Source of the DNA: Polynucleobacter sp. Adler-ghost
GTDB taxonomy: Bacteria > Pseudomonadota > Gammaproteobacteria > Burkholderiales > Burkholderiaceae
Direction: 5' to 3'
NCBI RefSeq assembly: GCF_018688495.1
Contig: NZ_CP061320.1
Coordinates: forward strand, 1,832,586-1,896,585
DNA: 64,000 nucleotides
In this document: in pieces, positions 1 to 64,000 of the stretch
Layout of the letters: each line of letters opens with the position of its first letter
How positions within the stretch are numbered: position 1 is the stretch's first letter
Translations under genes and position numbers: made by a program
Notes under the pieces: generated by a model
The model's database searches: none
The model's input: only the letters and a program-made list of their open reading frames with translations
What the model was told of the DNA's origin: nothing

Positions 1-66
1 TCGCAAAGTTTGTACCGCTTCGTTAATGACTGCAGATGAATGCAGTGCGCTACTGTCACTGGACAT
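1..66 (-). CDS. tsaC: Probable threonylcarbamoyl-AMP synthase (Sua5/YrdC family), 5' fragment
   Basis: Only the first 22 codons of this leftward gene lie in the window. Its ATG (64-66) follows the purK stop after two bases, so the two genes are probably co-transcribed. The peptide starts MSSDSSALHS and ends NEAVQTLR, a lead-in like the one before the SUA5/YrdC core of enzymes that make the t6A precursor threonylcarbamoyl-AMP. In betaproteobacteria this gene often follows purEK. The name rests on context and a short N-terminus; no catalytic motif is visible. Confidence 0.5.
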   Translation of the reverse strand, partial: MSSDSSALHSSAVINEAVQTLR

Positions 67-68
67 TA

Positions 69-1253
69 CTAAGGCTCGATCCCTAATTCAACTGCGACAG
101 CTGCGCAATTTTGGCGAGCCTGGTTAATTGATTCACCTAAACAATTGATATGGCCCATCTTTCGACCCATACGTGGGTCAGATTTACCGTATAGGTGTAG
201 CTTCGCATCTGGATGAGAAAGCACCTTATCCCAAGCAGGCTCTCTTGCCTTATCCTCGCTGCCTTCGTACCAAAGATCTCCCAAGAGATTGAGCATGGAG
301 ACTGGCGCTAGCAAGCGGGTGTCGCCTAAAGGTAAGCGAGCCATACTTCTGACCTGCTGTTCAAACTGACTACTAATGCAGGCATCCATGGTGTAGTGGC
401 CTGAGTTATGCGGACGCGGAGCAATTTCATTGGCAACGATGTCACCGCTCTTGAGCACGAAAAACTCCACACATAACACGCCCACGTAATCAATCTTACG
501 GATCAGCGCTTTAGCAGCCTCAATAATTTTTTTCTCTTGAGCAGGCTTCAGTGATGGGGCTGGCACGGTAGAAGTATGCAAAATACCATCGCGATGGATA
601 TTTTGAGAAACAGGGTATGCCACTACCGCATCATCATATCCGCGCACTACTAAAGCAGAAACTTCGAAATCTAAATCCATCCGCTTTTCAAGAACACAAG
701 GCACCTTACTCAATTGGGTCCAAGCAGCAACTAGATTGGCAGAGTCATAAACTGTAATTTGACCTTTGCCGTCATAACCCATGCGAGCCGTTTTCAGAAT
801 GCCAGGAAATAGATCTGCAGGAACATGAGCAATATCTGCATCATGCTCAATGACAGAGTAAGGTGCAGGCCCAATACTGGTTTCCGCTTTCCAAGTAGCC
901 AAGAATTTTTTTTCAGCCACGCGGTTTTGTGCCAAAGATACGCAACTACTGCGAGGCGCTACAAAGACGCCTAAAGATTCGAGTTCGTCTAAAGCTTGTG
1001 CAGGAACATTCTCAAATTCCGTACTAACGGATTTACATAATGTTGCCATCTCTTTTAGCGCTGCAGAGTCGGTGTAATCGGCTTGAATAAATTTTTCTGC
1101 AATCGAGCCAGCTGGACTATCTGATCCAGGATCCAGAACGCAGACCTTGTAGCCCATCGCTTGAGCAGCTTGAGTAAACATCCGCCCTAATTGACCGCCA
1201 CCCAATATTCCTAAATACGAGCCCGGCAAGATGGGCTCCAAACGATCTACCAT
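69..1253 (-). CDS. purK: 5-(carboxyamino)imidazole ribonucleotide synthase PurK
   Basis: PurK makes N5-CAIR from AIR, ATP and bicarbonate, in the purine pathway step before PurE. The 394-residue protein has the nucleotide-fold motif GILGGGQLGRM at residues 16-26 and the ATP-grasp segment KTARMGYDGKGQ near residue 155. A metal/ATP-binding segment, EIAPRPHNSGHYT, lies near residue 275. Length is normal for the family. It lies 4 bp downstream of purE in the pgk-to-purK operon and is followed immediately by the probable tsaC. Confidence 0.96.
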   Translation of the reverse strand: MVDRLEPILPGSYLGILGGGQLGRMFTQAAQAMGYKVCVLDPGSDSPAGSIAEKFIQADYTDSAALKEMATLCKSVSTEFENVPAQALDELESLGVFVAPRSSCVSLAQNRVAEKKFLATWKAETSIGPAPYSVIEHDADIAHVPADLFPGILKTARMGYDGKGQITVYDSANLVAAWTQLSKVPCVLEKRMDLDFEVSALVVRGYDDAVVAYPVSQNIHRDGILHTSTVPAPSLKPAQEKKIIEAAKALIRKIDYVGVLCVEFFVLKSGDIVANEIAPRPHNSGHYTMDACISSQFEQQVRSMARLPLGDTRLLAPVSMLNLLGDLWYEGSEDKAREPAWDKVLSHPDAKLHLYGKSDPRMGRKMGHINCLGESINQARQNCAAVAVELGIEP

Positions 1254-1257
1254 CTGA

Positions 1258-1752
1258 TTAATATCCCGGCAAATTCATGGAGCGCGCGGTAGCAGACTGC
1301 TTTGCACGAAACTCTTCCAGCTGTTTTGCCAAAGCAGGATCGTTCACTGCCAGATTGGCAATGACATGTAAGGCTGCATTTGCAGCCCCAGCCTCACCAA
1401 TCGCAAACGTTGCTACCGGGATTCCTTTAGGCATTTGCACAATGGAATACAGAGAGTCTTCGCCACGTAAGTATTTGCTAGCGACTGGAACGCCATAAAT
1501 CGGAATAATTGTTTTTGATGCCAACATGCCCGGCAAATGCGCCGCACCACCAGCGCCAGCAATAATCGCCTTAAGGCCATTTTTGGAGGCATTTTCTGCA
1601 TAGGTAAACATATCGTCTGGCATGCGATGGGCAGAAACGACTTTAGCCTCGTGAGCAATGCCAAACTGCTCTAGCATTTGAGCAGCATGCTGCATGGTGT
1701 CCCAATCTGAATTGGATCCCATTACTATTCCGACTACTGGCTTTTTGCTCAT
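1258..1752 (-). CDS. purE: N5-carboxyaminoimidazole ribonucleotide mutase PurE
   Basis: Class I PurE moves the carboxylate of N5-CAIR (made by the adjacent PurK) to give CAIR. The fold motifs are GSNSDWDTM near the N-terminus, SAHRMP in the substrate loop and [10 protein letters not shown] in the active site. I chose the ATG at 1752 because GGAGAGG sits just upstream as a ribosome site. The frame is open a further four codons to a TTG, but that would bury this site. The protein is 164 residues, normal for the family. Confidence 0.96.
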
Positions 1753-1832
1753 TGACCTCTCCAAATGCCCTGATCTACATCGTTAATCTATCCAAGGCCT
1801 TATTATCCCAGCCTTTTGAAGGCTTTATAAAA

Positions 1833-2729
1833 TTAGGCCTTAGTTAAGCGAGCGAGGGCTTCGCGGTACTTTTCCGCTGTTTTATCAATCACATCTACCG
1901 GCAAAGCAGGTGCCGGAGCTGTTTTTGGCCAAGGCTTGCCATCAACTATTGCTGTTTCGAGCCAGTCCCGGACAAATTGCTTGTCATAGGAAGGGGGATT
2001 TGCACCCACATAGTAGGTTTCTGCAGGCCAAAAGCGAGAAGAGTCGGCGGTGAGGATTTCATCCATTAATACCAACTGACCAGCGTCATCTAAGCCAAAT
2101 TCAAACTTAGTATCAGCAATGATGATTCCACGAGTAGCGGCATATTCAGAGGCTTCTTTGTACAAACGAATACTAACCTCACGAATTTGATTGGCCAATT
2201 TCTCACCAATCATCTCAATCACTTTGTCAAAAGAGATATTTTCATCATGCTCACCCATTTCCGCTTTAGCAGCAGGAGTAAAGATAGGCTCAGGCAACTT
2301 CTGCGCATTTTCAAGGCCTGCTGGCAATGCAATACCGCACACCTTGCCAGTTTCTTTGTAATCCTTCCAACCACTACCAGCTAGGTAGCCTCGCACTACC
2401 GCTTCAACCAAGATTGGCTTGAGGCGTTTAGCTACTACTGCACGACCTTTGACCTGATCAAGCTCATCGACTGGCACTACGCTTTCAGGATCAATACCCG
2501 TCAAGTGATTCGGAATCACCTTAGCCAACTTCTCAAACCAAAAATTAGCCATTTGATTGAGCACAATTCCCTTTTCAGGAATCGGTTGACCCATCACTAC
2601 GTCAAAGGCAGATAGGCGATCTGTGGTGACCATGAGCAACTTGTCATCACCTAGTGCATATACATCACGCACCTTTCCTTTAGAGAGTAAAGGGAGTGAC
2701 TTAATGGAAGTAGCGTACAAAGCGGGCAT
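1833..2729 (-). CDS. purC: Phosphoribosylaminoimidazole-succinocarboxamide synthase (SAICAR synthetase)
   Basis: PurC condenses CAIR with aspartate using ATP, the step after PurE, and the two genes are adjacent here. The N-terminal KGKVRDVY nucleotide loop, the [11 protein letters not shown] strand and DTKFEFG near residue 205 are family signatures. At 298 residues it is the longer form common in betaproteobacteria and fungi, rather than the roughly 240-residue E. coli form. It sits 7 bp after fba, so a purine gene is embedded directly behind glycolytic genes. Confidence 0.96.
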
Positions 2730-2736
2730 ATTTAAC

Positions 2737-3801
2737 TCACTTCACGATCTGGGCTAATTTGCCACTCTTGTATAGCTCAGCCATTTTTTCCAAAGGAATT
2801 GGTTTAATTTTGGATGCCTGACCTGAACAGCCAAAAGCATTGAAGCGGGCAATGCAAACCTTCTTGGCCGCTTCACGTGCAGGCTTGAGGTAATCACGTG
2901 GATCAAACTTACTTGGATTCTCGAACAGATAACGGCGAATAGCGCCAGTCATCGCCAAACGAATATCAGTGTCGATATTAATTTTACGAACACCATTCTT
3001 AATGCCCTCTTGAATTTCTTCAACAGGCACGCCATAAGTTTCCTTCATGTCACCACCAAACTCACGAATCTCAGCGAGCAACTCTTGTGGAACACTAGAT
3101 GAACCATGCATCACTAAATGTGTATTTGGAATGCGGGTATGAATTTCCTTAATACGCTCAATCGCTAAGATGTCACCTGTTGGCTTCTTGGTAAATTTAT
3201 AAGCACCATGACTAGTGCCAATCGCAATCGCCAGGGCATCACATTGGGTAGCTTTTACAAAGTCAGCAGCTTGCTCAACGTCAGTTAATAGTTGCTCGCG
3301 CGTCATCTTGCCATCTGCGCCGTGACCATCCTCTTTATCACCTTGCATAGTCTCTAGTGAGCCAAGAACACCTAGCTCAGCCTCAACAGTAACTCCAATA
3401 GAGTGGGAGAACTTGACAACCTCTCTAGAGACATCAACGTTGTATTCATAGCTAGCAACAGTCTTGCCATCAGCCTCTAAGGAGCCATCCATCATCACGC
3501 TAGTAAAACCACTCTTGATAGCAGCCATACATACTGCAGGACTTTGGCCATGATCTTGATGCATCACAACTGGAATATGGGGGTAGGCCTCGACTGCAGC
3601 TGAGATTAAATGACGCAAGAATGATTCACCAGCATATTTACGAGCACCAGCAGAGGCTTGCATGATGACCGGGGAATCTGCTTCATGAGCAGCCTCCATG
3701 ATCGCAGTTACCTGCTCTAAATTATTGACGTTAAACGCTGGCAGGCCGTAGCCATTTTCAGCAGCGTGATCCAAGAGTTGTCGTAAAGATACTAAAGCCA
3801 T
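2737..3801 (-). CDS. fba: Class II fructose-bisphosphate aldolase
   Basis: This zinc-dependent TIM-barrel aldolase interconverts fructose 1,6-bisphosphate with dihydroxyacetone phosphate and glyceraldehyde 3-phosphate. The zinc-ligand motif [10 protein letters not shown] lies near residue 80. Further metal or phosphate segments are GTSHGAYK near 197 and MHGSSSVP near 231. The protein is 354 residues, the size of the proteobacterial CbbA-type enzyme. It lies between pyk (61 bp upstream) and purC (7 bp downstream) on the same strand. The ATG is preceded by AAGAGACC, a modest ribosome site. Confidence 0.95.
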
Positions 3802-3862
3802 GATGGTCTCTTAATTGAAATGTTAGTAATAAATAATATGACTCAATGTTTTCAAAAGTGAA

Positions 3863-5299
3863 TTACTTCACTTGAATAATCTTGAGTGAATTTGTACCAC
3901 CTGGCTCGCCCATTGGCTCACCAGATGTCAGGACAACGACGTCACCCTTCTTCACTGCACCCATCTTTTTTAAGCAATCCTCTACTTCTTGCAACGCGGT
4001 ATCACGATGCTTGGTGTAATTTAAGCCAATAGGAAATACATTGCGGTAAGTACTCAAGGCGCGCTGAGTAGCAATCTTTGAAGTCAAAGCAAAAATAGGC
4101 AAATGGATATTGTGGCGACTCATCCAAACTGCAGTAGATCCGGAGTCGGTTAAGGCGGCGATCGCATTGGCATTAAGGTGATGCGCTGTAAATAGAGCGC
4201 CCAAGGCAATCGTTTGATCAATTCGTGAGAAGGTCTGATCCAAGAAATCCGTATCTAGTTTTACACGGTCTGACTTTTCCGCCTCAACACAAATCTCAGC
4301 CATTGCCTTGATAGTTTGCACTGGGTAGTTACCTGCAGCAGATTCAGCTGACAACATAACTGCATCTGTGCCATCCAGAACCGCATTAGCCACGTCACTC
4401 ACCTCAGCACGCGTAGGTACTGGAGCATTAATCATGGACTCCATCATTTGCGTGGCAGTAATCGTAAACTTATCAGCCTCGAGTGCGAGTTTAATCATGC
4501 GTTTTTGCAAAGCAGGAACAGCTGCGTTACCAACTTCAATCGCTAAGTCCCCACGCGCAACCATAATGCCGTCACTCTCCGCGATAATGCTTTTTAGAGC
4601 TTCAGTTTCAATAGCTTCAGCACGCTCCACCTTAGCAATCGTACGAACCCTACCAACGCCATGCTTTGCACTAGCCGCATCTGCCAGTTTGCGGGCATAG
4701 ACCATGTCTGCACCGTCTTTTGGAAAACTGATCGCCAGAAAATCTACGCCCATCGCAATTGCGGCATCTAAATCAGCAATATCTTTTTCCGTTAGTGCTG
4801 GTGCAGTCAAGCCACCGCCAGCACGGTTAATACCTTTGTTATTTGAGAGTGGGCCACCTTGCTCTACCAAGGTAAAAATTTCTCCACCTTTTACGCTCTC
4901 GACTCGAAGAACAACTAAGCCATCATTCAATAACAGTCGATCACCCGGCTTGACATCTTGTGGTAACTCTTTGTAATCCAAACCTACGCGCTCTTGATTA
5001 CCAAGCTCACATGCAACATCCAAAATAAATTGCGCGCCTTCTTTGAGGAGAATTTTGCTATCAACAAATTTACCCACACGAATTTTGGGGCCCTGTAGAT
5101 CGGCCATGATGCCAACCTCTTTGCCAACTTCTGCGGAAATACTTCGCACCAAATCGTGACGCGCTTTGTGATCTGCAATGGTGCCATGAGAAAAGTTCAT
5201 TCTCACAACATCTACACCTGCACGAATCATATCTCGCAATACTTCAGGCTTTTCTGATGCAGGTCCCAAGGTGGCAATGATCTTAGTTGCTCTCAACAT
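3863..5299 (-). CDS. pyk: Pyruvate kinase
   Basis: Pyruvate kinase transfers phosphate from phosphoenolpyruvate to ADP. Its 478 residues contain the N-terminal VRMNFSHG loop, the active-site segment IAKVERAEAIE, the metal-binding DGIMVARGDLAIEVG and the TATQMMESM loop. A C-terminal allosteric domain ends in SGEPMGEPGGTN, which fits a type II enzyme. The start is two bases after the pgk stop, so translation is probably coupled. Confidence 0.96.
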   Translation of the reverse strand: MLRATKIIATLGPASEKPEVLRDMIRAGVDVVRMNFSHGTIADHKARHDLVRSISAEVGKEVGIMADLQGPKIRVGKFVDSKILLKEGAQFILDVACELGNQERVGLDYKELPQDVKPGDRLLLNDGLVVLRVESVKGGEIFTLVEQGGPLSNNKGINRAGGGLTAPALTEKDIADLDAAIAMGVDFLAISFPKDGADMVYARKLADAASAKHGVGRVRTIAKVERAEAIETEALKSIIAESDGIMVARGDLAIEVGNAAVPALQKRMIKLALEADKFTITATQMMESMINAPVPTRAEVSDVANAVLDGTDAVMLSAESAAGNYPVQTIKAMAEICVEAEKSDRVKLDTDFLDQTFSRIDQTIALGALFTAHHLNANAIAALTDSGSTAVWMSRHNIHLPIFALTSKIATQRALSTYRNVFPIGLNYTKHRDTALQEVEDCLKKMGAVKKGDVVVLTSGEPMGEPGGTNSLKIIQVK

Positions 5300-5301
5300 A
5301 T

Positions 5302-6513
5302 TTAGTCTTTCGCTCGTTCAGCCAATACTGCAAAGGCTGGCAAGGTTTTACCTTCTAAGAATTCTAAGAAAGCGCCACCGCCAGTAGAGATGTAATCCAC
5401 TTGATTTTCAATACCGTACTTCGCAATCGCCGCCAAGGTATCGCCACCACCAGCAATAGAAAATGCGGGTGAATGGGCAATCGCTGCCGCCAACATCTTA
5501 GTGCCACCACCAAACTGATCAATCTCAAATACGCCCAATGGCCCATTCCATACAATCGTGCCAGCGTGCGCAAGCATGGTAGATAAACGCGCTGCAGTCT
5601 TGGGGCCGATATCCAAAATCATGTCGTCATCAGCCACTTGATCAGCAGCGACACGATTTGCACGCGCTAATGGAGAAAGTTCATTTGCCACAACGACATC
5701 TTCAGGGATAGGCACATGCGCACCGCGCTTTTCCATAATCTCCATGATTTCTCGAGCCTCATTCACTAAATCTGGCTCTGCTAATGATTTACCAATTGGC
5801 AAGCCTTTGGCCAACATAAAAGTATTTGCAATACCACCACCCACAATCAACTCGTCTACTTTGTCAGCTAAGGCCTTGAGAATAGTGAGCTTCGAAGATA
5901 CTTTGGATCCTGCCACAATCGCTACCAATGGGCGCTTTGGGCTTGCTAGAGCACGGCTCAAGGCATCCAACTCTGCTGCCATCAATGGGCCAGCGCAAGC
6001 AATCGGTGCATATTTGGCTACGCCATTCGTAGTTGCTTCAGCACGGTGAGCAGTACCAAAGGCGTCGTTGACATACACATCACACAAAGCAGCAATCTTC
6101 TTAGCCAACTCATCATTATTCTTTTTCTCGCCCACGTTGAGGCGACAGTTCTCTAGTAATACCAACTCACCTGGATTGACTTCAAAGTTACCCTCTACCC
6201 AATCGCTAATTAAAGGCACTTTACGATTTAAGAGCGTAGCAATCCTGTCGGCTACGGGAGCCAAACTATCTTCGGGTTTGAATTGACCTTCAGTTGGACG
6301 CCCTAAGTGAGAGGTCACCATGACTGCCGCACCCGCATCCAAGCACATTTGTACTGCTGGCATAGACGCTCTAATCCGGGTATCTTCCGTGATATTACCT
6401 ACCTCATCCTGAGGAACATTGAGGTCGGCACGGATCAAAACTCGCTTTCCCTTGAGAAGACCTGCTGCAGCTAGTTCACTAAGGCGCTTTACTTTAAAGA
6501 GGGTTTCCGGCAT
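5302..6513 (-). CDS. pgk: Phosphoglycerate kinase
   Basis: Pgk makes ATP from 1,3-bisphosphoglycerate. Signatures are RADLNVPQ near residue 32, the TSHLGRP substrate loop, [14 protein letters not shown] near 150 and the C-terminal GGGDT nucleotide loop. Starting at the ATG at 6513 gives 403 residues; a TTG four codons upstream is also possible, and neither has a strong ribosome site. It is the first gene of the leftward glycolysis/purine operon, so that operon's promoter should lie in the 211-bp gap before ilvE. Confidence 0.95.
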
Positions 6514-6724
6514 GAGAATAGGCAAATAGAGTGGTTTATAGGGAATGCTCCATTCTAAATCGTCTGAGCTTCCTACCCCAAAGGAATTGGGCTGTCAGAC
6601 TGTCCTGCCTGCTCTACAATAAAGGCTTAGGCGTATTTTAGGTCTTAAGGCACCTCAGGAGCTTGGACCCCTGTTTTACTGAATTGAATCACCCAATTTA
6701 TTAAATATTTAAAAGGTAGAGAAA
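6514..6724. promoter_or_regulatory. Divergent control region between pgk and ilvE
   Basis: This 211-bp gene-free gap separates the leftward pgk-pyk-fba-pur operon from the rightward ilvE, so promoters for both must lie here or overlap its ends. An AT-rich stretch at 6690-6715 precedes the AAAAGGTAGAG ribosome site of ilvE. I could not fix convincing -35/-10 pairs or an operator by eye. Confidence 0.5.
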
Positions 6725-7648
6725 ATGTCGATGTCCGACCGCGATGGCTTTATTTGGTCCGATGGGAAGCTTGTTCCCTGGCGTGAGGCCAATGTTCATG
6801 TGCTAACCCACAGTCTTCACTACGGAATGGGTGTATTTGAGGGTATTCGTGCCTATAAAACCCCCCAAGGTACCGCCATTTTCCGTCTTCCAGAGCACGT
6901 TAAGCGCTTATTCAACGGAACTAAGATTTTTCAGATGAATATGCCTTGGACCCCCGAGCAGATCTCCAGCGGCATTATTGAGGTCGTAAAGAGCAATAAG
7001 CTGGAAGCTTGCTACATCCGACCGATTATCTTTATCGGCTCCCAAAAACTCGGTATCTCCCCCAAAGGTAATAGCATTCACACCGCGATCGCTGCATGGG
7101 AATGGGGCGCTTATTTGGGTGAAGATGGTCTTAACAAGGGTATTCGCGTTAAGACATCCTCATTTACCCGCCACTTTGTGAACTCCTCACTAGTTCGCGC
7201 TAAGGCCTCTGGTTACTACATCAACTCCATTTTGGCTAACCAAGAAGTAACAGCTAATGGCTACGATGAAGCCCTCCTACTAGATACAGAAGGTTATGTA
7301 TCGGAAGGTTCTGGCGAGAACATCTTTATTGTTAATAACGGCATTATTTACACCCCAGATCTAGCCTCTTGTTTAGACGGCATTACTCGTAACTCCATCA
7401 TGCAGATCGCTAAAGATCTTGGCTATGAATTGCGTGAGAAGCGTATTACTCGCGATGAAGTGTACTCAGCAGATGAGGCTTTCTTTACCGGTACTGCCGC
7501 TGAAGTAACGCCTATTCGTGAGTTAGATGACCGCACCATTGGTGATGGTAAGCGCGGCCCGATTACTGAGCAAATCCAGAAGACTTACTTTGATGCGGTC
7601 TACGGCAGAACCGATCAATATCAGTCTTGGCTAACTTACGTGAAGTGA
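6725..7648 (+). CDS. ilvE: Branched-chain amino acid aminotransferase
   Basis: A fold-type IV PLP aminotransferase that carries out the last step of leucine, isoleucine and valine synthesis. The Schiff-base lysine is K160 in LVRAKASGYY. SEGSGENIF near residue 195 and FFTGTAAEVTPI near 258 bind the cofactor and substrate. Length is 307 residues, typical. Two in-frame ATGs open the gene (MSMSD); the first has a good AGGTAGAG ribosome site. The small zinc-finger gene follows after 14 bp. Confidence 0.95.
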   Translation: MSMSDRDGFIWSDGKLVPWREANVHVLTHSLHYGMGVFEGIRAYKTPQGTAIFRLPEHVKRLFNGTKIFQMNMPWTPEQISSGIIEVVKSNKLEACYIRPIIFIGSQKLGISPKGNSIHTAIAAWEWGAYLGEDGLNKGIRVKTSSFTRHFVNSSLVRAKASGYYINSILANQEVTANGYDEALLLDTEGYVSEGSGENIFIVNNGIIYTPDLASCLDGITRNSIMQIAKDLGYELREKRITRDEVYSADEAFFTGTAAEVTPIRELDDRTIGDGKRGPITEQIQKTYFDAVYGRTDQYQSWLTYVK

Positions 7649-7662
7649 TTGGAAATCAGATC

Positions 7663-7854
7663 ATGAGTGAAGCTCAAGTTGTAATGGTTGATGGCAATAA
7701 AGATTTGCCTTTACATTGCCCAACCAATAAAACCCCTAGCTGGAATTCGCATCCACGTGTATTTCTTGATGTAGCTAAAACGGGTGATGCTAAGTGTCCT
7801 TACTGCGGCACTGAGTACAAACTCACTCCCGGTACCGAGCCTCACGGGCACTAA
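7663..7854 (+). CDS. CHCC-type zinc-finger protein
   Basis: A 63-residue protein with the zf-CHCC arrangement: a Cys in LHCPTNK, a His in NSHPRVFLD and a CPYCG pair, ending PGTEPHGH. In mitochondria and alphaproteobacteria this fold occurs in the NDUFS6 subunit of complex I. In betaproteobacteria small stand-alone copies commonly sit between ilvE and waaF, as here, with no established role. The ATG at 7663 is preferred over the TTG at 7627, which overlaps ilvE. Confidence 0.85.
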   Translation: MSEAQVVMVDGNKDLPLHCPTNKTPSWNSHPRVFLDVAKTGDAKCPYCGTEYKLTPGTEPHGH

Positions 7855-7860
7855 GCCTAG

Positions 7861-7883
7861 CAGCACCCCAGCGAGGGGTGCTG
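7861..7883. terminator. Strong hairpin between the zinc-finger gene and waaF
   Basis: A perfect 9-bp stem, CAGCACCCC (7861-7869) with GGGGTGCTG (7875-7883), closes a 5-base loop six bases after the zinc-finger stop. No T-run follows, so it is not a classic intrinsic terminator; it may attenuate transcription or protect the 3' end of the ilvE transcript. Confidence 0.5.
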
Positions 7884-7899
7884 TGTCGGGATACCTCAT

Positions 7900-8937
7900 A
7901 TGAATCGTATTCTGATCATCGCTCCCAATTGGATTGGTGATGCTGTTATGTCCCAGCCACTGCTAGCGAATCTCAAAGCAATTTACCCGCAAACACAGAT
8001 AGATGTTTTAGCAAGTCCTTGGGTTGCACCGATTTATCGTGCTTGCTCAGAAGTACATCAAGTCATTGAAGCGCAACTAGAGCATAAGCAATTGCAATGG
8101 GGCTTACGTAAGCAACTAGCAAAGCAACTTGAATTAAACCAATACACGGTCTGCTTCGTTCTGCCCAATAGTTTCAAGTCTGCCCTCATTCCTTGGCTTG
8201 CTAATATTCCCTTTCGAATTGGCTATCGCGGAGAGATGCGCTTTGGGCTTATTAATCTTGCTCTAGATAATCCGAGCAAAGTAAATCGTCCACCGATGGC
8301 GAATCATTACTTTGCACTTGCTAATGTGCTGGAGCACTCACAAGAGATTGATGCCGGCAAGCCTTCAGATCCTAGGCTCAATATCCTACCTACAGCCAAA
8401 GAATCAATCGGCGCGAAGTTACGAGCCGCAGAAATTAACGGAAATTTAATTTATATACTTTGCCCAGGTGCTGAGTATGGCGCAACAAAACGCTGGCCTG
8501 CCGATCACTTCGCCTCTCTCGCACAGCAGTTAATCGCCAATGAGTCAGATGCTCATGTGATTCTTCTAGGCGGCAAGGGTGATCATGCGTTGGGTGAGAG
8601 CATTAAGGCTGGAGCAGGGAATGACTTACAAATATATAACTGGTGCGGTAAGACTTCACTAGACGAAGCAATTGCACTCATTGGGGCGAGCAAGGCACTG
8701 GTCAGCAATGACTCGGGCTTAATGCATATTGGTGCTGCATTGAAAATTCCACAGGTCGCTATTTTTGGCTCAAGTGATCCACATCACACCCCACCACTGT
8801 CTGATAAAGCTAAAGTACTTTGGCTAAATCTAGCTTGTAGCCCATGCCATAAAAAAGAGTGTCCACTAGGTCACCTAAAATGCTTAAACGATATTTTGCC
8901 TAACACCGTACTAGACGCTATTCAAACACTCCATTAA
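7900..8937 (+). CDS. waaF: Lipopolysaccharide heptosyltransferase II
   Basis: A GT9-family glycosyltransferase that adds the second heptose of the LPS inner core from ADP-heptose at the cytoplasmic face. The N-terminus, ILIIAPNWIGDAVMSQPL, is the WaaF/RfaF signature. The donor-site segments are CPGAEYGATKRWP near residue 188 and SNDSGLMHIGAAL near 270. A Cys-rich end (CSPCHKKECPLGHLKC) is also common in WaaF. Its partner gmhB, which makes the ADP-heptose precursor, is at 52716. Confidence 0.93.
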   Translation: MNRILIIAPNWIGDAVMSQPLLANLKAIYPQTQIDVLASPWVAPIYRACSEVHQVIEAQLEHKQLQWGLRKQLAKQLELNQYTVCFVLPNSFKSALIPWLANIPFRIGYRGEMRFGLINLALDNPSKVNRPPMANHYFALANVLEHSQEIDAGKPSDPRLNILPTAKESIGAKLRAAEINGNLIYILCPGAEYGATKRWPADHFASLAQQLIANESDAHVILLGGKGDHALGESIKAGAGNDLQIYNWCGKTSLDEAIALIGASKALVSNDSGLMHIGAALKIPQVAIFGSSDPHHTPPLSDKAKVLWLNLACSPCHKKECPLGHLKCLNDILPNTVLDAIQTLH

Positions 8938-8971
8938 TTTTGCAGCACCACACATCACCAGAAAGTAAGTC

Positions 8972-9406
8972 ATGTCAAAACTAGCCAGACTTTTTCATAA
9001 CGCAGATGAAGTAGTGGATGCTTGGCGTGATGCCTTAAAGAATCGTGATGTCAAAGGGGCCTTGGCAATCTGGCTGGATGATGATTCGATTACTTGCGTA
9101 CTACCAGAAGGCCAGCGACTCAGTGGTCATGCAGAAATTCGGGAAGGTCTAGAACGCCTCTTAGCTAAGCAAGCTCTTTTTTTAGAGCCGATTGCCTGCA
9201 TTAGTCACTCTGTTTTAGGGGCTGCAGTCTACGACACCACTGAGGCTGTTCATATCAGACCCGATCAAATTGAAGCAGCATTCTTTCTTAATATCACCTT
9301 AGTTCTTCTACAAGATAGTCAAGGTTGGCGGATTGCACATCTTCATGCCAGCCACTCCACTGAGGATACCTTTGATGCGCCCTCCACTCCACATGGACTG
9401 CATTAA
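8972..9406 (+). CDS. SnoaL/NTF2-like small protein
   Basis: A 144-residue protein with the NTF2-like alpha+beta cone pattern: an N-terminal helix pair (ADEVVDAWRDALKNRDVKGAL), a WLDDDSITCVLPEG strand, and a final beta sheet ending GWRIAHLHASHS. This is typical of DUF4440/SnoaL-like ketosteroid-isomerase relatives, whose functions vary. A ribosome site (AGAAAG) precedes the ATG. It may be co-transcribed with the next gene, 28 bp away. No ligand or reaction can be named. Confidence 0.75.
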   Translation: MSKLARLFHNADEVVDAWRDALKNRDVKGALAIWLDDDSITCVLPEGQRLSGHAEIREGLERLLAKQALFLEPIACISHSVLGAAVYDTTEAVHIRPDQIEAAFFLNITLVLLQDSQGWRIAHLHASHSTEDTFDAPSTPHGLH

Positions 9407-9434
9407 CTAGTAATGCCATATGGATTGGTGTCTC

Positions 9435-10049
9435 ATGGATGAGCAGGTTCTTCGATCACTAATCAAGTGGCCAAATGTCCCGCACTGCTTTGGCTGGTTA
9501 GTCCTTGATCGTCGCGGTCAATGGCGCATGCGTGATGAATTTTCCCAAGCCAATCAACTAGCTGGGAATGTAATTCGCCATACAACCCTGAATGAATATA
9601 TCTCCAGAAATTACGCACACGACTCTTTGGGTAGATATTTTTTCCAGAATGGGCCGCAACGGGTTTTTATTACACTAGATGCTACGCCCTTCATTGCTCG
9701 AATAATTCCGAGTGCAAGCGGTCCTGAGCTATTAACCCAATGCGGCACAGAAATAAAACCACAGGGTGTCCTAAGTGATGAAAAAGGGAATATCTATATC
9801 ACTGGATTATTTCAACAAACATTCTCTGATCAAGTCGATAGCGCGGTATTTACAAAAACAGAATCTCTATCTGTTGCACTCTTGCATGATCATGATTTAG
9901 ATCTCTTTTCGGAGCAATCTCAGGTCAATGAAGATGCTTGCAGCTTTAGAGGCTTTTGGCAATGGAAAGGCAATCAACTGCCCATTGAGCCTATTCACTC
10001 TAGAGAATTAGCTCATCGCTTTAATTTCATTAAAGCACCAAGCGAATAA
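9435..10049 (+). CDS. Conserved betaproteobacterial protein of unknown function
   Basis: A 204-residue soluble protein whose start, KWPNVPHCFGWLVLDRRGQW, matches a conserved family I remember from Burkholderiales (a DUF29xx entry; I am not sure of the number). A second conserved block is NYAHDSLGRYFFQNGPQRVF. No signal peptide or membrane segment is present. The frame opens at an ATG at 9420, but the ATG at 9435 places the conserved core at the usual distance from the start. It ends one base before the stop of the convergent metalloprotease gene. Confidence 0.7.
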   Translation: MDEQVLRSLIKWPNVPHCFGWLVLDRRGQWRMRDEFSQANQLAGNVIRHTTLNEYISRNYAHDSLGRYFFQNGPQRVFITLDATPFIARIIPSASGPELLTQCGTEIKPQGVLSDEKGNIYITGLFQQTFSDQVDSAVFTKTESLSVALLHDHDLDLFSEQSQVNEDACSFRGFWQWKGNQLPIEPIHSRELAHRFNFIKAPSE

Positions 10050-11768
10050 TTAGCTAGGCATATTTTTGCCCTGCTCCTTCAATTCTTCTTGATATTGCTT
10101 TTGCATTTCACGAAGACGTGCATCAATACTAGAAGCCTGATAGAAATCTGCTCCACCAGAAGATCTGGCAATTTTGAGTTGCTCGATAGCAGATGGCCAT
10201 GCACCCTCAAGCGCATACTTTTCTCCGAGGGCGTAATGACGCATCGGCACATTTTTAGCTTGATCATAAGCATTAGAAAGCATGCTCCACCAAACCACTT
10301 CATTTGGCTGCAATCTTGTGCGCGCCTTTAACCAGTTGATAGCGTCACTGGTACGACCTAGTTTCAGATACGCATTCATCATCGCCGCTCCAGCAGCATA
10401 GGATTGTGGAAAAGCTTTCAAAGTAGCTTGAGCAATTTGCAAAGCCTCATCACCTTTTCCCCTGGCCAATGCCAACTCGGAAGCTGTAATGTCTAAGGAG
10501 AGGCTTTGGCGCAAAATGGGCGATCCTGGTGCACTAGCGCTATTTGCTAAATTACGAGCTTGTTGCAAATAGCCAGCAGCCTGGTCTAACTTCCCTTGTT
10601 TTTGTGCAACGAGCGAAAGCCCATAAACACCTTCCATTTGTTTGCCAGGGGCTGATTGTTTACTCAATCCCTCAAAGGTATTTTTTAAGTCATACATCTG
10701 GCTAGAGCTTCCAGACTGCTCCATGCGAGCACGTGCTTTGATGAAATAAAACTCTACTGCCGTAGGTACATTTTTACTCGCGATATTACGAGCACGATCT
10801 TGCATATCCGCAATACGATCAGTGGTTAATGGATGGGTGCGTACATAAGAGGGCACACCACTATCCATAATGCCTGTCGCTTTTTGTAGGCGCTGGAAAA
10901 AACCTGGGGCACCATTGACGTCATAGCCACTCGCCGCCAGAATCTGAAAGCCAATCCGATCAGCCTCGCGCTCAGCATCTCTTGAGTAGGAGAGTTGGTT
11001 ATTGATTGCTACTGCTTGACCACCCTGCATGAGGCCAGAAGCAGCGCCCGGATTACGTGAGGCAGCTAAGGCACCCAACAATATGCCAGCGAGGGCAATC
11101 ATCGTATTGGTAGTCTGCCTATCCATCTGGCGAGCCAAATGACGTTGCAATACGTGACCGGTCTCATGACCCATAACAGAAGCTACTTCTGAATCTGTTT
11201 CAGCACTTACCAGCAATCCCGTATGAAAACCAATAAACCCACCTGGCAATGCAAATGCGTTAATGCTGCTGTCTTTAACGGCAAATACCTCAAAGTTATA
11301 GGCGCCACTACCCTGCTCATTCGCACCGCCCAATTGCAGACGTTTTGCCGCCTGTAATAAGCGTCGCTCCATTTGATTTAAATAGTCATAGATCGGTAAA
11401 TCATTCGAATAATCCGGATCCGGACGAATCTGCCGCATGATCATTTCGCCATACTTTTTCTCATCCATGCGACTCAAGCTATCGCCACCTGGGTCACCCA
11501 TATCCGGGAGCACAAAACTGGGTTGGCTAAGAGGTGCATTGCGTGATGGCAGATTTGAGGAGCGAGCATCAGGCGACTGGACCGCTCTACCCAAGTTTTG
11601 CAAGGCAGCCGACTCCCCTTGCACCGACACATCCCCTGTTATCGAGGAAGGTGCAGGTCCAGCTGCATAGACAAATCCAGCACTTGGCCAGGCCAAACTC
11701 AGAATGAGCTGAGTAGCCAAGATTCGTCTAAAAAACGATATACCCATTGATGTCTTTATGACTTGCAT
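10050..11768 (-). CDS. bepA: Periplasmic M48 metalloprotease with TPR repeats (BepA-like)
   Basis: This 572-residue protein starts with a signal peptide (hydrophobic residues about 17-35). The zinc site is H201-E-T-G-H205 ([10 protein letters not shown]), and the third ligand is probably in [10 protein letters not shown] near residue 267. The second half has the helical repeats of a TPR domain (residues about 330-560). BepA-type enzymes control the quality of outer-membrane proteins such as LptD, whose gene is in this window. The symbol assumes BepA rather than another M48 relative. Confidence 0.88.
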
Positions 11769-11791
11769 CCCTATATGGTAAAACTTATCCC

Positions 11792-12265
11792 ATGAACAAA
11801 CTAACTCATTTTGATGCCAGCGGCCAAGCCCATATGGTCAACGTTGGCGATAAGCCTCATACCCACCGAATTGCCGTTGCTACAGGCAAGATCACCATGC
11901 TCCCAGAGACCTTTGACATGATTAAAGCGGGCACCCATAAAAAAGGAGATGTTTTAGGTATCGCCCGAATAGCTGGTATTCAGGCATCTAAAAAGACCTC
12001 TGACTTGATCCCTCTTTGCCACCCTTTGGCACTGACCCACGTCAGCCTGGAGTTTGTTCTAAACGAAGACACTAGCAGCATTACTTGCCAAGTCAGAGCT
12101 GAAACAACCGGTCCCACTGGCGTTGAAATGGAAGCCCTCACCGCAGTTCAAGTTGCCCTTCTCACAATCTACGATATGGCCAAAGCTGTTGATAGGGGCA
12201 TGGTGATGGGCGATGTCCACCTGCTAGAAAAGAGTGGTGGTAAATCTGGGGAGTGGAAGGCTTAA
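11792..12265 (+). CDS. moaC: Cyclic pyranopterin monophosphate synthase MoaC
   Basis: MoaC works with MoaA to turn GTP into cyclic pyranopterin monophosphate, the first stage of molybdenum cofactor synthesis. Signatures are [17 protein letters not shown] near the N-terminus, [13 protein letters not shown] near residue 75 and [20 protein letters not shown] near 112. Length is 157 residues, normal. It is divergent from the M48 protease gene with 23 bp between starts and is followed by a bidirectional terminator. Confidence 0.96.
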
Positions 12266-12289
12266 TACACAAAGCTTCACTATGAAAAT

Positions 12290-12317
12290 AATAAAGCCAC
12301 CCCAAGGTGGCTTTATT
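12290..12317. terminator. Bidirectional terminator between moaC and the pilin gene
   Basis: A perfect 12-bp stem (12290-12301 with 12306-12317, core AAAGCCACC/GGTGGCTTT) with a CCAA loop. It has T-rich sequence after the stem in the moaC direction and an A-run before it, serving the convergent pilin gene too. Confidence 0.85.
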
Positions 12318-12341
12318 TCTGATGAAGTAGTGATGAGTTTC

Positions 12342-12839
12342 TTATTTGCTGATACGGCACTCTGAAGGTAACAGTTGAGGTAGCAGATTCGTTTCAGAGG
12401 AGCGACAAGACCATCCACCAGCCCAAATCGATCCTTCTGGCTTAGATAAATCAATTGCTTTGGGAACATTGGCATCTGGATCATTTGTCGGAATAAGATG
12501 TAATGTATTTTTATTGTCTGGCGCAACGTTATTCTGAAAGTCAATGGCAATAGCGCCTGAAGGTGTAATCTCAATTAACTTCACACTGCGCGTTGGCACA
12601 AAGGTAAATGAACCGCTAGTTGCTTCATCCATCAGCACTGTACCTCTGCTAGCAAATGCTTCTGTCACAGCCAATTTTGCACTTGAAGATAGATTCATGC
12701 CTTCTACTATGCGACTACGTGCAATGTAATCTTGGTACTGAGGAACCGCAACGGCAACCAAAATACCAATGATGGCTACGACAACCATCACCTCGATTAA
12801 GGTAAAACCGGATTCTTGTTGTTGATCTTGCATAGGCAT
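12342..12839 (-). CDS. Type IV pilin major-subunit-like protein
   Basis: A class III signal is plain: an 11-residue leader ending in Gly, then [20 protein letters not shown], with the conserved Glu at mature position 5. Prepilin peptidase should cut G|F. The mature protein is about 154 residues, with two Cys near the C-terminus (WSC and SEC) that would form the D-loop disulfide of PilA-type pilins. It stands alone here with no pilus assembly genes nearby. It could be a pilus subunit or a minor pilin used in DNA uptake. Confidence 0.88.
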
Positions 12840-12912
12840 GGTGATTAGCTCCTGAGGTTAAATACCTCATCATCCAGTCTATACCCATGGGACTCAAGAT
12901 GTCCAAATGTAG

Positions 12913-12941
12913 GAAAAGCCGGCTTTGAAGGCCGGCTTTTC
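12913..12941 (-). terminator. Terminator of the TerC-like gene
   Basis: Perfect 11-bp stem GAAAAGCCGGC (12913-12923) / GCCGGCTTTTC (12931-12941) with a 7-base loop, just past the stop of the leftward TerC-like gene. The T-run lies in the second arm and just beyond it on the minus strand. Confidence 0.8.
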
Positions 12942-12958
12942 TGATTAATGCTAAAAAA

Positions 12959-13666
12959 TTAATGCGCTTCTTGAGCTGCGTTCTTTTTCTTAAAATAGGT
13001 GCCAACAAGAATAACAATTACTATACCGATGACTTCAAAAGCCAACTTCGCATCGCCCAGCGCCTCCTGAATACTGTCTTTAATTGCTGGATCATCCACC
13101 AACATACCGCCAGCTAACAAGCCCAACAGGCCCGCACCCAAAGTAATGATGATCGGAAAACGCTCCATTACCTTCAGTAACATGGCGCTACCAAATATGA
13201 TTAGCGGAATAGACATACCTAGACCAATAATCAACAACAGGAGTTGAGTCTCTTGTGGGCCTTTTTGAGCTGCTGCTGCAACCGCTAAAACGTTATCCAA
13301 ACTCATCACTAAGTCTGCGATCAAAATCGTACGAATAGCCGCCCAAATACTGGTCTTGGCTTCCATGTGTTCTTCGCCGCCACTATCGGACAACAACTGA
13401 ATGCCGATATAAAGTAATAGCAAGCCGCCAACGATTTTTAAATATGGCAGCGTTAATAAAGCAACTGCAGTAATCGTAAGGACAACACGCAAAATAATAG
13501 CCGCAGCACTACCCCAAAAGATTGCCTTTTTTTGCTGAGCTGGCGGGAGATTGCGTGACGCCAGTGCGATCACCACTGCGTTGTCACCTGATAACAAGAT
13601 ATTAGCGACGATGATTGAAAGTAATGCCGCCCAAAAGCTTGCATCTGAAAATGCTGAAAAATCCAT
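12959..13666 (-). CDS. TerC-family integral membrane protein
   Basis: A 235-residue protein with about seven membrane segments. The first carries LLSGDNAVVIALASR (near residue 25) and a repeat-like second copy, DLVMSLDNVLAVAAAA, lies near 120. This paired acidic GDN/LDN pattern defines the TerC/YjbE/YkoY group. Members are linked to tellurite resistance and, in several bacteria, to manganese export. The upstream gap is too short (81 bp) to hold the yybP-ykoY manganese riboswitch that often precedes such genes. Confidence 0.88.
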   Translation of the reverse strand: MDFSAFSDASFWAALLSIIVANILLSGDNAVVIALASRNLPPAQQKKAIFWGSAAAIILRVVLTITAVALLTLPYLKIVGGLLLLYIGIQLLSDSGGEEHMEAKTSIWAAIRTILIADLVMSLDNVLAVAAAAQKGPQETQLLLLIIGLGMSIPLIIFGSAMLLKVMERFPIIITLGAGLLGLLAGGMLVDDPAIKDSIQEALGDAKLAFEVIGIVIVILVGTYFKKKNAAQEAH

Positions 13667-13717
13667 GATGTCTCCGTACTTTTATATTTTAGTTTTAACT
13701 ACAAGATGATACAAAAC

Positions 13718-13739
13718 TCATGCCGACGAATCGGCATGA
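13718..13739 (-). terminator. Terminator of the sucCD operon
   Basis: Perfect 9-bp stem TCATGCCGA (13718-13726) / TCGGCATGA (13731-13739) with a CGAA loop. On the minus strand it is followed by GTTTTG, 9 bp beyond the sucD stop. Confidence 0.75.
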
Positions 13740-13747
13740 ATCTTCTA

Positions 13748-14641
13748 TTACAACATGGCTTTAAGTAAAGCAGCCATTTCTGATGGGTTTCTAGTTACCT
13801 TAAAGCCACATTCTTCCATCACAGCAAGCTTTGCATCCGCTGTATCTGCACCGCCAGAAATCAATGCGCCGGCATGGCCCATACGTTTACCAGGAGGCGC
13901 TGTTACACCAGCGATAAAGCCAACAATAGGCTTCTTCATATTGGCCTTACACCAGCGCGCTGCTTCAGCTTCATCTGGACCACCGATTTCGCCGATCATG
14001 ATAACTGCATCCGTATCTGGATCTTCGTTAAACATGCGCATCACATCAATGTGCTTCAGACCATTGATTGGATCGCCACCAATACCTACCGCTGTGGACT
14101 GACCTAAACCAACCGCTGTCAGTTGACCAACGGCTTCATATGTCAAAGTACCTGAACGGCTCACTACACCAATACGGCCCTTTTTATGAATATGGCCAGG
14201 CATGATGCCGATTTTGATTTCATCTGGAGTAATGATTCCAGGGCAATTTGGGCCAAGCAATAAAGTCTTCTTGCCGCCGGCAGCTTCTTTTGCATGCATC
14301 TTGTTACGAACTTCCAACATATCCTTAACTGGAATGCCCTCAGTAATACAAATCACAAAATCAAGATCGGCTTCAACAGCTTCCCAAATGGCAGCAGCAG
14401 CGCCAGGAGGTGGGACATAAATTACAGAAGTGGTGGCACCAGTTTGCTGGGCGGCCTCTTTTACTGTTCCATAAATTGGAATATTGAAAATAGACTCACC
14501 AGCTTTTTTAGGATTAACGCCAGCAACAAAACAGTTTTTACCGTTAGCGTATTCCTGACACTTTTCTGTATGAAATTGGCCAGTCTTACCAGTAATACCT
14601 TGAGTAATTACTTTAGTATTTTTATTTACCAAAATAGACAT
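13748..14641 (-). CDS. sucD: Succinyl-CoA synthetase alpha subunit
   Basis: The alpha subunit of the citrate-cycle enzyme that converts succinyl-CoA to succinate with formation of ATP or GTP. The phosphorylated histidine is H256 in GKRMGHAGALI. The CoA-binding segment is QGITGKTGQFH near residue 14, and GPNCPG (130-135) and SRSGTLTYEA (161-170) are also diagnostic. Length is 297 residues. It is the second gene of sucCD, 14 bp after sucC, and is followed by a terminator. Confidence 0.97.
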   Translation of the reverse strand: MSILVNKNTKVITQGITGKTGQFHTEKCQEYANGKNCFVAGVNPKKAGESIFNIPIYGTVKEAAQQTGATTSVIYVPPPGAAAAIWEAVEADLDFVICITEGIPVKDMLEVRNKMHAKEAAGGKKTLLLGPNCPGIITPDEIKIGIMPGHIHKKGRIGVVSRSGTLTYEAVGQLTAVGLGQSTAVGIGGDPINGLKHIDVMRMFNEDPDTDAVIMIGEIGGPDEAEAARWCKANMKKPIVGFIAGVTAPPGKRMGHAGALISGGADTADAKLAVMEECGFKVTRNPSEMAALLKAML

Positions 14642-14655
14642 ATTGATTTCCTTGA

Positions 14656-15825
14656 TTATTTGTTTTTCGCAACAGCAGCAACTACCTTAGTAGCAGCTTC
14701 TGCCATTGAATCGGCGCTAATGATTGGTAAACCAGAGTCTGCAAGAATCTTCTTGCCTAACTCCTCATTGGTACCCTTCATACGCACGACCAAAGGTACA
14801 GTCAAGTTCACTGCCTTACACGCTGTAACGACACCGTCGGCAATCACGTCGCAACGCATAATGCCGCCGAAAATATTCACCAAAATTGCTTCAACGCTCT
14901 TGTTCTTGAGCATGATCTTGAAAGCTTCTGTTACTTTCTCCGCAGTTGCGCCACCACCAACGTCCAAGAAGTTTGCTGGCTCTCCGCCAAATAATTTAAT
15001 GGTGTCCATCGTTGCCATTGCCAAGCCTGCACCATTCACTAAGCAACCGATATTACCGTCAAGTGAAATGTAGGCTAAGTCAAACTTAGAAGCCTCGATC
15101 TCGGCTGCATCTTCTTCATCTATATCACGGTAAGCCATGATTTCTGGATGACGATATAAAGCATTTGGATCAAAATTGAATTTGGCATCAAGCGCCTTGA
15201 TTTTGCCGTTGCCTTCAAGAATGAGTGGATTGATTTCCACTAATGAAGCATCGGTTTCCCAATAGGTTTTGTACAAGTTTTTAAATACATCGCTTGCCAT
15301 TGGAATTGAAGCATCTGGAACACCAATGCCTTTCGCAATAATCTGACAATCAGCATCCGTCAAACCAATTAAGGGATCAACAAACACTTTAATAATTTTT
15401 TCCGGATGAGATTCTGCAACCTCTTCAATATCCATTCCGCCTTCGCTGGACGCCATGATCACATTCTTCTGTGTGCCACGATCTGTGACGATACTAAAGT
15501 AGTACTCTTTTTTGATGTCAGCGCCATCTTCAATCAAGAGACGATTTACTTTTTGACCTTCTGGGCCTGTTTGATGAGTTTTCAGCTGCATCCCCAAAAT
15601 TTCAGAAGCGTACTTCTTCACTTCGTCCATGCTGCGGGCTAACTTCACACCGCCGCCCTTACCGCGACCACCCGCATGAATTTGTGCTTTAACAACCCAT
15701 ACTGGTCCGCCAAGCTTTTCGGCAGCTTTCATTGCCTCATCAACACTAAATGCAGGGATGCCGTTTGGAACAGGCACATTAAATTGGCGTAGTAGTTCTT
15801 TGCCTTGGTACTCGTGAATTTTCAT
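14656..15825 (-). CDS. sucC: Succinyl-CoA synthetase beta subunit
   Basis: The nucleotide-binding beta subunit partnering suc[16 protein letters not shown] is the standard N-terminus. An ATP-grasp fold follows with [16 protein letters not shown] near residue 46 and [13 protein letters not shown] near 320. The ATG at 15825 is chosen because GGGAG sits eight bases upstream and because it gives the usual 389 residues; the frame runs ten codons further without support. Confidence 0.97.
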
Positions 15826-15982
15826 TATTACTCCCGAAACGATATCTTTTAGCAAGCGATGAGGATTAGTAAAACCGAATTAACCTTGTCCACCTATTTA
15901 AGCAAAGGGTAGCGGTTTAGCCGACTTCGTAAGTCTATCATGCTGCAATGCGTCAACTTGGTCTATTTGCTCCGTAATTGCC

Positions 15983-16525
15983 CTAGTCTGGACGCCCTGC
16001 CACTATCTTAGATACCACGGCTAAGCTAAAGCCCTTGGAAGCCAGAAAACGATATTGCCGAGCCCGTTCCTTTTGCTCGCTTGCCACTACACCGAACTTA
16101 CGCAACCACAATTCATGTGCACGCTGGTATTCAGTCTCTTTTAAGGTCTTGAGAAGGTCCGCAGTCTTTGAGCTATCGATACCTGCCTGTGTGAGCTCGT
16201 CCTGTATTTTTCGGGCGCCAAATCGCTCGCTACGACGTCGTACAAGAGCCTCCGCAAATCGCTGATCGGAAAGCCAGCCGCGCGTCTCAAAATCATCTAA
16301 GACAGCCTCGATCTGAACAGTGAGGGAAGTGGAAGTGCTTGGTGCAACTTCGTCAGAATCCTCCTCGGCAGACCTGAACTTCAACATCCTTGTCGCAGAC
16401 TCTTCAAGTTTTGCTGCTAGCCCCTTGCGACTGTACTCTCGCATAGATAAAAGGCGCAAAGCCCGAGCTTTGAGACTCGGGCTTTGTTTCTTCTTTTTTT
16501 GAATAGTACTACCTAACTCTGACAT
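15983..16525 (-). CDS. recX: Regulatory protein RecX
   Basis: RecX binds inside the RecA filament and limits its activity. The 180-residue protein has the tandem three-helix pattern of the family: an N-terminal block ARALRLLSMREYSRKGLAAK, the middle segment LDDFETRGWLSDQRFAEALV, then RSERFGARKIQDELTQAG. It is 7 bp downstream of recA and so shares its SOS-controlled transcript. The first 20 residues are Lys/Ser-rich and not conserved, so a later start is possible. Confidence 0.92.
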   Translation of the reverse strand: MSELGSTIQKKKKQSPSLKARALRLLSMREYSRKGLAAKLEESATRMLKFRSAEEDSDEVAPSTSTSLTVQIEAVLDDFETRGWLSDQRFAEALVRRRSERFGARKIQDELTQAGIDSSKTADLLKTLKETEYQRAHELWLRKFGVVASEQKERARQYRFLASKGFSLAVVSKIVAGRPD

Positions 16526-16532
16526 CGAAGAA

Positions 16533-17621
16533 TTACGCTTCCTCTTCTTCGCTCAAAACGTCACTGACTATTGCTGTGCCAGTCTTTACTCCTAATTTCG
16601 CACGAATTTTGGCTTCAATATCTTGAGCGATGGCAGGATTCTCTTTCAAGAACTCTCGCACATTGTCTTTTCCTTGTCCAATACGATCACCGTTGTAGGC
16701 ATACCAAGAACCTGACTTTTCAACGATATCTGCCTCAACACCCATATCGATAATTTCACCTTCTCGAGAAATTCCAGCGCCGTACATGATGTCAAAGATG
16801 GCTTCGCGGAATGGTGGGGATACCTTGTTCTTGACTACTTTCACGCGAGTCTCATTACCAACTACTTCATCGCCTTTCTTGATGCTACCAATGCGACGAA
16901 TATCTAAGCGCATAGAAGCGTAGAACTTCAGTGCATTGCCGCCAGTTGTAGTTTCTGGTGAACCAAACATCACACCAATTTTCATGCGAATCTGGTTAAT
17001 AAAGATGACTGTTGTATTGGTACGCTTGATCGCGCCAGTCAATTTACGCAAAGCTTGACTCATCAGGCGGGCTTGGAGGCCTGGTAATGAGTCGCCCATA
17101 TCGCCTTCGATCTCAGCTCTTGGAACTAATGCTGCTACTGAGTCAATTACGATTAAATCAATTGAACCTGAGCGCACTAAGGCATCCGCAATTTCCAAGG
17201 CTTGCTCACCAGTGTCCGGCTGAGAGATCAATAAATTATTCACGTCTACACCTAAACGTGAGGCGTACTGAACATCTAAAGCATGCTCCGCATCAATGAA
17301 GGCACAAGTTCCACCAATCTTCTGCATCTCCGCAATCGCGTGCAAAGTTAGCGTGGTCTTACCTGAAGATTCTGGGCCGTAAATCTCAATGACGCGCCCG
17401 CGGGCTAAACCACCCACTCCAAGTGCAATATCTAAGCCCAATGAACCACTGGAAACTACCTGAATGTCCTGATGAATCTCTGCATCACCCAATCTCATGA
17501 TTGAGCCCTTACCAAATTGCTTTTCAATTTGTGCTAAGGCTGCAGTCAACGCTTTTTGCTTATCTCCGCTCATTCCGTCAAATTCGGATGAGGCTGATTT
17601 TCTCTTATCGTCCAAGGCCAT
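16533..17621 (-). CDS. recA: Recombinase RecA
   Basis: RecA drives homologous recombination and triggers LexA self-cleavage in the SOS response. The Walker A motif GPESSGKT is at residues 82-89 and the DNA-binding loop segment [18 protein letters not shown] lies further on. Starting at the ATG at 17621 (MALDDKRKS, with AAGGGAT upstream) gives 362 residues, the usual size. The frame stays open 33 codons further, but those residues are non-conserved and read into the promoter. A perfect LexA box lies upstream. Confidence 0.98.
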
Positions 17622-17690
17622 TTTTGATCCCTTTTCACTATTTGTTAGGCTGTTTTTCGAGTTTTTTGTGTTTTTTGTCAACATGCAACT

Positions 17691-17710
17691 TACTGTATAT
17701 AAAAACAGTA
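17691..17710 (-). promoter_or_regulatory. LexA (SOS) box upstream of recA
   Basis: The palindrome TACTGTATATAAAAACAGTA contains CTGT-N8-ACAG (17693-17708), an exact match to the proteobacterial LexA consensus. It is centred about 80 bp upstream of the recA ATG. This fits SOS induction of recA-recX. Confidence 0.93.
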
Positions 17711-17738
17711 CTATTTGCAAGTGCCTTTTAAAAAGAAT

Positions 17739-18272
17739 TTACTGCTTTTGAATTAGTCCCTCACTGACATGACGACTATGCCAATGGAAAAAGAGTGGCA
17801 TAGCACCCCCCCAAATGATGGCCAAGAGCACCATTCCCCCCAGCTGTCCATTGGGCCCCCATGAACCTGCGCCCATACGAATACCAGCCTCATAAGACAT
17901 TGGACCCGCAATTGCCCCCAAGACCGCTCCCAGCCATGGTCTGCCACGCAACCAGGATAAAGATCCGTTAATAGTGCTAGCTACCAATGCCCATAGGGTC
18001 CACATCCAAAATGGGGATAAGTAGGCGCTAGGCCAAGCGTCTTTAAAGTACAGAAAGCCTAAATTAGCTATAAGTGTGTCAGCACTCACTCCAAATATAA
18101 CCGCCTTAAATATTAGCTTTAGCTCTAGCTTTGAGTGCTCTGAGCGCCAAATGTGTATGACAAGATAGAAAAGGGTGCCAATGACGGGCCATAAAACCTG
18201 CTCATTAGCAGCGCCAATAATGCAGGCAAACCAACCGATTTGGAAAAGCACGAAATTCCAAAATTTAGCCAT
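17739..18272 (-). CDS. DUF2878-like integral membrane protein
   Basis: A 177-residue protein with about five hydrophobic segments. The N-terminus WNFVLFQIGWFACIIGAA resembles the DUF2878 family as I recall it. Gly-rich turns (LGAIAGPMSYEAG) separate the later helices. No function is established. It runs toward recA; the recA LexA box lies 29 bp past its stop. Its start lies 33 bp from the terminator and attachment repeat of the integrated element, so it is the last core gene before the island. Confidence 0.7.
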   Translation of the reverse strand: MAKFWNFVLFQIGWFACIIGAANEQVLWPVIGTLFYLVIHIWRSEHSKLELKLIFKAVIFGVSADTLIANLGFLYFKDAWPSAYLSPFWMWTLWALVASTINGSLSWLRGRPWLGAVLGAIAGPMSYEAGIRMGAGSWGPNGQLGGMVLLAIIWGGAMPLFFHWHSRHVSEGLIQKQ

Positions 18273-18304
18273 CGATCAGCTCCAAGCAAAATTACCTAAG
18301 AAAA

Positions 18305-18330
18305 AGGCCACTGCCGATGGGCAATGGCCT
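18305..18330 (-). terminator. Original terminator of the tRNA-Met gene, now cut off from it
   Basis: AGGCCA (18305-18310) pairs with TGGCCT (18325-18330), and inside it TGCC pairs with GGCA around a 4-base loop. On the minus strand the stem is followed by TTTTTCTT. It points away from the tRNA 3' fragment at 18336-18383. It therefore looks like the ancestral terminator of the leftward tRNA-Met gene, now separated from the intact tRNA by the whole element. Confidence 0.75.
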
Positions 18331-18335
18331 CTTGA

Positions 18336-18383
18336 TTTGGTGGCGATTCAGGGATTCGAACCCCGGACCTGTGGATTATGATT
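18336..18383. repeat. Left attachment repeat (tRNA-Met 3' fragment)
   Basis: Identical over 48 bases to 27661-27708. It holds the tRNA 3' end from CCA through the T arm to the anticodon loop (minus strand), but the 5' half of the tRNA is missing. An 8-bp inverted repeat, CTGTGGAT (18369-18376) and ATCCACAG (18392-18399), spans the right edge of the identity. It mimics and extends the tRNA anticodon stem, and is a likely core site for the integrase. Confidence 0.95.
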
Positions 18384-18448
18384 ACGATTTGATCCACAGA
18401 ACCAAACATTATACCCTTATATCTATTGGGCGCCAAGGCGATTCAACT

Positions 18449-18478
18449 AAAAAGTACCTAACTATGTACCTAACTCGT
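18449..18478. promoter_or_regulatory. Two candidate integrase arm-type sites
   Basis: GTACCTAACT occurs twice here, at 18454-18463 and 18466-18475, two bases apart. The first copy shares the 15-mer AAAAAGTACCTAACT with 27600-27614, and the second shares GTACCTAACTCGT with 27605-27617. Repeats found only beside the two attachment repeats behave like arm-type binding sites for a lambda-type integrase. This is inference from position and repetition. Confidence 0.6.
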
Positions 18479-18511
18479 AATACAATAAATGAACCCAATT
18501 ATTGAATCATT

Positions 18512-19822
18512 ATGAGTAGATCCACCCCTATTACATCCTCAATACAGACTATCTCGGGATATCCCAAAAAACTAGTCGTGTACCTAACTTTATCTAGTAA
18601 GTATTACTGGGTACGGGTTTACTTTCAAGGGAAGTATTTCACTAAATCCACAAAAACAACGAATTTAGTCGAATCTAAGAAGTTCGGGATTAAGTTCTAC
18701 GAACAAGTCTTGATGAATAGTGTCATTACGAAGACTTCAGACACAAATAAGTCATTTACGGTGGTTGGTCGAAATTATCTCGAATCGATTAAACCGACCT
18801 CCCTACCGACTGTGTATCGAAGTGATAAATCTCGATTTGAGTATGAGTTATCCCCATTTTTTAATGAACAAGATATCTCGACTATTACGAATTCTCAAAT
18901 TAGTCGATTTTTGAACAAACTATCAGAAAAGACCCGATCCCTCTCTACTCTGAAACATTACATCGTTGTTTTACGAAAAATTCTCAAGTTCGGTCTATCT
19001 AACGACTTAATCGACAAACTTCCTGTTTTTCCAAAACTCAGTAATAAAACACGAACAACACAAAAACGAGATTACTTAACAGACGAAGAATACGAATCAA
19101 TCGTCAGAATGAGTGAACTGTGTTCAAACGAAAATTTAATAGTTCGTGGTGTAGAGATAACACTAGAGATGAAATTCTTAATTCAGTTCATGGTCAATTC
19201 TTTCATCAGACCCTCCGACTTACGAGTGATTAAACATAAACACGTCACGATAAAGAAAGAGGGTAAAGATGAATGGATCGTCTTATCACATCCCGCGACT
19301 AAGACAAACGCAAATGAAGTTCAATGTATGACCGCAAGTGTAGGAATATACAAACAACTTTGTGAACTTCGATTAAAGAATCAAACAAAGATTTCTCCTG
19401 ACGAATATTTGTTTTTTCCTCAATACACTAATCGTGACACGATGATGAGTGTTGTCGGTAGGTTGTTCAGAAAAATAGTCGAGAGAACAAAACTCGAAAC
19501 TACAACAGATAAGAACATCACACTCTATTCATTACGTCACACATCAATCATGATGAGATTAGTAAAGGGTAATGTAAACACACTTCATCTTTCTAGAAAT
19601 GCTCGTACCTCACAACAGATGATTGACCAGTTTTATAGTCAACATCTAACCACCGACCAAGTTCGTGTTCATTTACAACGATTTGAGAGTGTCGAAAAGA
19701 AAAAAGAAGAACAACTCAAAAAACGACTAGATAAACAGAAACAAAAAGAAATTGAGAGAAAAGTTGTAGAAAAGATGAAATCCAAGACCCCCTTAAAAAC
19801 CACCAAGAAAGTTCAAAAATAG
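18512..19822 (+). CDS. int: Tyrosine recombinase (integrase) of the island
   Basis: The 436-residue protein has the phage-integrase fold. A SAM-like core-binding domain lies at about residues 80-170 (SRFLNKLSEKTRSLSTLKHY). The catalytic domain holds R233 (FIRPSDLR), R342 (YSLRHTS) and the nucleophile Y375 (IDQFYSQH). The usual box II His-x-x-Arg reads Tyr339-S-L-Arg342. A Lys/Glu-rich tail of about 45 residues follows the catalytic Tyr. The gene reads away from the left attachment repeat and should catalyse integration into tRNA-Met. Confidence 0.93.
   Translation: MSRSTPITSSIQTISGYPKKLVVYLTLSSKYYWVRVYFQGKYFTKSTKTTNLVESKKFGIKFYEQVLMNSVITKTSDTNKSFTVVGRNYLESIKPTSLPTVYRSDKSRFEYELSPFFNEQDISTITNSQISRFLNKLSEKTRSLSTLKHYIVVLRKILKFGLSNDLIDKLPVFPKLSNKTRTTQKRDYLTDEEYESIVRMSELCSNENLIVRGVEITLEMKFLIQFMVNSFIRPSDLRVIKHKHVTIKKEGKDEWIVLSHPATKTNANEVQCMTASVGIYKQLCELRLKNQTKISPDEYLFFPQYTNRDTMMSVVGRLFRKIVERTKLETTTDKNITLYSLRHTSIMMRLVKGNVNTLHLSRNARTSQQMIDQFYSQHLTTDQVRVHLQRFESVEKKKEEQLKKRLDKQKQKEIERKVVEKMKSKTPLKTTKKVQK
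18580..18589. promoter_or_regulatory. Third copy of the GTACCTAACT repeat, inside int
   Basis: An exact GTACCTAACT in codons 23-26 of the integrase gene, in the same orientation as the two upstream copies. It may be a third arm-type site or a coding coincidence; a coincidence is unlikely given three other copies beside the attachment sites. Confidence 0.4.
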
Positions 19823-19881
19823 TTCGGAATCAGAGTTAATATATCTCTGTCAAAACATCAATAAATTGATTGGAAGTAACA

Positions 19882-20808
19882 ATGGACTTATACAGACTAA
19901 CTAAGAATAAGAAATTAGAGTTAATTGAAACTACTAAGTTCGATTTAGAAAAAGACATTCAATCTGTAATAGAAAACCATACCCAAGAACTTTTTAATCT
20001 TCAGTTTGTAAAAAGTGAATTCTCAATCAATGGATATCGTCTAGACACTCTCTGTTTCAATCAAGAAACAAATTCATTTGTAATTATCGAATATAAAAAC
20101 ACTAACTCGTATTCCGTAGTTGACCAAGGATTCACATATCTATCAACGATGTTGAATAATAAATCCGACTTTGTATTGGAATACAACGAAGTTACAGGAA
20201 CAAATTTAAAACGAGATCAAATTGACTGGTCTCAATCAAGAGTAATTTTTGTATCACCTTCATTTAGTCAATATCAAAAAGATAGTGTGAACTTTAAAGA
20301 CATCCCTTTTGAACTATGGGAAGTTAAAAAATATAGTGACGACTTAGTAGGTTTGAAACAACTCACAAGTAACTCACGTCAAAGTATGAAAGGTCTCGAA
20401 AAATCGAAAGACAAAGTATTGAGTGAAGTCGAAGTATTTGATGAAGATTCTGTATTTCAAAAAAGTTCAAAGAATGTTCAAAAATTATATGAAGAAATAA
20501 AAGAAAAAATGTCAACGTGGAATGATGTTTCTTTTAACTCAAAGAAAAATTATGTTTCAGTTCTAAGAGGTAACAAAGTTAAGATTTATCTAATTCCACA
20601 AAAAAATCAACTCAAATTTGATATGGTTAGAAGAATTGATTTCAAGGGAAATGTTCAATCTATACCAATCAAATTTACTCTTGATGATCCAAAGAATATT
20701 TTCAAGTTACTAGTCAATGAATATAAAGAAATTTATACACTTAGTATTGATGACAATAAAAACCTTGACTACATTCTTCTGTTGATGAAACAGAAATTTG
20801 ATTCTTAA
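19882..20808 (+). CDS. DUF5655-type protein with PD-(D/E)XK nuclease-like domain
   Basis: The 308-residue protein has an N-terminal restriction-endonuclease-like fold. D55 (YRLDTLCF), E70 and K72 (VIIEYKN) form a D-x14-E-x-K pattern, and a conserved QGFTYLSTMLNNKSDFVLEY follows. The C-terminal third (from about residue 205, SKNVQKLYEEIKEKM) matches the DUF5655 layout as I remember it. Such proteins are common in mobile and defence-related regions, but their substrate is unknown. The ATG at 19882 is chosen for its TTGGAAG ribosome site. It follows int by 59 bp. Confidence 0.8.
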   Translation: MDLYRLTKNKKLELIETTKFDLEKDIQSVIENHTQELFNLQFVKSEFSINGYRLDTLCFNQETNSFVIIEYKNTNSYSVVDQGFTYLSTMLNNKSDFVLEYNEVTGTNLKRDQIDWSQSRVIFVSPSFSQYQKDSVNFKDIPFELWEVKKYSDDLVGLKQLTSNSRQSMKGLEKSKDKVLSEVEVFDEDSVFQKSSKNVQKLYEEIKEKMSTWNDVSFNSKKNYVSVLRGNKVKIYLIPQKNQLKFDMVRRIDFKGNVQSIPIKFTLDDPKNIFKLLVNEYKEIYTLSIDDNKNLDYILLLMKQKFDS

Positions 20809-21065
20809 TCTCTATCTTTTTAGTTAATTTGATTCTTTATAAAAAAGTTCATTTCCACTCAAACTGAATATTTCTGAAATTTTATTTCTGGAGAGAATCA
20901 CGATTTTTTGAATTTTCCATTTTTATGAATTTTTAGGAAATCACTAAATTGAAAGAATTTAAGATTTTTGACTTTTCGTCAATTTTTCACTTTCGACAAA
21001 ACCATCAAAATTCACAAAAAAATCTCAAAATATTTTGGTTAATATCACAATGTGGAACGATTTAA
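20809..21065. other. Very AT-rich gene-free leader before the structured region
   Basis: About 257 bases of A/T tracts with no credible reading frame. Small inverted repeats are present: GAAAT-TTT-ATTTC (20876-20888) and TTGAC-TTTTC-GTCAA (20968-20982), the latter followed by TTTTT. This could be a weak terminator for the DUF5655 gene and hold the promoter of the next region. I could not fix a convincing -35/-10 pair. Confidence 0.4.
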
Positions 21066-21652
21066 GGTATCAACTTGTATAAATAGATATGTAACAAGTG
21101 ATTCCGACACAAACACCACAACCATTGACAAATGTAGGTATGGAGATGTGGGTCAATACATGATGAAGTAGTTACCAAAGACAGACTGGGTAAATTAAAT
21201 AATTACTGTCACGATGAGTAATGAATACTCAATTAGTTTGGATATCGTTCGTGTGGTACCAAACTGATACCGTTGGAAAGAAGATGTAAAGGAAAACGAC
21301 TAACCGTCCTCCCTGTTTAACAGGTTATCTACACGAATGTATCTGAGAGTCCTAGACACAGATGAACACTTTATCTCGGATAGGTAAAGTGTATCTTCAA
21401 ATCCTTCCACAGATACATTGGTACTAGATTGGTTCTCGTGGATGGATCCATATTTCTTATATTAATTAATTCAATGGATCCTTAATACGAGGAACGAGTA
21501 TTAAATGACGTAGTCATCCACTAGATTGTTCCATTGATGAACTTTCCTAGTTTCCACTATCAATCACCAGATTCCTTTCCATATAAATAACCATAAGAAC
21601 CTAGTATCCACTTACTTGTCGTTACCAGTATCGGGACATTGAAGTGAGTTCT
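21066..21652 (+). ncRNA. Candidate large structured non-coding RNA, about 590 nt
   Basis: No frame is open, yet the stretch holds many perfect helices that nest without conflict. Domain 1 is closed by GGTATC (21066-71)/GATACC (21266-71). It encloses 21073-78/21094-99, 21124-29/21152-57, 21215-20/21226-31 and 21235-41/21259-65. Next is 21312-16/21320-24. Domain 2 is the 10-bp stem 21336-45/21410-19 around the hairpin 21366-76/21382-92. Domain 3 is a three-way junction: 21438-44/21515-21 around 21445-51/21474-80 and 21482-88/21498-504. The last hairpin is 21596-600/21648-52. T-G wobbles within stems (21374-21384, 21245-21256) pair only on the plus strand, which supports this orientation. I recognise no known family. 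Confidence 0.6.
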
Positions 21653-21690
21653 AGTCTTAGTTTCTATCCCCAATTTACCAAAGGAACCAA

Positions 21691-21894
21691 ATGAACCAAT
21701 TCACTATTGAATCTACTCCACAAGTTCAATATCCGTTAAGACTTGATTACCAACTCCATAACAAGTTTCATTCCCTATCTAAACGAACCAAGATTCCCAT
21801 GTCTACCTTAGGAAGACTATCTATCACTATGTTCTTAGATGAGGTTGATAACAAAGGAATTACAACAGTATTAAATGAAATGGAGACGATATGA
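21691..21894 (+). CDS. Small ribbon-helix-helix DNA-binding protein
   Basis: The 67-residue protein has the ribbon-helix-helix layout: strand YPLRLDYQ, helix LHNKFHSLSKRTK, the turn IPMS, and helix TLGRLSITMFLDEV. This matches the Arc/CopG/MetJ superfamily. Such proteins repress transcription or control copy number, excision or plasmid partition. The ribosome site is AAAGGAACC before the ATG. Its stop overlaps the start of the next gene (ATGA), so the two are translationally coupled. It starts 39 bp after the structured region and may control it or be controlled by it. Confidence 0.72.
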   Translation: MNQFTIESTPQVQYPLRLDYQLHNKFHSLSKRTKIPMSTLGRLSITMFLDEVDNKGITTVLNEMETI

Positions 21895-22064
21895 CATCGA
21901 GAGAACTAGAACAACTGGAGAAGAAGTCTATCTACACGATGAGAGTAAGTTCAGACTTAAAGGATCAGGTCATTAATGGATACTTAAACGAACTGAATAA
22001 GGTGATTAAGATGAATGTGAAGAAGAAGAAAATCGTAGTGTTAGTTATAGAGGATCTAATTTAA
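21891..22064 (+). CDS. Tiny basic protein, possibly a second ribbon-helix-helix protein
   Basis: A 57-residue product beginning MTSRELEQLEKKS. Strand IYTMRVSS is followed by helix DLKDQVINGYLNELNKVIK and then a basic KKKK run and a hydrophobic end VVLVIEDLI. This is compatible with a ribbon-helix-helix protein, but weaker than for its upstream neighbour. It starts inside the preceding stop (ATGA). Its TAA stop overlaps the stop of the convergent leftward gene at TTAA (22061-22064). Partner or excisionase-like roles are possible; nothing in the sequence decides. Confidence 0.6.
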   Translation: MTSRELEQLEKKSIYTMRVSSDLKDQVINGYLNELNKVIKMNVKKKKIVVLVIEDLI

Positions 22065-22618
22065 CGACAGAGGTATTTTTTTATATTTACAAGAATTGGA
22101 TCTGTTTTAAACCCATCTGATGTGAACTTCTTAGGTTGGTCATCTAATATTACTTCTCTTCCAAACAAATTTTCTTCAGAAAAATAAGTATCAGACAAGA
22201 CCAGAAAAGTAGGTAGTTGACAATACATATGTCCACCAAGAAGTCTACTGTAGTAAGTTATATTGTTTTTGTATTGAGGAACGGAACTATTTACAAATAG
22301 TTGAAAATAAATATAGTCATACTTACTTTTTTTTATCATTGACTTAATTATATAAAAAGACCTTGTTTCTTTATTTCCAAGAAAATATAAATCTGGATTT
22401 CGAGAATTTTGATTACCACCTACACCATTGGATTTCAAAATTTCTCTATTAATTCTGTCTGTTTCTCTGTCAATTCTGTCGTTTTCCCTTTTGAGTTTAT
22501 CCATCTCTCGTTCAAATTCCATCTCATCAAGTCTATTCAAAATATCTTGGTTACTTACTTGTGAGTAAGATGAAGTGGAAACCAGTAATAAAATTGTGAG
22601 AAGTATTTTATTTAACAT
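22061..22618 (-). CDS. Secreted protein with charged coiled-coil segment, unknown function
   Basis: I do not recognise this 185-residue protein. It opens with a clear signal peptide (MLNKILLTILLLVSTSSYSQ, cut probably before or after the Gln). Residues about 22-62 form a highly charged helix rich in Arg, Glu and Asp with repeated DRI/DRE units, likely a coiled coil. The remainder looks globular, with Cys in GGHMYCQL and near the C-terminus (KKYLCR). It is the last gene of a five-gene leftward operon, 19 bp after the lipoprotein gene. Confidence 0.7.
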   Translation of the reverse strand: MLNKILLTILLLVSTSSYSQVSNQDILNRLDEMEFEREMDKLKRENDRIDRETDRINREILKSNGVGGNQNSRNPDLYFLGNKETRSFYIIKSMIKKSKYDYIYFQLFVNSSVPQYKNNITYYSRLLGGHMYCQLPTFLVLSDTYFSEENLFGREVILDDQPKKFTSDGFKTDPILVNIKKYLCR

Positions 22619-22637
22619 TGAAATATAAATGAATTAA

Positions 22638-23051
22638 CTAATTATCAATGATTGACTTAGAAACTAAGTCGAACTTCTCACCTTTTGAATCACTACAGAC
22701 ACCAATCGACTTCGTATCGTCATATGTAAACTCACACGTGAGTTTGTCACCACTACTAGAAAACAATATAGAACGACCTGAGTTTCCAGAGATATAGACT
22801 TGTGTTGTTCCGTATGAGTATTTCTTACCGAAATTCTGAACATTTCCATAACCAACACTACTGTTAGTTACATAGTTCCCTTTATATAAAGAACCATTGT
22901 GGACAACTTCCATTGTTTTACCCAATGTATTGAACGTCATGACATCTCTATTATTGTTCTTATCAATGAGATACAGAGTTCCTGTCGTAGAACAACCTGT
23001 CATTAAGATTACTAATGTAAAGATGGATAGGTTTTTAGTTAGATTCTTCAT
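22638..23051 (-). CDS. Predicted lipoprotein, unknown function
   Basis: The 137-residue product has a type II signal peptide with the lipobox LMTGC, so Cys20 should be lipidated. The mature part is beta-rich (YKGNYVTNSSVGYGN, GTTQVYISGNSG) with two more Cys (KLTCEF, GVCSD) that could pair in the periplasm. No family is recognisable. Its ATG shares one base with the stop of the upstream 78-residue gene (TAATG type), so translation is coupled. An envelope location is the only safe statement. Confidence 0.72.
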   Translation of the reverse strand: MKNLTKNLSIFTLVILMTGCSTTGTLYLIDKNNNRDVMTFNTLGKTMEVVHNGSLYKGNYVTNSSVGYGNVQNFGKKYSYGTTQVYISGNSGRSILFSSSGDKLTCEFTYDDTKSIGVCSDSKGEKFDLVSKSIIDN

Positions 23052-23287
23052 TATTTTGAATTGTAGAGGTAGATAAATGTTGAGATGATTACTATCGAAA
23101 TTACCGAAGTTACTATGATGTAGAGATTTCGTTTTCTTTCTCTTTCATACTCTCTTAGATTTGATTCTCGAATTTTATCTACATTCTGTTCCCAAAATTG
23201 TTCATGTTCTTGAACACCCTTGTTAAGACTGTCAATAACACCTTCCATCAACCCTTTGAATTCGTCATCTCTTTTTGGATACTTCAT
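23051..23287 (-). CDS. Small tail-anchored membrane protein, unknown function
   Basis: A 78-residue protein: a charged soluble N-terminus (residues 1-53, predicted helical, with EQNVDKIRESNLREYERERK) followed by one hydrophobic segment, YIIVTSVISIVIISTFIYLY, ending four residues before the C-terminus. It would therefore be inserted tail-first in the inner membrane. It overlaps the genes on both sides by a few bases, so the operon is translationally coupled throughout. Confidence 0.65.
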   Translation of the reverse strand: MKYPKRDDEFKGLMEGVIDSLNKGVQEHEQFWEQNVDKIRESNLREYERERKRNLYIIVTSVISIVIISTFIYLYNSK

Positions 23288-23478
23288 TTACTTCTCCTAT
23301 TCCTCAACTCATCTTCTACCGAGTTCTCAAACTCTTTCTGTCGTTTCTCTTGTTCTTTGAGATTGTGAATCACTTCTTTACCTGTGATGACATCTTTGGA
23401 CGATAGGAGGTCATCTAAGGTCTTTTTTGGAGGTTTGGTTTCTCTTGTAAAACTCAATGAATTAATTTCCCGAATCAA
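23284..23478 (-). CDS. Small charged soluble protein, unknown function
   Basis: A 64-residue, strongly hydrophilic product with a helical stretch (KEVIHNLKEQEKRQKEFENS) and no membrane segment or signal. It starts 17 bases inside the end of the nuclease-like gene and overlaps the next start by four bases. The reading frame is supported mainly by this tight coupling. It could be an adaptor or immunity-type partner for a neighbour, but nothing proves that. Confidence 0.55.
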   Translation of the reverse strand: MIREINSLSFTRETKPPKKTLDDLLSSKDVITGKEVIHNLKEQEKRQKEFENSVEDELRNRRSK

Positions 23479-24223
23479 CTACAAATTTAATTTCGTCTTC
23501 TGTAGGTAAGTCACCTCTAAAGTTAACAGTAATTAATTCTGAGATATAAGAACTTGAGGTTAAGGGGTCGAAATCATTATTCCATTCATACGACTTACCA
23601 AACATCCTTTTAATCAGAGGTGGTGTTGTCTGAACAAATGAACCAATGAGATTTCCTGTACCCTTTGACTGAATCGTAGAAACAGATGGAAACTTTTTTG
23701 TTAGAAGTTCATACATCTTTTCTGAATCAAATCTTTTTGGATATATTTTTGAACCGATGTATATAACCCATACAGATGGTAATCCCAACTTTATAGTTAG
23801 AATTCTTTCCCTCATTGTTTCAATATGAAAGTTACGTTTGATATTAGTTAAGTCATACTCTGGGAGTTTATGAAATTTACTTATCTCATCAAGAACAATA
23901 AGTTCATAACATCCATTTTGTTCAAGAAGTTCTTTCTGTAGTTGTTCTTTGGTTAATGGGGATTGGATCGACCACATAATTCCAACATCAAACTTACCGT
24001 TATGACTGAAGTCTTCTTTACTTCTTGGGGAGAACTTAAACTCACATCTCTTAACTTGATAAGGACTTTTTCTCATATCCAAGACTAAACAGTCTGGACT
24101 AGGATCAATTTTTCCATTCTGATCCAGTACTGGACCAATATATGACATCCCCAATAACTCTTTACCGAATTCTGTTGAAAAGAGTTGTCTTAATGACATT
24201 TCATCTATGGGTTTGAAGTTCAT
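23462..24223 (-). CDS. Unrecognised protein with a PD-(D/E)XK-like motif
   Basis: The 253-residue soluble protein contains SPDCLVLD followed by KRCEFKF. D44 and E61-x-K63 give the D-x(16)-E-x-K spacing of PD-(D/E)XK nucleases, and a KFDVGIMWSI strand follows. I know no family that matches overall. It is the first gene of the five-gene leftward operon ending at 22061, with a terminator of the previous operon just upstream (24295-24318), so its own promoter should lie at 24224-24290. A nuclease or effector role is inference from a short motif. Confidence 0.6.
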   Translation of the reverse strand: MNFKPIDEMSLRQLFSTEFGKELLGMSYIGPVLDQNGKIDPSPDCLVLDMRKSPYQVKRCEFKFSPRSKEDFSHNGKFDVGIMWSIQSPLTKEQLQKELLEQNGCYELIVLDEISKFHKLPEYDLTNIKRNFHIETMRERILTIKLGLPSVWVIYIGSKIYPKRFDSEKMYELLTKKFPSVSTIQSKGTGNLIGSFVQTTPPLIKRMFGKSYEWNNDFDPLTSSSYISELITVNFRGDLPTEDEIKFVVDSGN

Positions 24224-24294
24224 GATTACCTTATAAAAACTATCATTTATCCTTCAATTTACCATCAAAATATGGGTTCAGAAAACAATAAAAA

Positions 24295-24318
24295 AGACCC
24301 TCGTTTTATTGAGGGTCT
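24295..24318 (-). terminator. Terminator of the second leftward island operon
   Basis: Perfect 8-bp stem AGACCCTC (24295-24302) / GAGGGTCT (24311-24318) with an 8-base loop. On the minus strand it is followed by TTTTTATTG. It lies 55 bp past the stop of the gene at 24373, separating the two leftward operons. Confidence 0.85.
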
Positions 24319-24372
24319 GGTGATGATTTAAGGATGAATTGTTAGAGTTCAAGAATCAGTTGTTTACCGAAT

Positions 24373-24900
24373 TTATTTGTTAAACCTAATTGTCGAAAAG
24401 TTTACCTTTAATAGACTATCTCTGTTGTAATTTTCATAGGAGTCAATGATTGGGTAATTACCATCTCGAAAACTCTTTTCAATCTTCTCCAATAATTCAT
24501 CATCAAACTGTAGACCAATCTCCATTTTCCCAAAATTATGATAACTATTCTGAAAATTTGTAAATGAATCTTCATACATATCAATACTGATGTAACCTGA
24601 TTGAAGGTCAAAATCACCTCTTATACGAGGTTCTTTACGAAGAATATGTCTTAGTAATGACTGGGTTTTTCTGTATACCAATAAATTGTATGACCGGGAT
24701 TCGAGATGTGAAATTAACAATGGGAATTTTTCACGATGATGTGAATTAATTGAGTAAATTTCATGAACTCCAAAATTAATTCTTGTCGAAAGACCCAAAT
24801 TCCACCAAGTTTTCTTACGAGTGTAGGACTCGAAAATACTCAAACCATCAGTTCTTCCACTTGATAAATCTTTCTTAAAGGTAAGAATAGTCATGTTCAT
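24373..24900 (-). CDS. Hypothetical protein, last gene of the second island operon
   Basis: An unrecognised 175-residue soluble protein. It begins MNMTILTFKKDLSSGRTDGL and has alternating strands with aromatic residues (RKKTWWNLGLSTRINFG). The second half carries SGYISIDMYEDSFTNFQNSY and an acidic FDDELLEKIEKSF helix. There is no signal peptide, membrane segment or Cys pair. It lies 19 bp after the 149-residue gene and 55 bp before the operon terminator. It may be an immunity-like or structural partner of its neighbours; no motif decides. Confidence 0.6.
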   Translation of the reverse strand: MNMTILTFKKDLSSGRTDGLSIFESYTRKKTWWNLGLSTRINFGVHEIYSINSHHREKFPLLISHLESRSYNLLVYRKTQSLLRHILRKEPRIRGDFDLQSGYISIDMYEDSFTNFQNSYHNFGKMEIGLQFDDELLEKIEKSFRDGNYPIIDSYENYNRDSLLKVNFSTIRFNK

Positions 24901-24919
24901 TTAATTATTTTTATATGAA

Positions 24920-25369
24920 TTACGAACGAACTCCAATCAAAAAGGTTCCATTTTGAAATACCAAAGGTTGACCATTTGACAACTCTTTAAATTTATCTAC
25001 ACTAAACATAGGGGTAGTAAATTCAATGGATATCTGTTTTGAACTCAGTGAAATCATGTAGAGGTAGTTAAATTTTTCTTTGTCTACAACTATCCTGACA
25101 TTAATTTGTCTTTTAGGATCATCTCGGTAATAGTAGATATGAGTATCACCCCTCTTAATATCTAATTCGTTGTCGTAAACCGAAACCAATGAAAATGAGT
25201 TTTTTAAACCTAACTCACAAGGGAATCCACCCGACATGACAGAATTTGAAAATTCTAGTTCCGTTAAACTGACACGTCCTGAATCATTTATTCCATTAGA
25301 AAAACTAAATTTTCTAAAAATTGGATCCCATGAATTCTCGTATTCAATTTTTTTTCCAAAGATACTCAT
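24920..25369 (-). CDS. Hypothetical beta-rich protein
   Basis: An unrecognised 149-residue protein beginning MSIFGKKIEYENSWDPIF. It is made mostly of predicted strands (RQINVRIVVDKEKFNYLYM, KQISIEFTTPMFS) with no signal peptide or membrane segment. Its start overlaps the stop of the secreted protein gene upstream by four bases (ATGA), so the pair is translationally coupled. Confidence 0.6.
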   Translation of the reverse strand: MSIFGKKIEYENSWDPIFRKFSFSNGINDSGRVSLTELEFSNSVMSGGFPCELGLKNSFSLVSVYDNELDIKRGDTHIYYYRDDPKRQINVRIVVDKEKFNYLYMISLSSKQISIEFTTPMFSVDKFKELSNGQPLVFQNGTFLIGVRS

Positions 25370-25935
25370 TTCTTTTTACCCTTCTCAGTAATAAACCCAT
25401 TATTCATATACCAGAAGTAATTAAACATATCATCTTGACCATTTTTGTCGGTTACTTGTGTTGGTATATCCCTAACTGATACTTGTTTATATGTATTACC
25501 TACCAACTTATATTCCACATTTCTGTATTGATATCCCATCCGTTCATAAACTATCAATGTATTTGATTTACTCGGAACAGGGAAAAATATAAATCCACCA
25601 AAGATATCAACCAGTCTTCTCCATGTTTTACCGTTGTATTGAAGAACTGTAGTATTTTTTCCTCCCGTACCACCTATCCCACCAGAGACCTCTTGAATGA
25701 TTACTTCAGTTGAATCTTTGGATGTTAAGTGGATTTGACTCCACCTAACTGTAAAAGTGTCAGAGTTATCTTTTGTCCAATCCTTGTAAACCTTACTTTC
25801 CCTAATTTCTTTTGGAAGTTCATTGTTTGTCCACTTGATGTTTGATGGTGAAAGATAAAAGTCAAAATCTTGAATCTCAGAACCTTGAACGAAACTAGAA
25901 AAAAATACTAAGACCACAAGAAGTAGTTTTTTCAT
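25366..25935 (-). CDS. Secreted hypothetical protein
   Basis: This 189-residue product carries a signal peptide (MKKLLLVVLVFFSSFVQG, cut near residue 18). The mature domain has strands such as DTFTVRWSQIHLTS and STEVIIQEVSGGIGGTGG, and later YNGKTWRRLVDIFGGFIFF, suggesting a periplasmic beta-structured domain. No family is recognised. It shares one base with the stop of the upstream gene (TGATG) and overlaps the next by four, so it is the coupled middle of a four-gene operon. Confidence 0.65.
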   Translation of the reverse strand: MKKLLLVVLVFFSSFVQGSEIQDFDFYLSPSNIKWTNNELPKEIRESKVYKDWTKDNSDTFTVRWSQIHLTSKDSTEVIIQEVSGGIGGTGGKNTTVLQYNGKTWRRLVDIFGGFIFFPVPSKSNTLIVYERMGYQYRNVEYKLVGNTYKQVSVRDIPTQVTDKNGQDDMFNYFWYMNNGFITEKGKKK

Positions 25936-26435
25936 CAGAAAAGATCCCCACTTTTTCTCAGATTTCTAAATGTCCTTAATAACCCCTCAAGAAACTCTTC
26001 ACCTTTATTCTTTACCTCTTGATTCCTAACTCTCTTTTCGTTTGAATACTGACAAACATCAAATTTATTTCTTAAGTTAGATTCAATATTTAATTGGTAT
26101 TCACGTAATATTGTCTTGAATTCTAAAATGAATTTTTTACTACTTTGACTATCAATATTCTGTTCGTAGGTAAATCTCTCGAACTCATTAATTAAAACTA
26201 GAACTTGTTCTTCAATAAATTTTGATTGATTCTTTACATAATCTAGTTGTTCTAATATACCAACTCTATATCCACCATCGAACAATGAAATGACTTGATC
26301 CGTTGATAAGTTATGGTCTTCATAGGAGTGTGTTGTGACAGGAACAAGGTCATTCACATAGACCAATCTCTTATTGTCATAGTCAATTTCCTCATTACTA
26401 GTAACTTTGGTACTGAATAGGTTAACTTTTCTCAT
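25935..26435 (-). CDS. Hypothetical helical protein, first gene of the second island operon
   Basis: An unrecognised 166-residue protein, mainly helical after residue 45 (QVISLFDGGYRVGILEQLDY, KFILEFKTILREYQLNIESN), with a basic C-terminus (LLRTFRNLRKSGDLF). There is no signal peptide. It is divergent from the lipoprotein gene at 26477, with 41 bp between starts, so a shared promoter region lies in 26436-26476. Confidence 0.6.
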   Translation of the reverse strand: MRKVNLFSTKVTSNEEIDYDNKRLVYVNDLVPVTTHSYEDHNLSTDQVISLFDGGYRVGILEQLDYVKNQSKFIEEQVLVLINEFERFTYEQNIDSQSSKKFILEFKTILREYQLNIESNLRNKFDVCQYSNEKRVRNQEVKNKGEEFLEGLLRTFRNLRKSGDLF

Positions 26436-26476
26436 ATTTTGTGACCATTTTTTTCTTCTATGATAGTCTGATAATT

Positions 26477-26884
26477 ATGAAAAATACTACCATTTCGTTA
26501 CTACTCGGACTACTGGTTTCTACTGTGTTTCTTACATCTTGTGGAAAAAGTGATGACGACTCCTTCATACTCTCATGTGAGGGAGAAACAAAATGGGTTG
26601 GTAATGTGATGGGTAAAGATACGACAGGTATTACACCTGAGAAATTGACCTTTAAATTCGTAAATGGTCAACTACCAGATTACCAGTGTCAACCATTCTC
26701 AAAGGAATATATTACTTGTGTAAAAAAGGTTGATGAAATAAATGAAAGTTTTCTTGAGACCCTCTATTTTGAAAGATTGACTGGATTTGGAAAATCTCAA
26801 TCTACAAAATTAGATAAATTATCTAACTCAACAGTTTCAAAACAATTTATTGGTAACTGTAAAAAAGAAACTAATAAATTTTAA
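26477..26884 (+). CDS. Predicted lipoprotein, unknown function
   Basis: A 135-residue product with a lipoprotein signal: basic MKNTT, a hydrophobic run, then lipobox FLTSC with Cys22 and an aspartate-rich start of the mature part (GKSDDDSF). Further Cys residues (LSCEG, YQCQP, YITCVK, GNCKK) could form two disulfides. The frame is open to 26441, but starting at 26477 gives the correct signal peptide. Its TAA stop overlaps the stop of the convergent serine recombinase at TTAA. It is probably cargo on the element. Confidence 0.68.
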   Translation: MKNTTISLLLGLLVSTVFLTSCGKSDDDSFILSCEGETKWVGNVMGKDTTGITPEKLTFKFVNGQLPDYQCQPFSKEYITCVKKVDEINESFLETLYFERLTGFGKSQSTKLDKLSNSTVSKQFIGNCKKETNKF

Positions 26885-27462
26885 AGTACCGAGTAAACAG
26901 TTCCGACTCCAATCTGAAGTTGTTTTGAGATTTGTTTGATACCCATTCCCTTTTCTCTCAACAACTTGACCGCACTTTTCATTCCTTCATTCATCTTTGT
27001 TGGACGTCCGAGTTTCTTTCCTTGACTGACCGCTCGATCCAATCCACTTTTCACTCTCTCCGAAATTAAACTTCTTTCCATTTCAGAGATACAACCAAAG
27101 ATTCCAAAAATCATCCGACCTGACGATGTAGACGTATCAATCGACTGTTGATTGAAATACAAGTCAATTTTGAGTTCATTGAGTTCATTCATGACTTCTA
27201 CCAAATGAGTGACTGAACGACCTAATCTGTCCACAGACCACACTAGAACCATCTCAAACTTCCTCTGAACACCGTCTTTTAACATCTGATCCAGTCCAGG
27301 ACGATCCTGACGTCCCTTAGAACCCGATATACCGTTATCTGAGTAGATTTGAGTGATATGGTACCCACATCTATCTGAATACTCTCTAAGAACCTGTATT
27401 TGGTTCTCTACAGTCTGTTTGGTGGTAGATACTCGAACATAGATACAAACTCGTTTAGACAT
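26881..27462 (-). CDS. Serine recombinase (resolvase/invertase family)
   Basis: The 193-residue enzyme has the catalytic Ser12 in YVRVSTTKQ, the resolvase signature GISGSKGRQDRPGL near residue 45 and LVWSVDRLGRS near 75. The long E-helix follows (FGCISEMERSLISERVKSGL), then a C-terminal helix-turn-helix (GMGIKQISKQLQIGVGTVYSVL). It is full length and close to the Pin/Gin/Tn3-resolvase size. It should resolve, invert or integrate DNA at short sites, which I could not locate. It lies next to the right attachment repeat; the element thus encodes both recombinase classes. Confidence 0.93.
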   Translation of the reverse strand: MSKRVCIYVRVSTTKQTVENQIQVLREYSDRCGYHITQIYSDNGISGSKGRQDRPGLDQMLKDGVQRKFEMVLVWSVDRLGRSVTHLVEVMNELNELKIDLYFNQQSIDTSTSSGRMIFGIFGCISEMERSLISERVKSGLDRAVSQGKKLGRPTKMNEGMKSAVKLLREKGMGIKQISKQLQIGVGTVYSVL

Positions 27463-27555
27463 GATTTAAACCCTTTCTGAACCTGTTTTAGGAACTAGGA
27501 AGGTACAAGGTACGGAGGAGAAATCAACCAGTTCTAAGTGTGAACAGACAAGAAA

Positions 27556-27584
27556 AAACCCGTAGACCTTGAATCTACGGGTTT
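27556..27584 (-). terminator. Element-borne terminator downstream of tRNA-Met
   Basis: Perfect 11-bp stem AAACCCGTAGA (27556-27566) / TCTACGGGTTT (27574-27584) with a 7-base loop. On the minus strand it ends in TTTTTTCTTG. It lies 79 bp past the tRNA-Met 3' end in the tRNA direction, so it replaces the original tRNA terminator that the insertion moved to 18305-18330. Confidence 0.85.
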
Positions 27585-27599
27585 CTTGATGGATCTTGA

Positions 27600-27617
27600 A
27601 AAAAGTACCTAACTCGT
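27600..27617. promoter_or_regulatory. Fourth candidate integrase arm-type site, beside the right attachment repeat
   Basis: GTACCTAACT at 27605-27614 lies 46 bp inside the right attachment repeat. Its left flank matches the first left-end copy (AAAAA before it) and its right flank the second copy (CGT after it). Confidence 0.55.
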
Positions 27618-27660
27618 CACTTAGATACTTTTAATCTGAAAAAGACTCCAGACCCTTATG

Positions 27661-27708
27661 TTTGGTGGCGATTCAGGGATTCGAACCCCGGACCTGTGGA
27701 TTATGATT
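27661..27708. repeat. Right attachment repeat, within tRNA-Met
   Basis: Exact 48-base copy of 18336-18383, covering the tRNA 3' end from CCA through the T arm to the anticodon loop. Identity ends in the anticodon loop/stem, which suggests the crossover lies there. Confidence 0.95.
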
Positions 27709-27739
27709 CCATCGCTCTAACCAACTGAGCTAAATCGCC
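27663..27739 (-). tRNA. tRNA-Met (anticodon CAT)
   Basis: A complete 77-nt cloverleaf with encoded CCA. The acceptor stem is GGCGATT/AATCGCC, the D arm contains AGCTCAGTTGGTTAGAGC, the anticodon loop is ATCATAA (anticodon CAT), and the T loop is GGTTCGAATCC. Elongator Met is the likeliest identity; a CAT anticodon can also belong to tRNA-Ile decoding AUA after lysidine modification, which sequence alone does not fully exclude. The island occupies its 3' flank but restores the full tRNA. Confidence 0.95.
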
Positions 27740-27809
27740 GAAGGTCAGATTTTAGCTTATTTGGTCAGAATGCTCAATTAATCTACTTTGAACTGATAAA
27801 CATAGATTA

Positions 27810-28622
27810 TCAAACGATCTTAATGCTTAAATCCGGCAAATTATCGATAGCGCATCGAATAACATCTCCACGAATCACTGGCCCAACATTCTCAGGGGTG
27901 CCAGAATAAATGATATCGCCGGGAAATAATTCATTCGCCTCGGATAGCTTGGCAATTTGCTCTGCTACCGACCAAATCATTTGATCTAAATTGGCCTTCT
28001 GTTTCACAACACCGTTTACAGAAAGTGAAATTGTGCCTTTAGTAAAGTGGCTCACCTGACCCACCCGAAAAATCGGTCCAATAGGGGCAGAGTAATCAAA
28101 AGATTTACCAATTTCCCAGGGCTTTTTCTGGTCACCCATAAAGCGTTGTAAATCACGGCGCGTCATATCTAAACCCAAAGCGTACCCAAAGACATGCTCC
28201 AGCGCCTTCTCTACAGAAATATTTTTTCCACCCTTGTTGAGAGCTGCAACCAACTCAACCTCGTAGTGATAGTTTTTAGTCAGCGATGGATAGGGATGAT
28301 CCACTAGCTTATTAGGCGCTACGAACTGAATGGCATCTGTTGGCTTCTGAAAAAAGAATGGTGGCTCCCGAGTAGGGTCAGATCCCATCTCACGTGCATG
28401 GGCTGCATAATTTCTACCGATACAGTAAATACGACGTACAGGAAATTCAGCGTCACTCCCCGCAATGGGTATCAGTGTTTGCGCAACTACAAAAGGGGTC
28501 TGGATTGAGTCACCCGACTTGTGAGCTTGAGCAGCGGTAACCATGCCCGCCGTGGAGAGTGATGCAAAACCAAACTTAATCGCATTACGTCGACTAAGAA
28601 GATCGTTTTCTTGATTTGACAT
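27810..28622 (-). CDS. Fumarylacetoacetate hydrolase family protein with Tat signal
   Basis: The 270-residue protein has the FAH-family core: CIGRNYAAHAREMG, HYEVELVAAL (metal-binding Glu residues), GYALGLDMTRRDLQ and the C-terminal IYSGTPENVGPV. Members hydrolyse or decarboxylate 2-oxo acids in aromatic catabolism. Unusually, the first 33 residues form a twin-arginine signal (SRRNAIKFGFAS, a hydrophobic run, then AQAH), so the enzyme is predicted to be exported folded. The ATG at 28622 is preferred over the TTG two codons upstream. It is the first core gene right of the island. Confidence 0.85.
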   Translation of the reverse strand: MSNQENDLLSRRNAIKFGFASLSTAGMVTAAQAHKSGDSIQTPFVVAQTLIPIAGSDAEFPVRRIYCIGRNYAAHAREMGSDPTREPPFFFQKPTDAIQFVAPNKLVDHPYPSLTKNYHYEVELVAALNKGGKNISVEKALEHVFGYALGLDMTRRDLQRFMGDQKKPWEIGKSFDYSAPIGPIFRVGQVSHFTKGTISLSVNGVVKQKANLDQMIWSVAEQIAKLSEANELFPGDIIYSGTPENVGPVIRGDVIRCAIDNLPDLSIKIV

Positions 28623-28722
28623 GCCCAACCCCTTTAAAAAGATAAGTTATCGTAATCCCATTACTAAATATGTATATCAGGAAAACCCCCAGCATAATTA
28701 CCACTAATAAAAAGATGCGGTC

Positions 28723-29133
28723 TTACTTAATCTGAAAGACGCTCACCGCCTCATCCCGGTTATAGCGTACGAAAACTTCAATTTTTTTGGATAAAAAGAG
28801 TTTCTTTAAGACCTCATCTTTGTTTTCAAAAGTAATCGCCGTTTGCTCTGGAAAGCGTGAAAAAGGGTCGCTCATTACCTCAATGGATTGCCCATCCACT
28901 TTGATCAGTCGAATAGTGCGCTTATATAGGCGGTCAGGCTGAATAAAAATCAGGCGCTTGACATACTTATCTAAGACCAGCTTTTGCCCCAGGTCATTTA
29001 TCTTGTAATAGTAGACCAATTCATCTTTGCCATTAGTGGTGACATCCCACTCCTCATCCCACTTAGCGAGTGCTATCTGGCTGGTAAGCACCCAAAGAAT
29101 TGCTACTATGAATAATCTATACAAAGGCATCAT
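28723..29133 (-). CDS. Secreted hypothetical protein
   Basis: A 136-residue protein with a signal peptide (residues 1-23, ending QIALA before KWDEEWDV). The mature part is made of strands with many charged residues (KDELVYYYKINDLGQKLVLD) and no Cys. No family is recognised. It diverges from the MOSC gene with 41 bp between starts. A periplasmic location is the only firm inference. Confidence 0.7.
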   Translation of the reverse strand: MMPLYRLFIVAILWVLTSQIALAKWDEEWDVTTNGKDELVYYYKINDLGQKLVLDKYVKRLIFIQPDRLYKRTIRLIKVDGQSIEVMSDPFSRFPEQTAITFENKDEVLKKLFLSKKIEVFVRYNRDEAVSVFQIK

Positions 29134-29174
29134 TTACTTTCTGAGTTCATTTCATCTTATCAGCCAAAACACTT

Positions 29175-29786
29175 ATGCGACTTCTCTCTATATCCACCGG
29201 CAAAGTGCTGCCGCTCTTTGCGTCTCATCACCCAAATTACTCCACCGTAGCCTCGGCTATCGAAAAAAAATCGATCAGTAATATCGTCTCCCCTGCCCCT
29301 ATAGAAATTACTCGACTTGGTGTTGTGGGCGATGAGCAAGCCGATCCATCAGTGCACGGCGGCATTGAAAAAGCAATTTACGTTTATCCAATGGAGCACT
29401 ATGCCTTTTGGAACGAACTACTTTCCCACGAAACTAAAAAATCAGTCAATCTCCCCCTGGGTGCTTTGGGTGAAAACTTCACGATTGAAGGCTTGCTAGA
29501 AAACGAGATATTTGTTGGGGATCAAATGTACATTGGCACCCTTCAATTTACTGTAGTCAAGCTACGCGAACCCTGCTTTAAGTTCAACGCGAAGATGAAA
29601 TATAAGGGCGCTGCCAAAGCCATGTTGCAATCGGGCTTTAGTGGATGGTATCTACGCGTCAATCAAACTGGCGTACTGGCAGCTGGTGCCGAGATTACGG
29701 TCCTGCCAGGTCAAAGACTGACATCCATTGCGGATCAAAATCAAGCCCTCTTTAATCGGGGCAATCAAAAAAATCTTTGGGATTAA
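29175..29786 (+). CDS. MOSC-domain protein (YiiM-like)
   Basis: This 203-residue protein has the MOSC beta-barrel core seen in molybdenum-cofactor sulfurase C-terminal domains and YiiM. GDEQADPSVHGGIEKAIYVY lies near residue 53, then GALGENFTIEGLLENEIFVGD and LREPCFKFN with the conserved Cys. YiiM-type proteins reduce N-hydroxylated bases with molybdenum cofactor, which fits moaC in this genome. It is followed by a strong bidirectional terminator. Confidence 0.88.
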   Translation: MRLLSISTGKVLPLFASHHPNYSTVASAIEKKSISNIVSPAPIEITRLGVVGDEQADPSVHGGIEKAIYVYPMEHYAFWNELLSHETKKSVNLPLGALGENFTIEGLLENEIFVGDQMYIGTLQFTVVKLREPCFKFNAKMKYKGAAKAMLQSGFSGWYLRVNQTGVLAAGAEITVLPGQRLTSIADQNQALFNRGNQKNLWD

Positions 29787-29814
29787 TCGCCGTGATTGAT
29801 TTTTGGCAATAAAA

Positions 29815-29841
29815 AAACCCGACCACAGCGTGGTCGGGTTT
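29815..29841. terminator. Bidirectional terminator between the MOSC and MFS genes
   Basis: Perfect 12-bp stem AAACCCGACCAC (29815-29826) / GTGGTCGGGTTT (29830-29841) with a 3-base loop, with A/T tracts on both sides serving the two convergent genes. Confidence 0.88.
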
Positions 29842-29866
29842 AGTTTTTGAGACGGACTAATAAAAC

Positions 29867-31537
29867 TTAGTCTTTGGCGTAAATATCTACGTCTTTAGTT
29901 TCTTTAACAAACAGAACACCAATTACCAATGTCATCGCGGCGATGATGATTGGGTACCAGAGACCGTAGTAAATATTACCGTTTTGCGCAACCAAGGCAA
30001 AGGAGATCGTTGGCAATAAGCCGCCGAACCAACCGTTACCAATATGGTATGGCAAAGACATTGAGGTGTAACGAATGCGGGTTGGGAACATCTCAACCAA
30101 CATCGCTGCGATTGGACCATATACCATGGTTACCAAAATCACCAAGATCACCAAGAGTCCAAGAATTGCAGGAAGATTCATGGCAGCAGGATCAGCTTTT
30201 GCAGGGTAACCAGCCGCGTTCAATGCCTCACGAATGGCTTTCTTGAACTCAGCATCTTTTGCTTTCGCATCGGCTGGAGCCATACCTTTGGCAGAATAGC
30301 CTTGAATCTCTACCTCGCCAATCTTCACAACAGCGATACCACCGGCTGGACCAGGGATAGTTGTGTAGCTTGCAGAGTTAGAAGCCATCACCTGCTTTGC
30401 AATGTCGCAAGAACTCGTGAACTTCGCAGTACCTGTTGGGTTGAACTGGAAAGTACATTCGTTCACATCAGCAGTAATGCTTGCTGGTGCAGTCACCATT
30501 GCCTTTTCTAATGCTGGGTTAGCAAAGTGGGTTAAGCCGTTAAACAAGGAAACCGGTGTGTTCGGGATGTACAGAATGATGGCGAGTAACAAACCACCCA
30601 TGATGATGACCTTACGGCCAATCTTGTCTGACAAGCTACCGAAAACCACAAAGAATGGTGTACCGATTACCAATGAAGCAGCAATCAATAAGTTTGCAGT
30701 CTTAGGATCTACCTTCAATACTTGAGTGAGGTAGAACAAAGCATAGAACTGACCTGTGTACCAAACTACCGCTTGACCTGCAACCAGACCAAACAATGCC
30801 AAGATCACAATCTTTAAGTTCTTCCATTGACCGAATGATTCTGTCAAAGGTGCTTTAGACAACTTGCCTTCATCTTTCATCTTCTTGAAAGCTGGTGATT
30901 CGTTCATCGACAAACGAATGTAAACAGAAACAGCCAACAATGCGATAGAAGCGATGAAAGGAATACGCCAACCCCAGACATCAAAGTCTGCGCCAGTAAA
31001 TTCACGTGTGAACAAAATCACTAACAAGGACAGGAACAAGCCAAGAGTAGCTGTTGTTTGGATCCAAGATGTGTATGCGCCACGTTTACCGTGAGGAGCA
31101 TGCTCCGCCACATAAGTGGCAGCACCGCCGTACTCACCACCCAAAGCCAAACCTTGCAGCATGCGCAATGCGATCAAGATCACAGGAGCAGCAACGCCGA
31201 TAGATGCGTAGTTAGGCAAAATACCCACGATGAAGGTTGCACCACCCATCAATAGAATCGTTACTAAGAAGGTGTACTTACGACCAATCAAATCGCCTAA
31301 ACGACCGAATACCAGCGCGCCGAATGGGCGAACGATAAAGCCGGCAGCAAAAGCTAACAAAGCAAAAATGAAGGCCGAGCCAGCATCTAAGCCAGAGAAG
31401 AATTGCTTGGCAATAACAGCAGCCAATGAACCGTAAAGATAAAAGTCGTACCACTCAAAAACCGTACCTAAAGAGGAAGCAAAAATAACTTTGCGTTCTT
31501 CAGCGGTCATTGGGGCTGCTTTAGTTGATGTTGACAT
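29867..31537 (-). CDS. MFS transporter of the metabolite:H+ symporter (MHS) family
   Basis: A 556-residue, 12-helix transporter. The MHS hallmarks are SLGTVFEWYDFYLYGSLAA at the first helix, GRLGDLIGRK (residues 78-87) and a second GSLSDKIGRK (300-309). Relatives carry proline, betaine, shikimate or 2-oxoglutarate with protons. Residues about 326-455, between helices 8 and 9, form a large periplasmic insertion with Cys361 and Cys377, likely a disulfide. This insertion makes the protein about 120 residues longer than ProP or KgtP. The substrate cannot be deduced. Confidence 0.88.
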   Translation of the reverse strand: MSTSTKAAPMTAEERKVIFASSLGTVFEWYDFYLYGSLAAVIAKQFFSGLDAGSAFIFALLAFAAGFIVRPFGALVFGRLGDLIGRKYTFLVTILLMGGATFIVGILPNYASIGVAAPVILIALRMLQGLALGGEYGGAATYVAEHAPHGKRGAYTSWIQTTATLGLFLSLLVILFTREFTGADFDVWGWRIPFIASIALLAVSVYIRLSMNESPAFKKMKDEGKLSKAPLTESFGQWKNLKIVILALFGLVAGQAVVWYTGQFYALFYLTQVLKVDPKTANLLIAASLVIGTPFFVVFGSLSDKIGRKVIIMGGLLLAIILYIPNTPVSLFNGLTHFANPALEKAMVTAPASITADVNECTFQFNPTGTAKFTSSCDIAKQVMASNSASYTTIPGPAGGIAVVKIGEVEIQGYSAKGMAPADAKAKDAEFKKAIREALNAAGYPAKADPAAMNLPAILGLLVILVILVTMVYGPIAAMLVEMFPTRIRYTSMSLPYHIGNGWFGGLLPTISFALVAQNGNIYYGLWYPIIIAAMTLVIGVLFVKETKDVDIYAKD

Positions 31538-31841
31538 CAGTAGCTCCTAACTATTTTTATTAAATAAAAAACAACTAGGCGATTATGCTTTGAAAAAAAT
31601 CAAAGAAATCCACTACTTAGGGTAATTCCCCATCAAATTGGATCGGGGTTTTCCCCATAAATGTGGATTTGTTGCAACGCATTCGATGCATTCTCTAAGC
31701 AGGTGTTTGCACCAAGATATTGCAAGCCGCCCAATTTAGGTGCAAATGTAAATGAGCACCTAAGGGTATCCCGATTTAATGGCATTAGCGGTCAGTATCT
31801 GGCAGCGCACTAAAAAGATAACTAATTAAGGAGCTATACAA
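31538..31841. promoter_or_regulatory. Divergent control region of the MFS and TRAP-GGT genes
   Basis: A 304-bp gene-free gap between two divergent transport units. It contains an 8-bp inverted repeat, TTAGGTGC (31736-31743) and GCACCTAA (31756-31763), separated by 12 bases. Nearby at 31702-31713 is GGTGTTTGCACC, which carries the same GGTG/CACC half-site. These look like operator sites for a dimeric regulator of the TRAP operon. A ribosome site AAGGAGC precedes the dctP ATG. Confidence 0.5.
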
Positions 31842-32927
31842 ATGAAAAGACGTGACTTTTTAAGCAAAACTGCAATGGGCGCAGCTGCTGGTGTACTAGC
31901 AGCTCCTGCAATTGCGCAGTCCATGCCTGAAGTGAAATGGCGCTGCGCCTCTAGCTTTCCAAAAAGCTTAGATACGATTTACGGTGGTGGCGAATATATT
32001 TCCAAGCGCGTTGCCGCACTGACTGATGGTAAGTTTCAAATCCGTATTTTTGGTGCCGGCGAGATTGTTCCCGCATTTGGTACGGTAGATGCGGTTCAGC
32101 AAGGTACTGTTGAGTGCACTCATACGGCTGGCTATTACTTCGTTGGAAAAAATAAAACCTTTGCGTTTGATACCACCGTACCTTTCGGCATGAACCAACG
32201 TCAGCAAAATGCCTGGATGTATTGGGGTGGAGGCTTAAAGCTCCAACGTGAATTCTTGCGTGATTACAACATCGTCTCCTTCCCTGCAGGAAATACCGGG
32301 ACACAAATGGGTGGCTGGTTCAAGAAACCCGTCAAAACAGTTGCTGACCTCAAAGGTCTAAAAATGCGTATTGCAGGCTTAGGTGGTGAAGTCATGTCAC
32401 GTCTAGGCGCAATCCCTCAGCAAATCGCTGGCGGCGATATTTACCCCGCCCTAGAAAAAGGTGTTATCGATGCGGCTGAGTGGGTTGGTCCGTATGACGA
32501 TGAGAAATTAGGCTTTTACAAAATTGCGCCTTACTACTACTACCCAGGATGGTGGGAAGCTTGCTCAATGTATTCCATGTACGTCAATATTAAGGAATGG
32601 GAAAAATTGCCTAAGCAATATCAAGAGGCATTTACCTCCGCATGTGCAGAATGCAATATCGACATGATGGCTGAATACGATTACAAAAATCCGATCGCCT
32701 TGCAAAGCCTCATCAAGAATGGAGTCAAGCTCCAGTCTTACTCAACTGAGATCATGAAAGCAGCCTCTACTGCTGCGTTCGAGATGTATGAAGAAGAGGC
32801 TGCCAAAAATCCATCGTTCAAGAAAATTTATGAGCCATGGAAGAAGTTCCGTAACGACCAAATGCTGTGGAATAAGGTTGCAGAGCAAACGCTCATGAGC
32901 TTCATGCTAAGCAACCCAGTCAAATAA
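31842..32927 (+). CDS. dctP: TRAP transporter substrate-binding protein (DctP/TakP type)
   Basis: A 361-residue periplasmic solute receptor. The N-terminus carries a twin-arginine signal (KRRDFLSKTAMG, hydrophobic run, then AIAQ). The sequence AAEWVGPYDDEKLGFYKIAP followed by YYYYPGWWEA is very like TakP, which binds 2-oxo acids such as pyruvate. RIAGLGGEVMSRLGAIPQQI is the conserved ligand-lobe segment. It heads an operon with the small and large membrane subunits and gamma-glutamyltransferase. A 2-oxo acid or other carboxylate substrate is inferred, not proven. Confidence 0.9.
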   Translation: MKRRDFLSKTAMGAAAGVLAAPAIAQSMPEVKWRCASSFPKSLDTIYGGGEYISKRVAALTDGKFQIRIFGAGEIVPAFGTVDAVQQGTVECTHTAGYYFVGKNKTFAFDTTVPFGMNQRQQNAWMYWGGGLKLQREFLRDYNIVSFPAGNTGTQMGGWFKKPVKTVADLKGLKMRIAGLGGEVMSRLGAIPQQIAGGDIYPALEKGVIDAAEWVGPYDDEKLGFYKIAPYYYYPGWWEACSMYSMYVNIKEWEKLPKQYQEAFTSACAECNIDMMAEYDYKNPIALQSLIKNGVKLQSYSTEIMKAASTAAFEMYEEEAAKNPSFKKIYEPWKKFRNDQMLWNKVAEQTLMSFMLSNPVK

Positions 32928-32947
32928 GAACCTACCGATAAGTTGAT

Positions 32948-33490
32948 ATGCCAAAACAATTATTAGTTTTTTCAAGTTTCGTTGATCGCCTAAATGACCG
33001 TTTTGGTGTCTTTGCGAGTTGGTTGGTATTAATTGCCGTACTGGTCAGCACCGCAAATGCGCTGATCCGGTACGGCTTTAATGTCAGTTCGAATGGCTGG
33101 CTAGAAGCGCAGTGGTATTTGTTTGCTGGAATGGTGATGTTTGGTGCCGCCACTACGTTTCGATTAAATGAACATGTTCGGGTAGATGTGCTCTATGCGC
33201 TCTATCCCAACAGAGTTCGTCTTTGGTTAGATTTCTGGGGCGGCATTATTTTCTTCCTACCAGTGACCATCATCATTGGCTACTACTCCTGGGAATTTTT
33301 CATCACATCCATTATTCAGAATGAAACCTCAAGCAATCCTGGCGGCCTGATTCGCTGGCCAGTCCGAGGTGCCATTACTCTGGGCTTCTTCTTGCTGACC
33401 CTTCAGGGTCTCTCTGAAATTATCAAACGATACGCAGCCATTATTGGCGTGATCAAAATCGATCCTAAGTACGAAAGACCTTTGCAATGA
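32948..33490 (+). CDS. dctQ: TRAP transporter small membrane subunit (DctQ)
   Basis: The 180-residue protein has four hydrophobic segments in the DctQ pattern. The first contains FASWLVLIAVLVSTANALIR, and the second the conserved EAQWYLFAGMVMFGAATTF, followed by NEHVRVDVLY. It couples the binding protein to the ion-driven large subunit. It lies 20 bp after dctP, and its stop overlaps the dctM start by four bases (ATGA). Confidence 0.92.
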   Translation: MPKQLLVFSSFVDRLNDRFGVFASWLVLIAVLVSTANALIRYGFNVSSNGWLEAQWYLFAGMVMFGAATTFRLNEHVRVDVLYALYPNRVRLWLDFWGGIIFFLPVTIIIGYYSWEFFITSIIQNETSSNPGGLIRWPVRGAITLGFFLLTLQGLSEIIKRYAAIIGVIKIDPKYERPLQ

Positions 33491-34932
33491 TTAGTCATGA
33501 TCTGATGGCCCCCATTATGTTTGGGGGCTTAATTATATTTTTATTGATTGGGTATCCAGCAGCCTTTTCACTTGGCGCAGTTGGCTTATTCTTTTCTTTT
33601 ATCGGCATTGAGATGGGCATGTTCCAGCCCACCTTTTTGCAAGCACTGCCAGACAGGGTCTTTGGAATTCTTTCAAATGATCTATTGCTCTCGATCCCCT
33701 TCTTCACCTTTATGGGAGCCATTCTTGAAAAGTGTGGTTTAGCAGAAGATATGCTTGAGGGCTTGGGGCAATTATTTGGTCCGATCCGTGGCGGTCTTGC
33801 ATATGCAGTGATTATTGTTGGCGCAATTTTGGGTGCTATTACTGGCACAGTGGCAGCGTCCGTCATTGCCATGGGATTAATCTCATTACCAGTAATGTTG
33901 CGTTACGGCTATAACCCACGAGTAGCAACTGGTGTGATCGCAGCCTCTGGCACGATCACCCAATTGATTCCTCCATCATTGGTATTGATCGTGCTGGCAG
34001 ACCAATTGGGTAAGTCTGTTGGTGATATGTATGCCGGTGCTATCGGCCCATCTATCATCCAAGTAACGCTCTTTTGCTTGTTCATTTTCTTTTTATCGAT
34101 CTTTAGACCGCAAGATGTACCAGCACTACCACTAGAAGCTCGTCCGAAAATTGATTGGAAGTTACTCAAGAAAATTCTCTGGGGAATTGTCCCGTCGATT
34201 GCCCTGATCTTTTTAGTGCTTGGAACTATTTTGATGGGTCTAGCTACACCGACTGAAGGTGGCGCAATGGGCTCAGTTGGCGCCTTAATTCTGGCAGCGA
34301 TGAATAAGCGTCTGCAAAAAGCACTGGTTTGGGAAGCAATGACTTCCACTATGCGCATCAATGCCATGGTGATCTTTATCTTGATTGGCTCAACCGTATT
34401 TGGACTTGCATTTAGAGGAGTGGATGGTGATCTATGGATTGAGAACCTGCTATCTGGCCTACCAGGTGGTCAAGTTGGCTTCCTAATTGCGGTGAACTTA
34501 TTTGTATTCTTCTTAGCCTTCTTCCTAGATTACTTTGAGATTGCCTTCATCATCATCCCTTTATTGGCACCAGTTGCCGAAAAGCTTGGCATTGATCTGA
34601 TTTGGTTCGGCGTTCTACTGGGCGCTAATATGCAAACTTCGTTCATGCATCCGCCATTTGGTTTTGCATTGTTCTATTTGCGTGGGGTTGCACCCAAATC
34701 TCTCAAAAGTTCGGATATCTACTATGGGGCGCTACCTTGGGTTGGCTTACAACTCATATTGGTTGCCATCATTATCTTTATCCCAGAAACTGTGACCTAT
34801 TTTGTTGATAAACCTGCTGCTGTCTTTGATGCTAGCGGTCCATCGGTTGATCCATTAGCTGGTGTAGAGCAAAATGAGATTACGGTAGACTCCAGCTCTG
34901 ACATTGAACGTCAGCTACGAGAGAATAAATAA
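33487..34932 (+). CDS. dctM: TRAP transporter large membrane subunit (DctM)
   Basis: This 481-residue membrane protein is the Na+- or H+-coupled translocation subunit. Family segments include LSIPFFTFMGAILEKCGL near residue 70, GAILGAITGTVAASVIAMG near 117 and IAASGTITQLIPPSLVLIVL near 150. A C-terminal hydrophilic tail of about 40 residues (from DKPAAVFDA) is longer than usual. The gene is translationally coupled to dctQ and followed 37 bp later by ggt. Confidence 0.93.
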   Translation: MISHDLMAPIMFGGLIIFLLIGYPAAFSLGAVGLFFSFIGIEMGMFQPTFLQALPDRVFGILSNDLLLSIPFFTFMGAILEKCGLAEDMLEGLGQLFGPIRGGLAYAVIIVGAILGAITGTVAASVIAMGLISLPVMLRYGYNPRVATGVIAASGTITQLIPPSLVLIVLADQLGKSVGDMYAGAIGPSIIQVTLFCLFIFFLSIFRPQDVPALPLEARPKIDWKLLKKILWGIVPSIALIFLVLGTILMGLATPTEGGAMGSVGALILAAMNKRLQKALVWEAMTSTMRINAMVIFILIGSTVFGLAFRGVDGDLWIENLLSGLPGGQVGFLIAVNLFVFFLAFFLDYFEIAFIIIPLLAPVAEKLGIDLIWFGVLLGANMQTSFMHPPFGFALFYLRGVAPKSLKSSDIYYGALPWVGLQLILVAIIIFIPETVTYFVDKPAAVFDASGPSVDPLAGVEQNEITVDSSSDIERQLRENK

Positions 34933-34969
34933 CAATACTTATTGAGACAGCAGTCAAAGGGATTTGGTA

Positions 34970-36568
34970 ATGCAACAAAAATGGGGAATTCGAGGGATGG
35001 CGGTAGCGCCACACTCACTAGCATCTGAATCGGCATTAGCGGTACTACGTGAAGGTGGTAATGCATTAGAGGCAATGATTGCAGCAGCAGCGACCATTGC
35101 CGTTGTTTACCCCCACATGAACTCCATTGGTGGTGACTCTTTCTGGGTAGTTCACTCTCCCGGTAAAGCGATGGGTGGCATTGATGCTTGTGGTGCAGCC
35201 GCTGGTCTAGCGACTAAACAGTGGTATGCGGAGCGTGGAATCACCAAGGCCATTCCTTTTAGAGGTGCCATTGCAGCCAATACAGTTGCAGGCACCATCT
35301 CTGGTTGGGGCGCCGCTCAGAAACTATCACAACAAGGTTTAGGTGGAAGACTTCCACTCTCCCGCTTGCTGGCAGATGCTATTCACTATGCTGAAGCTGG
35401 AGTCCCGGTCACTCACAGTCAGTCAAGTTTGACCGAGAAAAAGAGGGTGGAGTTAAGTCCCATTCCCGGATTTGCAGAGACATTTTTAGTGAATGGCAAA
35501 GCCCCTGAAGTGGGCAGCATCTTTAAACAAGAACGTCTTGCAAGAACCCTGCGGCAAATCTCTCGCAAGGGAACAGAAGATTACTATCGTGGCGATTTAG
35601 CTGAATTACTCGCAAAAGAGCTTACAGAGATTGGTAGCCCTCTCAGACTATCTGACCTTCATCGCCATCAAGCGAAACTGATTGACCCGCTTGAGCTCAA
35701 GCACAGCACAGGCAATGTATACAACATGACGCCGCCAACCCAAGGCGTTGTATCTTTGATGATCATTGGCATCTTGGATCAACTCAATCTCAAACGATTC
35801 AAAGTCGATAGTCCTGAGTATGTTCATCACTGTGTTGAGGCTACCAAACAGGCGTTTAAGGTACGCGATCAATTTGTCACCGATCCAGCGTATATGATAA
35901 AAAATGCGCAGTCATTCTTAGCTCCTGCATTCTTGAAGAAATTGGCAAAAAATATTGATCCTGAACAGGCATTGCCTTGGGGTCAGGGTAAAGGACCAGC
36001 CGATACAATTTGGATGGGCGTGGTTGATGGCAATGGAAATTGCGTTTCCTTTATTCAAAGTATTTATCACGAGTTTGGTGCTGGCATCGTATTGCCCAAG
36101 TCTGGTGTGAACTGGCAGAACCGCGGATGCAGCTTTTCTCTGGATCCAAAAACACTCAATCACCTTGAACCCTATCGCAAACCATTCCATACATTGAACC
36201 CGGCGATGGCTTTATTCAAGGATGGTCGATCGATGGTCTACGGCACTATGGGTGGCGATGGTCAACCACAGACTCAGTGTGCCGTTTTCACTCGCACCGC
36301 AACTTATGGACTTGATCCTCAGGACGCTATCAGTCGCCCACGCTGGTTACTCGGTAGAACCTGGGGACAAACTAGTGATAGCTTGAAATTAGAATCGCGC
36401 TTTAGTCCATGGGTTGCTAAAGAACTGCATGCCCTGGGACACGAGATTGAAATGCTCGATGCCTTTGATGAAACCGTTGGCCACGCTGGTTGTATCATTC
36501 GCGATCCTTCTGGTACCTTGCATGGCGGTTGGGATCCCCGCAGTGATGGCGCCGTTAGCGCGTTTTAG
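34970..36568 (+). CDS. ggt: Gamma-glutamyltransferase family protein
   Basis: An Ntn-hydrolase that should self-cleave before Thr346 (GPADTIWMGVVD) to make two subunits. After it come NCVSFIQSIYHEFGAGIVLP and the small-subunit segment YGTMGGDGQPQTQ. The 532 residues are normal. No export signal is evident: the sequence begins MQQKWGIRGMAVAPHSLASE. Relatives include YwrD-type enzymes and cephalosporin acylase-like hydrolases, so the natural substrate is uncertain. Position behind a TRAP importer suggests it processes the imported compound. ATG 34970 has an AAAGGGA ribosome site. Confidence 0.85.
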   Translation: MQQKWGIRGMAVAPHSLASESALAVLREGGNALEAMIAAAATIAVVYPHMNSIGGDSFWVVHSPGKAMGGIDACGAAAGLATKQWYAERGITKAIPFRGAIAANTVAGTISGWGAAQKLSQQGLGGRLPLSRLLADAIHYAEAGVPVTHSQSSLTEKKRVELSPIPGFAETFLVNGKAPEVGSIFKQERLARTLRQISRKGTEDYYRGDLAELLAKELTEIGSPLRLSDLHRHQAKLIDPLELKHSTGNVYNMTPPTQGVVSLMIIGILDQLNLKRFKVDSPEYVHHCVEATKQAFKVRDQFVTDPAYMIKNAQSFLAPAFLKKLAKNIDPEQALPWGQGKGPADTIWMGVVDGNGNCVSFIQSIYHEFGAGIVLPKSGVNWQNRGCSFSLDPKTLNHLEPYRKPFHTLNPAMALFKDGRSMVYGTMGGDGQPQTQCAVFTRTATYGLDPQDAISRPRWLLGRTWGQTSDSLKLESRFSPWVAKELHALGHEIEMLDAFDETVGHAGCIIRDPSGTLHGGWDPRSDGAVSAF

Positions 36569-37184
36569 TAATAAATAATTTGGGTACGCGCAGATCCCAG
36601 TAGATGGCAGCTGCGCGTAATCCAAAAATAGCGAGCATGCAAAGCACCGATCCTTCGAGTGTGTATTCGGGGGAAAAATTCAGAATCAGAACATAAATGA
36701 AGCAACCTAAAGTGACGGGGATTGCATATAGCTCATGCGACATGAGTAAAGTTTTTCTACCGGCCAAAATATCCCGCAACAAGCCACCACCGATAGCCGT
36801 CACTACACCTAAGATCACCGGGGCAACTGGTAAACCAAACCCTAAGTTCCAAGCCTTATCAGCACCCTGAATACCAAACAAAGCAGCACCCAGGCCGTCG
36901 ATATAGAGCATCCAGCGATAAATCTGCGGCTGCGTAAAAAAAGATTCCGCTATAAAAGTCACGACGCACGCTCCCAAGGCTACCCAGATGTAAATTTGCG
37001 CAATCGACCAAAATGAAGGGACATCCAAAATGATGTCGCGGAGAGTTCCGCCACCAATGGCAGTAATCACACCCAATACCATGACGCCAAAAAGATCAAC
37101 GCCCCGATCAGCAATGACGAGTACACCAGTGACTGCAAAAGCCACCGTAGCAATGATGCCAATCCAGAAATTAATTTGATCCAT
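36555..37184 (-). CDS. TRIC/UPF0126 family membrane protein (YicG-like)
   Basis: The 209-residue protein has seven predicted helices made of two UPF0126 repeats. The first carries DRGVDLFGVMVLGVITAIGG followed by GTLRD; the second carries VILGVVTAIGGGLLRDILAG. These are the glycine-rich kinked helices of prokaryotic TRIC cation channels. Its 3' end overlaps the convergent ggt stop by 14 bp. A role in monovalent cation or glycine transport has been discussed for relatives; nothing here selects one. Confidence 0.87.
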   Translation of the reverse strand: MDQINFWIGIIATVAFAVTGVLVIADRGVDLFGVMVLGVITAIGGGTLRDIILDVPSFWSIAQIYIWVALGACVVTFIAESFFTQPQIYRWMLYIDGLGAALFGIQGADKAWNLGFGLPVAPVILGVVTAIGGGLLRDILAGRKTLLMSHELYAIPVTLGCFIYVLILNFSPEYTLEGSVLCMLAIFGLRAAAIYWDLRVPKLFITKTR

Positions 37185-37265
37185 AGCATCTAGTCTAAAT
37201 CACCGATAGCACCCAATCAATGAAGTCCTCAATATACTCAGGGGAATGTCATTAAGGAAACTGTT

Positions 37266-37946
37266 ATGAAAACTCAGCTTTATAGTTTTTGGCGTAGCTC
37301 GGCAGCCTTTCGGGTGCGCATTGCACTCAATTTAAAGGGTCTAGATTATGAGGTGATTCCAATTCATATTGTTCAAAGTGGAGGCGCCCAAACTGCTGGT
37401 GAGTATGCAAAAAAAAATCCCAATCGCTTAGTGCCCCTTTATACCAATGGTTCTCACACCATTCACCAATCACTTGCCATCATTGAATATCTAGAAGAGG
37501 TTCGATCAAATCCTCCGCTACTACCTCAAACTGCAATCGATCGAGCGTGGGTGCGTTCAGTAGCCATGGATATCGCCATGGAAATTCATCCACTAAATAA
37601 TGTCAGGGTATTGCGCTATCTTATGAAAACCATGGGCGTGAGTACAGAGGCAAAAGATACCTGGAGTCATCATTGGATGATTTTGGGGTTAGAAAGCCTG
37701 GAAAAGCAATTAAGCGTAGATACGAGAGTGGGTCGTTTTGCTTGTGGAGATCAGCCTGGCTTGATTGATATTTGCCTAGTGCCGCAAATTTTTAATGCAC
37801 TCAGTGCAAAGATCGATATGACGAGTTACCCAACACTCATGAAAATATTTCATCAATGTATGACACTACCTGCATTTATTGATGCATCTTGGGAAAAGCA
37901 AATCGATGCTGAGGGATTAAACCCCTTTACTCCACCACAGGAATAA
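37266..37946 (+). CDS. maiA: Zeta-class glutathione transferase, probable maleylacetoacetate isomerase
   Basis: The thioredoxin-like N-terminal domain holds the zeta signature LYSFWRSSAAFRVRIALNLK (catalytic SSxxxR). NPNRLVPLY and the glutathione-binding HTIHQSLAIIEYLEE follow. The all-helical C-terminal half includes CGDQPGLIDICLVPQI. The length of 226 residues is near the usual 212-220. MaiA isomerises maleylacetoacetate in tyrosine catabolism; an FAH-family gene lies at 27810 but is not adjacent. Ribosome site AAGGAAAC. The stop lies 30 bp inside the convergent AEC gene. Confidence 0.9.
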   Translation: MKTQLYSFWRSSAAFRVRIALNLKGLDYEVIPIHIVQSGGAQTAGEYAKKNPNRLVPLYTNGSHTIHQSLAIIEYLEEVRSNPPLLPQTAIDRAWVRSVAMDIAMEIHPLNNVRVLRYLMKTMGVSTEAKDTWSHHWMILGLESLEKQLSVDTRVGRFACGDQPGLIDICLVPQIFNALSAKIDMTSYPTLMKIFHQCMTLPAFIDASWEKQIDAEGLNPFTPPQE

Positions 37947-38846
37947 AGACAGTGTTAACAAAGATCCCACTGTAGTTAAAAGCACTACTCGAGAAATAAT
38001 TCGACCATCTGCGTTGTAATATTGAGCCAACATAAATGGGCCGGTACCAGTAGGAAGTGCGGCTAGTATCACTACAGCACTCACCCATAAGTCCGATAAA
38101 CCTAAGATTGGCCCGGCAATCAACCAAGCGACTAGCGGCTGAATAATGAGTTTTGCGACGCTAATACCCCACACCTGCTGTGACGCTGACTTTTCTTTTT
38201 GTATCAAAAACAGCCCAATAGAAACTAATGCGCAAGGCGTTGCAGCCGCAGCTAAGAAAGCGATGACTTGCGCTAATGGGTCATATAGAACCAAATCTGT
38301 AGATGACCATAGTAAACCTGCCACTGGGGCAATCAATAGTGGATTAGTGCAAAGCGACTGCAGTACATTCCAAATAATTTCATGGGATTTTTTATGGGAC
38401 TGTATGCCAACCTCAATGAGTACTGTGGCTATAGCAAACATCACAAAGACAATAAAGGTCGCAATAATTGCTGGCGCCAAACCATCTTGACCAAGCGCCA
38501 AAACACAGAGCGGAATACCCATGTATCCCGTGTTGGAGTAAGACGCACTTAAACCTGAAAAACTAGCTGCTGCCAAATCTCGCTTGCGAACCCAGCTAAC
38601 TAACATTACCAAAGTAAATACTAGCAAGCAACTTAGAAAGAAAGCTGTAATAAAGCCAGGCTGCCATAGTGTTTGCCAACCACTACTCGATGCGAAATTA
38701 AATAACTGCGCAGGCAACGCAAGCCAAACGACAAAGCGATTTAACTCGATGGATGCACTCTCACCTAATTTGCCTGAACGTCCACAAGCATAGCCAATCA
38801 AAATAAGGGCAAATACCGGAAAGACAACATTAAAAACGTAGAACAA
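37917..38846 (-). CDS. AEC-family (auxin efflux carrier-like) transporter
   Basis: A 309-residue protein with ten hydrophobic segments. The conserved N-terminal NVVFPVFALILIGYACGR and SIELNRFVVWLALPAQLF are seen, and LLIAPVAGLLW and AAATPCALVSIGLFL mark the pseudo-symmetric halves. Relatives such as MdcF and YfdV are linked to malonate or other dicarboxylate movement. The substrate here is unknown. Its 3' end overlaps maiA by 30 bp, and it lies 21 bp upstream of the carbonic anhydrase gene's stop on the same strand. Confidence 0.88.
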   Translation of the reverse strand: MFYVFNVVFPVFALILIGYACGRSGKLGESASIELNRFVVWLALPAQLFNFASSSGWQTLWQPGFITAFFLSCLLVFTLVMLVSWVRKRDLAAASFSGLSASYSNTGYMGIPLCVLALGQDGLAPAIIATFIVFVMFAIATVLIEVGIQSHKKSHEIIWNVLQSLCTNPLLIAPVAGLLWSSTDLVLYDPLAQVIAFLAAAATPCALVSIGLFLIQKEKSASQQVWGISVAKLIIQPLVAWLIAGPILGLSDLWVSAVVILAALPTGTGPFMLAQYYNADGRIISRVVLLTTVGSLLTLSLFLWWSKGV

Positions 38847-38866
38847 TTTTGATGGACTTTTTTAGA

Positions 38867-39391
38867 TCAGGAAATTTTCTTCAGAGTCTGCTGATATCGC
38901 TGCGCATTTTTGACATAACGACCAGCAATATCTTCAATACCCGCAATCTGCTCTGGGGTTAGTGACTTCACTGCCTTAGCGGGTGAGCCCAAAATCATCG
39001 AGCCATCAGGAAATTCTTTGCCTTCAGTGACTAATGCGCCGGCACCCACCAAACAGTTCTTGCCAATTTTGGCTCCGTTCAAAATGACTGCGCCAATGCC
39101 CACCAAGCTACCATCGCCTATTTGGCAACCATGGAGCATTACTTGATGTCCAACAGTAACGTACTTTCCGAGGATGAGGGGATAGCCAGGATCAGTATGC
39201 AAGATAGAAGCATCTTGAACATTACTGCCCTCACCTATTTGGATCAGATCGTTATCGCCACGGATCACGACCTTGGGCCACACACTCGCATTTTTGTGAA
39301 GCTCGACTCTACCAATCACTTCTGCGCTCTCGGCAACCCAAGCTCCGTCGTCTAAGCGAGGAGCATTTCCATCTAGTTCAAATATAGCCAT
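38867..39391 (-). CDS. Gamma-type carbonic anhydrase family protein
   Basis: The 174-residue protein has the left-handed beta-helix hexapeptide repeats of the gamma class. Three candidate zinc His residues lie in [27 protein letters not shown] (two). The N-terminal [17 protein letters not shown] and QDASILHTD are typical of YrdA/PaaY-like proteins. Many such proteins lack measurable carbonic anhydrase activity, so the reaction is uncertain. The gene is leftward and lies between the AEC and ammonium transporter genes. Confidence 0.9.
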
Positions 39392-39426
39392 GACCCATTA
39401 TAGGTAATGGCTATATTTATGACAGC

Positions 39427-40629
39427 CTACCAGTTAGGCTCACGATCAGGAGTAGAAGAAATCCGGTGAATACTTAAATCGGCACCTTCGTACTCTTCCT
39501 CCTGTGACATGCGGATACCTAAAGCAACTTTTAGCAATCCATAAACTACAAAACCACTAATAAGGGCAATTGCAACCCCCAAGCCAGTTCCAATCAACTG
39601 CCCTAAGAAAGTCACTCCGCCAAGACCGCCCAGTGCTTTTGTCCCAAAAATACCCGCAGCCAAGCCACCCCATAAACCGCATAAACCATGAAGTGGCCAG
39701 ACGCCCAACACATCGTCGATCTTCCAGCGATTTTGCACCAAAGTAAACATATATACAAAGAGAGCACCAGCAATTAAACCAACTACTAAGGCGCCCATTG
39801 GATGCATTAGATCTGAGCCAGCACAAACCGCTACCAAGCCAGCTAGCGGCCCGTTATAAGTAAAGCCTGGGTCATTGCGACCGATTACCCATGCAGCCAA
39901 AGTACCGCCAACCATCGCCATGAGGGAATTCATGGCCACCAAGCCACTGACTTTATCTATAGTCTGCGCACTCATGACGTTAAATCCAAACCAACCTACC
40001 GCCAAAATCCAGGCACCTAATGCCAAGAATGGAATACTAGATGGTGGATGCGCTGCAACGTTGCCATCCTTGGTGTAGCGACCGCGACGAGCACCCAAGA
40101 GAATGACTGCTGGCAATGCGATCCAACCACCGACCGCATGCACCACAACCGATCCCGCAAAGTCATGAAACTCCTCACCGGTCAGCGTCTTAATCCACGC
40201 TTGAATACCGTAATGCTGATTCCAGGCAATACCTTCAAAGAAGGGGTAGATGAAACCCACCAGAATAAAAGTAGCTATCAGCTGGGGATTGAACTTTGCA
40301 CGCTCCGCAATACCGCCAGAGATAATTGCCGGAATAGCAGCAGCAAAAGTCAGTAAGAAAAAGAATTTAACTAGTTCATAGCCATTTTTATCGGCCAAGA
40401 TTTCAGCGCCTGAGAAAAAATCAACGCCGTAAGCAATGCTATACCCAATAAAGAAATAGGCAATGGTTGATACTGCAAAGTCCACTAGGATTTTGACCAA
40501 AGCATTAACTTGGTTTTTTTTGCGCACAGTGCCGAGCTCAAGAAATGCAAATCCTGCATGCATAGCCAAAACCATGATGGCGCCGAGCAAAATAAATAAG
40601 ACATCAATGCCTGATTTCAAAGTTTCCAC
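39427..40629 (-). CDS. amt: Ammonium transporter
   Basis: This Amt/Rh protein (400 residues from the GTG at 40629) has 11 predicted helices. GIAWNQHYGIQAWIKT and GSVVVHAVGGWIALPAVILL hold a pore His, and a second lies in WPLHGLCGLWGGLAAGIFG. The GTG is preferred because GGGGAG lies eight bases upstream; in-frame ATGs further out read into a leader hairpin. No glnK gene is next to it in this window. An NtrC-like palindrome upstream suggests nitrogen control. Confidence 0.93.
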   Translation of the reverse strand: METLKSGIDVLFILLGAIMVLAMHAGFAFLELGTVRKKNQVNALVKILVDFAVSTIAYFFIGYSIAYGVDFFSGAEILADKNGYELVKFFFLLTFAAAIPAIISGGIAERAKFNPQLIATFILVGFIYPFFEGIAWNQHYGIQAWIKTLTGEEFHDFAGSVVVHAVGGWIALPAVILLGARRGRYTKDGNVAAHPPSSIPFLALGAWILAVGWFGFNVMSAQTIDKVSGLVAMNSLMAMVGGTLAAWVIGRNDPGFTYNGPLAGLVAVCAGSDLMHPMGALVVGLIAGALFVYMFTLVQNRWKIDDVLGVWPLHGLCGLWGGLAAGIFGTKALGGLGGVTFLGQLIGTGLGVAIALISGFVVYGLLKVALGIRMSQEEEYEGADLSIHRISSTPDREPNW

Positions 40630-40639
40630 CGAAATAACT

Positions 40640-40666
40640 CCCCATATTTTTTGCATCATTATGGGG
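40640..40666 (-). promoter_or_regulatory. Leader hairpin covering the amt ribosome site
   Basis: On the minus strand CCCCATA (40666-40660) pairs perfectly with TATGGGG (40646-40640). The second arm contains the GGGG of the GGGGAGTT ribosome site that precedes the GTG start at 40629. A folded leader would hide that site. Confidence 0.55.
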
Positions 40667-40693
40667 AATATCAAGACCGAATTTCGATATTAA

Positions 40694-40710
40694 TGCACTT
40701 ATTTAGTGCA
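40694..40710. promoter_or_regulatory. NtrC-like palindrome upstream of amt
   Basis: TGCACTTATTTAGTGCA is a 17-base palindrome with the TGCAC-N7-GTGCA spacing of NtrC sites. It is centred 73 bp upstream of the amt GTG, and also upstream of the divergent gene at 40768. I did not find a correctly spaced sigma-54 -24/-12 pair. Confidence 0.65.
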
Positions 40711-40767
40711 ATTTAAGGCCTTGAATATGGTTTATTATCAAATTCACATACACCCAAGGGAGAACCC

Positions 40768-41130
40768 ATGAAAAAAGTTTTAGTTCTATTAGCTGCCTTA
40801 GGGGCATTTTCTGGCTCAGCCCAGGCTCAAGAAAAAATTCAGGTCCTGAGCACACAAGAGCTTGTTAACGTCTGTAAATTGCCAGCAAGTCCTGAATCCC
40901 GCAGCTTTTGCGTAGGCTATACAACCGCCATTTACGATACCTATTTGGCTACACGCCATCCACAGCGCGCAAAACCCTATATTTGTGTAAAGCAACCAGC
41001 GCCGTCACGTGATGAAGTAATTGGTGAATTTGTAAAATTTGGGCAAGCCAACCAACAAACTGCTGACAAACCAGCAGCAGGTGTTTTCTTGGGCTTCTTG
41101 GCATCACGCTTCCCTTGTGCCAAAAAATAA
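40768..41130 (+). CDS. Secreted Rap1a/Tai-like domain protein
   Basis: A 120-residue protein with a signal peptide (residues 1-20, ending AQAQ). The mature domain has ELVNVCKLPASPESRSFCVG followed by YTTAIYDTY and later ICVKQP and FPCAKK: four Cys in the pattern of the Rap1a/Tai immunity domain. In Serratia that domain neutralises type VI effectors. Many bacteria have stand-alone secreted copies of unknown role, and there is no type VI gene in this window. The ribosome site is AAGGGAGAAC. Confidence 0.78.
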   Translation: MKKVLVLLAALGAFSGSAQAQEKIQVLSTQELVNVCKLPASPESRSFCVGYTTAIYDTYLATRHPQRAKPYICVKQPAPSRDEVIGEFVKFGQANQQTADKPAAGVFLGFLASRFPCAKK

Positions 41131-41177
41131 TCCAAATTATTTAGCCAATTCAATCTATAGACTAAGGAACAGTTGAT

Positions 41178-41465
41178 ATGAAAAAAATGATCGCTATTAC
41201 TGCCGCAACTCTAGCAATCGCAGGTTGCTCCAATATGAGCAATACAGAACAACGTACTTTATCTGGCGCCAGTATCGGTGCAGCTGCTGGTGCAGTTGGT
41301 ACAGCTATTTTCCACGGCAACCCAATCTGGGGTGCAGTCGGTGGCGCAGCAGTTGGTGCAGCTTCTGGTTACGTATACGATGCCTACAAAAAAGAGCAGG
41401 CTTCTGAGTACAACTCTGGATATAACGCTGGAAAAAATAATCAACCAGCTAAAGCTCCTCAGTAA
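41178..41465 (+). CDS. Glycine-zipper lipoprotein
   Basis: The 95-residue product has a lipobox (LAIAGC, Cys17) followed by a glycine-zipper stretch GASIGAAAGAVGTAIF and AVGGAAVGAASGYVYDAY. The C-terminus is Asn/Lys-rich. Such YMGG-type small lipoproteins (OsmB-like) sit in the outer membrane and are often stress induced. It lies 47 bp after the Rap1a-like gene, in the same direction, and is followed by a strong terminator. Confidence 0.82.
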   Translation: MKKMIAITAATLAIAGCSNMSNTEQRTLSGASIGAAAGAVGTAIFHGNPIWGAVGGAAVGAASGYVYDAYKKEQASEYNSGYNAGKNNQPAKAPQ

Positions 41466-41498
41466 TACTGAATATTTCTAGTAGCAAGAAAATCAAAA

Positions 41499-41531
41499 AA
41501 AACCCGACCTGCGTAATGCAAGTCGGGTTTT
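41499..41531. terminator. Terminator shared by the glycine-zipper gene and htpG
   Basis: AAAACCCGAC (41499-41508) pairs with GTCGGGTTTT (41522-41531), with an inner TGC/GCA extension. T-runs follow on the plus strand and an A-run precedes, so it can stop both convergent genes. Confidence 0.88.
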
Positions 41532-41550
41532 TCTTTAAGACTTCAGTCAT

Positions 41551-43452
41551 TTAAGACAGTAGCAACTGATTAATACGCTTTACATAAGCGGCCGGATCAT
41601 TCAATTGGCCACCTTCTGCCAAAAGAGCTTGATCAAACAAAACCTGAGTCCATTCATCAAAGTGCTGATCATCTGACTTCAACTTGAGGAGCAAAGGATG
41701 CTCTGGATTGATCTCTAAAATAGGTTTAGTGTCTGGCGCTTGCTGGCCCGCCGCTTTAAGCATGCGCAATAAATTTCCAGAAAGCTCGTTCTCATCAGAG
41801 ACTAAACAAGCTGGAGAATCAGTCAAGCGGAAGGTCACACGCACATCTTTCGCCTTGTCTTCTAATACGGCTTTCATGCGATCGAGTAAGTCCTTGAAAT
41901 TCTTCTCAGTTTCCTCATGCTCCTTCTTTTCTTTCTCGTCACTTAAGTTACCGAGATCAAGACCACCCTTGGCTACTGAGGTCATCTGCTTGCCATCAAA
42001 CTCAGCAAAGAAAGAAAGCATCCATTCGTCCACTCGATCAGTAAGCAGCAACACTTCGACGCCCTTCTTGCGGAAGATTTCTAAATGCGGACTATTTTTA
42101 GCAGCATTAAAAGTATCGCCAGTCACGTAATAAATCTTGTCCTGACCTTCCTTCATACGTGAAATATATTCAGCCAAGGAAACAGTTTGATCCGCAGAAT
42201 CCATCTGTGTACTTGCAAAACGCAAGAGCTTTAGGATGCGCTCTTGATTTGGCTGATCTTCACCAACACCTTCTTTGAGCACTTGTCCAAACTGAGTCCA
42301 GAAGGTGCGGTACTTTTCTTTCTTAGCTTCATCATCGCTATTGGCCAGATCCTCTAACATGCTGAGTACACGCTTGGTAGAGCTTTCGCGAATGATTTTG
42401 ACATCACGTGATTCCTGGAGAATCTCACGGGAAACGTTTAAAGGCAGATCAGTTGAATCAATCACACCAGTGACAAAGCGCAGATACATCGGCATTAATT
42501 GCTCGGCATCATCCATGATGAATACCCGCTTCACATACAACTTAATACCACCACGCTTATTACGATCCCATAAATCAAATGGTGCGCGTGCAGGGACATA
42601 TAGTAGTTGTGTAAATTCACTACGGCCTTCAACCCGATTTAGGGAATAGCACAATGGATTTTCGTAGTCGTGAGACAAGTGCTTATAAAATTCGTCATAC
42701 TGCTCTTGAGTAATCTCCGCCTTAGAGCGCGCCCATAGAGCACTTGACTGGTTAATACTTTCAAGCTCATCTTTAATCACTTGCTCTTTTTTATCCGCAT
42801 CCCACTCTTCTTTATTCATCTGAATCGGCAAAGAGATGTGATCAGAGTATTTACGTATGATCGACTTGAGCTTATGGGTAGAAAGGAAATCGTCCTCACC
42901 TTCACGTAAATGCATCGTGATCGATGTTCCACGTTGAGGGCGATCAATACTTTCAACCGTAAATTCGCCAGAACCATCAGACTCCCAACGAACCCCATCG
43001 GTCGCCGGCAGACCAGCACGACGCGTCTCTACAGTAATGCGGTCGGCCACAATAAATGCTGAATAAAAACCTACGCCAAACTGGCCAATTAATGCGGCAT
43101 CTTTTTGTTGATCGCCGGATAGCTTGGAGAAAAATTCTTTCGTACCCGAGCGGGCAATGGTGCCCAAGTTTGCAATGGCTTCATCGCGGCTCATACCGAT
43201 GCCATTATCAGCAATAGTCACGGTTCTGGCAGCCTGATCAAAACTGACTTTGATCTTCAAATCAGGATCATCGCCATACCACTCGGGATGCTCAATCCCT
43301 TCAAAGCGCAGCTTATCTGAAGCATCAGATGCATTCGAGATCAACTCACGTAGGAAAATTTCCTTATTGGAATATAAGGAATGGATCATCAGTTGTAAAA
43401 GTTGTTTTACCTCGGCCTGAAAGCCTAAAGTTTCTTTGCTAGCTACAGTCAT
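41551..43452 (-). CDS. htpG: Molecular chaperone HtpG (Hsp90)
   Basis: HtpG is the bacterial Hsp90 ATP-dependent chaperone. The GHKL ATPase segments are [29 protein letters not shown] and [17 protein letters not shown] in the first 140 residues. The middle domain has [16 protein letters not shown] and the conserved Arg loop in [10 protein letters not shown]. Starting at the ATG at 43452 ([17 protein letters not shown] upstream) gives 633 residues, as usual. The frame extends nine codons further without support. Confidence 0.97.
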
Positions 43453-43542
43453 GCGTATTCCCTCTTCCCTCTTAATCAATGAACATCACCTCACATAAGT
43501 GGGGCTTATTTAATCTATTTCAAGATCCCTAGCTCTAGAAAT

Positions 43543-43953
43543 TTAGACGGAGGGTGGCTTTGAATGTTTCTCAGCTACAGGCAAGTCAGCCTTTTTCCAG
43601 GCGCTAAAACCGCCTTCGAGATGACAAACACCGGGCACTCCCATTTTTTGAAGGGTTTCTGTTGCCAGGGCAGAGCGCCATGCGGATGCGCAATAGAGCA
43701 CTAAACGCTTGCCCTCACCAAAAACCGGCTTGAAATAAGGACTGTCTGGGTCAACCCAAAATTCCAACATGCCGCGCGGCGCATGAATTGCATTCGGAAT
43801 CATCCCATCACGTTCTAACTCCCTCACGTCCCGAATATCTACAAATACCGTGCTCTGATCATCCAGCAATTGCTGGGCTTGCTCCAATGGAACGGTCTCA
43901 ATTTGTGACATCGCATTGGCAATTAATTCTTGATAGCCTAATTTCAATTTCAT
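43543..43953 (-). CDS. Rhodanese-like sulfurtransferase
   Basis: A single rhodanese domain of 136 residues. The catalytic Cys is C88 in LVLYCASAWRSALA, preceded by VFVDIRDVRELERDGMIPNA and followed by HLEGGFSAWKKADLP. Such proteins move sulfane sulfur to thiols or cyanide, and their natural partner is often unknown. The N-terminal extension MKLKLGYQELIANAMSQIET is common in the proteobacterial subgroup. It is monocistronic, upstream of htpG on the same strand. Confidence 0.9.
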   Translation of the reverse strand: MKLKLGYQELIANAMSQIETVPLEQAQQLLDDQSTVFVDIRDVRELERDGMIPNAIHAPRGMLEFWVDPDSPYFKPVFGEGKRLVLYCASAWRSALATETLQKMGVPGVCHLEGGFSAWKKADLPVAEKHSKPPSV

Positions 43954-44034
43954 GAAAATCTCCTAAATTACTAATACTTTTATTTGGTCGTTATGAAGAG
44001 CGTGATATCGACTCTGCCCTGATAATATGTACTT

Positions 44035-45297
44035 ATGAACTTTACCCCTACCGAGCTTGGTGCCAGCCTTATTTTTGCCATTGCAGTACTCCATACCTTT
44101 TGTACTTCGTATTTTGAAGCGCTTGCAAAAAAATCCCCAAAGCACGCTGGCTTATGGCATCTCCTTGGCGAAGTAGAAATCGTTTTTGGATTTTGGGCGG
44201 CCATCCTCATTATTTTTATGTGGCTTGCTAATGATCTAGCCATAGCAAAAGAGTACGCCAACAAACGCAACTTCACCGAGCCGCTATTTGTTTTTGCCAT
44301 CATGGTGGTCGCTGGTAGCAAGCCAATTCTGCATTTTGCCACTCAGCTGCTACACAAACTCGGCAAGCTAATTCAACTCCTCTTGCGCACTAAGCAAGCT
44401 CCTACACTATATTTCTTGACCCTCAGCATCACACCGTTGTTAGGCTCGCTAATCACTGAACCTGCAGCAATGACACTGGCAGCATTCTTATTACGTGACC
44501 TAGTCTATCGCCATAAATGCTCAACCCCACTACTGTTCGGCACTCTAGGTGTGCTGTTCGTCAATATTTCAATCGGTGGCACGCTAACTAATTTTGCAGC
44601 ACCACCGGTGCTTATGGTGGCATCCACTTGGGGCTGGAGTAGCGCTTTTATGTTTGCCAACTTTGGCCTTGAAGCGATGATCGCCATTTTTATTAATGCA
44701 ACAATCGTAACGCTGCTCTTTCACAAGCAATTAATTGAGCCCATCAGCAAAGCAGATCAGACTCGTATTCCACTCACCATTACAGTCATTCATCTATTTT
44801 TTTTACTGGGTATCGTCGCTTTTGCACATGACCCAGTAATTTTCATGTGGTTACTACTCTTTTTCATTGGCTACACCACGGCTTATCCAAAACATCAAAA
44901 CCCACTGATTTTGCGCGAGGCTTTATTGGTTGGCTTTTTCTTGGCCGGACTCGTAGTGCTCGGCGGACTGCAAGGTTGGTGGCTACAGCCAATTCTGGAA
45001 AACATGAGCCCAACGGCCGTTTTCTATGGCAGCCTGGCATTAACTGCGATTACCGATAATGCAGCACTCACGTACTTAGGCTCACTAGTGCAGGGTACTT
45101 CCCCAGAATTCAAGTTAGCTTTAGTTGGCGGCGCAGTAGCAGGCGGCGGCCTCACAGTCATCGCCAATGCTCCTAACCCTGCTGGACTGGCTATTTTGCG
45201 TAGTTACTTCCCAAATGCAGCTGTTTCGGCAGGCTTACTACTCATAGCCGCTATTCCACCAACCATTGTTGCGATTCTGGCTCTACGCCTGCTCTAG
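44035..45297 (+). CDS. Putative Na+/H+ antiporter
   Basis: A 420-residue protein with about 12 membrane segments. LITEPAAMTLAAFLLRDLVY near residue 142, GTLTNFAAPPVLMVA near 182 and the late TAITDNAALTYLGSLV and TVIANAPNPAGLAIL recall the Na_H_antiport_3 family of putative sodium/proton antiporters. The paired Asn-Ala and Thr-Asn hairpins resemble ion-transporter superfamily re-entrant loops. The ion specificity is unproven. It starts 81 bp from the divergent rhodanese gene. Confidence 0.82.
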   Translation: MNFTPTELGASLIFAIAVLHTFCTSYFEALAKKSPKHAGLWHLLGEVEIVFGFWAAILIIFMWLANDLAIAKEYANKRNFTEPLFVFAIMVVAGSKPILHFATQLLHKLGKLIQLLLRTKQAPTLYFLTLSITPLLGSLITEPAAMTLAAFLLRDLVYRHKCSTPLLFGTLGVLFVNISIGGTLTNFAAPPVLMVASTWGWSSAFMFANFGLEAMIAIFINATIVTLLFHKQLIEPISKADQTRIPLTITVIHLFFLLGIVAFAHDPVIFMWLLLFFIGYTTAYPKHQNPLILREALLVGFFLAGLVVLGGLQGWWLQPILENMSPTAVFYGSLALTAITDNAALTYLGSLVQGTSPEFKLALVGGAVAGGGLTVIANAPNPAGLAILRSYFPNAAVSAGLLLIAAIPPTIVAILALRLL

Positions 45298-45354
45298 GCG
45301 ATTTATCCCGTAAAATCTCAGCTTCGCCCCCAGCTATAAACCTGAGAACGGCAT

Positions 45355-46713
45355 ATGAAAAAGCTCTATATCAAAACCTTTGGCTGCCAAATGAACGAGT
45401 ACGACTCGGGCAAGATGGCTGACCTCCTACATGCCAATGAAGGCATGGTCATGACTAATACCCCCGAAGATGCAGACGTGGTTCTATTGAACACTTGCTC
45501 GATTCGTGAAAAAGCGGAAGACAAGGTATTTTCTGACTTAGGACGCCTGCGTGAGCTCAAGAAAAGCAAACCCGATTTATTGATTGGTGTTGGCGGTTGT
45601 GTTGCCAGTCAAGAAGGTCAACAAATTATTAATAGAGCTCCTTATGTAGATGTGGTTTTCGGTCCACAAACACTGCATCGCTTATCTGATCTCATTACAC
45701 AACGTCGCGAAACCGGCAGACCTCAAGTTGACATCTCTTTTCCAGAAATAGAAAAGTTTGATCATCTACCCGCCTCTCGTCAAACTCGCGGCTCAGCCTA
45801 CGTCTCTATTATGGAAGGCTGCTCAAAGTACTGTAGCTACTGCGTGGTTCCTTACACTCGTGGCGAAGAAGTTTCGCGTCCCTTTGATGACGTATTAACA
45901 GAAGTGGCCGGCCTTGCATCACAAGGCGTGAAAGAAATTGTTTTACTCGGTCAAAACGTCAATGCTTATCTTGGCAAAATGGGTAATACGGAAGAGATTG
46001 CAGATTTTGCACTACTGATTGAATACATCGCAGAAATACCAGGCGTTGAAAGAATTCGCTTTACCACTAGCCACCCAAAGGAATTTACTCAGCGCTTGAT
46101 TGATGTCTACGCAAAAGTTCCTAAGCTGGTGAGTCACCTACATCTTCCAGTGCAACATGCATCAGACTCCGTTTTATCTGCAATGAAACGTGGCTATACC
46201 GCCCTTGAGTACAAAAGTATTATTCGCAAGATGCGCGCTGTGAGGCCCGACCTGACGCTCTCTAGTGACTTCATTGTGGGCTTTCCTGGCGAAACCGATG
46301 AAGACTTTGCAAAACTGCTCAAAATGGTTGAAGAACTCAATTTTGATAATAGCTTTTGCTTTATCTTCAGCGCACGTCCAGGCACACCGGCAGCTAATCT
46401 CAGTGATGAGACCCCTTATGAGGTCAAACTCAAGCGACTGCAAACCTTACTGGCACTAGTTGAATCTCAAGCAAATCAAATTAGCAAAAACATGTTGGGT
46501 AGCGCTGAACGGGTTCTTGTTGAAGGCTTAGCAAAGGATGGTGTAAATCTGCAAGGTCGTGCTGCAAATAACCGGGTAATTCACTTTACTGCGCCAGATA
46601 CAGATATTGAATTACTCATCGGTCAGATGGTGGACATCCGCATCACTGAAGTACTCAATTACACGCTGCGAGGTGATCTCATCAGTGAGTTCACTGCTCC
46701 GCCAGTCTATTAA
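45355..46713 (+). CDS. miaB: tRNA-2-methylthio-N6-dimethylallyladenosine synthase MiaB
   Basis: MiaB adds a methylthio group at A37 of tRNAs that read UNN codons. The N-terminal cluster Cys residues are in [28 protein letters not shown] and [11 protein letters not shown]. The radical-SAM triad is C-x3-C-x2-C in [22 protein letters not shown] domain forms the end (residues about 380-448). Length is 452 residues, normal. It heads a long conserved run of co-directional genes; ybeY starts one base after its stop. Confidence 0.97.
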
Positions 46714-46714
46714 G

Positions 46715-47191
46715 ATGTCTACCAAGCAATCATCCCCCTCTAAATTAGAGATAGATATTCAGTTTGCCAGTGCAGCAATTGAAGAAAAAGTTTTTGCGTT
46801 AGCCTCTTCAGCAGCAATCAAAAAATGGGTAAAAGCAACGGTTCATTTAAATGGTCTGATCACCTTACGATTTGTTAATTTAGCTGAAGGGAAAAAACTG
46901 AATTTTGCCTTTCGTAGTAAAGACTACGCAACTAATGTCCTCACTTTTTCCTACGAGCTCAGCAAGAAGACTGTGACTGCCGACATTATTTTTTGCCTCC
47001 CCGTGATTCAAAAAGAGGCATTAGAGCAAAGTAAGCCTATGAGGGCGCACTTAGCCCATCTAGTGATACATGGCTGCTTACACGCCCAAGGTCTTGACCA
47101 TGAGCGCGACAAAGAAGCAAAGAAAATGGAAGACAAAGAAATCGTCCTCCTAACATCCTTGGGCTTTACTAATCCCTACGCACCCATTTAA
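46715..47191 (+). CDS. ybeY: Endoribonuclease YbeY
   Basis: YbeY is a zinc-dependent RNase that matures 16S rRNA ends and helps ribosome quality control. The metal motif HGCLHAQGLDH places His at 119, 123 and 129. The ATG at 46715 is chosen because it follows the miaB TAA by one base and gives 158 residues, the family size; the longer open frame lies inside miaB. The neighbours miaB and corC match the classic ybeZYX-lnt neighbourhood, but ybeZ (phoH-like) is missing between them. Confidence 0.95.
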   Translation: MSTKQSSPSKLEIDIQFASAAIEEKVFALASSAAIKKWVKATVHLNGLITLRFVNLAEGKKLNFAFRSKDYATNVLTFSYELSKKTVTADIIFCLPVIQKEALEQSKPMRAHLAHLVIHGCLHAQGLDHERDKEAKKMEDKEIVLLTSLGFTNPYAPI

Positions 47192-47247
47192 GGCGTCCCT
47201 AATGCCTCCTTCATTGAATTTACTTATTTCTGCGATATTCTTGCTAT

Positions 47248-48087
47248 ATGCCTGACCCCAATAAATCCCTTTTAGAACGCTTGGCTGATTTTTTAACGCC
47301 ACAGCCAAGCAGCCCAGCTGAACGTCGTCAAGAACTGATTGATACCCTCAGAGAAGCCCAGACAGAGGGCTTAATTGATGCAGATGCCCTCTCCATGATT
47401 GAGGGTGTATTCCAAGTAGGGCAATTATGTGCTCGCGATATTTTGATTCCCAGAGCGCAGATTGACTGGATTGACATTAGCCAGCCTTTGTCGGAAATCA
47501 TCAAAAGTGTGATTACTGCCGCTCATTCACGCTTCCCTGTATTTGAAGGTACTCGTGACAATGTGGTTGGCATACTGCTGGCAAAAGATTTATTGCGTCA
47601 CTCCACTGAAAAAGATTTTCAGGTGCGTGATTGGCTCCGTCCTGCCGTATTTATTCCTGAATCTAAGCGCTTAAGCGTGTTGCTACGAGACTTTAAAGAT
47701 AACCGTAATCACTTAGCCATTGTCGTCGATGAATACAGCAGCGTCGCTGGCGTTATTACAATTGAAGACGTCCTTGAGCAAATTGTTGGCGACATTGAAG
47801 ATGAGCACGATATTGATGAAGAGGCAGATAACCTGATCTCTTTAGACAATGGTGATATTCGCGTGAAAGGAATTACTGAGCTCGAGCAATTTAACGAGAC
47901 CCTCGGTACGCAATTTGAAGTTGAAGGTATTGAAACGGTTGCCGGTTTAGTCATTCAGCATCTTGGTCGAGTGCCGAAGATGGGTGAACTGATTGAAATT
48001 GACGGGGTTGAATTTGAGGTTCAGCGTGCTGATCCGAGACAGATTCATATTCTGCTTGCGCGACAACTCCCGAAACAACCCTCCTGA
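47248..48087 (+). CDS. corC: CorC/YbeX-family CBS-domain protein
   Basis: A 279-residue soluble protein with two CBS domains (residues about 60-185, including RDILIPRAQIDWIDI and NHLAIVVDEYSSVAGVITIE) and a C-terminal transporter-associated domain (from about 195: IRVKGITELEQFNETLG). Family members were linked to cobalt/magnesium efflux and, for YbeX, to ribosome metabolism. The location between ybeY and lnt supports YbeX. An acidic stretch, DIEDEHDIDEEADN, joins the domains. Confidence 0.93.
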   Translation: MPDPNKSLLERLADFLTPQPSSPAERRQELIDTLREAQTEGLIDADALSMIEGVFQVGQLCARDILIPRAQIDWIDISQPLSEIIKSVITAAHSRFPVFEGTRDNVVGILLAKDLLRHSTEKDFQVRDWLRPAVFIPESKRLSVLLRDFKDNRNHLAIVVDEYSSVAGVITIEDVLEQIVGDIEDEHDIDEEADNLISLDNGDIRVKGITELEQFNETLGTQFEVEGIETVAGLVIQHLGRVPKMGELIEIDGVEFEVQRADPRQIHILLARQLPKQPS

Positions 48088-48095
48088 GAATCATC

Positions 48096-49619
48096 TTGAT
48101 TGATTTGCAATCAACAAGGCTTCGTAATAGTTCCAATGCATTGCTGTTATTTTTTCTTGGAGTCTTACTAGCCGCTGTAGCAGAACTACCTCTTGGAGGC
48201 TGGATACAGATCCCCATCTTGAGTTTAATTTGGTGGCGAATGGATCAGCAGTTAAGCCCTTCGATTAAAAATCAATTTTTTTTAGGTATGTTATTTGGAC
48301 TAGGCTACTTTGTTCTGGGTCTGTGGTGGATCTACATTAGCCTGCATGACATAGGCAGAATGCATGCTGTTCTTTCTTGCACAGCGGTATTTTTATTGGC
48401 TGCTGGAATGGCTTTATTTTTCTCCGGCGCCTCTTTCTCCCTCTGCCTAACAAGACATCGGCGCCTGACGGGTTTGGTACTAGCGGCCTCTTGGGCAATG
48501 ATTGAATATCTGCGCAGCATAGTGTTAACTGGCTTTCCTTGGATGGGATTTGCTGAGGCGCAATTCAATGGCCCCTTCGCACCAATAGCGCCATTCTTCG
48601 GCGGTCTGGCATGCACATTTTTAGTGGTGTGGGTCTCCTGGGAAATCAGCCAACTAAAGAAAAATATCTTATTTAGTAGTGCCTGCATTATTGCTGCCAT
48701 TACCCTTGCGCAACTTGCTAGCCTCTGGACTTTCACAAAACCAATTGGCGAACCACTCAGTGTTCGTTTAATTCAAGGTAATTTTGAGCAGAGCCTCAAA
48801 TTCAACCCCAAAGCCATTGAAGAGCAATTTAGTTTTTATACCAATGCCATTGAGAGTCAATCAGCCGATCTCATCATCACTCCAGAGACTGCTTATCCTT
48901 GGCCCCAAAGCAATTTGCCTGCTGGCTTATTGGGATCACTCCAACAGTTTTCTTCTAATACCTCTAGCAATGTCTTACTTGGCCTAATTGGAGAGGCGGG
49001 TAATTCTGCTGGAGTGCAGTACACCAACCGTGCGCTTGGACTCTCTCCCAAGGTAGCAAGCTATCAATATGACAAATCACACTTAGTGCCTTTTGGAGAA
49101 TTTATTCCGCCCGGCTTTCATTGGTTTGTAAATGCTTTTAACGTACCTATGAGCGACTTCGCACGAGGCAAGCTAGACCAAGCTCCTTTCAGCATTATTC
49201 GCTCTGGAAAAGATGTGATTCATGCAGCCATTACGATTTGCTATGAGGATGTCTTTGGCGGTGAATTAGCCTCCCGCATTCATCACAGCAGTCAACCCGT
49301 CAACCTATTAATCAACATGACCAATCTAGCCTGGTTTGGGGATTCTCAAGCACCAGCTCAGCAGTTGCGGTTATCCCAGTTACGATCCTTAGAGACTGGC
49401 CTTCCAGCCTTACGTGCCACTAATACAGGCATCACGGCAGCGCTCGGGCCAGATGGCAAAGTACTGTCACAACTCGATGAATTTACACAAGGAGTGCTCA
49501 GCCTGAAGATCCAAGCCTACTCAGGCACAACTCCTTACGTATTTTGGGGAAATCTACCTATTCTGAGTCTTTCATGCCTCTTGCTTCTCTTGGGCCTCAT
49601 TCGCCAAAAACGCATCTAA
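48096..49619 (+). CDS. lnt: Apolipoprotein N-acyltransferase
   Basis: Lnt adds the third acyl chain to lipoproteins at the outer face of the inner membrane. Six or so hydrophobic segments fill residues 1-215, then a nitrilase-like periplasmic domain has the triad Glu (ITPETAYPWP), Lys (YDKSHLVPFGEF) and Cys (TICYEDVFG). One more membrane helix ends the protein. Length is 507 residues. No ATG is available near the N-terminus: the frame opens with TTG at 48096, nine bases after the corC stop, so the exact start is uncertain. Confidence 0.93.
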   Translation: MIDLQSTRLRNSSNALLLFFLGVLLAAVAELPLGGWIQIPILSLIWWRMDQQLSPSIKNQFFLGMLFGLGYFVLGLWWIYISLHDIGRMHAVLSCTAVFLLAAGMALFFSGASFSLCLTRHRRLTGLVLAASWAMIEYLRSIVLTGFPWMGFAEAQFNGPFAPIAPFFGGLACTFLVVWVSWEISQLKKNILFSSACIIAAITLAQLASLWTFTKPIGEPLSVRLIQGNFEQSLKFNPKAIEEQFSFYTNAIESQSADLIITPETAYPWPQSNLPAGLLGSLQQFSSNTSSNVLLGLIGEAGNSAGVQYTNRALGLSPKVASYQYDKSHLVPFGEFIPPGFHWFVNAFNVPMSDFARGKLDQAPFSIIRSGKDVIHAAITICYEDVFGGELASRIHHSSQPVNLLINMTNLAWFGDSQAPAQQLRLSQLRSLETGLPALRATNTGITAALGPDGKVLSQLDEFTQGVLSLKIQAYSGTTPYVFWGNLPILSLSCLLLLLGLIRQKRI

Positions 49620-49679
49620 TCGCAATTTCCTAGTTGGCTTGCTTAGCCATGTAAAATCAAAGACTTAGCCAGGTAAATC

Positions 49680-50564
49680 ATGCTTACTTTTCAGCAAATT
49701 ATTCTCAAACTCCAAGATTACTGGGACCAACAAGGTTGCGCCCTATTGCAACCTATTGACCTTGAGGTCGGTGCCGGTACATCTCATACAGCTACTTTCT
49801 TGAGAGCCATTGGCCCTGAGCCATGGAAAGCAGCTTACGTCCAACCCTCACGTAGACCCAAGGATGGTCGCTACGGAGAAAATCCGAATCGCCTGCAGCA
49901 CTACTACCAGTACCAGGTAGTACTGAAACCCGCACCAGAAAATATCCTTGAGCTCTACTTAGGTTCGCTTGCTGCCTTGGGTCTTGATCTTCAACAAAAC
50001 GATGTGCGTTTTGTTGAAGATGATTGGGAAAATCCAACTTTAGGTGCTTGGGGCTTAGGCTGGGAAGTCTGGCTCAACGGCATGGAAGTGACGCAGTTCA
50101 CCTATTTCCAGCAAGTGGGCGGCATTGACTGCAAACCTGTTTTAGGCGAAATCACCTACGGTATTGAACGCTTGGCAATGTATATCCAAAATTGCTCTAA
50201 CGTTTACGACCTCGTTTGGGCAGATGGCATCTCTTATGGTGATGTGTACCACCAGAATGAAGTGGAGCAGTCTTGCTATAACTTTGAACACTCCAACACC
50301 GATCTCTTGTTTGCAAACTTCACTAACTATGAAAGTGAAGCCAAACGTTTGATGGAAGTGCCATTAGCCTTACCCGCTTATGAAATGGTACTGAAGGCTG
50401 GACATACTTTTAACTTACTGGATGCCCGTGGCGCTATTTCGGTTACCGAGCGTGCAGCCTATATCGGACGCATTCGCAATCTCTCGCGCGCAGTAGCGCA
50501 GGCTTACTTTGAGTCTCGTGAGAAATTGGGATTCCCGATGTGCCAACGTCAATCTAAAGCCTAA
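49680..50564 (+). CDS. glyQ: Glycyl-tRNA synthetase alpha subunit
   Basis: The catalytic alpha subunit of the bacterial alpha2beta2 glycyl-tRNA synthetase. The N-terminal [39 protein letters not shown] and [20 protein letters not shown] are all conserved class II signatures. The 294 residues are normal. glyS starts 16 bp after the stop. Confidence 0.97.
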
Positions 50565-50580
50565 GCAACTCGATCTAATT

Positions 50581-52719
50581 ATGAGTACACCGAATTCCCT
50601 CTCTCAAGCAAACAACCTTCTGCTTGAATTGTTTACTGAAGAGCTTCCACCAAAATCATTACGCCGCTTAGGAGATGCTTTTAGTGAAGGTATTTATTCA
50701 CATCTAAAGGCCGCAGGTCTTTTGGGCGATCACTCTGTTACTACTAGCTACGCTACACCGCGTCGCCTTGCTGTTCAAATTACCAATGTCTTAAGCCAAG
50801 CTCCAGACTATCCAGTACGTGAAAAATTACTGCCAACCAGCATTGCTTTTGATGTTGATGGGAAGCCAACTGCACCACTACAAAAGAAATTAGCTTCCCT
50901 GGGTTACCCTGATATCGACCTCTCCACCTTAGAAAAATCCGGTGAAGGAAAAAATGAAGCGCTCTATCTCAATGTCATTGCCAAAGGTGCCGCATTAGAA
51001 AAAACTGCGCAGCAAGCCCTCGAGCTAACACTGGGTAAGTTACCCATTGCCAAAATGATGCACTACCAAGTACTACAGAAAAATGGTGAATTAGCTGACG
51101 TTGAGTTTGCACGTCCGGCGCACCGCATCATTGCTCTTCACGGCAAACAAACATTGCACATCAGTGCATTAGGCATTGACGCAGGCAACCAAACAGAAGG
51201 CCACCGCTTCCTAGCTCCAGGCGTCATTACTATTGCCTCTGCAGATCAGTATGAATCAGATCTCACCACTAAAGCAAAAGTGTTACCCAGCTTTGAAAAA
51301 CGTCGTGAATTTATCGAATCTGCATTATTAAAAGCTGCTGGGACTGATTTAGCGCTGATGCCAGATAGTCTGTTAGACGAAGTGACGGCCTTAGTAGAGT
51401 GGCCAGCAATTTACGAGTGTCACTTTGATCAAGAGTTCTTAGAGGTTCCACAAGAATGTTTGATTTTGACAATGCAGACCAATCAAAAATACTTTGCTCT
51501 GACTGATCAGCAAGGTAAGTTACGGAATCGCTTCTTAATCGTTTCTAATATTCAGACCGATAAACCCGAAGCAATTATTTCTGGCAATGAACGTGTAGTA
51601 CGTCCACGACTTTCCGATGCACGCTTCTTTTTCCAGCAAGATCAAAAGCGCCCACTGGCATCTCGCGTAGCTGATCTAGGAAAAGTGGTTTATCACAATC
51701 AGCTTGGTAATCAATTAGATCGCACCAAGCGTGTTCAAGGTATTGCTTCTGGTATTGCAAAAACTTTATCGGCTGATGAGACACTTGCTAGCCGTGCTGC
51801 TGAGATTGCTAAAACGGATTTATTAACCGATATGGTTGGCGAGTTCCCAGAGCTCCAAGGTATTATGGGCCGTTACTACGCCACGCATGATGGTGAAAAT
51901 TCTGAAGTAGCCTCTGCTTGTAGCGAGCATTACATGCCTCGCTTTGCTGGTGACGCATTACCCCAAACTCAAACTGGGACCATCTTAGCGATTGCCGACA
52001 AGCTAGAAACTCTTGTTGGTATCTGGGGTGTTGGCCTTGCGCCAACTGGTGATAAAGACCCCTACGCCCTGCGTCGACATGCTCTTGGAATCTGCCGGCT
52101 CTTGCTAGAGAAGAATCTCAGCCTTAGCCTACCTAAGCTCATTGAACTGGCACGCAAACAATTTCCCCAGAAAGACGTTCAAGAGAAAGCGAAGGCTGAA
52201 GATATTTACGCCTTCATTATCGATCGTCTACGTGCTTACTTGCGTGATCAGGCCGTTGCTGGCAAGTCATTCACTACCGAAGAGATTGATGCGGTGTTAA
52301 GTCAATCACCTGCCCAATTAAATGACTTAATTGATCGCTTAACTGCATTGCGTGAATTTAACGCCTTGGCAGAAGCTGCTCAGTTAGCCGCTGCAAACAA
52401 GCGTATCAGTAATATTCTGAAGAAGAATGCCGCTACTATTCCGGGAGCCTGCTCAAGCAAGCTCTTACAAGTTCCTGCTGAAATCGCCCTATACGAAGCG
52501 CTTAAGAAGCTCACCCCAACACTGACCACTGCTTATGAGCAACGTCAGTTTGTGGATCTATTAAAAGCTCTCGTAGCTTTAAGCGCTCCAATCGATCAAT
52601 TCTTTGCCGATGTCATGGTGATGGACCCCAATCCAGAGCTGCGCGATAACCGCCTAGCTCTCCTGCAACAACTTCACCAGAAAATGAATCTTATTGCCGA
52701 CCTCGGCAAATTAGCATGA
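50581..52719 (+). CDS. glyS: Glycyl-tRNA synthetase beta subunit
   Basis: The beta subunit binds tRNA and partners glyQ. The start LLLELFTEELPPKSLRRLGD is the family hallmark. Further blocks are SYATPRRLAV and AEPILTM-like ECLILTMQTNQKYFAL, then DRTKRVQGIA and the C-terminal anticodon-binding domain. The ATG at 50581 gives 712 residues, the normal size; the open frame extends back into glyQ. It overlaps the gmhB start by four bases (ATGA). Confidence 0.97.
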   Translation: MSTPNSLSQANNLLLELFTEELPPKSLRRLGDAFSEGIYSHLKAAGLLGDHSVTTSYATPRRLAVQITNVLSQAPDYPVREKLLPTSIAFDVDGKPTAPLQKKLASLGYPDIDLSTLEKSGEGKNEALYLNVIAKGAALEKTAQQALELTLGKLPIAKMMHYQVLQKNGELADVEFARPAHRIIALHGKQTLHISALGIDAGNQTEGHRFLAPGVITIASADQYESDLTTKAKVLPSFEKRREFIESALLKAAGTDLALMPDSLLDEVTALVEWPAIYECHFDQEFLEVPQECLILTMQTNQKYFALTDQQGKLRNRFLIVSNIQTDKPEAIISGNERVVRPRLSDARFFFQQDQKRPLASRVADLGKVVYHNQLGNQLDRTKRVQGIASGIAKTLSADETLASRAAEIAKTDLLTDMVGEFPELQGIMGRYYATHDGENSEVASACSEHYMPRFAGDALPQTQTGTILAIADKLETLVGIWGVGLAPTGDKDPYALRRHALGICRLLLEKNLSLSLPKLIELARKQFPQKDVQEKAKAEDIYAFIIDRLRAYLRDQAVAGKSFTTEEIDAVLSQSPAQLNDLIDRLTALREFNALAEAAQLAAANKRISNILKKNAATIPGACSSKLLQVPAEIALYEALKKLTPTLTTAYEQRQFVDLLKALVALSAPIDQFFADVMVMDPNPELRDNRLALLQQLHQKMNLIADLGKLA

Positions 52720-53288
52720 GCAACAACTCTTCCAAACTAATCATTCTTGATCGCGATGGCGTGATCAATGAAGACCGAGATGATTATGTCAAGTCGAGTG
52801 ATGAGTGGGTTCCCTTGCCAGGCAGTCTTGAAGCCATTGCACTACTGAATCAAGCTGGCTATCAAATCGCTGTAGCAACCAATCAATCTGGTTTGGCGCG
52901 AGGCTATTTCAATATCAATGACCTGCATGCAATGCATAGCAAGATGGATAAACTCCTCAAACCCTTGGGCGGTCATATCGATAGTATTTTCTTTTGCCCC
53001 CATACTGATGCCAATGCATGCGATTGCCGCAAGCCCCTACCGGGGATGATGAAAGAGATAGCACTGCGCTACAAGAAAAATCAGAGTGTCACGCCTTTAT
53101 TGGGAGTGCCGATTGTGGGCGACTCCTTGCGTGACTTGCAGGCAGGAATTGCATTGGGCGCTAGTCCGCATTTAGTATTAACCGGCAAGGGTAGTAAAAC
53201 CCTAGATAAAGGTGGTCTACCAGAGGGAACGCAGATTCATATAGATTTGATGGCATTTGCTACTGCACTGCTACAAGATCAGGTTTAA
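52716..53288 (+). CDS. gmhB: D-glycero-beta-D-manno-heptose 1,7-bisphosphate 7-phosphatase
   Basis: This HAD phosphatase removes the C7 phosphate in ADP-heptose synthesis for LPS core. The nucleophile motif is ILDRDGVINEDRDDYV. The zinc loop is CPHTDANACDCRKPLPGM, and GDSLRDLQAGIALGA is motif IV. The 190 residues match GmhB. It supplies the pathway used by the WaaF enzyme encoded at 7900. The start overlaps the glyS stop. Confidence 0.95.
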   Translation: MSNNSSKLIILDRDGVINEDRDDYVKSSDEWVPLPGSLEAIALLNQAGYQIAVATNQSGLARGYFNINDLHAMHSKMDKLLKPLGGHIDSIFFCPHTDANACDCRKPLPGMMKEIALRYKKNQSVTPLLGVPIVGDSLRDLQAGIALGASPHLVLTGKGSKTLDKGGLPEGTQIHIDLMAFATALLQDQV

Positions 53289-53295
53289 TGCCAAT

Positions 53296-54030
53296 ATGAC
53301 TTTTATCCGCTCAGCCCTATTCACCCTTTTTTTGCTGATATTCACGCCGATTTGGTCGGTGCTGTGTATCCTAGTTTTTCCCTTCCTCAATCCTGAGAAT
53401 CGTTATCGCTTTATTGGGCTTTGGAATAAAGCCGTCATCTGGATTTTGCAGCCTCTTTGTGGAATTCGTTACGAAATTCGTGGGATGGAAAACATGATGG
53501 CGGTTTTGGATAAGCCTGTTGTCGTTCTAAGTAAGCATCAATCTGCTTACGAAACTATTTTTTATATCGCCCTGCTTCCTAAGCAGGTTTGCTTTGTTTT
53601 CAAAAGGGAATTGCTTTGGATCCCTTTCTTTGGTTGGGCTTTGGCTTTACTCAAGATGATTCATATCAATCGCAATAGTAAAGAAACGGCTGCCATCTCG
53701 GTTGTTGGCCAAGGGAAAAAACGCTTGGCTGAAGGTAAATGGATTTTGTTATTTCCAGAGGGAACTAGAACGCCCACTGGATCTCACAAGCCGTACAGCA
53801 AAGGTGGAGCAAGACTAGCGAGCGCTACTGAAGCTTTAGTGATTCCGATTGCCCATAATGCCGGCCGTTGCTGGCCTAAAAATAGTTTTCTAAAGCAAGC
53901 AGGTACAGTGATCTTCTCAATAGGCCCTGCCATTAGCTCTACTGGAAAAACAGGAGGCCAACTTCATCAAGAAGTAGAGAAGTGGATTGAAGCTGAAATG
54001 CGAGTGATTGATCCTGCTGCTTACCAGTAA
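53296..54030 (+). CDS. plsC: 1-acyl-sn-glycerol-3-phosphate acyltransferase
   Basis: PlsC acylates lysophosphatidic acid to phosphatidic acid at the inner membrane. An N-terminal hydrophobic helix (LFTLFLLIFTPIWSVLCILV) anchors it. The catalytic motif reads KHQSAYET, an H-x4-E variant of the usual H-x4-D that is frequent in betaproteobacterial copies. LLFPEGTRTPTG is the glycerolipid-binding block. The ATG at 53296 is seven bases after the gmhB stop and gives 244 residues. It converges with rsmA. Confidence 0.92.
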   Translation: MTFIRSALFTLFLLIFTPIWSVLCILVFPFLNPENRYRFIGLWNKAVIWILQPLCGIRYEIRGMENMMAVLDKPVVVLSKHQSAYETIFYIALLPKQVCFVFKRELLWIPFFGWALALLKMIHINRNSKETAAISVVGQGKKRLAEGKWILLFPEGTRTPTGSHKPYSKGGARLASATEALVIPIAHNAGRCWPKNSFLKQAGTVIFSIGPAISSTGKTGGQLHQEVEKWIEAEMRVIDPAAYQ

Positions 54031-54040
54031 AACCAGATGC

Positions 54041-54820
54041 TTAATGGGCTAAAGTTTTAGCCCATTCAATGTAGCGTTCTACGGGAATATCCTGAGCACG
54101 CGCTTTTAATTCAGATTCAGATAGAGACAGTCGATCAGCAAAGGCCGATAAGTTCGTACGAAGCATTTTTCTTCTTTGAGAGAATGCTGCGGCCACTAAT
54201 TTTTCTAAAGCATGCCACTGCGCATCACTCAAGTTGAAATCTCTGCGCGGAATCATACGCACTACAGCAGAATTGACTTTAGGCTGAGGATCAAATGCTT
54301 CAGGGGGAACCTCTAAGACTTGCTCCATATCGTAGCGCGCTTGCAACATAACGGAAAGCCGACTAAATTCAGATCCACCAGCTTTAGAGACCATACGCTC
54401 AACCACTTCAGCTTGCAGCATGAATACCTGCTCATCAATTGCGTGGGCGGCAGAAACAAGATGAAAGAGTAATGGGGAGGAGATGTTGTAAGGCAAGTTA
54501 CCAACCACCTTACACAGACCACTATTAGCCGGCCGGGCATTTGCCCATTCCAGGAAATCAAACTTGAGGGCATCTCCCTCAATTACATTCAGACCCTTGA
54601 GATTCTCTTGATTCCAGTAGGCCACTAAATCTCGGTCAATCTCTAAAAGATCTAGGTGCTCTAGATTACTTAATAAAGGTCTTGTTAATGCACCAAGGCC
54701 GGGGCCAATCTCAATCACATGCATATTTTCACTAGGATTAATTGCCGCAACTATGGAATAGATTACTCCGGAGTCCTGCAAAAAGTTCTGACCAAATCGT
54801 TTACGAGCTTGATGGGTCAT
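54041..54820 (-). CDS. rsmA: 16S rRNA dimethyladenosine transferase RsmA (KsgA)
   Basis: RsmA dimethylates two adjacent adenines near the 3' end of 16S rRNA. The SAM motif IEIGPGLGALTRPL lies near residue 37 and the catalytic VVGNLPYNISSPLLF near 106. Length is 259 residues, a little short of E. coli KsgA. Its last codons lie in an 11-bp inverted repeat (54043-54053 with 54056-54066) shared with the convergent plsC 3' flank. It is the last gene of the lptD-surA-pdxA-rsmA operon, overlapping pdxA by four bases. Confidence 0.97.
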   Translation of the reverse strand: MTHQARKRFGQNFLQDSGVIYSIVAAINPSENMHVIEIGPGLGALTRPLLSNLEHLDLLEIDRDLVAYWNQENLKGLNVIEGDALKFDFLEWANARPANSGLCKVVGNLPYNISSPLLFHLVSAAHAIDEQVFMLQAEVVERMVSKAGGSEFSRLSVMLQARYDMEQVLEVPPEAFDPQPKVNSAVVRMIPRRDFNLSDAQWHALEKLVAAAFSQRRKMLRTNLSAFADRLSLSESELKARAQDIPVERYIEWAKTLAH

Positions 54821-55851
54821 ATTGATAGATTCTTTGTGTTCTTTACATTTACCGCTAATTGATAGGCGAGTCGCAAAGCCTCTAACATGCTGCCTGGATC
54901 TGCGATACCTTGTCCAGCAATATCTAGTGCAGTACCATGATCCACTGAAGTACGAATAATCGGTAGGCCTAGGGTAACATTCACGCCACCACCAAAGCTG
55001 ACAAATTTGAATGGCGCTAGACCTTGATCGTGATACGTCGCAATAAATGTATCCACGCCATCTAAAGCCTTGGCATCAAACATCGTATCTCCTGGATAAG
55101 GTCCACTGACTTGAATACCCAAATCTTTCGCAGCCTCGATAGCAGGAAGAATGACATCAATCTCTTCGCGCCCTAGATAACCAGCTTCACCCGCATGTGG
55201 ATTGAGCCCCGCCATCCGAATAATAGGTTTAGCAATACCAAATTTTGCCCGCAGATCTCGATCGACAATTTGAATGGTTTCCAGAACATACTGTTGGTTG
55301 AGCGCACCAGAAACCTCCTTCAAAGGTAGGTGAGTTGTGACCAAAGCCACCCGAAGGTCACAGCTTTTATGCAAGCCCAAGAAGCCGGCTGGTAATGTCG
55401 CGCACAACATCATGACAACATGATCTTGATGGCAAAGCTTTGCTAGATATTCCGTATGTCCGGTAAATACATCATCATTTAAAGTATGGCCTTGGTTGAT
55501 CACGCTCTTTTGTATTGGCGCAGTCACCATGGCATCAAAACGACCATCAAGGCAGCCCTTAACCGCAGCGTCCAGAAGACTCAGAACATATTGCGCGTTA
55601 GCAGGATTTAATTGACCCGCAGTAACTGGAGAAGCTAGCGCAATAGATTCAAGCTTCAAACGATTAGAAAGTTCTTTAGGGATATCAGTGGCTGAAAATA
55701 AGCTGTAATCGCCAAGCAAAGTAATCGAGCTTGAAGGCTGCTCTTCCAAGAAGGCCAATGCAGCCGCAATAGAGACCTCTGGACCAACCCCTGCAGGCTC
55801 TCCAGAGCTAATGACGAGATTAACGGGGACTGGCTGCTGGATCATCTGCAT
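54817..55851 (-). CDS. pdxA: 4-hydroxythreonine-4-phosphate dehydrogenase PdxA
   Basis: PdxA oxidises 4-phosphohydroxy-threonine in the DXP-dependent vitamin B6 pathway. The N-terminal ISSGEPAGVGPEVS, the FTGHTEYLA segment with a metal His, GLNPHAGEAGYLGREE, and TYHDQGLAPFKF are all diagnostic. The 344 residues are normal. Two starts (residues 1 and 3 of MQMIQQP) are possible. The gene begins 32 bases inside the surA end. Confidence 0.97.
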   Translation of the reverse strand: MQMIQQPVPVNLVISSGEPAGVGPEVSIAAALAFLEEQPSSSITLLGDYSLFSATDIPKELSNRLKLESIALASPVTAGQLNPANAQYVLSLLDAAVKGCLDGRFDAMVTAPIQKSVINQGHTLNDDVFTGHTEYLAKLCHQDHVVMMLCATLPAGFLGLHKSCDLRVALVTTHLPLKEVSGALNQQYVLETIQIVDRDLRAKFGIAKPIIRMAGLNPHAGEAGYLGREEIDVILPAIEAAKDLGIQVSGPYPGDTMFDAKALDGVDTFIATYHDQGLAPFKFVSFGGGVNVTLGLPIIRTSVDHGTALDIAGQGIADPGSMLEALRLAYQLAVNVKNTKNLSI

Positions 55852-57274
55852 TAATGATCTTTACCGTAGCGGTGTCGCGTAATTCACGTAGCCAATCTTG
55901 ATAAGCCTGCTCAAACTTGCGTTCACGAATGGCTGCGCGGGCGAATTGGCGCTGCTTCTCTAAAGTCAACTGCGCTTCACGGCGCTCGAGAACCTGAATT
56001 AAATGCCAACCAAATTCAGTCTTCACTGGATTACTAACTTCACCTATTTGCAAGCGATTCATTGCCTGATCAAATTCGGGAACTAAATCACCGGGTCCCA
56101 TCCAACCTAAGTTGCCTCCATTAGCAGCAGATCCATCTTCAGAATATTTTTTAGCTAAATCACCAAAATCAGCAGTTTTTGCACGAACCTGATCACGGTA
56201 ACCTGCGAGGCGTCTTTCAGCATCTTGGTCTGTCAAGCCTGCACGACTACGCAACAAAATATGACGAGACAAAGTCTGCGTCACCATAATATTTTGTGGA
56301 GTGGTAGAAGTTTCTTGAGGGGCAGCTTGCTGAGGCTCGGGAGCACCAGCAACTAGCGCACGACGGTCTAAAACTTTCAAAACATGATAACCAGCTGGGC
56401 TCCTCACTACGGCGTTAGCAACTTGCCCACTGCCTGTATTTCTGACGGCCTCATAAAACAATTGTGGCAGGCGATCTGGGGTACGGTAACCCAAATCTTG
56501 AAACTTAATTTTTGGATTGTCTTTCGCAGCCATTGCACCTAACTGCAAGAAATCGACATCACCACGCGCTTCACGTAAAAGGACTTCTGCCTTCTTCTTT
56601 GCCTCAGCCTGAGCACCAGCACCGGCATTAGCATTAGCATCTGCAGGAATAAAAATCTGCGCAACGTCAATCTCTTCTGGCTCACCTTTTACAGCAGGGC
56701 TTGAGCGTACGGGCTTTCCTCCACCAGCTGCCTCACGATTACGATCAGAAATAAAGTTATCCACCTCCGCATCAGAAATCTTGATCTTGCCCTCAACCTC
56801 CCGCTCACGGTAACGACTAATAATCACATCATCGCGTAGCATTTGACTATAGCGCTCATAAGTACTACCAGTAGCGGCAATTTTTACTTTTAACTCTGCA
56901 AGTGTTAATTTATTCTTGGCAGCAATATCACCAATAATCTTATCTAACTCTTTGTTACTAACCGCAATACCCTCTTGCTCTGCATTTTGTAATTGAATTT
57001 TTTCAAGGATGAGGCGCTCCATCACCGTCTTGCGCAACGCAGCAGCATCAGGAAGCTTACCTCCCTGCTTTTGTAGGGCAACAATTCGATCATCAATTTC
57101 TTTACGCGTCACATAGCCTGTATTCACCACTGCCGCAACACCATCAATATTGCGAATTTTGCTATCAGCTGAAATCTTTGAGCTATCTTGCGCAAACGCG
57201 AACTGAGGCAGCAAAGCAAGGCCAGCCAAAATGATGGCCGCAAGTGCTTGGTTAAATTGATTCCTACGCATCAT
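55820..57274 (-). CDS. surA: Periplasmic chaperone / peptidyl-prolyl isomerase SurA
   Basis: SurA escorts outer-membrane proteins, including LptD encoded just upstream. A signal peptide covers residues 1-28 (ending QFAFAQ). The N-terminal SurA domain runs to about residue 170, then two parvulin domains. The second is plain: LSRHILLRSRAGLTDQDAER to FGWHLIQVLERR, with DGSAANGGNLGWMGPGDLVP in the middle. Length is 484 residues. A proline/alanine/glutamine linker (PEPQQAAPQETSTTPQN) separates the domains. It overlaps lptD by four bases. Confidence 0.95.
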   Translation of the reverse strand: MMRRNQFNQALAAIILAGLALLPQFAFAQDSSKISADSKIRNIDGVAAVVNTGYVTRKEIDDRIVALQKQGGKLPDAAALRKTVMERLILEKIQLQNAEQEGIAVSNKELDKIIGDIAAKNKLTLAELKVKIAATGSTYERYSQMLRDDVIISRYREREVEGKIKISDAEVDNFISDRNREAAGGGKPVRSSPAVKGEPEEIDVAQIFIPADANANAGAGAQAEAKKKAEVLLREARGDVDFLQLGAMAAKDNPKIKFQDLGYRTPDRLPQLFYEAVRNTGSGQVANAVVRSPAGYHVLKVLDRRALVAGAPEPQQAAPQETSTTPQNIMVTQTLSRHILLRSRAGLTDQDAERRLAGYRDQVRAKTADFGDLAKKYSEDGSAANGGNLGWMGPGDLVPEFDQAMNRLQIGEVSNPVKTEFGWHLIQVLERREAQLTLEKQRQFARAAIRERKFEQAYQDWLRELRDTATVKIINADDPAASPR

Positions 57275-59805
57275 TGATAGTTCTCATAAATTGAAGGTGG
57301 TATAGGCTTGGAAGTAGGCATATATCCAGGAACATTTAGCTTCATGATATCAACTGGATTACTACCAGCGCTACCAAAGCCCCTAAATTCTATTTGGAAT
57401 AAAACCTGAGTAGTGGTGATTTGTGAGGTGTTGAGCATCTGAGAGTAGGCACCACGTAAGGTCCAACAATCACGCATCCACTCTAAAGCTACTAGCGTAT
57501 TGAGCGTTTTGGTCGTTAAAGCATCGTAACCCCAGCGACCCAAGACAGATACTTCACGCGTAATAGGCCATTGGCCTGAAATATTGTATTGATCAGTAGT
57601 GGTTGCTGAAGGGACAAAAGCCTGGTTATTCTGAACGGATGCTTGCGTTGGTGGAGTCCAAACATTTCGATAGCCAAAATTCAAGCTTCTTCCAGGTGTA
57701 GGTCGCCAACTACCGCCTACTGTTGTTTGGACTAAGCGATTCAATTGCGTGTTGTACTGCCCAAACACATCTGTACTGAAGTTACCAAGCAGGCGAACTG
57801 AAGCGGAGCCCAATGTGTCCGAATAAGTTGTAGGATTTGCAATGGTGCCATTGAGACCCACTTTCTGCCCCGTAAAGGCTTGACGTTGCGCCAAGGTTAC
57901 ATTGGCTCGTTCTGCGCCTGTATTGGCCTCAATCATGCGACTGGTAATACCGCCGGTTAACTTATTGTTATCTGCAATACGGTCATTACCAACAAAAGTA
58001 TTTTCACTAAAAATTTGACTTACGCCAAAACCGGCATCCGCCGTATCAAACAAAGGAGTTTGAGCCTGGCTCTCAAATGGCGTGTAAACATAAAAAGCTC
58101 TTGGCTCCATTGTGAGCAACATATCGCGTCCAAAGAAGCCTTTTAACTCAGCGGCATCTCTTTCAAACGCCAGCCCTGAATCCAGACTAAAGGTCGGAAT
58201 AGTGAAGCCTTGAGCGGCTGGCGCACCCACAGGGTTGTACGGTGTTACGTTATAGGTATTAGACTGAAAACTCACTTTCGGAGTGATGTAGTAACCAGGC
58301 GTAATTTGGGGAAGAGCCATGGCACCCTTGATCACTGTTCGATCAGCTTGGCTATAAGCACCCGGAGCAGTTGCTGCTAAGTTACCACCAATATTGTAGG
58401 CAAAGCGCGTGAAATCGGTTGAAAAAGTGGTTGCAGGGCCCGAGGGTAAGGTGATGTATTTCCCACTGGTATCAGCAACTGCAGGTGTTAAACGATTATT
58501 GTAAGCAGCTGTGACATTCGGCAAAATATTGTATGGAGACTGAACGGTTACCGTTGGATCCGGCTGCAAGGTCTGGAACGTCATCGCCCTGGCTCCCACA
58601 GTCCAATTACTTAAGCTACCAGTCAAGTTCTTGGAGGTGCCAACCTCTTGTCGGAACTGGCTAGTAATTGCACCAGCCATGCTTTGCGAAAAGTCAGTTG
58701 GATATAAGTTATCCGAAACCCGCGCCACATTGGCATAACCAGTCCAAGCACCAGCAATGGGGAGCCCACCCATACCCAACAAGTCGCCACTAAAGTTTTG
58801 CCTCTGCTGCCAGTCATAGCGCCAACGATCCGTACCAGTCTTGCGATCGTAAGGAAGATAATCGCCCATCAAATTACCAGAGTACTGCTTATCCAGAAAC
58901 TGGTACTTAGCACCCAATTGAACTCCACGTTGGCCCATAACGCGAGGCAGTAAAAGTAAATCACGATTAGGTGCAATATTAAGGTAGTAAGGTTGCGTTA
59001 CATCAATACCATTATTAGAGTTGTAGCCAGCTACCGGTGCCAAGATTCCAGAACGACGTTGATTAGAGGTGGGTGCAGTGAAGTAGGGCGTGTAAGCAAT
59101 AGGCACATCAAAGAATCGCATCACGCCGTGCCTACCAACCATTTCTTTTTGCTCGTTATCAATCTCCAGCGTAGTTGCTGTGAAATACCAATCTAAATTT
59201 TCGGGGGTACAGGTAGTGTAGGTGGCATTATCAAACACAAATACATCAGCAGTTTCGATCGTCAGTTTTTTTGCATTACCACTCGCTCGGTTATCTCGCA
59301 GTTCGTAATTAGGGGTTTCCATTTCCCCTTCACGTGCATCAACTCTAAAGCGTGCTTTAGGTCCCTTGAAGGATGCGTTACCTTTTGAAAATTCGGTATT
59401 ACCAGATAAATTAGCTATATCAGAATCGGGGTCGTATTTAATTTCATCCGCTTTGATGACTGCGCCATTGCGACGAATTTGTGCGCGCCCTTTCAAGCGC
59501 ATTTCTCGATCAACGATTCCATCAATCGAGTCACTAGAGGTAAATGTTAAAGCTTGCCCATCATTGATTGGTTTACCAACCCGTAATTGATCATCCAACT
59601 TCAAGACAGTGACATCGCCACGATCAGGAATTAAAACGGAGTTGGCAGAGCTCCCTAAAGACTGTGCAGAAGGAGGTAAAGGTGCGGGTGCCTGGGCCTG
59701 ACTTGCAAGTGCAAATTGCGACAATACAACCCCCATCATTAAGCGCAGGGTAACAGCTACAAAAAGAGGGGCGCAAAGGCCGGCACGACGGCGATAATGA
59801 CTCAT
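57271..59805 (-). CDS. lptD: LPS-assembly outer-membrane protein LptD
   Basis: LptD is the beta-barrel that places lipopolysaccharide in the outer leaflet. A signal peptide at residues about 8-37 is followed by an OstA-type periplasmic domain (residues about 60-215, DGIVDREMRLKGRAQIRRNG). The barrel contains the LptD block FTAPTSNQRRSGILAP. A Cys near 194 (TTCTPENLDW) and one near 800 (RDCWTLRG) could make the inter-domain disulfide; E. coli has two pairs. It heads the operon, with 33 bp to the divergent amgK start. Confidence 0.95.
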   Translation of the reverse strand: MSHYRRRAGLCAPLFVAVTLRLMMGVVLSQFALASQAQAPAPLPPSAQSLGSSANSVLIPDRGDVTVLKLDDQLRVGKPINDGQALTFTSSDSIDGIVDREMRLKGRAQIRRNGAVIKADEIKYDPDSDIANLSGNTEFSKGNASFKGPKARFRVDAREGEMETPNYELRDNRASGNAKKLTIETADVFVFDNATYTTCTPENLDWYFTATTLEIDNEQKEMVGRHGVMRFFDVPIAYTPYFTAPTSNQRRSGILAPVAGYNSNNGIDVTQPYYLNIAPNRDLLLLPRVMGQRGVQLGAKYQFLDKQYSGNLMGDYLPYDRKTGTDRWRYDWQQRQNFSGDLLGMGGLPIAGAWTGYANVARVSDNLYPTDFSQSMAGAITSQFRQEVGTSKNLTGSLSNWTVGARAMTFQTLQPDPTVTVQSPYNILPNVTAAYNNRLTPAVADTSGKYITLPSGPATTFSTDFTRFAYNIGGNLAATAPGAYSQADRTVIKGAMALPQITPGYYITPKVSFQSNTYNVTPYNPVGAPAAQGFTIPTFSLDSGLAFERDAAELKGFFGRDMLLTMEPRAFYVYTPFESQAQTPLFDTADAGFGVSQIFSENTFVGNDRIADNNKLTGGITSRMIEANTGAERANVTLAQRQAFTGQKVGLNGTIANPTTYSDTLGSASVRLLGNFSTDVFGQYNTQLNRLVQTTVGGSWRPTPGRSLNFGYRNVWTPPTQASVQNNQAFVPSATTTDQYNISGQWPITREVSVLGRWGYDALTTKTLNTLVALEWMRDCWTLRGAYSQMLNTSQITTTQVLFQIEFRGFGSAGSNPVDIMKLNVPGYMPTSKPIPPSIYENYQ

Positions 59806-59838
59806 AGATCCAGACCCGCCTTATTATACGAATCGACC

Positions 59839-60843
59839 ATGACTGACTCTCGCTTAGACACCCTCCATAACTGGCTAAAAGGCCTTGAACCTAGCTGGCA
59901 ATTAGATCTCCCCACTTTGGCCCCCGCCTCGGCAGATGCCAGCTTTAGGCGGTATTTCAGGATTGCGTCCAAAAACCCGGATTTTCCGACTTTGATCGTG
60001 ATGGATGCCCCACCCCAACACGAGCCCTTAGATAGCTTTATTCAAGTTGATTTATTACTCGAAAGTGCCGGTTTAAATGTTCCGAAAATCCTAGAAAAGA
60101 ATGTGGCTGAGGGCTTTCTTTTACTCAACGATTTAGGCACTAAAACCTACCTTGCGGAACTCAATTCAGAGAGTGCTGACTATCTCTATAAAGATGCGAC
60201 ACACGCCCTGGTACAAATGCAATTAGCAAGTAAACCAAATGTGCTACCAAACTATGATGAGGCATTACTAAAACGTGAGCTAGACTTATTTCCTGAATGG
60301 TATTTAGGGAAACATCTGCACATCGAATTAAGCAAACTTCAGAATTTACAGATTAAGCAAGCATTTGAACTGATTATTCAAAACAATCTTACGCAGGCAA
60401 AAGTCTATGTTCATCGTGACTACCATTCACGTAATCTGATGGTCACTGAAAAAAATAATCCTGGCGTAATTGATTTTCAAGACGCAGTCTATGGCCCCAT
60501 CACTTACGACGCATCTTCACTCTGGCGTGATGCGTACATTTCATGGCCTGAAGAACGTGTGATTGATTGGGTGATTAAATTTTGGGAAGAAGGTCGTCAA
60601 GTAGGCTTGCCAATGCCAAACGATTTTGGTCAGTTCTATCGTGACTTTGAATGGATGGGTTTACAAAGACATCTGAAGATCTTGGGTATTTTTGCAAGGC
60701 TATTTCATCGCGATGGCAAAGATGGCTATCTCAAAGATATTCCTTTGGTACTCGAGTATGCGATTGCCACTGCGAATCGTTATATCGAATTAAAGCCCTT
60801 GGCACGCATTTTAGAATCAACGCGTGCTACTCAGGATGAATAG
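59839..60843 (+). CDS. amgK: Anomeric MurNAc/GlcNAc kinase AmgK
   Basis: An aminoglycoside-phosphotransferase-fold kinase of 334 residues. PASADASFRRYFRI is the start of the nucleotide lobe, the catalytic loop is VHRDYHSRNLMV and the metal motif is GVIDFQDAVYGPITYD. AmgK phosphorylates MurNAc at C1 in the cell-wall recycling route that bypasses de novo UDP-MurNAc synthesis. The next gene, murU, gives the second step, which supports the name. The ATG at 59839 is preferred to the upstream frame extension that overlaps lptD. Confidence 0.92.
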   Translation: MTDSRLDTLHNWLKGLEPSWQLDLPTLAPASADASFRRYFRIASKNPDFPTLIVMDAPPQHEPLDSFIQVDLLLESAGLNVPKILEKNVAEGFLLLNDLGTKTYLAELNSESADYLYKDATHALVQMQLASKPNVLPNYDEALLKRELDLFPEWYLGKHLHIELSKLQNLQIKQAFELIIQNNLTQAKVYVHRDYHSRNLMVTEKNNPGVIDFQDAVYGPITYDASSLWRDAYISWPEERVIDWVIKFWEEGRQVGLPMPNDFGQFYRDFEWMGLQRHLKILGIFARLFHRDGKDGYLKDIPLVLEYAIATANRYIELKPLARILESTRATQDE

Positions 60844-60852
60844 TCACTCATC

Positions 60853-61569
60853 ATGAATAAGCCCAATCTCATTCCATGCTTTTTACTAGCAGCAGGTCGA
60901 GGCGAGCGCATGCGCCCCCTGACAGATGAACTACCTAAACCACTCCTGACTATCAACAATAAATCCTTACTTGCCTGGCATTTGGAGGCATTGAGTGCGG
61001 CAGGTATTCAAGATGTGGTGATTAATCATGCCTGGCTTGGCAAGAAGATTGAGGAAGCGCTAGGAAACGGCAGCCAATTTGGACTCAACATTAGCTACTC
61101 CCCAGAAACCAGCGCACTAGAAACTGCTGGCGGTATTCGCAAAGCCTTGCCTTTACTAAACCCAAGCGATTATTTCCTAGTCATCAATGGAGATATTTTT
61201 AGCCCAAATCTGCCAATCCAGCAGCTCTTAAACCGAGTTTCTGACTTACGCAGCATGCCAAGCAGACCTCTGGCACACCTTTTGATGGTTCCCAACCCAG
61301 TTCAGCATCCTGAGGGTGACTTTTATATCAGGGACTCGCAAGTTGCCAATGAACCACTAGATGGCGCTGAAAAACTCACCTTTTCTGGTATTGGGCTCTA
61401 CCACCGAGATCTTTTTAAGGACTTGGAATTCAGTGTGCCCAATAAGCTAGCTCCAATTTTGAGGGAGGCAATGACTCAAAATAGAGTGTCCGGTGAAAAA
61501 TATACCGGACCGTGGCACGATGTAGGTACACCCCAACGATTACAAGAACTCAATGCAGCAAATGAATAA
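60853..61569 (+). CDS. murU: N-acetylmuramate alpha-1-phosphate uridylyltransferase MurU
   Basis: A 238-residue nucleotidyltransferase. The N-terminal LLAAGRGERMRPLTDELPKP is the sugar-nucleotidyltransferase signature, NGDIF is the metal site near residue 112 and YTGPWHDVGTPQRL ends the fold. MurU joins UTP and MurNAc-1-phosphate. It follows amgK by 9 bp and overlaps pepP, so the recycling pair is co-expressed. Confidence 0.93.
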   Translation: MNKPNLIPCFLLAAGRGERMRPLTDELPKPLLTINNKSLLAWHLEALSAAGIQDVVINHAWLGKKIEEALGNGSQFGLNISYSPETSALETAGGIRKALPLLNPSDYFLVINGDIFSPNLPIQQLLNRVSDLRSMPSRPLAHLLMVPNPVQHPEGDFYIRDSQVANEPLDGAEKLTFSGIGLYHRDLFKDLEFSVPNKLAPILREAMTQNRVSGEKYTGPWHDVGTPQRLQELNAANE

Positions 61570-62932
61570 ATCCATCATTTACCAACAACGCCGAGTTGAA
61601 CTCGCCAAACGGATCTGCGCCAAAACTGGTGGTGGCGTTGCCATCATCACTACAGCGCCTGAGACAGCGCGTAATCGAGATAGTGAGTTTCCCTATCGTC
61701 ACGACAGTGATTTTTTCTACCTCACTGGCTTTGAAGAGCCAGGTGCAACCCTCGTACTGAAGATTGCTGGATCAACATCACAGCCCCAACTAGAGTCACA
61801 CCTTTTTTGCAGACCTAAAGATCCAGAACGTGAAATTTGGGATGGCATTCGTTTAGGGCCAGACGCTGCACCTGCCGCCTTGGGAGTGGAATATGCCCAT
61901 AGCAATCATGAGTTAGATAAAAAACTAGGTGAGTTATTAGCAGATCAGGATGCTGTCTATATTCGTCTTTCAGAAAGTGCCGAAATAGATCGTCGCTTAC
62001 GCCATTGGATGAAACAAGTGCGAGCTCAGGCGCGTGCTGGCGTCAATCCTCCTTCAGAATTTCATGATGTAGAAAGTTTGATTCATGAAATGCGTCTTTT
62101 TAAAGATGTCCATGAGATTGAGATCATGCGTCGTGCGGCCGCGATTTCTGCGCGCGCTCATATTCGTGCTATGCAAGCCTGCAAACCTGGAATACGTGAA
62201 TATCACCTTGAAGCAGAGCTACTTCACGAGTTCCGCTACAGTGGCGCACAAAGCGTTGCATATAACAGCATTGTTGCGGGCGGCGCTAACTCCTGCATCC
62301 TACATTACCGTGCTGGTGATACCGAACTACGTGGCGGAGATCTGTGCCTCATTGATGCAGGTTGCGAGCTAGATAGTTATGCTTCAGATATCACTCGTAC
62401 ATTCCCGGTGAATGGGAAGTTCACAGGTCCACAACGCGCACTGTATGACATTACGCTTGCATCGCAGGAAGCCGCTATCGTAATGACTAAGCCTGGTAAT
62501 ACATTCATGCAGCCCCATGAGGCAGCCCTAAAAGTACTCACACAAGGATTACTTGATGAGAATCTGCTTAAGCTGGCGGAATTAGGCTCTTTGGATAATG
62601 CACTGGAGACAGCAGCCTATCGTCGCTTTTATATGCACCGTACCTCACATTGGCTGGGCATGGATGTGCATGACGTTGGCTCCTATCGCGAACCACTTGA
62701 CACTTCACCAAGTTCCTCCGAAAAGCCATGGCGCGTTCTTAAGCCAGGTATGGCACTCACTATCGAGCCAGGTTTATACATCCGCCCTGCTGATGATGTA
62801 GATGAGCGCTTTTGGAATATCGGTATCCGTATTGAGGATGATGCTGTAGTGAACGATTCTGGATGTGAATTGATTTCTCGCGGTGTGCCAGTTAAAGCCG
62901 ATGAAATCGAAGCACTTATGAAAAATAATTAG
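61562..62932 (+). CDS. pepP: Xaa-Pro aminopeptidase PepP
   Basis: An M24 metallopeptidase that removes N-terminal residues before proline. The N-terminal non-catalytic domain has FPYRHDSDFFYLTGFEEPGA. Metal ligands lie in LIDAGCELDSYASDITRTF, the HWLGMDVHDVG segment, LTIEPGLYI and GIRIEDD. From the ATG at 61562 it has 456 residues; an ATG at 61553 is equally possible. Both starts overlap the murU end. Confidence 0.94.
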   Translation: MNKSIIYQQRRVELAKRICAKTGGGVAIITTAPETARNRDSEFPYRHDSDFFYLTGFEEPGATLVLKIAGSTSQPQLESHLFCRPKDPEREIWDGIRLGPDAAPAALGVEYAHSNHELDKKLGELLADQDAVYIRLSESAEIDRRLRHWMKQVRAQARAGVNPPSEFHDVESLIHEMRLFKDVHEIEIMRRAAAISARAHIRAMQACKPGIREYHLEAELLHEFRYSGAQSVAYNSIVAGGANSCILHYRAGDTELRGGDLCLIDAGCELDSYASDITRTFPVNGKFTGPQRALYDITLASQEAAIVMTKPGNTFMQPHEAALKVLTQGLLDENLLKLAELGSLDNALETAAYRRFYMHRTSHWLGMDVHDVGSYREPLDTSPSSSEKPWRVLKPGMALTIEPGLYIRPADDVDERFWNIGIRIEDDAVVNDSGCELISRGVPVKADEIEALMKNN

Positions 62933-62963
62933 AGCACTGCCAATAAAAGATATATTGCCAAGC

Positions 62964-64000
62964 ATGTCAGTTAAGAACTTCGATATCGTGATTCAAGGTG
63001 GTGGTCCGGTGGGCTTAGCCTGTGCAGCATGGTGCTTGCAAAAATTTCCTGAAGCAAAGCTTGCTCTACTAGATCGCAATCCTGTAAATGATGCTGATTT
63101 AACTGCTGCAGATACCCGGGGAGTCGCCCTATCTCACGGCAGCAAGCTATTGTTAGATACTATCAATGCATGGCCTACTGAGTGCGCCGATATTCATCGG
63201 GTACATGTCTCTCAAGCGGGTCGCTTTGGTCGTGCTCTGATGACTCGCGAAGAACTAGGTCAAAAAGCCTTAGGCCACATCATTCGTTATCGCGATATTC
63301 ACCTCACGCTGCGCAAAGCCTTAAAAGTCATTCAAGCCAATAGCCCCCATTTTGTTTGGAAACATATCGATACCAACACCGATATTGAAAACATTCAAGC
63401 CAAGTGCGTAGTTCATGCTGAAGGTGGTTTATTTAAAACCCAAGACTGGGTGGAGTCTGGCAGAGACTATGAACAATCAGCTTTAGTTGGTTTAGTGGAG
63501 GTTGAGAATGCGCCACCCTTCCAAGCGTGGGAGCGCTTTACTTCTGAAGGACCTTTGGCTGTGCTACCTAGTCACTATGGTCCCAATATTCTGAATCTGA
63601 TTTGGTGTGGAACCCCAAGCTCATCAAAAGCACGACTAGCTTTAAGTGACGCCGATTTTCTGAAAAGCTTGCAAGTGGAGTTTGGCTCACGCATTGGACA
63701 ATTTTTTAAAATCCAGGACCGCCGACTTTACGAGCTTGGACTCAATTACCGTAAAGAAATTACTCAGGCTAACGAAGTTTGGATTGGCAATGCCGCTCAG
63801 ACCTTGCATCCCGTTGCGGGACAAGGTCTAAACCTCGGATTACGGGATGCCTATCTCTTGGCAGAAAAACTTAGCATCCTCTTCTCCAAGTCAGAGGATC
63901 AAAAAACTCCTCTAGCCATCGAAACTACCTTGCAGGAATATGCCCAAAGTCGCAAGCTCGATCGGTCGGCCACGATAGGCCTTACAGACTTCATGGCCAG
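62964..64000 (+). CDS. ubiH: FAD-dependent ubiquinone hydroxylase (UbiH/VisC family), 3' end cut off
   Basis: At least 345 residues are present; the frame is open at the window end. FDIVIQGGGPVGLACA is the FAD-binding Rossmann motif. RDIHLTLRKAL is the conserved middle segment, and WIGNAAQTLHPVAGQGLNLG with LRDA the second FAD motif. This is the UbiH/UbiF/VisC monooxygenase family that hydroxylates the ubiquinone ring. Following pepP is the classic pepP-ubiH order, which favours UbiH. The start ATG is 31 bp after the pepP stop. Confidence 0.9.
   Translation, partial: MSVKNFDIVIQGGGPVGLACAAWCLQKFPEAKLALLDRNPVNDADLTAADTRGVALSHGSKLLLDTINAWPTECADIHRVHVSQAGRFGRALMTREELGQKALGHIIRYRDIHLTLRKALKVIQANSPHFVWKHIDTNTDIENIQAKCVVHAEGGLFKTQDWVESGRDYEQSALVGLVEVENAPPFQAWERFTSEGPLAVLPSHYGPNILNLIWCGTPSSSKARLALSDADFLKSLQVEFGSRIGQFFKIQDRRLYELGLNYRKEITQANEVWIGNAAQTLHPVAGQGLNLGLRDAYLLAEKLSILFSKSEDQKTPLAIETTLQEYAQSRKLDRSATIGLTDFMA

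Follow-up and report, generated by a model that had tools for sequence, protein, structure and literature searches.

The stretch at 21066-21652 of the window (the whole 64-kb stretch of DNA analysed, from a host genome that is a single contig of 2.1 Mb) encodes a conserved, plus-strand, pseudoknotted structured RNA whose ends we infer, and in its full form this RNA is part of small elements that are integrated at tRNA genes and encode a tyrosine integrase. The RNA is predicted to span about 480 nt (21091-21575). An Rfam scan of the whole window at gathering score returned one tRNA and Methylobacterium-1 (RF01712) and nothing else; the latter matches at 21177-21277 (+) with 56 bits, against a gathering score of 40, and covers model positions 1-103 of 103. 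The classes that the first-pass annotation had named for checking (GOLLD, ROOL, OLE, HEARO, and group I and II introns) gave no Rfam match in 20800-22100 up to E=5, so membership of GOLLD or ROOL is rejected, and the only other match in that interval was a microRNA model at E 3.6, under its gathering score and at chance level. That annotation had proposed a large multi-helix RNA in a tRNA-linked island, GOLLD- or ROOL-like in kind, which our data bear out; it had also called the RNA new or divergent, which appears to be true of the larger form beyond the model but not of the core. Methylobacterium-1 was listed in the table of Weinberg et al. in 2010, with the source 'Methylobacterium, marine', as an RNA that is neither cis-regulatory nor a riboswitch, and the passages of that paper give no function (PMC2864571).

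The conserved RNA described here has two to three times the length of the Rfam model. Counted from model position 1, its conserved part covers about 240-325 nt, of which 130-220 nt lie beyond the model's end; a pseudoknot arm stands before the model start, and there is an extra 5' domain of some 70-205 nt that differs by lineage. In the window, helix a (TTACC/GGTAA, 21172-21176 with 21189-21193) crosses helix b (GACAG/CTGTC, 21180-21184 with 21206-21210) to form an H-type pseudoknot, with the 5' arm of helix a lying outside the model, before its position 1. Hairpin c (GAGTA/TACTC, 21216-21230), hairpin d (ATTAGTTTGG/CCAAACTGAT, 21232-21268), helix e (AGGA/TCCT, 21290-21293 with 21307-21310), and hairpin f (21312-21324) follow, and helices a to f are all backed by covariation. 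Further downstream, a 10-bp stem (AATGTATCTG/CAGATACATT, 21336-21345 with 21410-21419) is seen from pairing in the window and in homologues: its 10 pairs are kept in G1459 (one as G-U), 9 of 10 are kept in G1499, and the stem is largely lost in G1527. The 11-bp long hairpin g (21366-21392) has a counterpart with different letters in 21 homologues, for which arms were chosen by eye and listed by hand; the one in G1459 is weak (score 5/10). A three-way junction (21438-21521), read from pairing in the window, forms a lineage-specific 3' domain. All of these features lie on the plus strand.

Much of this architecture had been noticed in the first reading of the letters: the 10-bp stem, the 11-bp hairpin, and the 7-bp stem closing the junction are present where it placed them, its AT-rich left flank is real, and the region is free of open frames as it said, with none of at least 60 aa on either strand between 20808 and 21691. 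It had also closed a first domain by a 6-bp long-range pair (21066-21071 with 21266-21271); the two arms are indeed complementary (GGTATC/GATACC), but the 5' arm lies upstream of the predicted start and the 3' arm overlaps the covarying hairpin d, and we reject the pair. That reading did not include the pseudoknot, the match of the core to Rfam, or the two TATAAATA sites (21078 and 21582) that we discuss below. We also observed a motif, GACNCARRT/CCNCARRT, duplicated on either side of the long hairpin (21355-21363 and 21407-21414 in the window) in most full-length loci. A regular expression detected the pair of copies in 32 of 43 loci, and in 29 the variable base N agreed between them (A, T, or G by lineage), although it mispaired G414, G882, G937, and G1527, and by eye the copies differ in G854 and G1527. 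The two copies may be strands competing for one partner, constituting a possible switch.

Compensatory changes in homologues, which the first-pass annotation had asked for, are abundant. In an alignment of 25 dereplicated sequences (of 40 loci, 26 remained after removal of near-duplicates at >93% identity, minus the truncated G202), 24 of the 27 pairs in four core helices show two-sided changes, and 93.6% of cells are paired, compared with 31-43% when the arms are slid by 1-3 columns. None of 500 shuffles reached the observed covariation on four of five measures, and 8 of 500 did so on the fifth, the number of pair types. Pairing in helix a reaches only 82%, as the outer three pairs fail often; its inner pairs vary from C-G to U-A, A-U to G-C, and C-G to G-C. 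Downstream of the Rfam motif, an alignment of 21 sequences (made without L096, G202, G751, G1004, and G963, in which the RNA is cut or interrupted) gave two-sided changes in 7 of 8 pairs and 98.2% pairing versus 27-68% when slid, with 0 of 500 shuffles as high on four measures and 15 of 500 on the fifth; the long-hairpin part of this alignment was left uncounted because its arms did not align. Kinship among the sequences inflates these pair-change counts as well as the locus counts, and the statistics are not tree-aware.

The same helices identify the functional strand. G-U cells outnumber A-C cells by 17 to 2 in the core helices (2 to 1 in the next two), and we therefore take the plus strand, already favoured in the first reading on the ground of wobble pairs, to be the functional one. 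Folding energy is better than that of shuffled sequence, but modestly: the 21066-21652 stretch has a z of -1.68 (1 of 20 shuffles as good), with -1.86 for its minus strand (2 of 20), and the predicted transcript at 21091-21575 has a z of -2.45 (0 of 40), over which the minus strand folds equally well (-121.5 vs -120.7 kcal/mol). Each of eight members tested, the window included, beat all 40 of its shuffles. Folding energy alone is thus modest evidence, and covariation is the decisive evidence for a structured RNA.

We collected 43 loci of this RNA; the order to which a Puniceispirillum (SAR116) MAG (G201) belongs supplied most of them. In genome sets that overlap, of which four are even draws and in which searches of more than 40 genomes use filters that lose weak matches, RF01712 occurs in 27 of 136 genomes of that SAR116 order (28 places), 6 of 385 genomes of the same MAG's class, 6 of 297 genomes of G203's order (a single one of these fell under the cut-off and was dropped), and 4 of 186 genomes of the window's genus, its own included; the single hits among 200 genomes of the window's family and 399 of its order are both the window's own. 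One SAR116-order genome (G924) holds two clearly different copies (L186 and L177). Viral contigs yielded one member, L002 (101.7 bits), and a 3.8-kb contig labelled Dehalococcoidia, which may be misbinned, yielded L096 (103.2 bits). In L096 (about 960-3338), the conserved RNA stops about 115 nt after the core start and is followed by two genes, which we take to resemble an IS21-type transposase pair. A candidate in G863 was dropped (33.2 bits, under the cut-off), as it looks like coding sequence.

Pattern searches added few members. A looser pattern in viral sequences gave 86 stretches, of which by eye only L002 was judged a homologue; a further viral pattern gave 12, of which, besides L002, nine were Rfam-scanned without a match to RF01712 and two were dismissed by eye; and a genome pattern scan gave 22 stretches, of which 11 were Rfam-scanned, L096, L098, L104, and L111 among these 11 being real, and the other 11 were judged by eye. 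In phage records, blastn of the window RNA, L002, and G417 found no match; in plasmids, L002 had no match and the window RNA matched two chance-level pieces (E 0.6). Across the loci, the 5' domains upstream of the core fall into several unrelated-looking types. The 3' ends beyond the long hairpin differ too: the window has a three-way junction, which recurs partly in G1459, and G201, G417, G308, and G854 have two strong hairpins. The 5' and 3' domains thus seem to have been swapped between lineages while the core was kept, a layout that resembles the conserved and variable halves of GOLLD.

In the window, the RNA sits within an integrated element. Its left attachment repeat (48 bp, 18336-18383) is identical to a right repeat at 27661-27708, which overlaps a tRNA-Met(CAT) gene at 27663-27739 (-). 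Just inside the left repeat lies a tyrosine integrase (18512-19822, +), relatives of which occur near the RNA in seven other loci, followed by a cargo gene that matches the candidate anti-phage defence family PDC-S18 (19870-20808, +; E 3e-96), which separates the integrase from the RNA. Downstream of the RNA is a gene for a 67-aa protein (21691-21894, +) with a weak match to Arc-like, ribbon-helix-helix repressors (E 6e-4), and close to the right repeat lies a serine resolvase (26881-27462, -), relatives of which lie within 10 kb of the RNA in four other loci; the remaining cargo is mostly unrecognised. The integrase is 97% identical in Polynucleobacter paneuropaeus and the repressor 84% in P. 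sphagniphilus, close relatives whose names point to Polynucleobacter as the host genus. The window thus shows the integrated element, integrase, and attachment repeats that we looked for in a phage satellite.

The other loci repeat this arrangement. A combination of Aragorn and an exact-repeat search identified tRNA-anchored direct repeats in 14 of 40 loci, and in 13 of these 14 the RNA lies between the repeats, in elements of 2.6-10.4 kb (the repeats are short in G888, at 20 bp, and G911, at 24 bp). G895 was set aside as an att-bracketed locus, as its repeat does not enclose the RNA. In the window's own genus, a 13.7-kb element of G1459 occupies a tRNA-Met site comparable to that of the window. 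In 29 of 40 loci (the union was counted by hand), the RNA has a tyrosine integrase from either of two families no more than 7 kb away, and all six integrases checked have Pfam integrase-type domains, one of them N-terminal domains only. The integrase family also occurs without the RNA: the G905 integrase has matches in 57 of the 136 SAR116-order genomes, compared with 27 that have the RNA. Of the 19 closest places (at least 72% identity, G905 itself included), 17 adjoin an RNA, among them every one of the 16 that are free of in-frame stops; more distant matches mostly do not. The smallest element (G354, 2.6 kb) comprises the RNA together with genes for an integrase and an acetyltransferase and a single small ORF; beyond its right repeat lies another integrase from the same family. 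A small ribbon-helix-helix gene is found in 16 of 40 loci.

PHROGs profiles recognised no phage structural genes among the window's ten cargo proteins. Across the elements, we compared 52 of the 84 ORFs of at least 100 aa (after integrases, resolvases, near-copies, and some others were taken out) with Pfam and PHROGs, and found no capsid or packaging genes among the best 25 of 26 Pfam and best 25 of 50 PHROGs families. One 374-aa cargo protein of the G925 element (L197 6974-8095, -) matches phage terminase large-subunit profiles; the protein set that holds this match shows homing-endonuclease and intein-splicing Pfam matches, and the protein may be a free-standing intein relative. Phage records gave no match to the integrase or to the repressor, the latter searched also with a 45-residue fragment of a relative, and an integrase search in viral contigs returned 28 pattern matches, none of which was confirmed.

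A possible trigger for the RNA lies directly upstream of it. T4 late promoters are not known to have a -35 element. Their -10 motif is TATAAATA, at -13 to -6, and the late promoter motifs of phages Aeh1 and S-PM2 are CTAAATA and NATAAATA, respectively (PMC1524935, PMC2984593). On both strands of the 64-kb window together, TATAAATA occurs exactly twice: before the RNA (21078-21085, +) and before the Arc-like repressor gene (21582-21589, +). The T4 spacing (PMC1524935) places the predicted RNA start near 21091. The first site is kept in G1459 and G1527 and reads CATAAATA in G1499; the second is kept in G1459 and G1499 and absent from G1527. More broadly, 31 of the 39 loci with sufficient flank (which leaves out G913) carry [AC]TAAATA on the RNA strand at 20-230 nt upstream (83-216 nt ahead of the core), and none carries it on the opposite strand, compared with a mean of 6.6 and a maximum of 12 in dinucleotide shuffles; TAAATA is common in AT-rich genomes, and several loci have two or three copies of the motif. 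Since we picked the motif class after seeing the loci, the relevant controls are the shuffles and the count on the opposite strand. Three later loci bring the count to 34 of 42.

Seven loci (L002, L096, G202, G203, G417, G433, and G414) have CTAAATA in place of ATAAATA. The motif is missing in eight of the 39, including the smallest element, G354; this locus and G1004, G882, G943, and G888 have a TATATA-like variant that we noticed post hoc. We found no enrichment of a -35 box: the mean best match is 3.1 of 6 positions against 3.0 at random places, and a match of 5 or more occurs in 2 of 34 loci against 3% at random places. Nor is there a sigma-70-type site in 20800-22100 of the window, compared with 6.0 in shuffles. 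The motif also precedes 12 of 16 repressor operons, sitting within a short upstream ORF in five of the 12; among other ORFs it precedes 71 of 589, or 45 of 283 when the comparison is confined to the same loci. A TATAAATA-like -10 with no -35, strand-specific and upstream of the predicted transcript, has the form of a T4-type late promoter. In L002, G202, G203, and G433, boxes reading GGGATAC or GGTATCCC stand just upstream of the late-type motif, and in L002 they form an inverted repeat; these are possible protein sites.

We consider it somewhat better than an even bet that the RNA works in trans for an element resembling a phage satellite and that a T4-like helper drives its synthesis late in infection. 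Because the RNA of these islands sits behind a switch resembling the T4-type late promoter, we suggest that the islands live off such viruses, as satellites or hitch-hikers of T4-like phages, the helper being putative. On infection, judging from the promoter motifs, a phage late sigma factor of the gp55 type and the sliding clamp would bring RNA polymerase to the two TATAAATA promoters; as these have no -35 box and would be used by the late sigma factor, the RNA and the Arc-like repressor would then be transcribed late in infection. There are precedents: the most abundant transcripts of PLE and ICP1 are noncoding (PMC7567579), GOLLD rises in lysis (PMC12286853), and virulent or jumbo phages move integrase islands (PMC10803314, PMC12595487). 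More speculatively, the RNA may act in trans at this stage, in packaging, in assembly, or in the control of helper late genes, and thereby favour the spread of the element to new cells; this action in trans is the weakest step, to which we commit as a guess.

The same observations could instead reflect a housekeeping or regulatory RNA of the element, controlling the integrase or copy number and made by host polymerase, with TAAATA serving as an AT-rich -10 box and the element spreading by conjugation, transformation, or generalised transduction. We regard this as unlikely, yet as a serious contender. It would fit with the lack of recognised phage structural genes among the window's ten cargo proteins (PHROGs) and among the families listed for the 52 ORFs, the intein-like terminase-profile match apart; with the lack of phage records matching the RNA, the repressor, or the integrase; and with the finding that tyrosine-integrase islands without transfer genes are common (PMC12595487). 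Promoter evidence points the other way: no -35 box is enriched, the CTAAATA that replaces ATAAATA in seven loci is a poor sigma-70 -10 box, and TATAAATA in the window marks exactly the RNA and the repressor gene.

An improbable alternative is that the RNA is a primer or origin RNA, from which, as an R-loop or a folded primer, the excised circle would begin to replicate, in a logic comparable to that of ColE1 RNA II or T4 R-loop origins. The RNA does lie close to the integrase in a 2.6-kb element, and PHROGs recognised no replication family in the other two ORFs of that element, but a primer would be expected to conserve its 3' end, and both end domains vary widely. That the RNA is a riboswitch-like, cis-acting leader of the next gene is more doubtful still. 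An ORF with a Shine-Dalgarno-like site directly follows the RNA in G433, G882, and G937; the next gene varies by locus, however, and is on the opposite strand in G905, G909, G892, and G894, in the window another TATAAATA stands between the RNA and the repressor gene, and the 2010 table lists the family as not cis-regulatory (PMC2864571). We therefore reject a riboswitch or cis leader, as the loci do not share one class of downstream gene in one orientation. Least credible is a hairpin-rich DNA site (an origin, att arm, or transfer origin) with no RNA at all, the alternative raised in the first-pass annotation: hairpins do lie near the integrase and in the window the two strands fold equally well, but the excess of G-U over A-C cells in the covarying helices (17 vs 2) and the strand-specific promoter-like motif disfavour it.

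Returning to the reading of a late, trans-acting RNA of a satellite-like element, the core has been known since 2010, and the fuller RNA form, the pseudoknot arm, the element context, and the late-type promoter appear to be new. In passages of PMC2864571, Methylobacterium-1 stands without element context, late-type promoter, SAR116-order frequency, or freshwater members. Among the matches listed in a search of open-access papers (subscription papers and bioRxiv were outside its scope), none links Methylobacterium-1, satellites, late promoters, and SAR116. A bolder proposal, which we advance tentatively and would expect to fail sooner than to hold, is that Methylobacterium-1 is the core of a large late-infection RNA that, with the integrase, defines an unrecognised family of very small satellites (2.6 kb in the shortest case), which in SAR116 and Polynucleobacter would exploit T4-like phages, hijack their late promoters, and be mobilised by an RNA instead of dedicated proteins. 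For an orphan RNA family, these results supply a far more complete structure, a place in the genome, and a trigger that can be tested. Should the late-promoter reading be true, the family would be an independent example, beside GOLLD/ROOL and PLE/ICP1, of a large, ornate, phage-late RNA, in elements simple enough to ask directly about the role of such RNAs.

Several known elements resemble those described here. PICMIs (PMC10803314) and the I55 island, which is mobilised by a jumbo phage (PMC12595487), are also integrase islands with anti-phage defence; they depend on virulent phage, as we propose for the present elements. PICMIs, at about 6 kb, have no capsid-remodelling genes, but they integrate beside fis and need AlpA and prim (PMC10803314), and I55 is larger (PMC12595487); the PICMI text makes no mention of non-coding RNA or ncRNA, and the I55 text does not contain 'noncoding'. 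Tycheposons share the tRNA-Met border, the tyrosine recombinase, and life in aquatic bacteria, but are cargo-carrying elements of 4-200 kb, with no structured RNA in the passages that describe them (PMC10872708). In the PLE satellite, which makes an abundant IIR transcript, and in its phage ICP1, the most abundant transcripts are noncoding, and satellite expression is thought to follow the phage programme (PMC7567579); host and element are different, and we liken the systems by description, the late timing here being deduced from motifs. ROOL is a large pseudoknotted RNA of phages and prophages, often near tRNAs and of unknown function (PMC12286853), which has no Rfam match here. GOLLD, also without an Rfam match here, is longer, many GOLLDs exceeding 800 nt compared with about 480 nt predicted here (PMC12286853). 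Its expression rises during phage lysis, a timing that motifs suggest for our elements too. GOLLD has a universally conserved 3' region and a less conserved 5' region, and like the RNA described here it is large, multi-helix, and often near tRNAs, in one case downstream of a Met-tRNA (PMC12286853).
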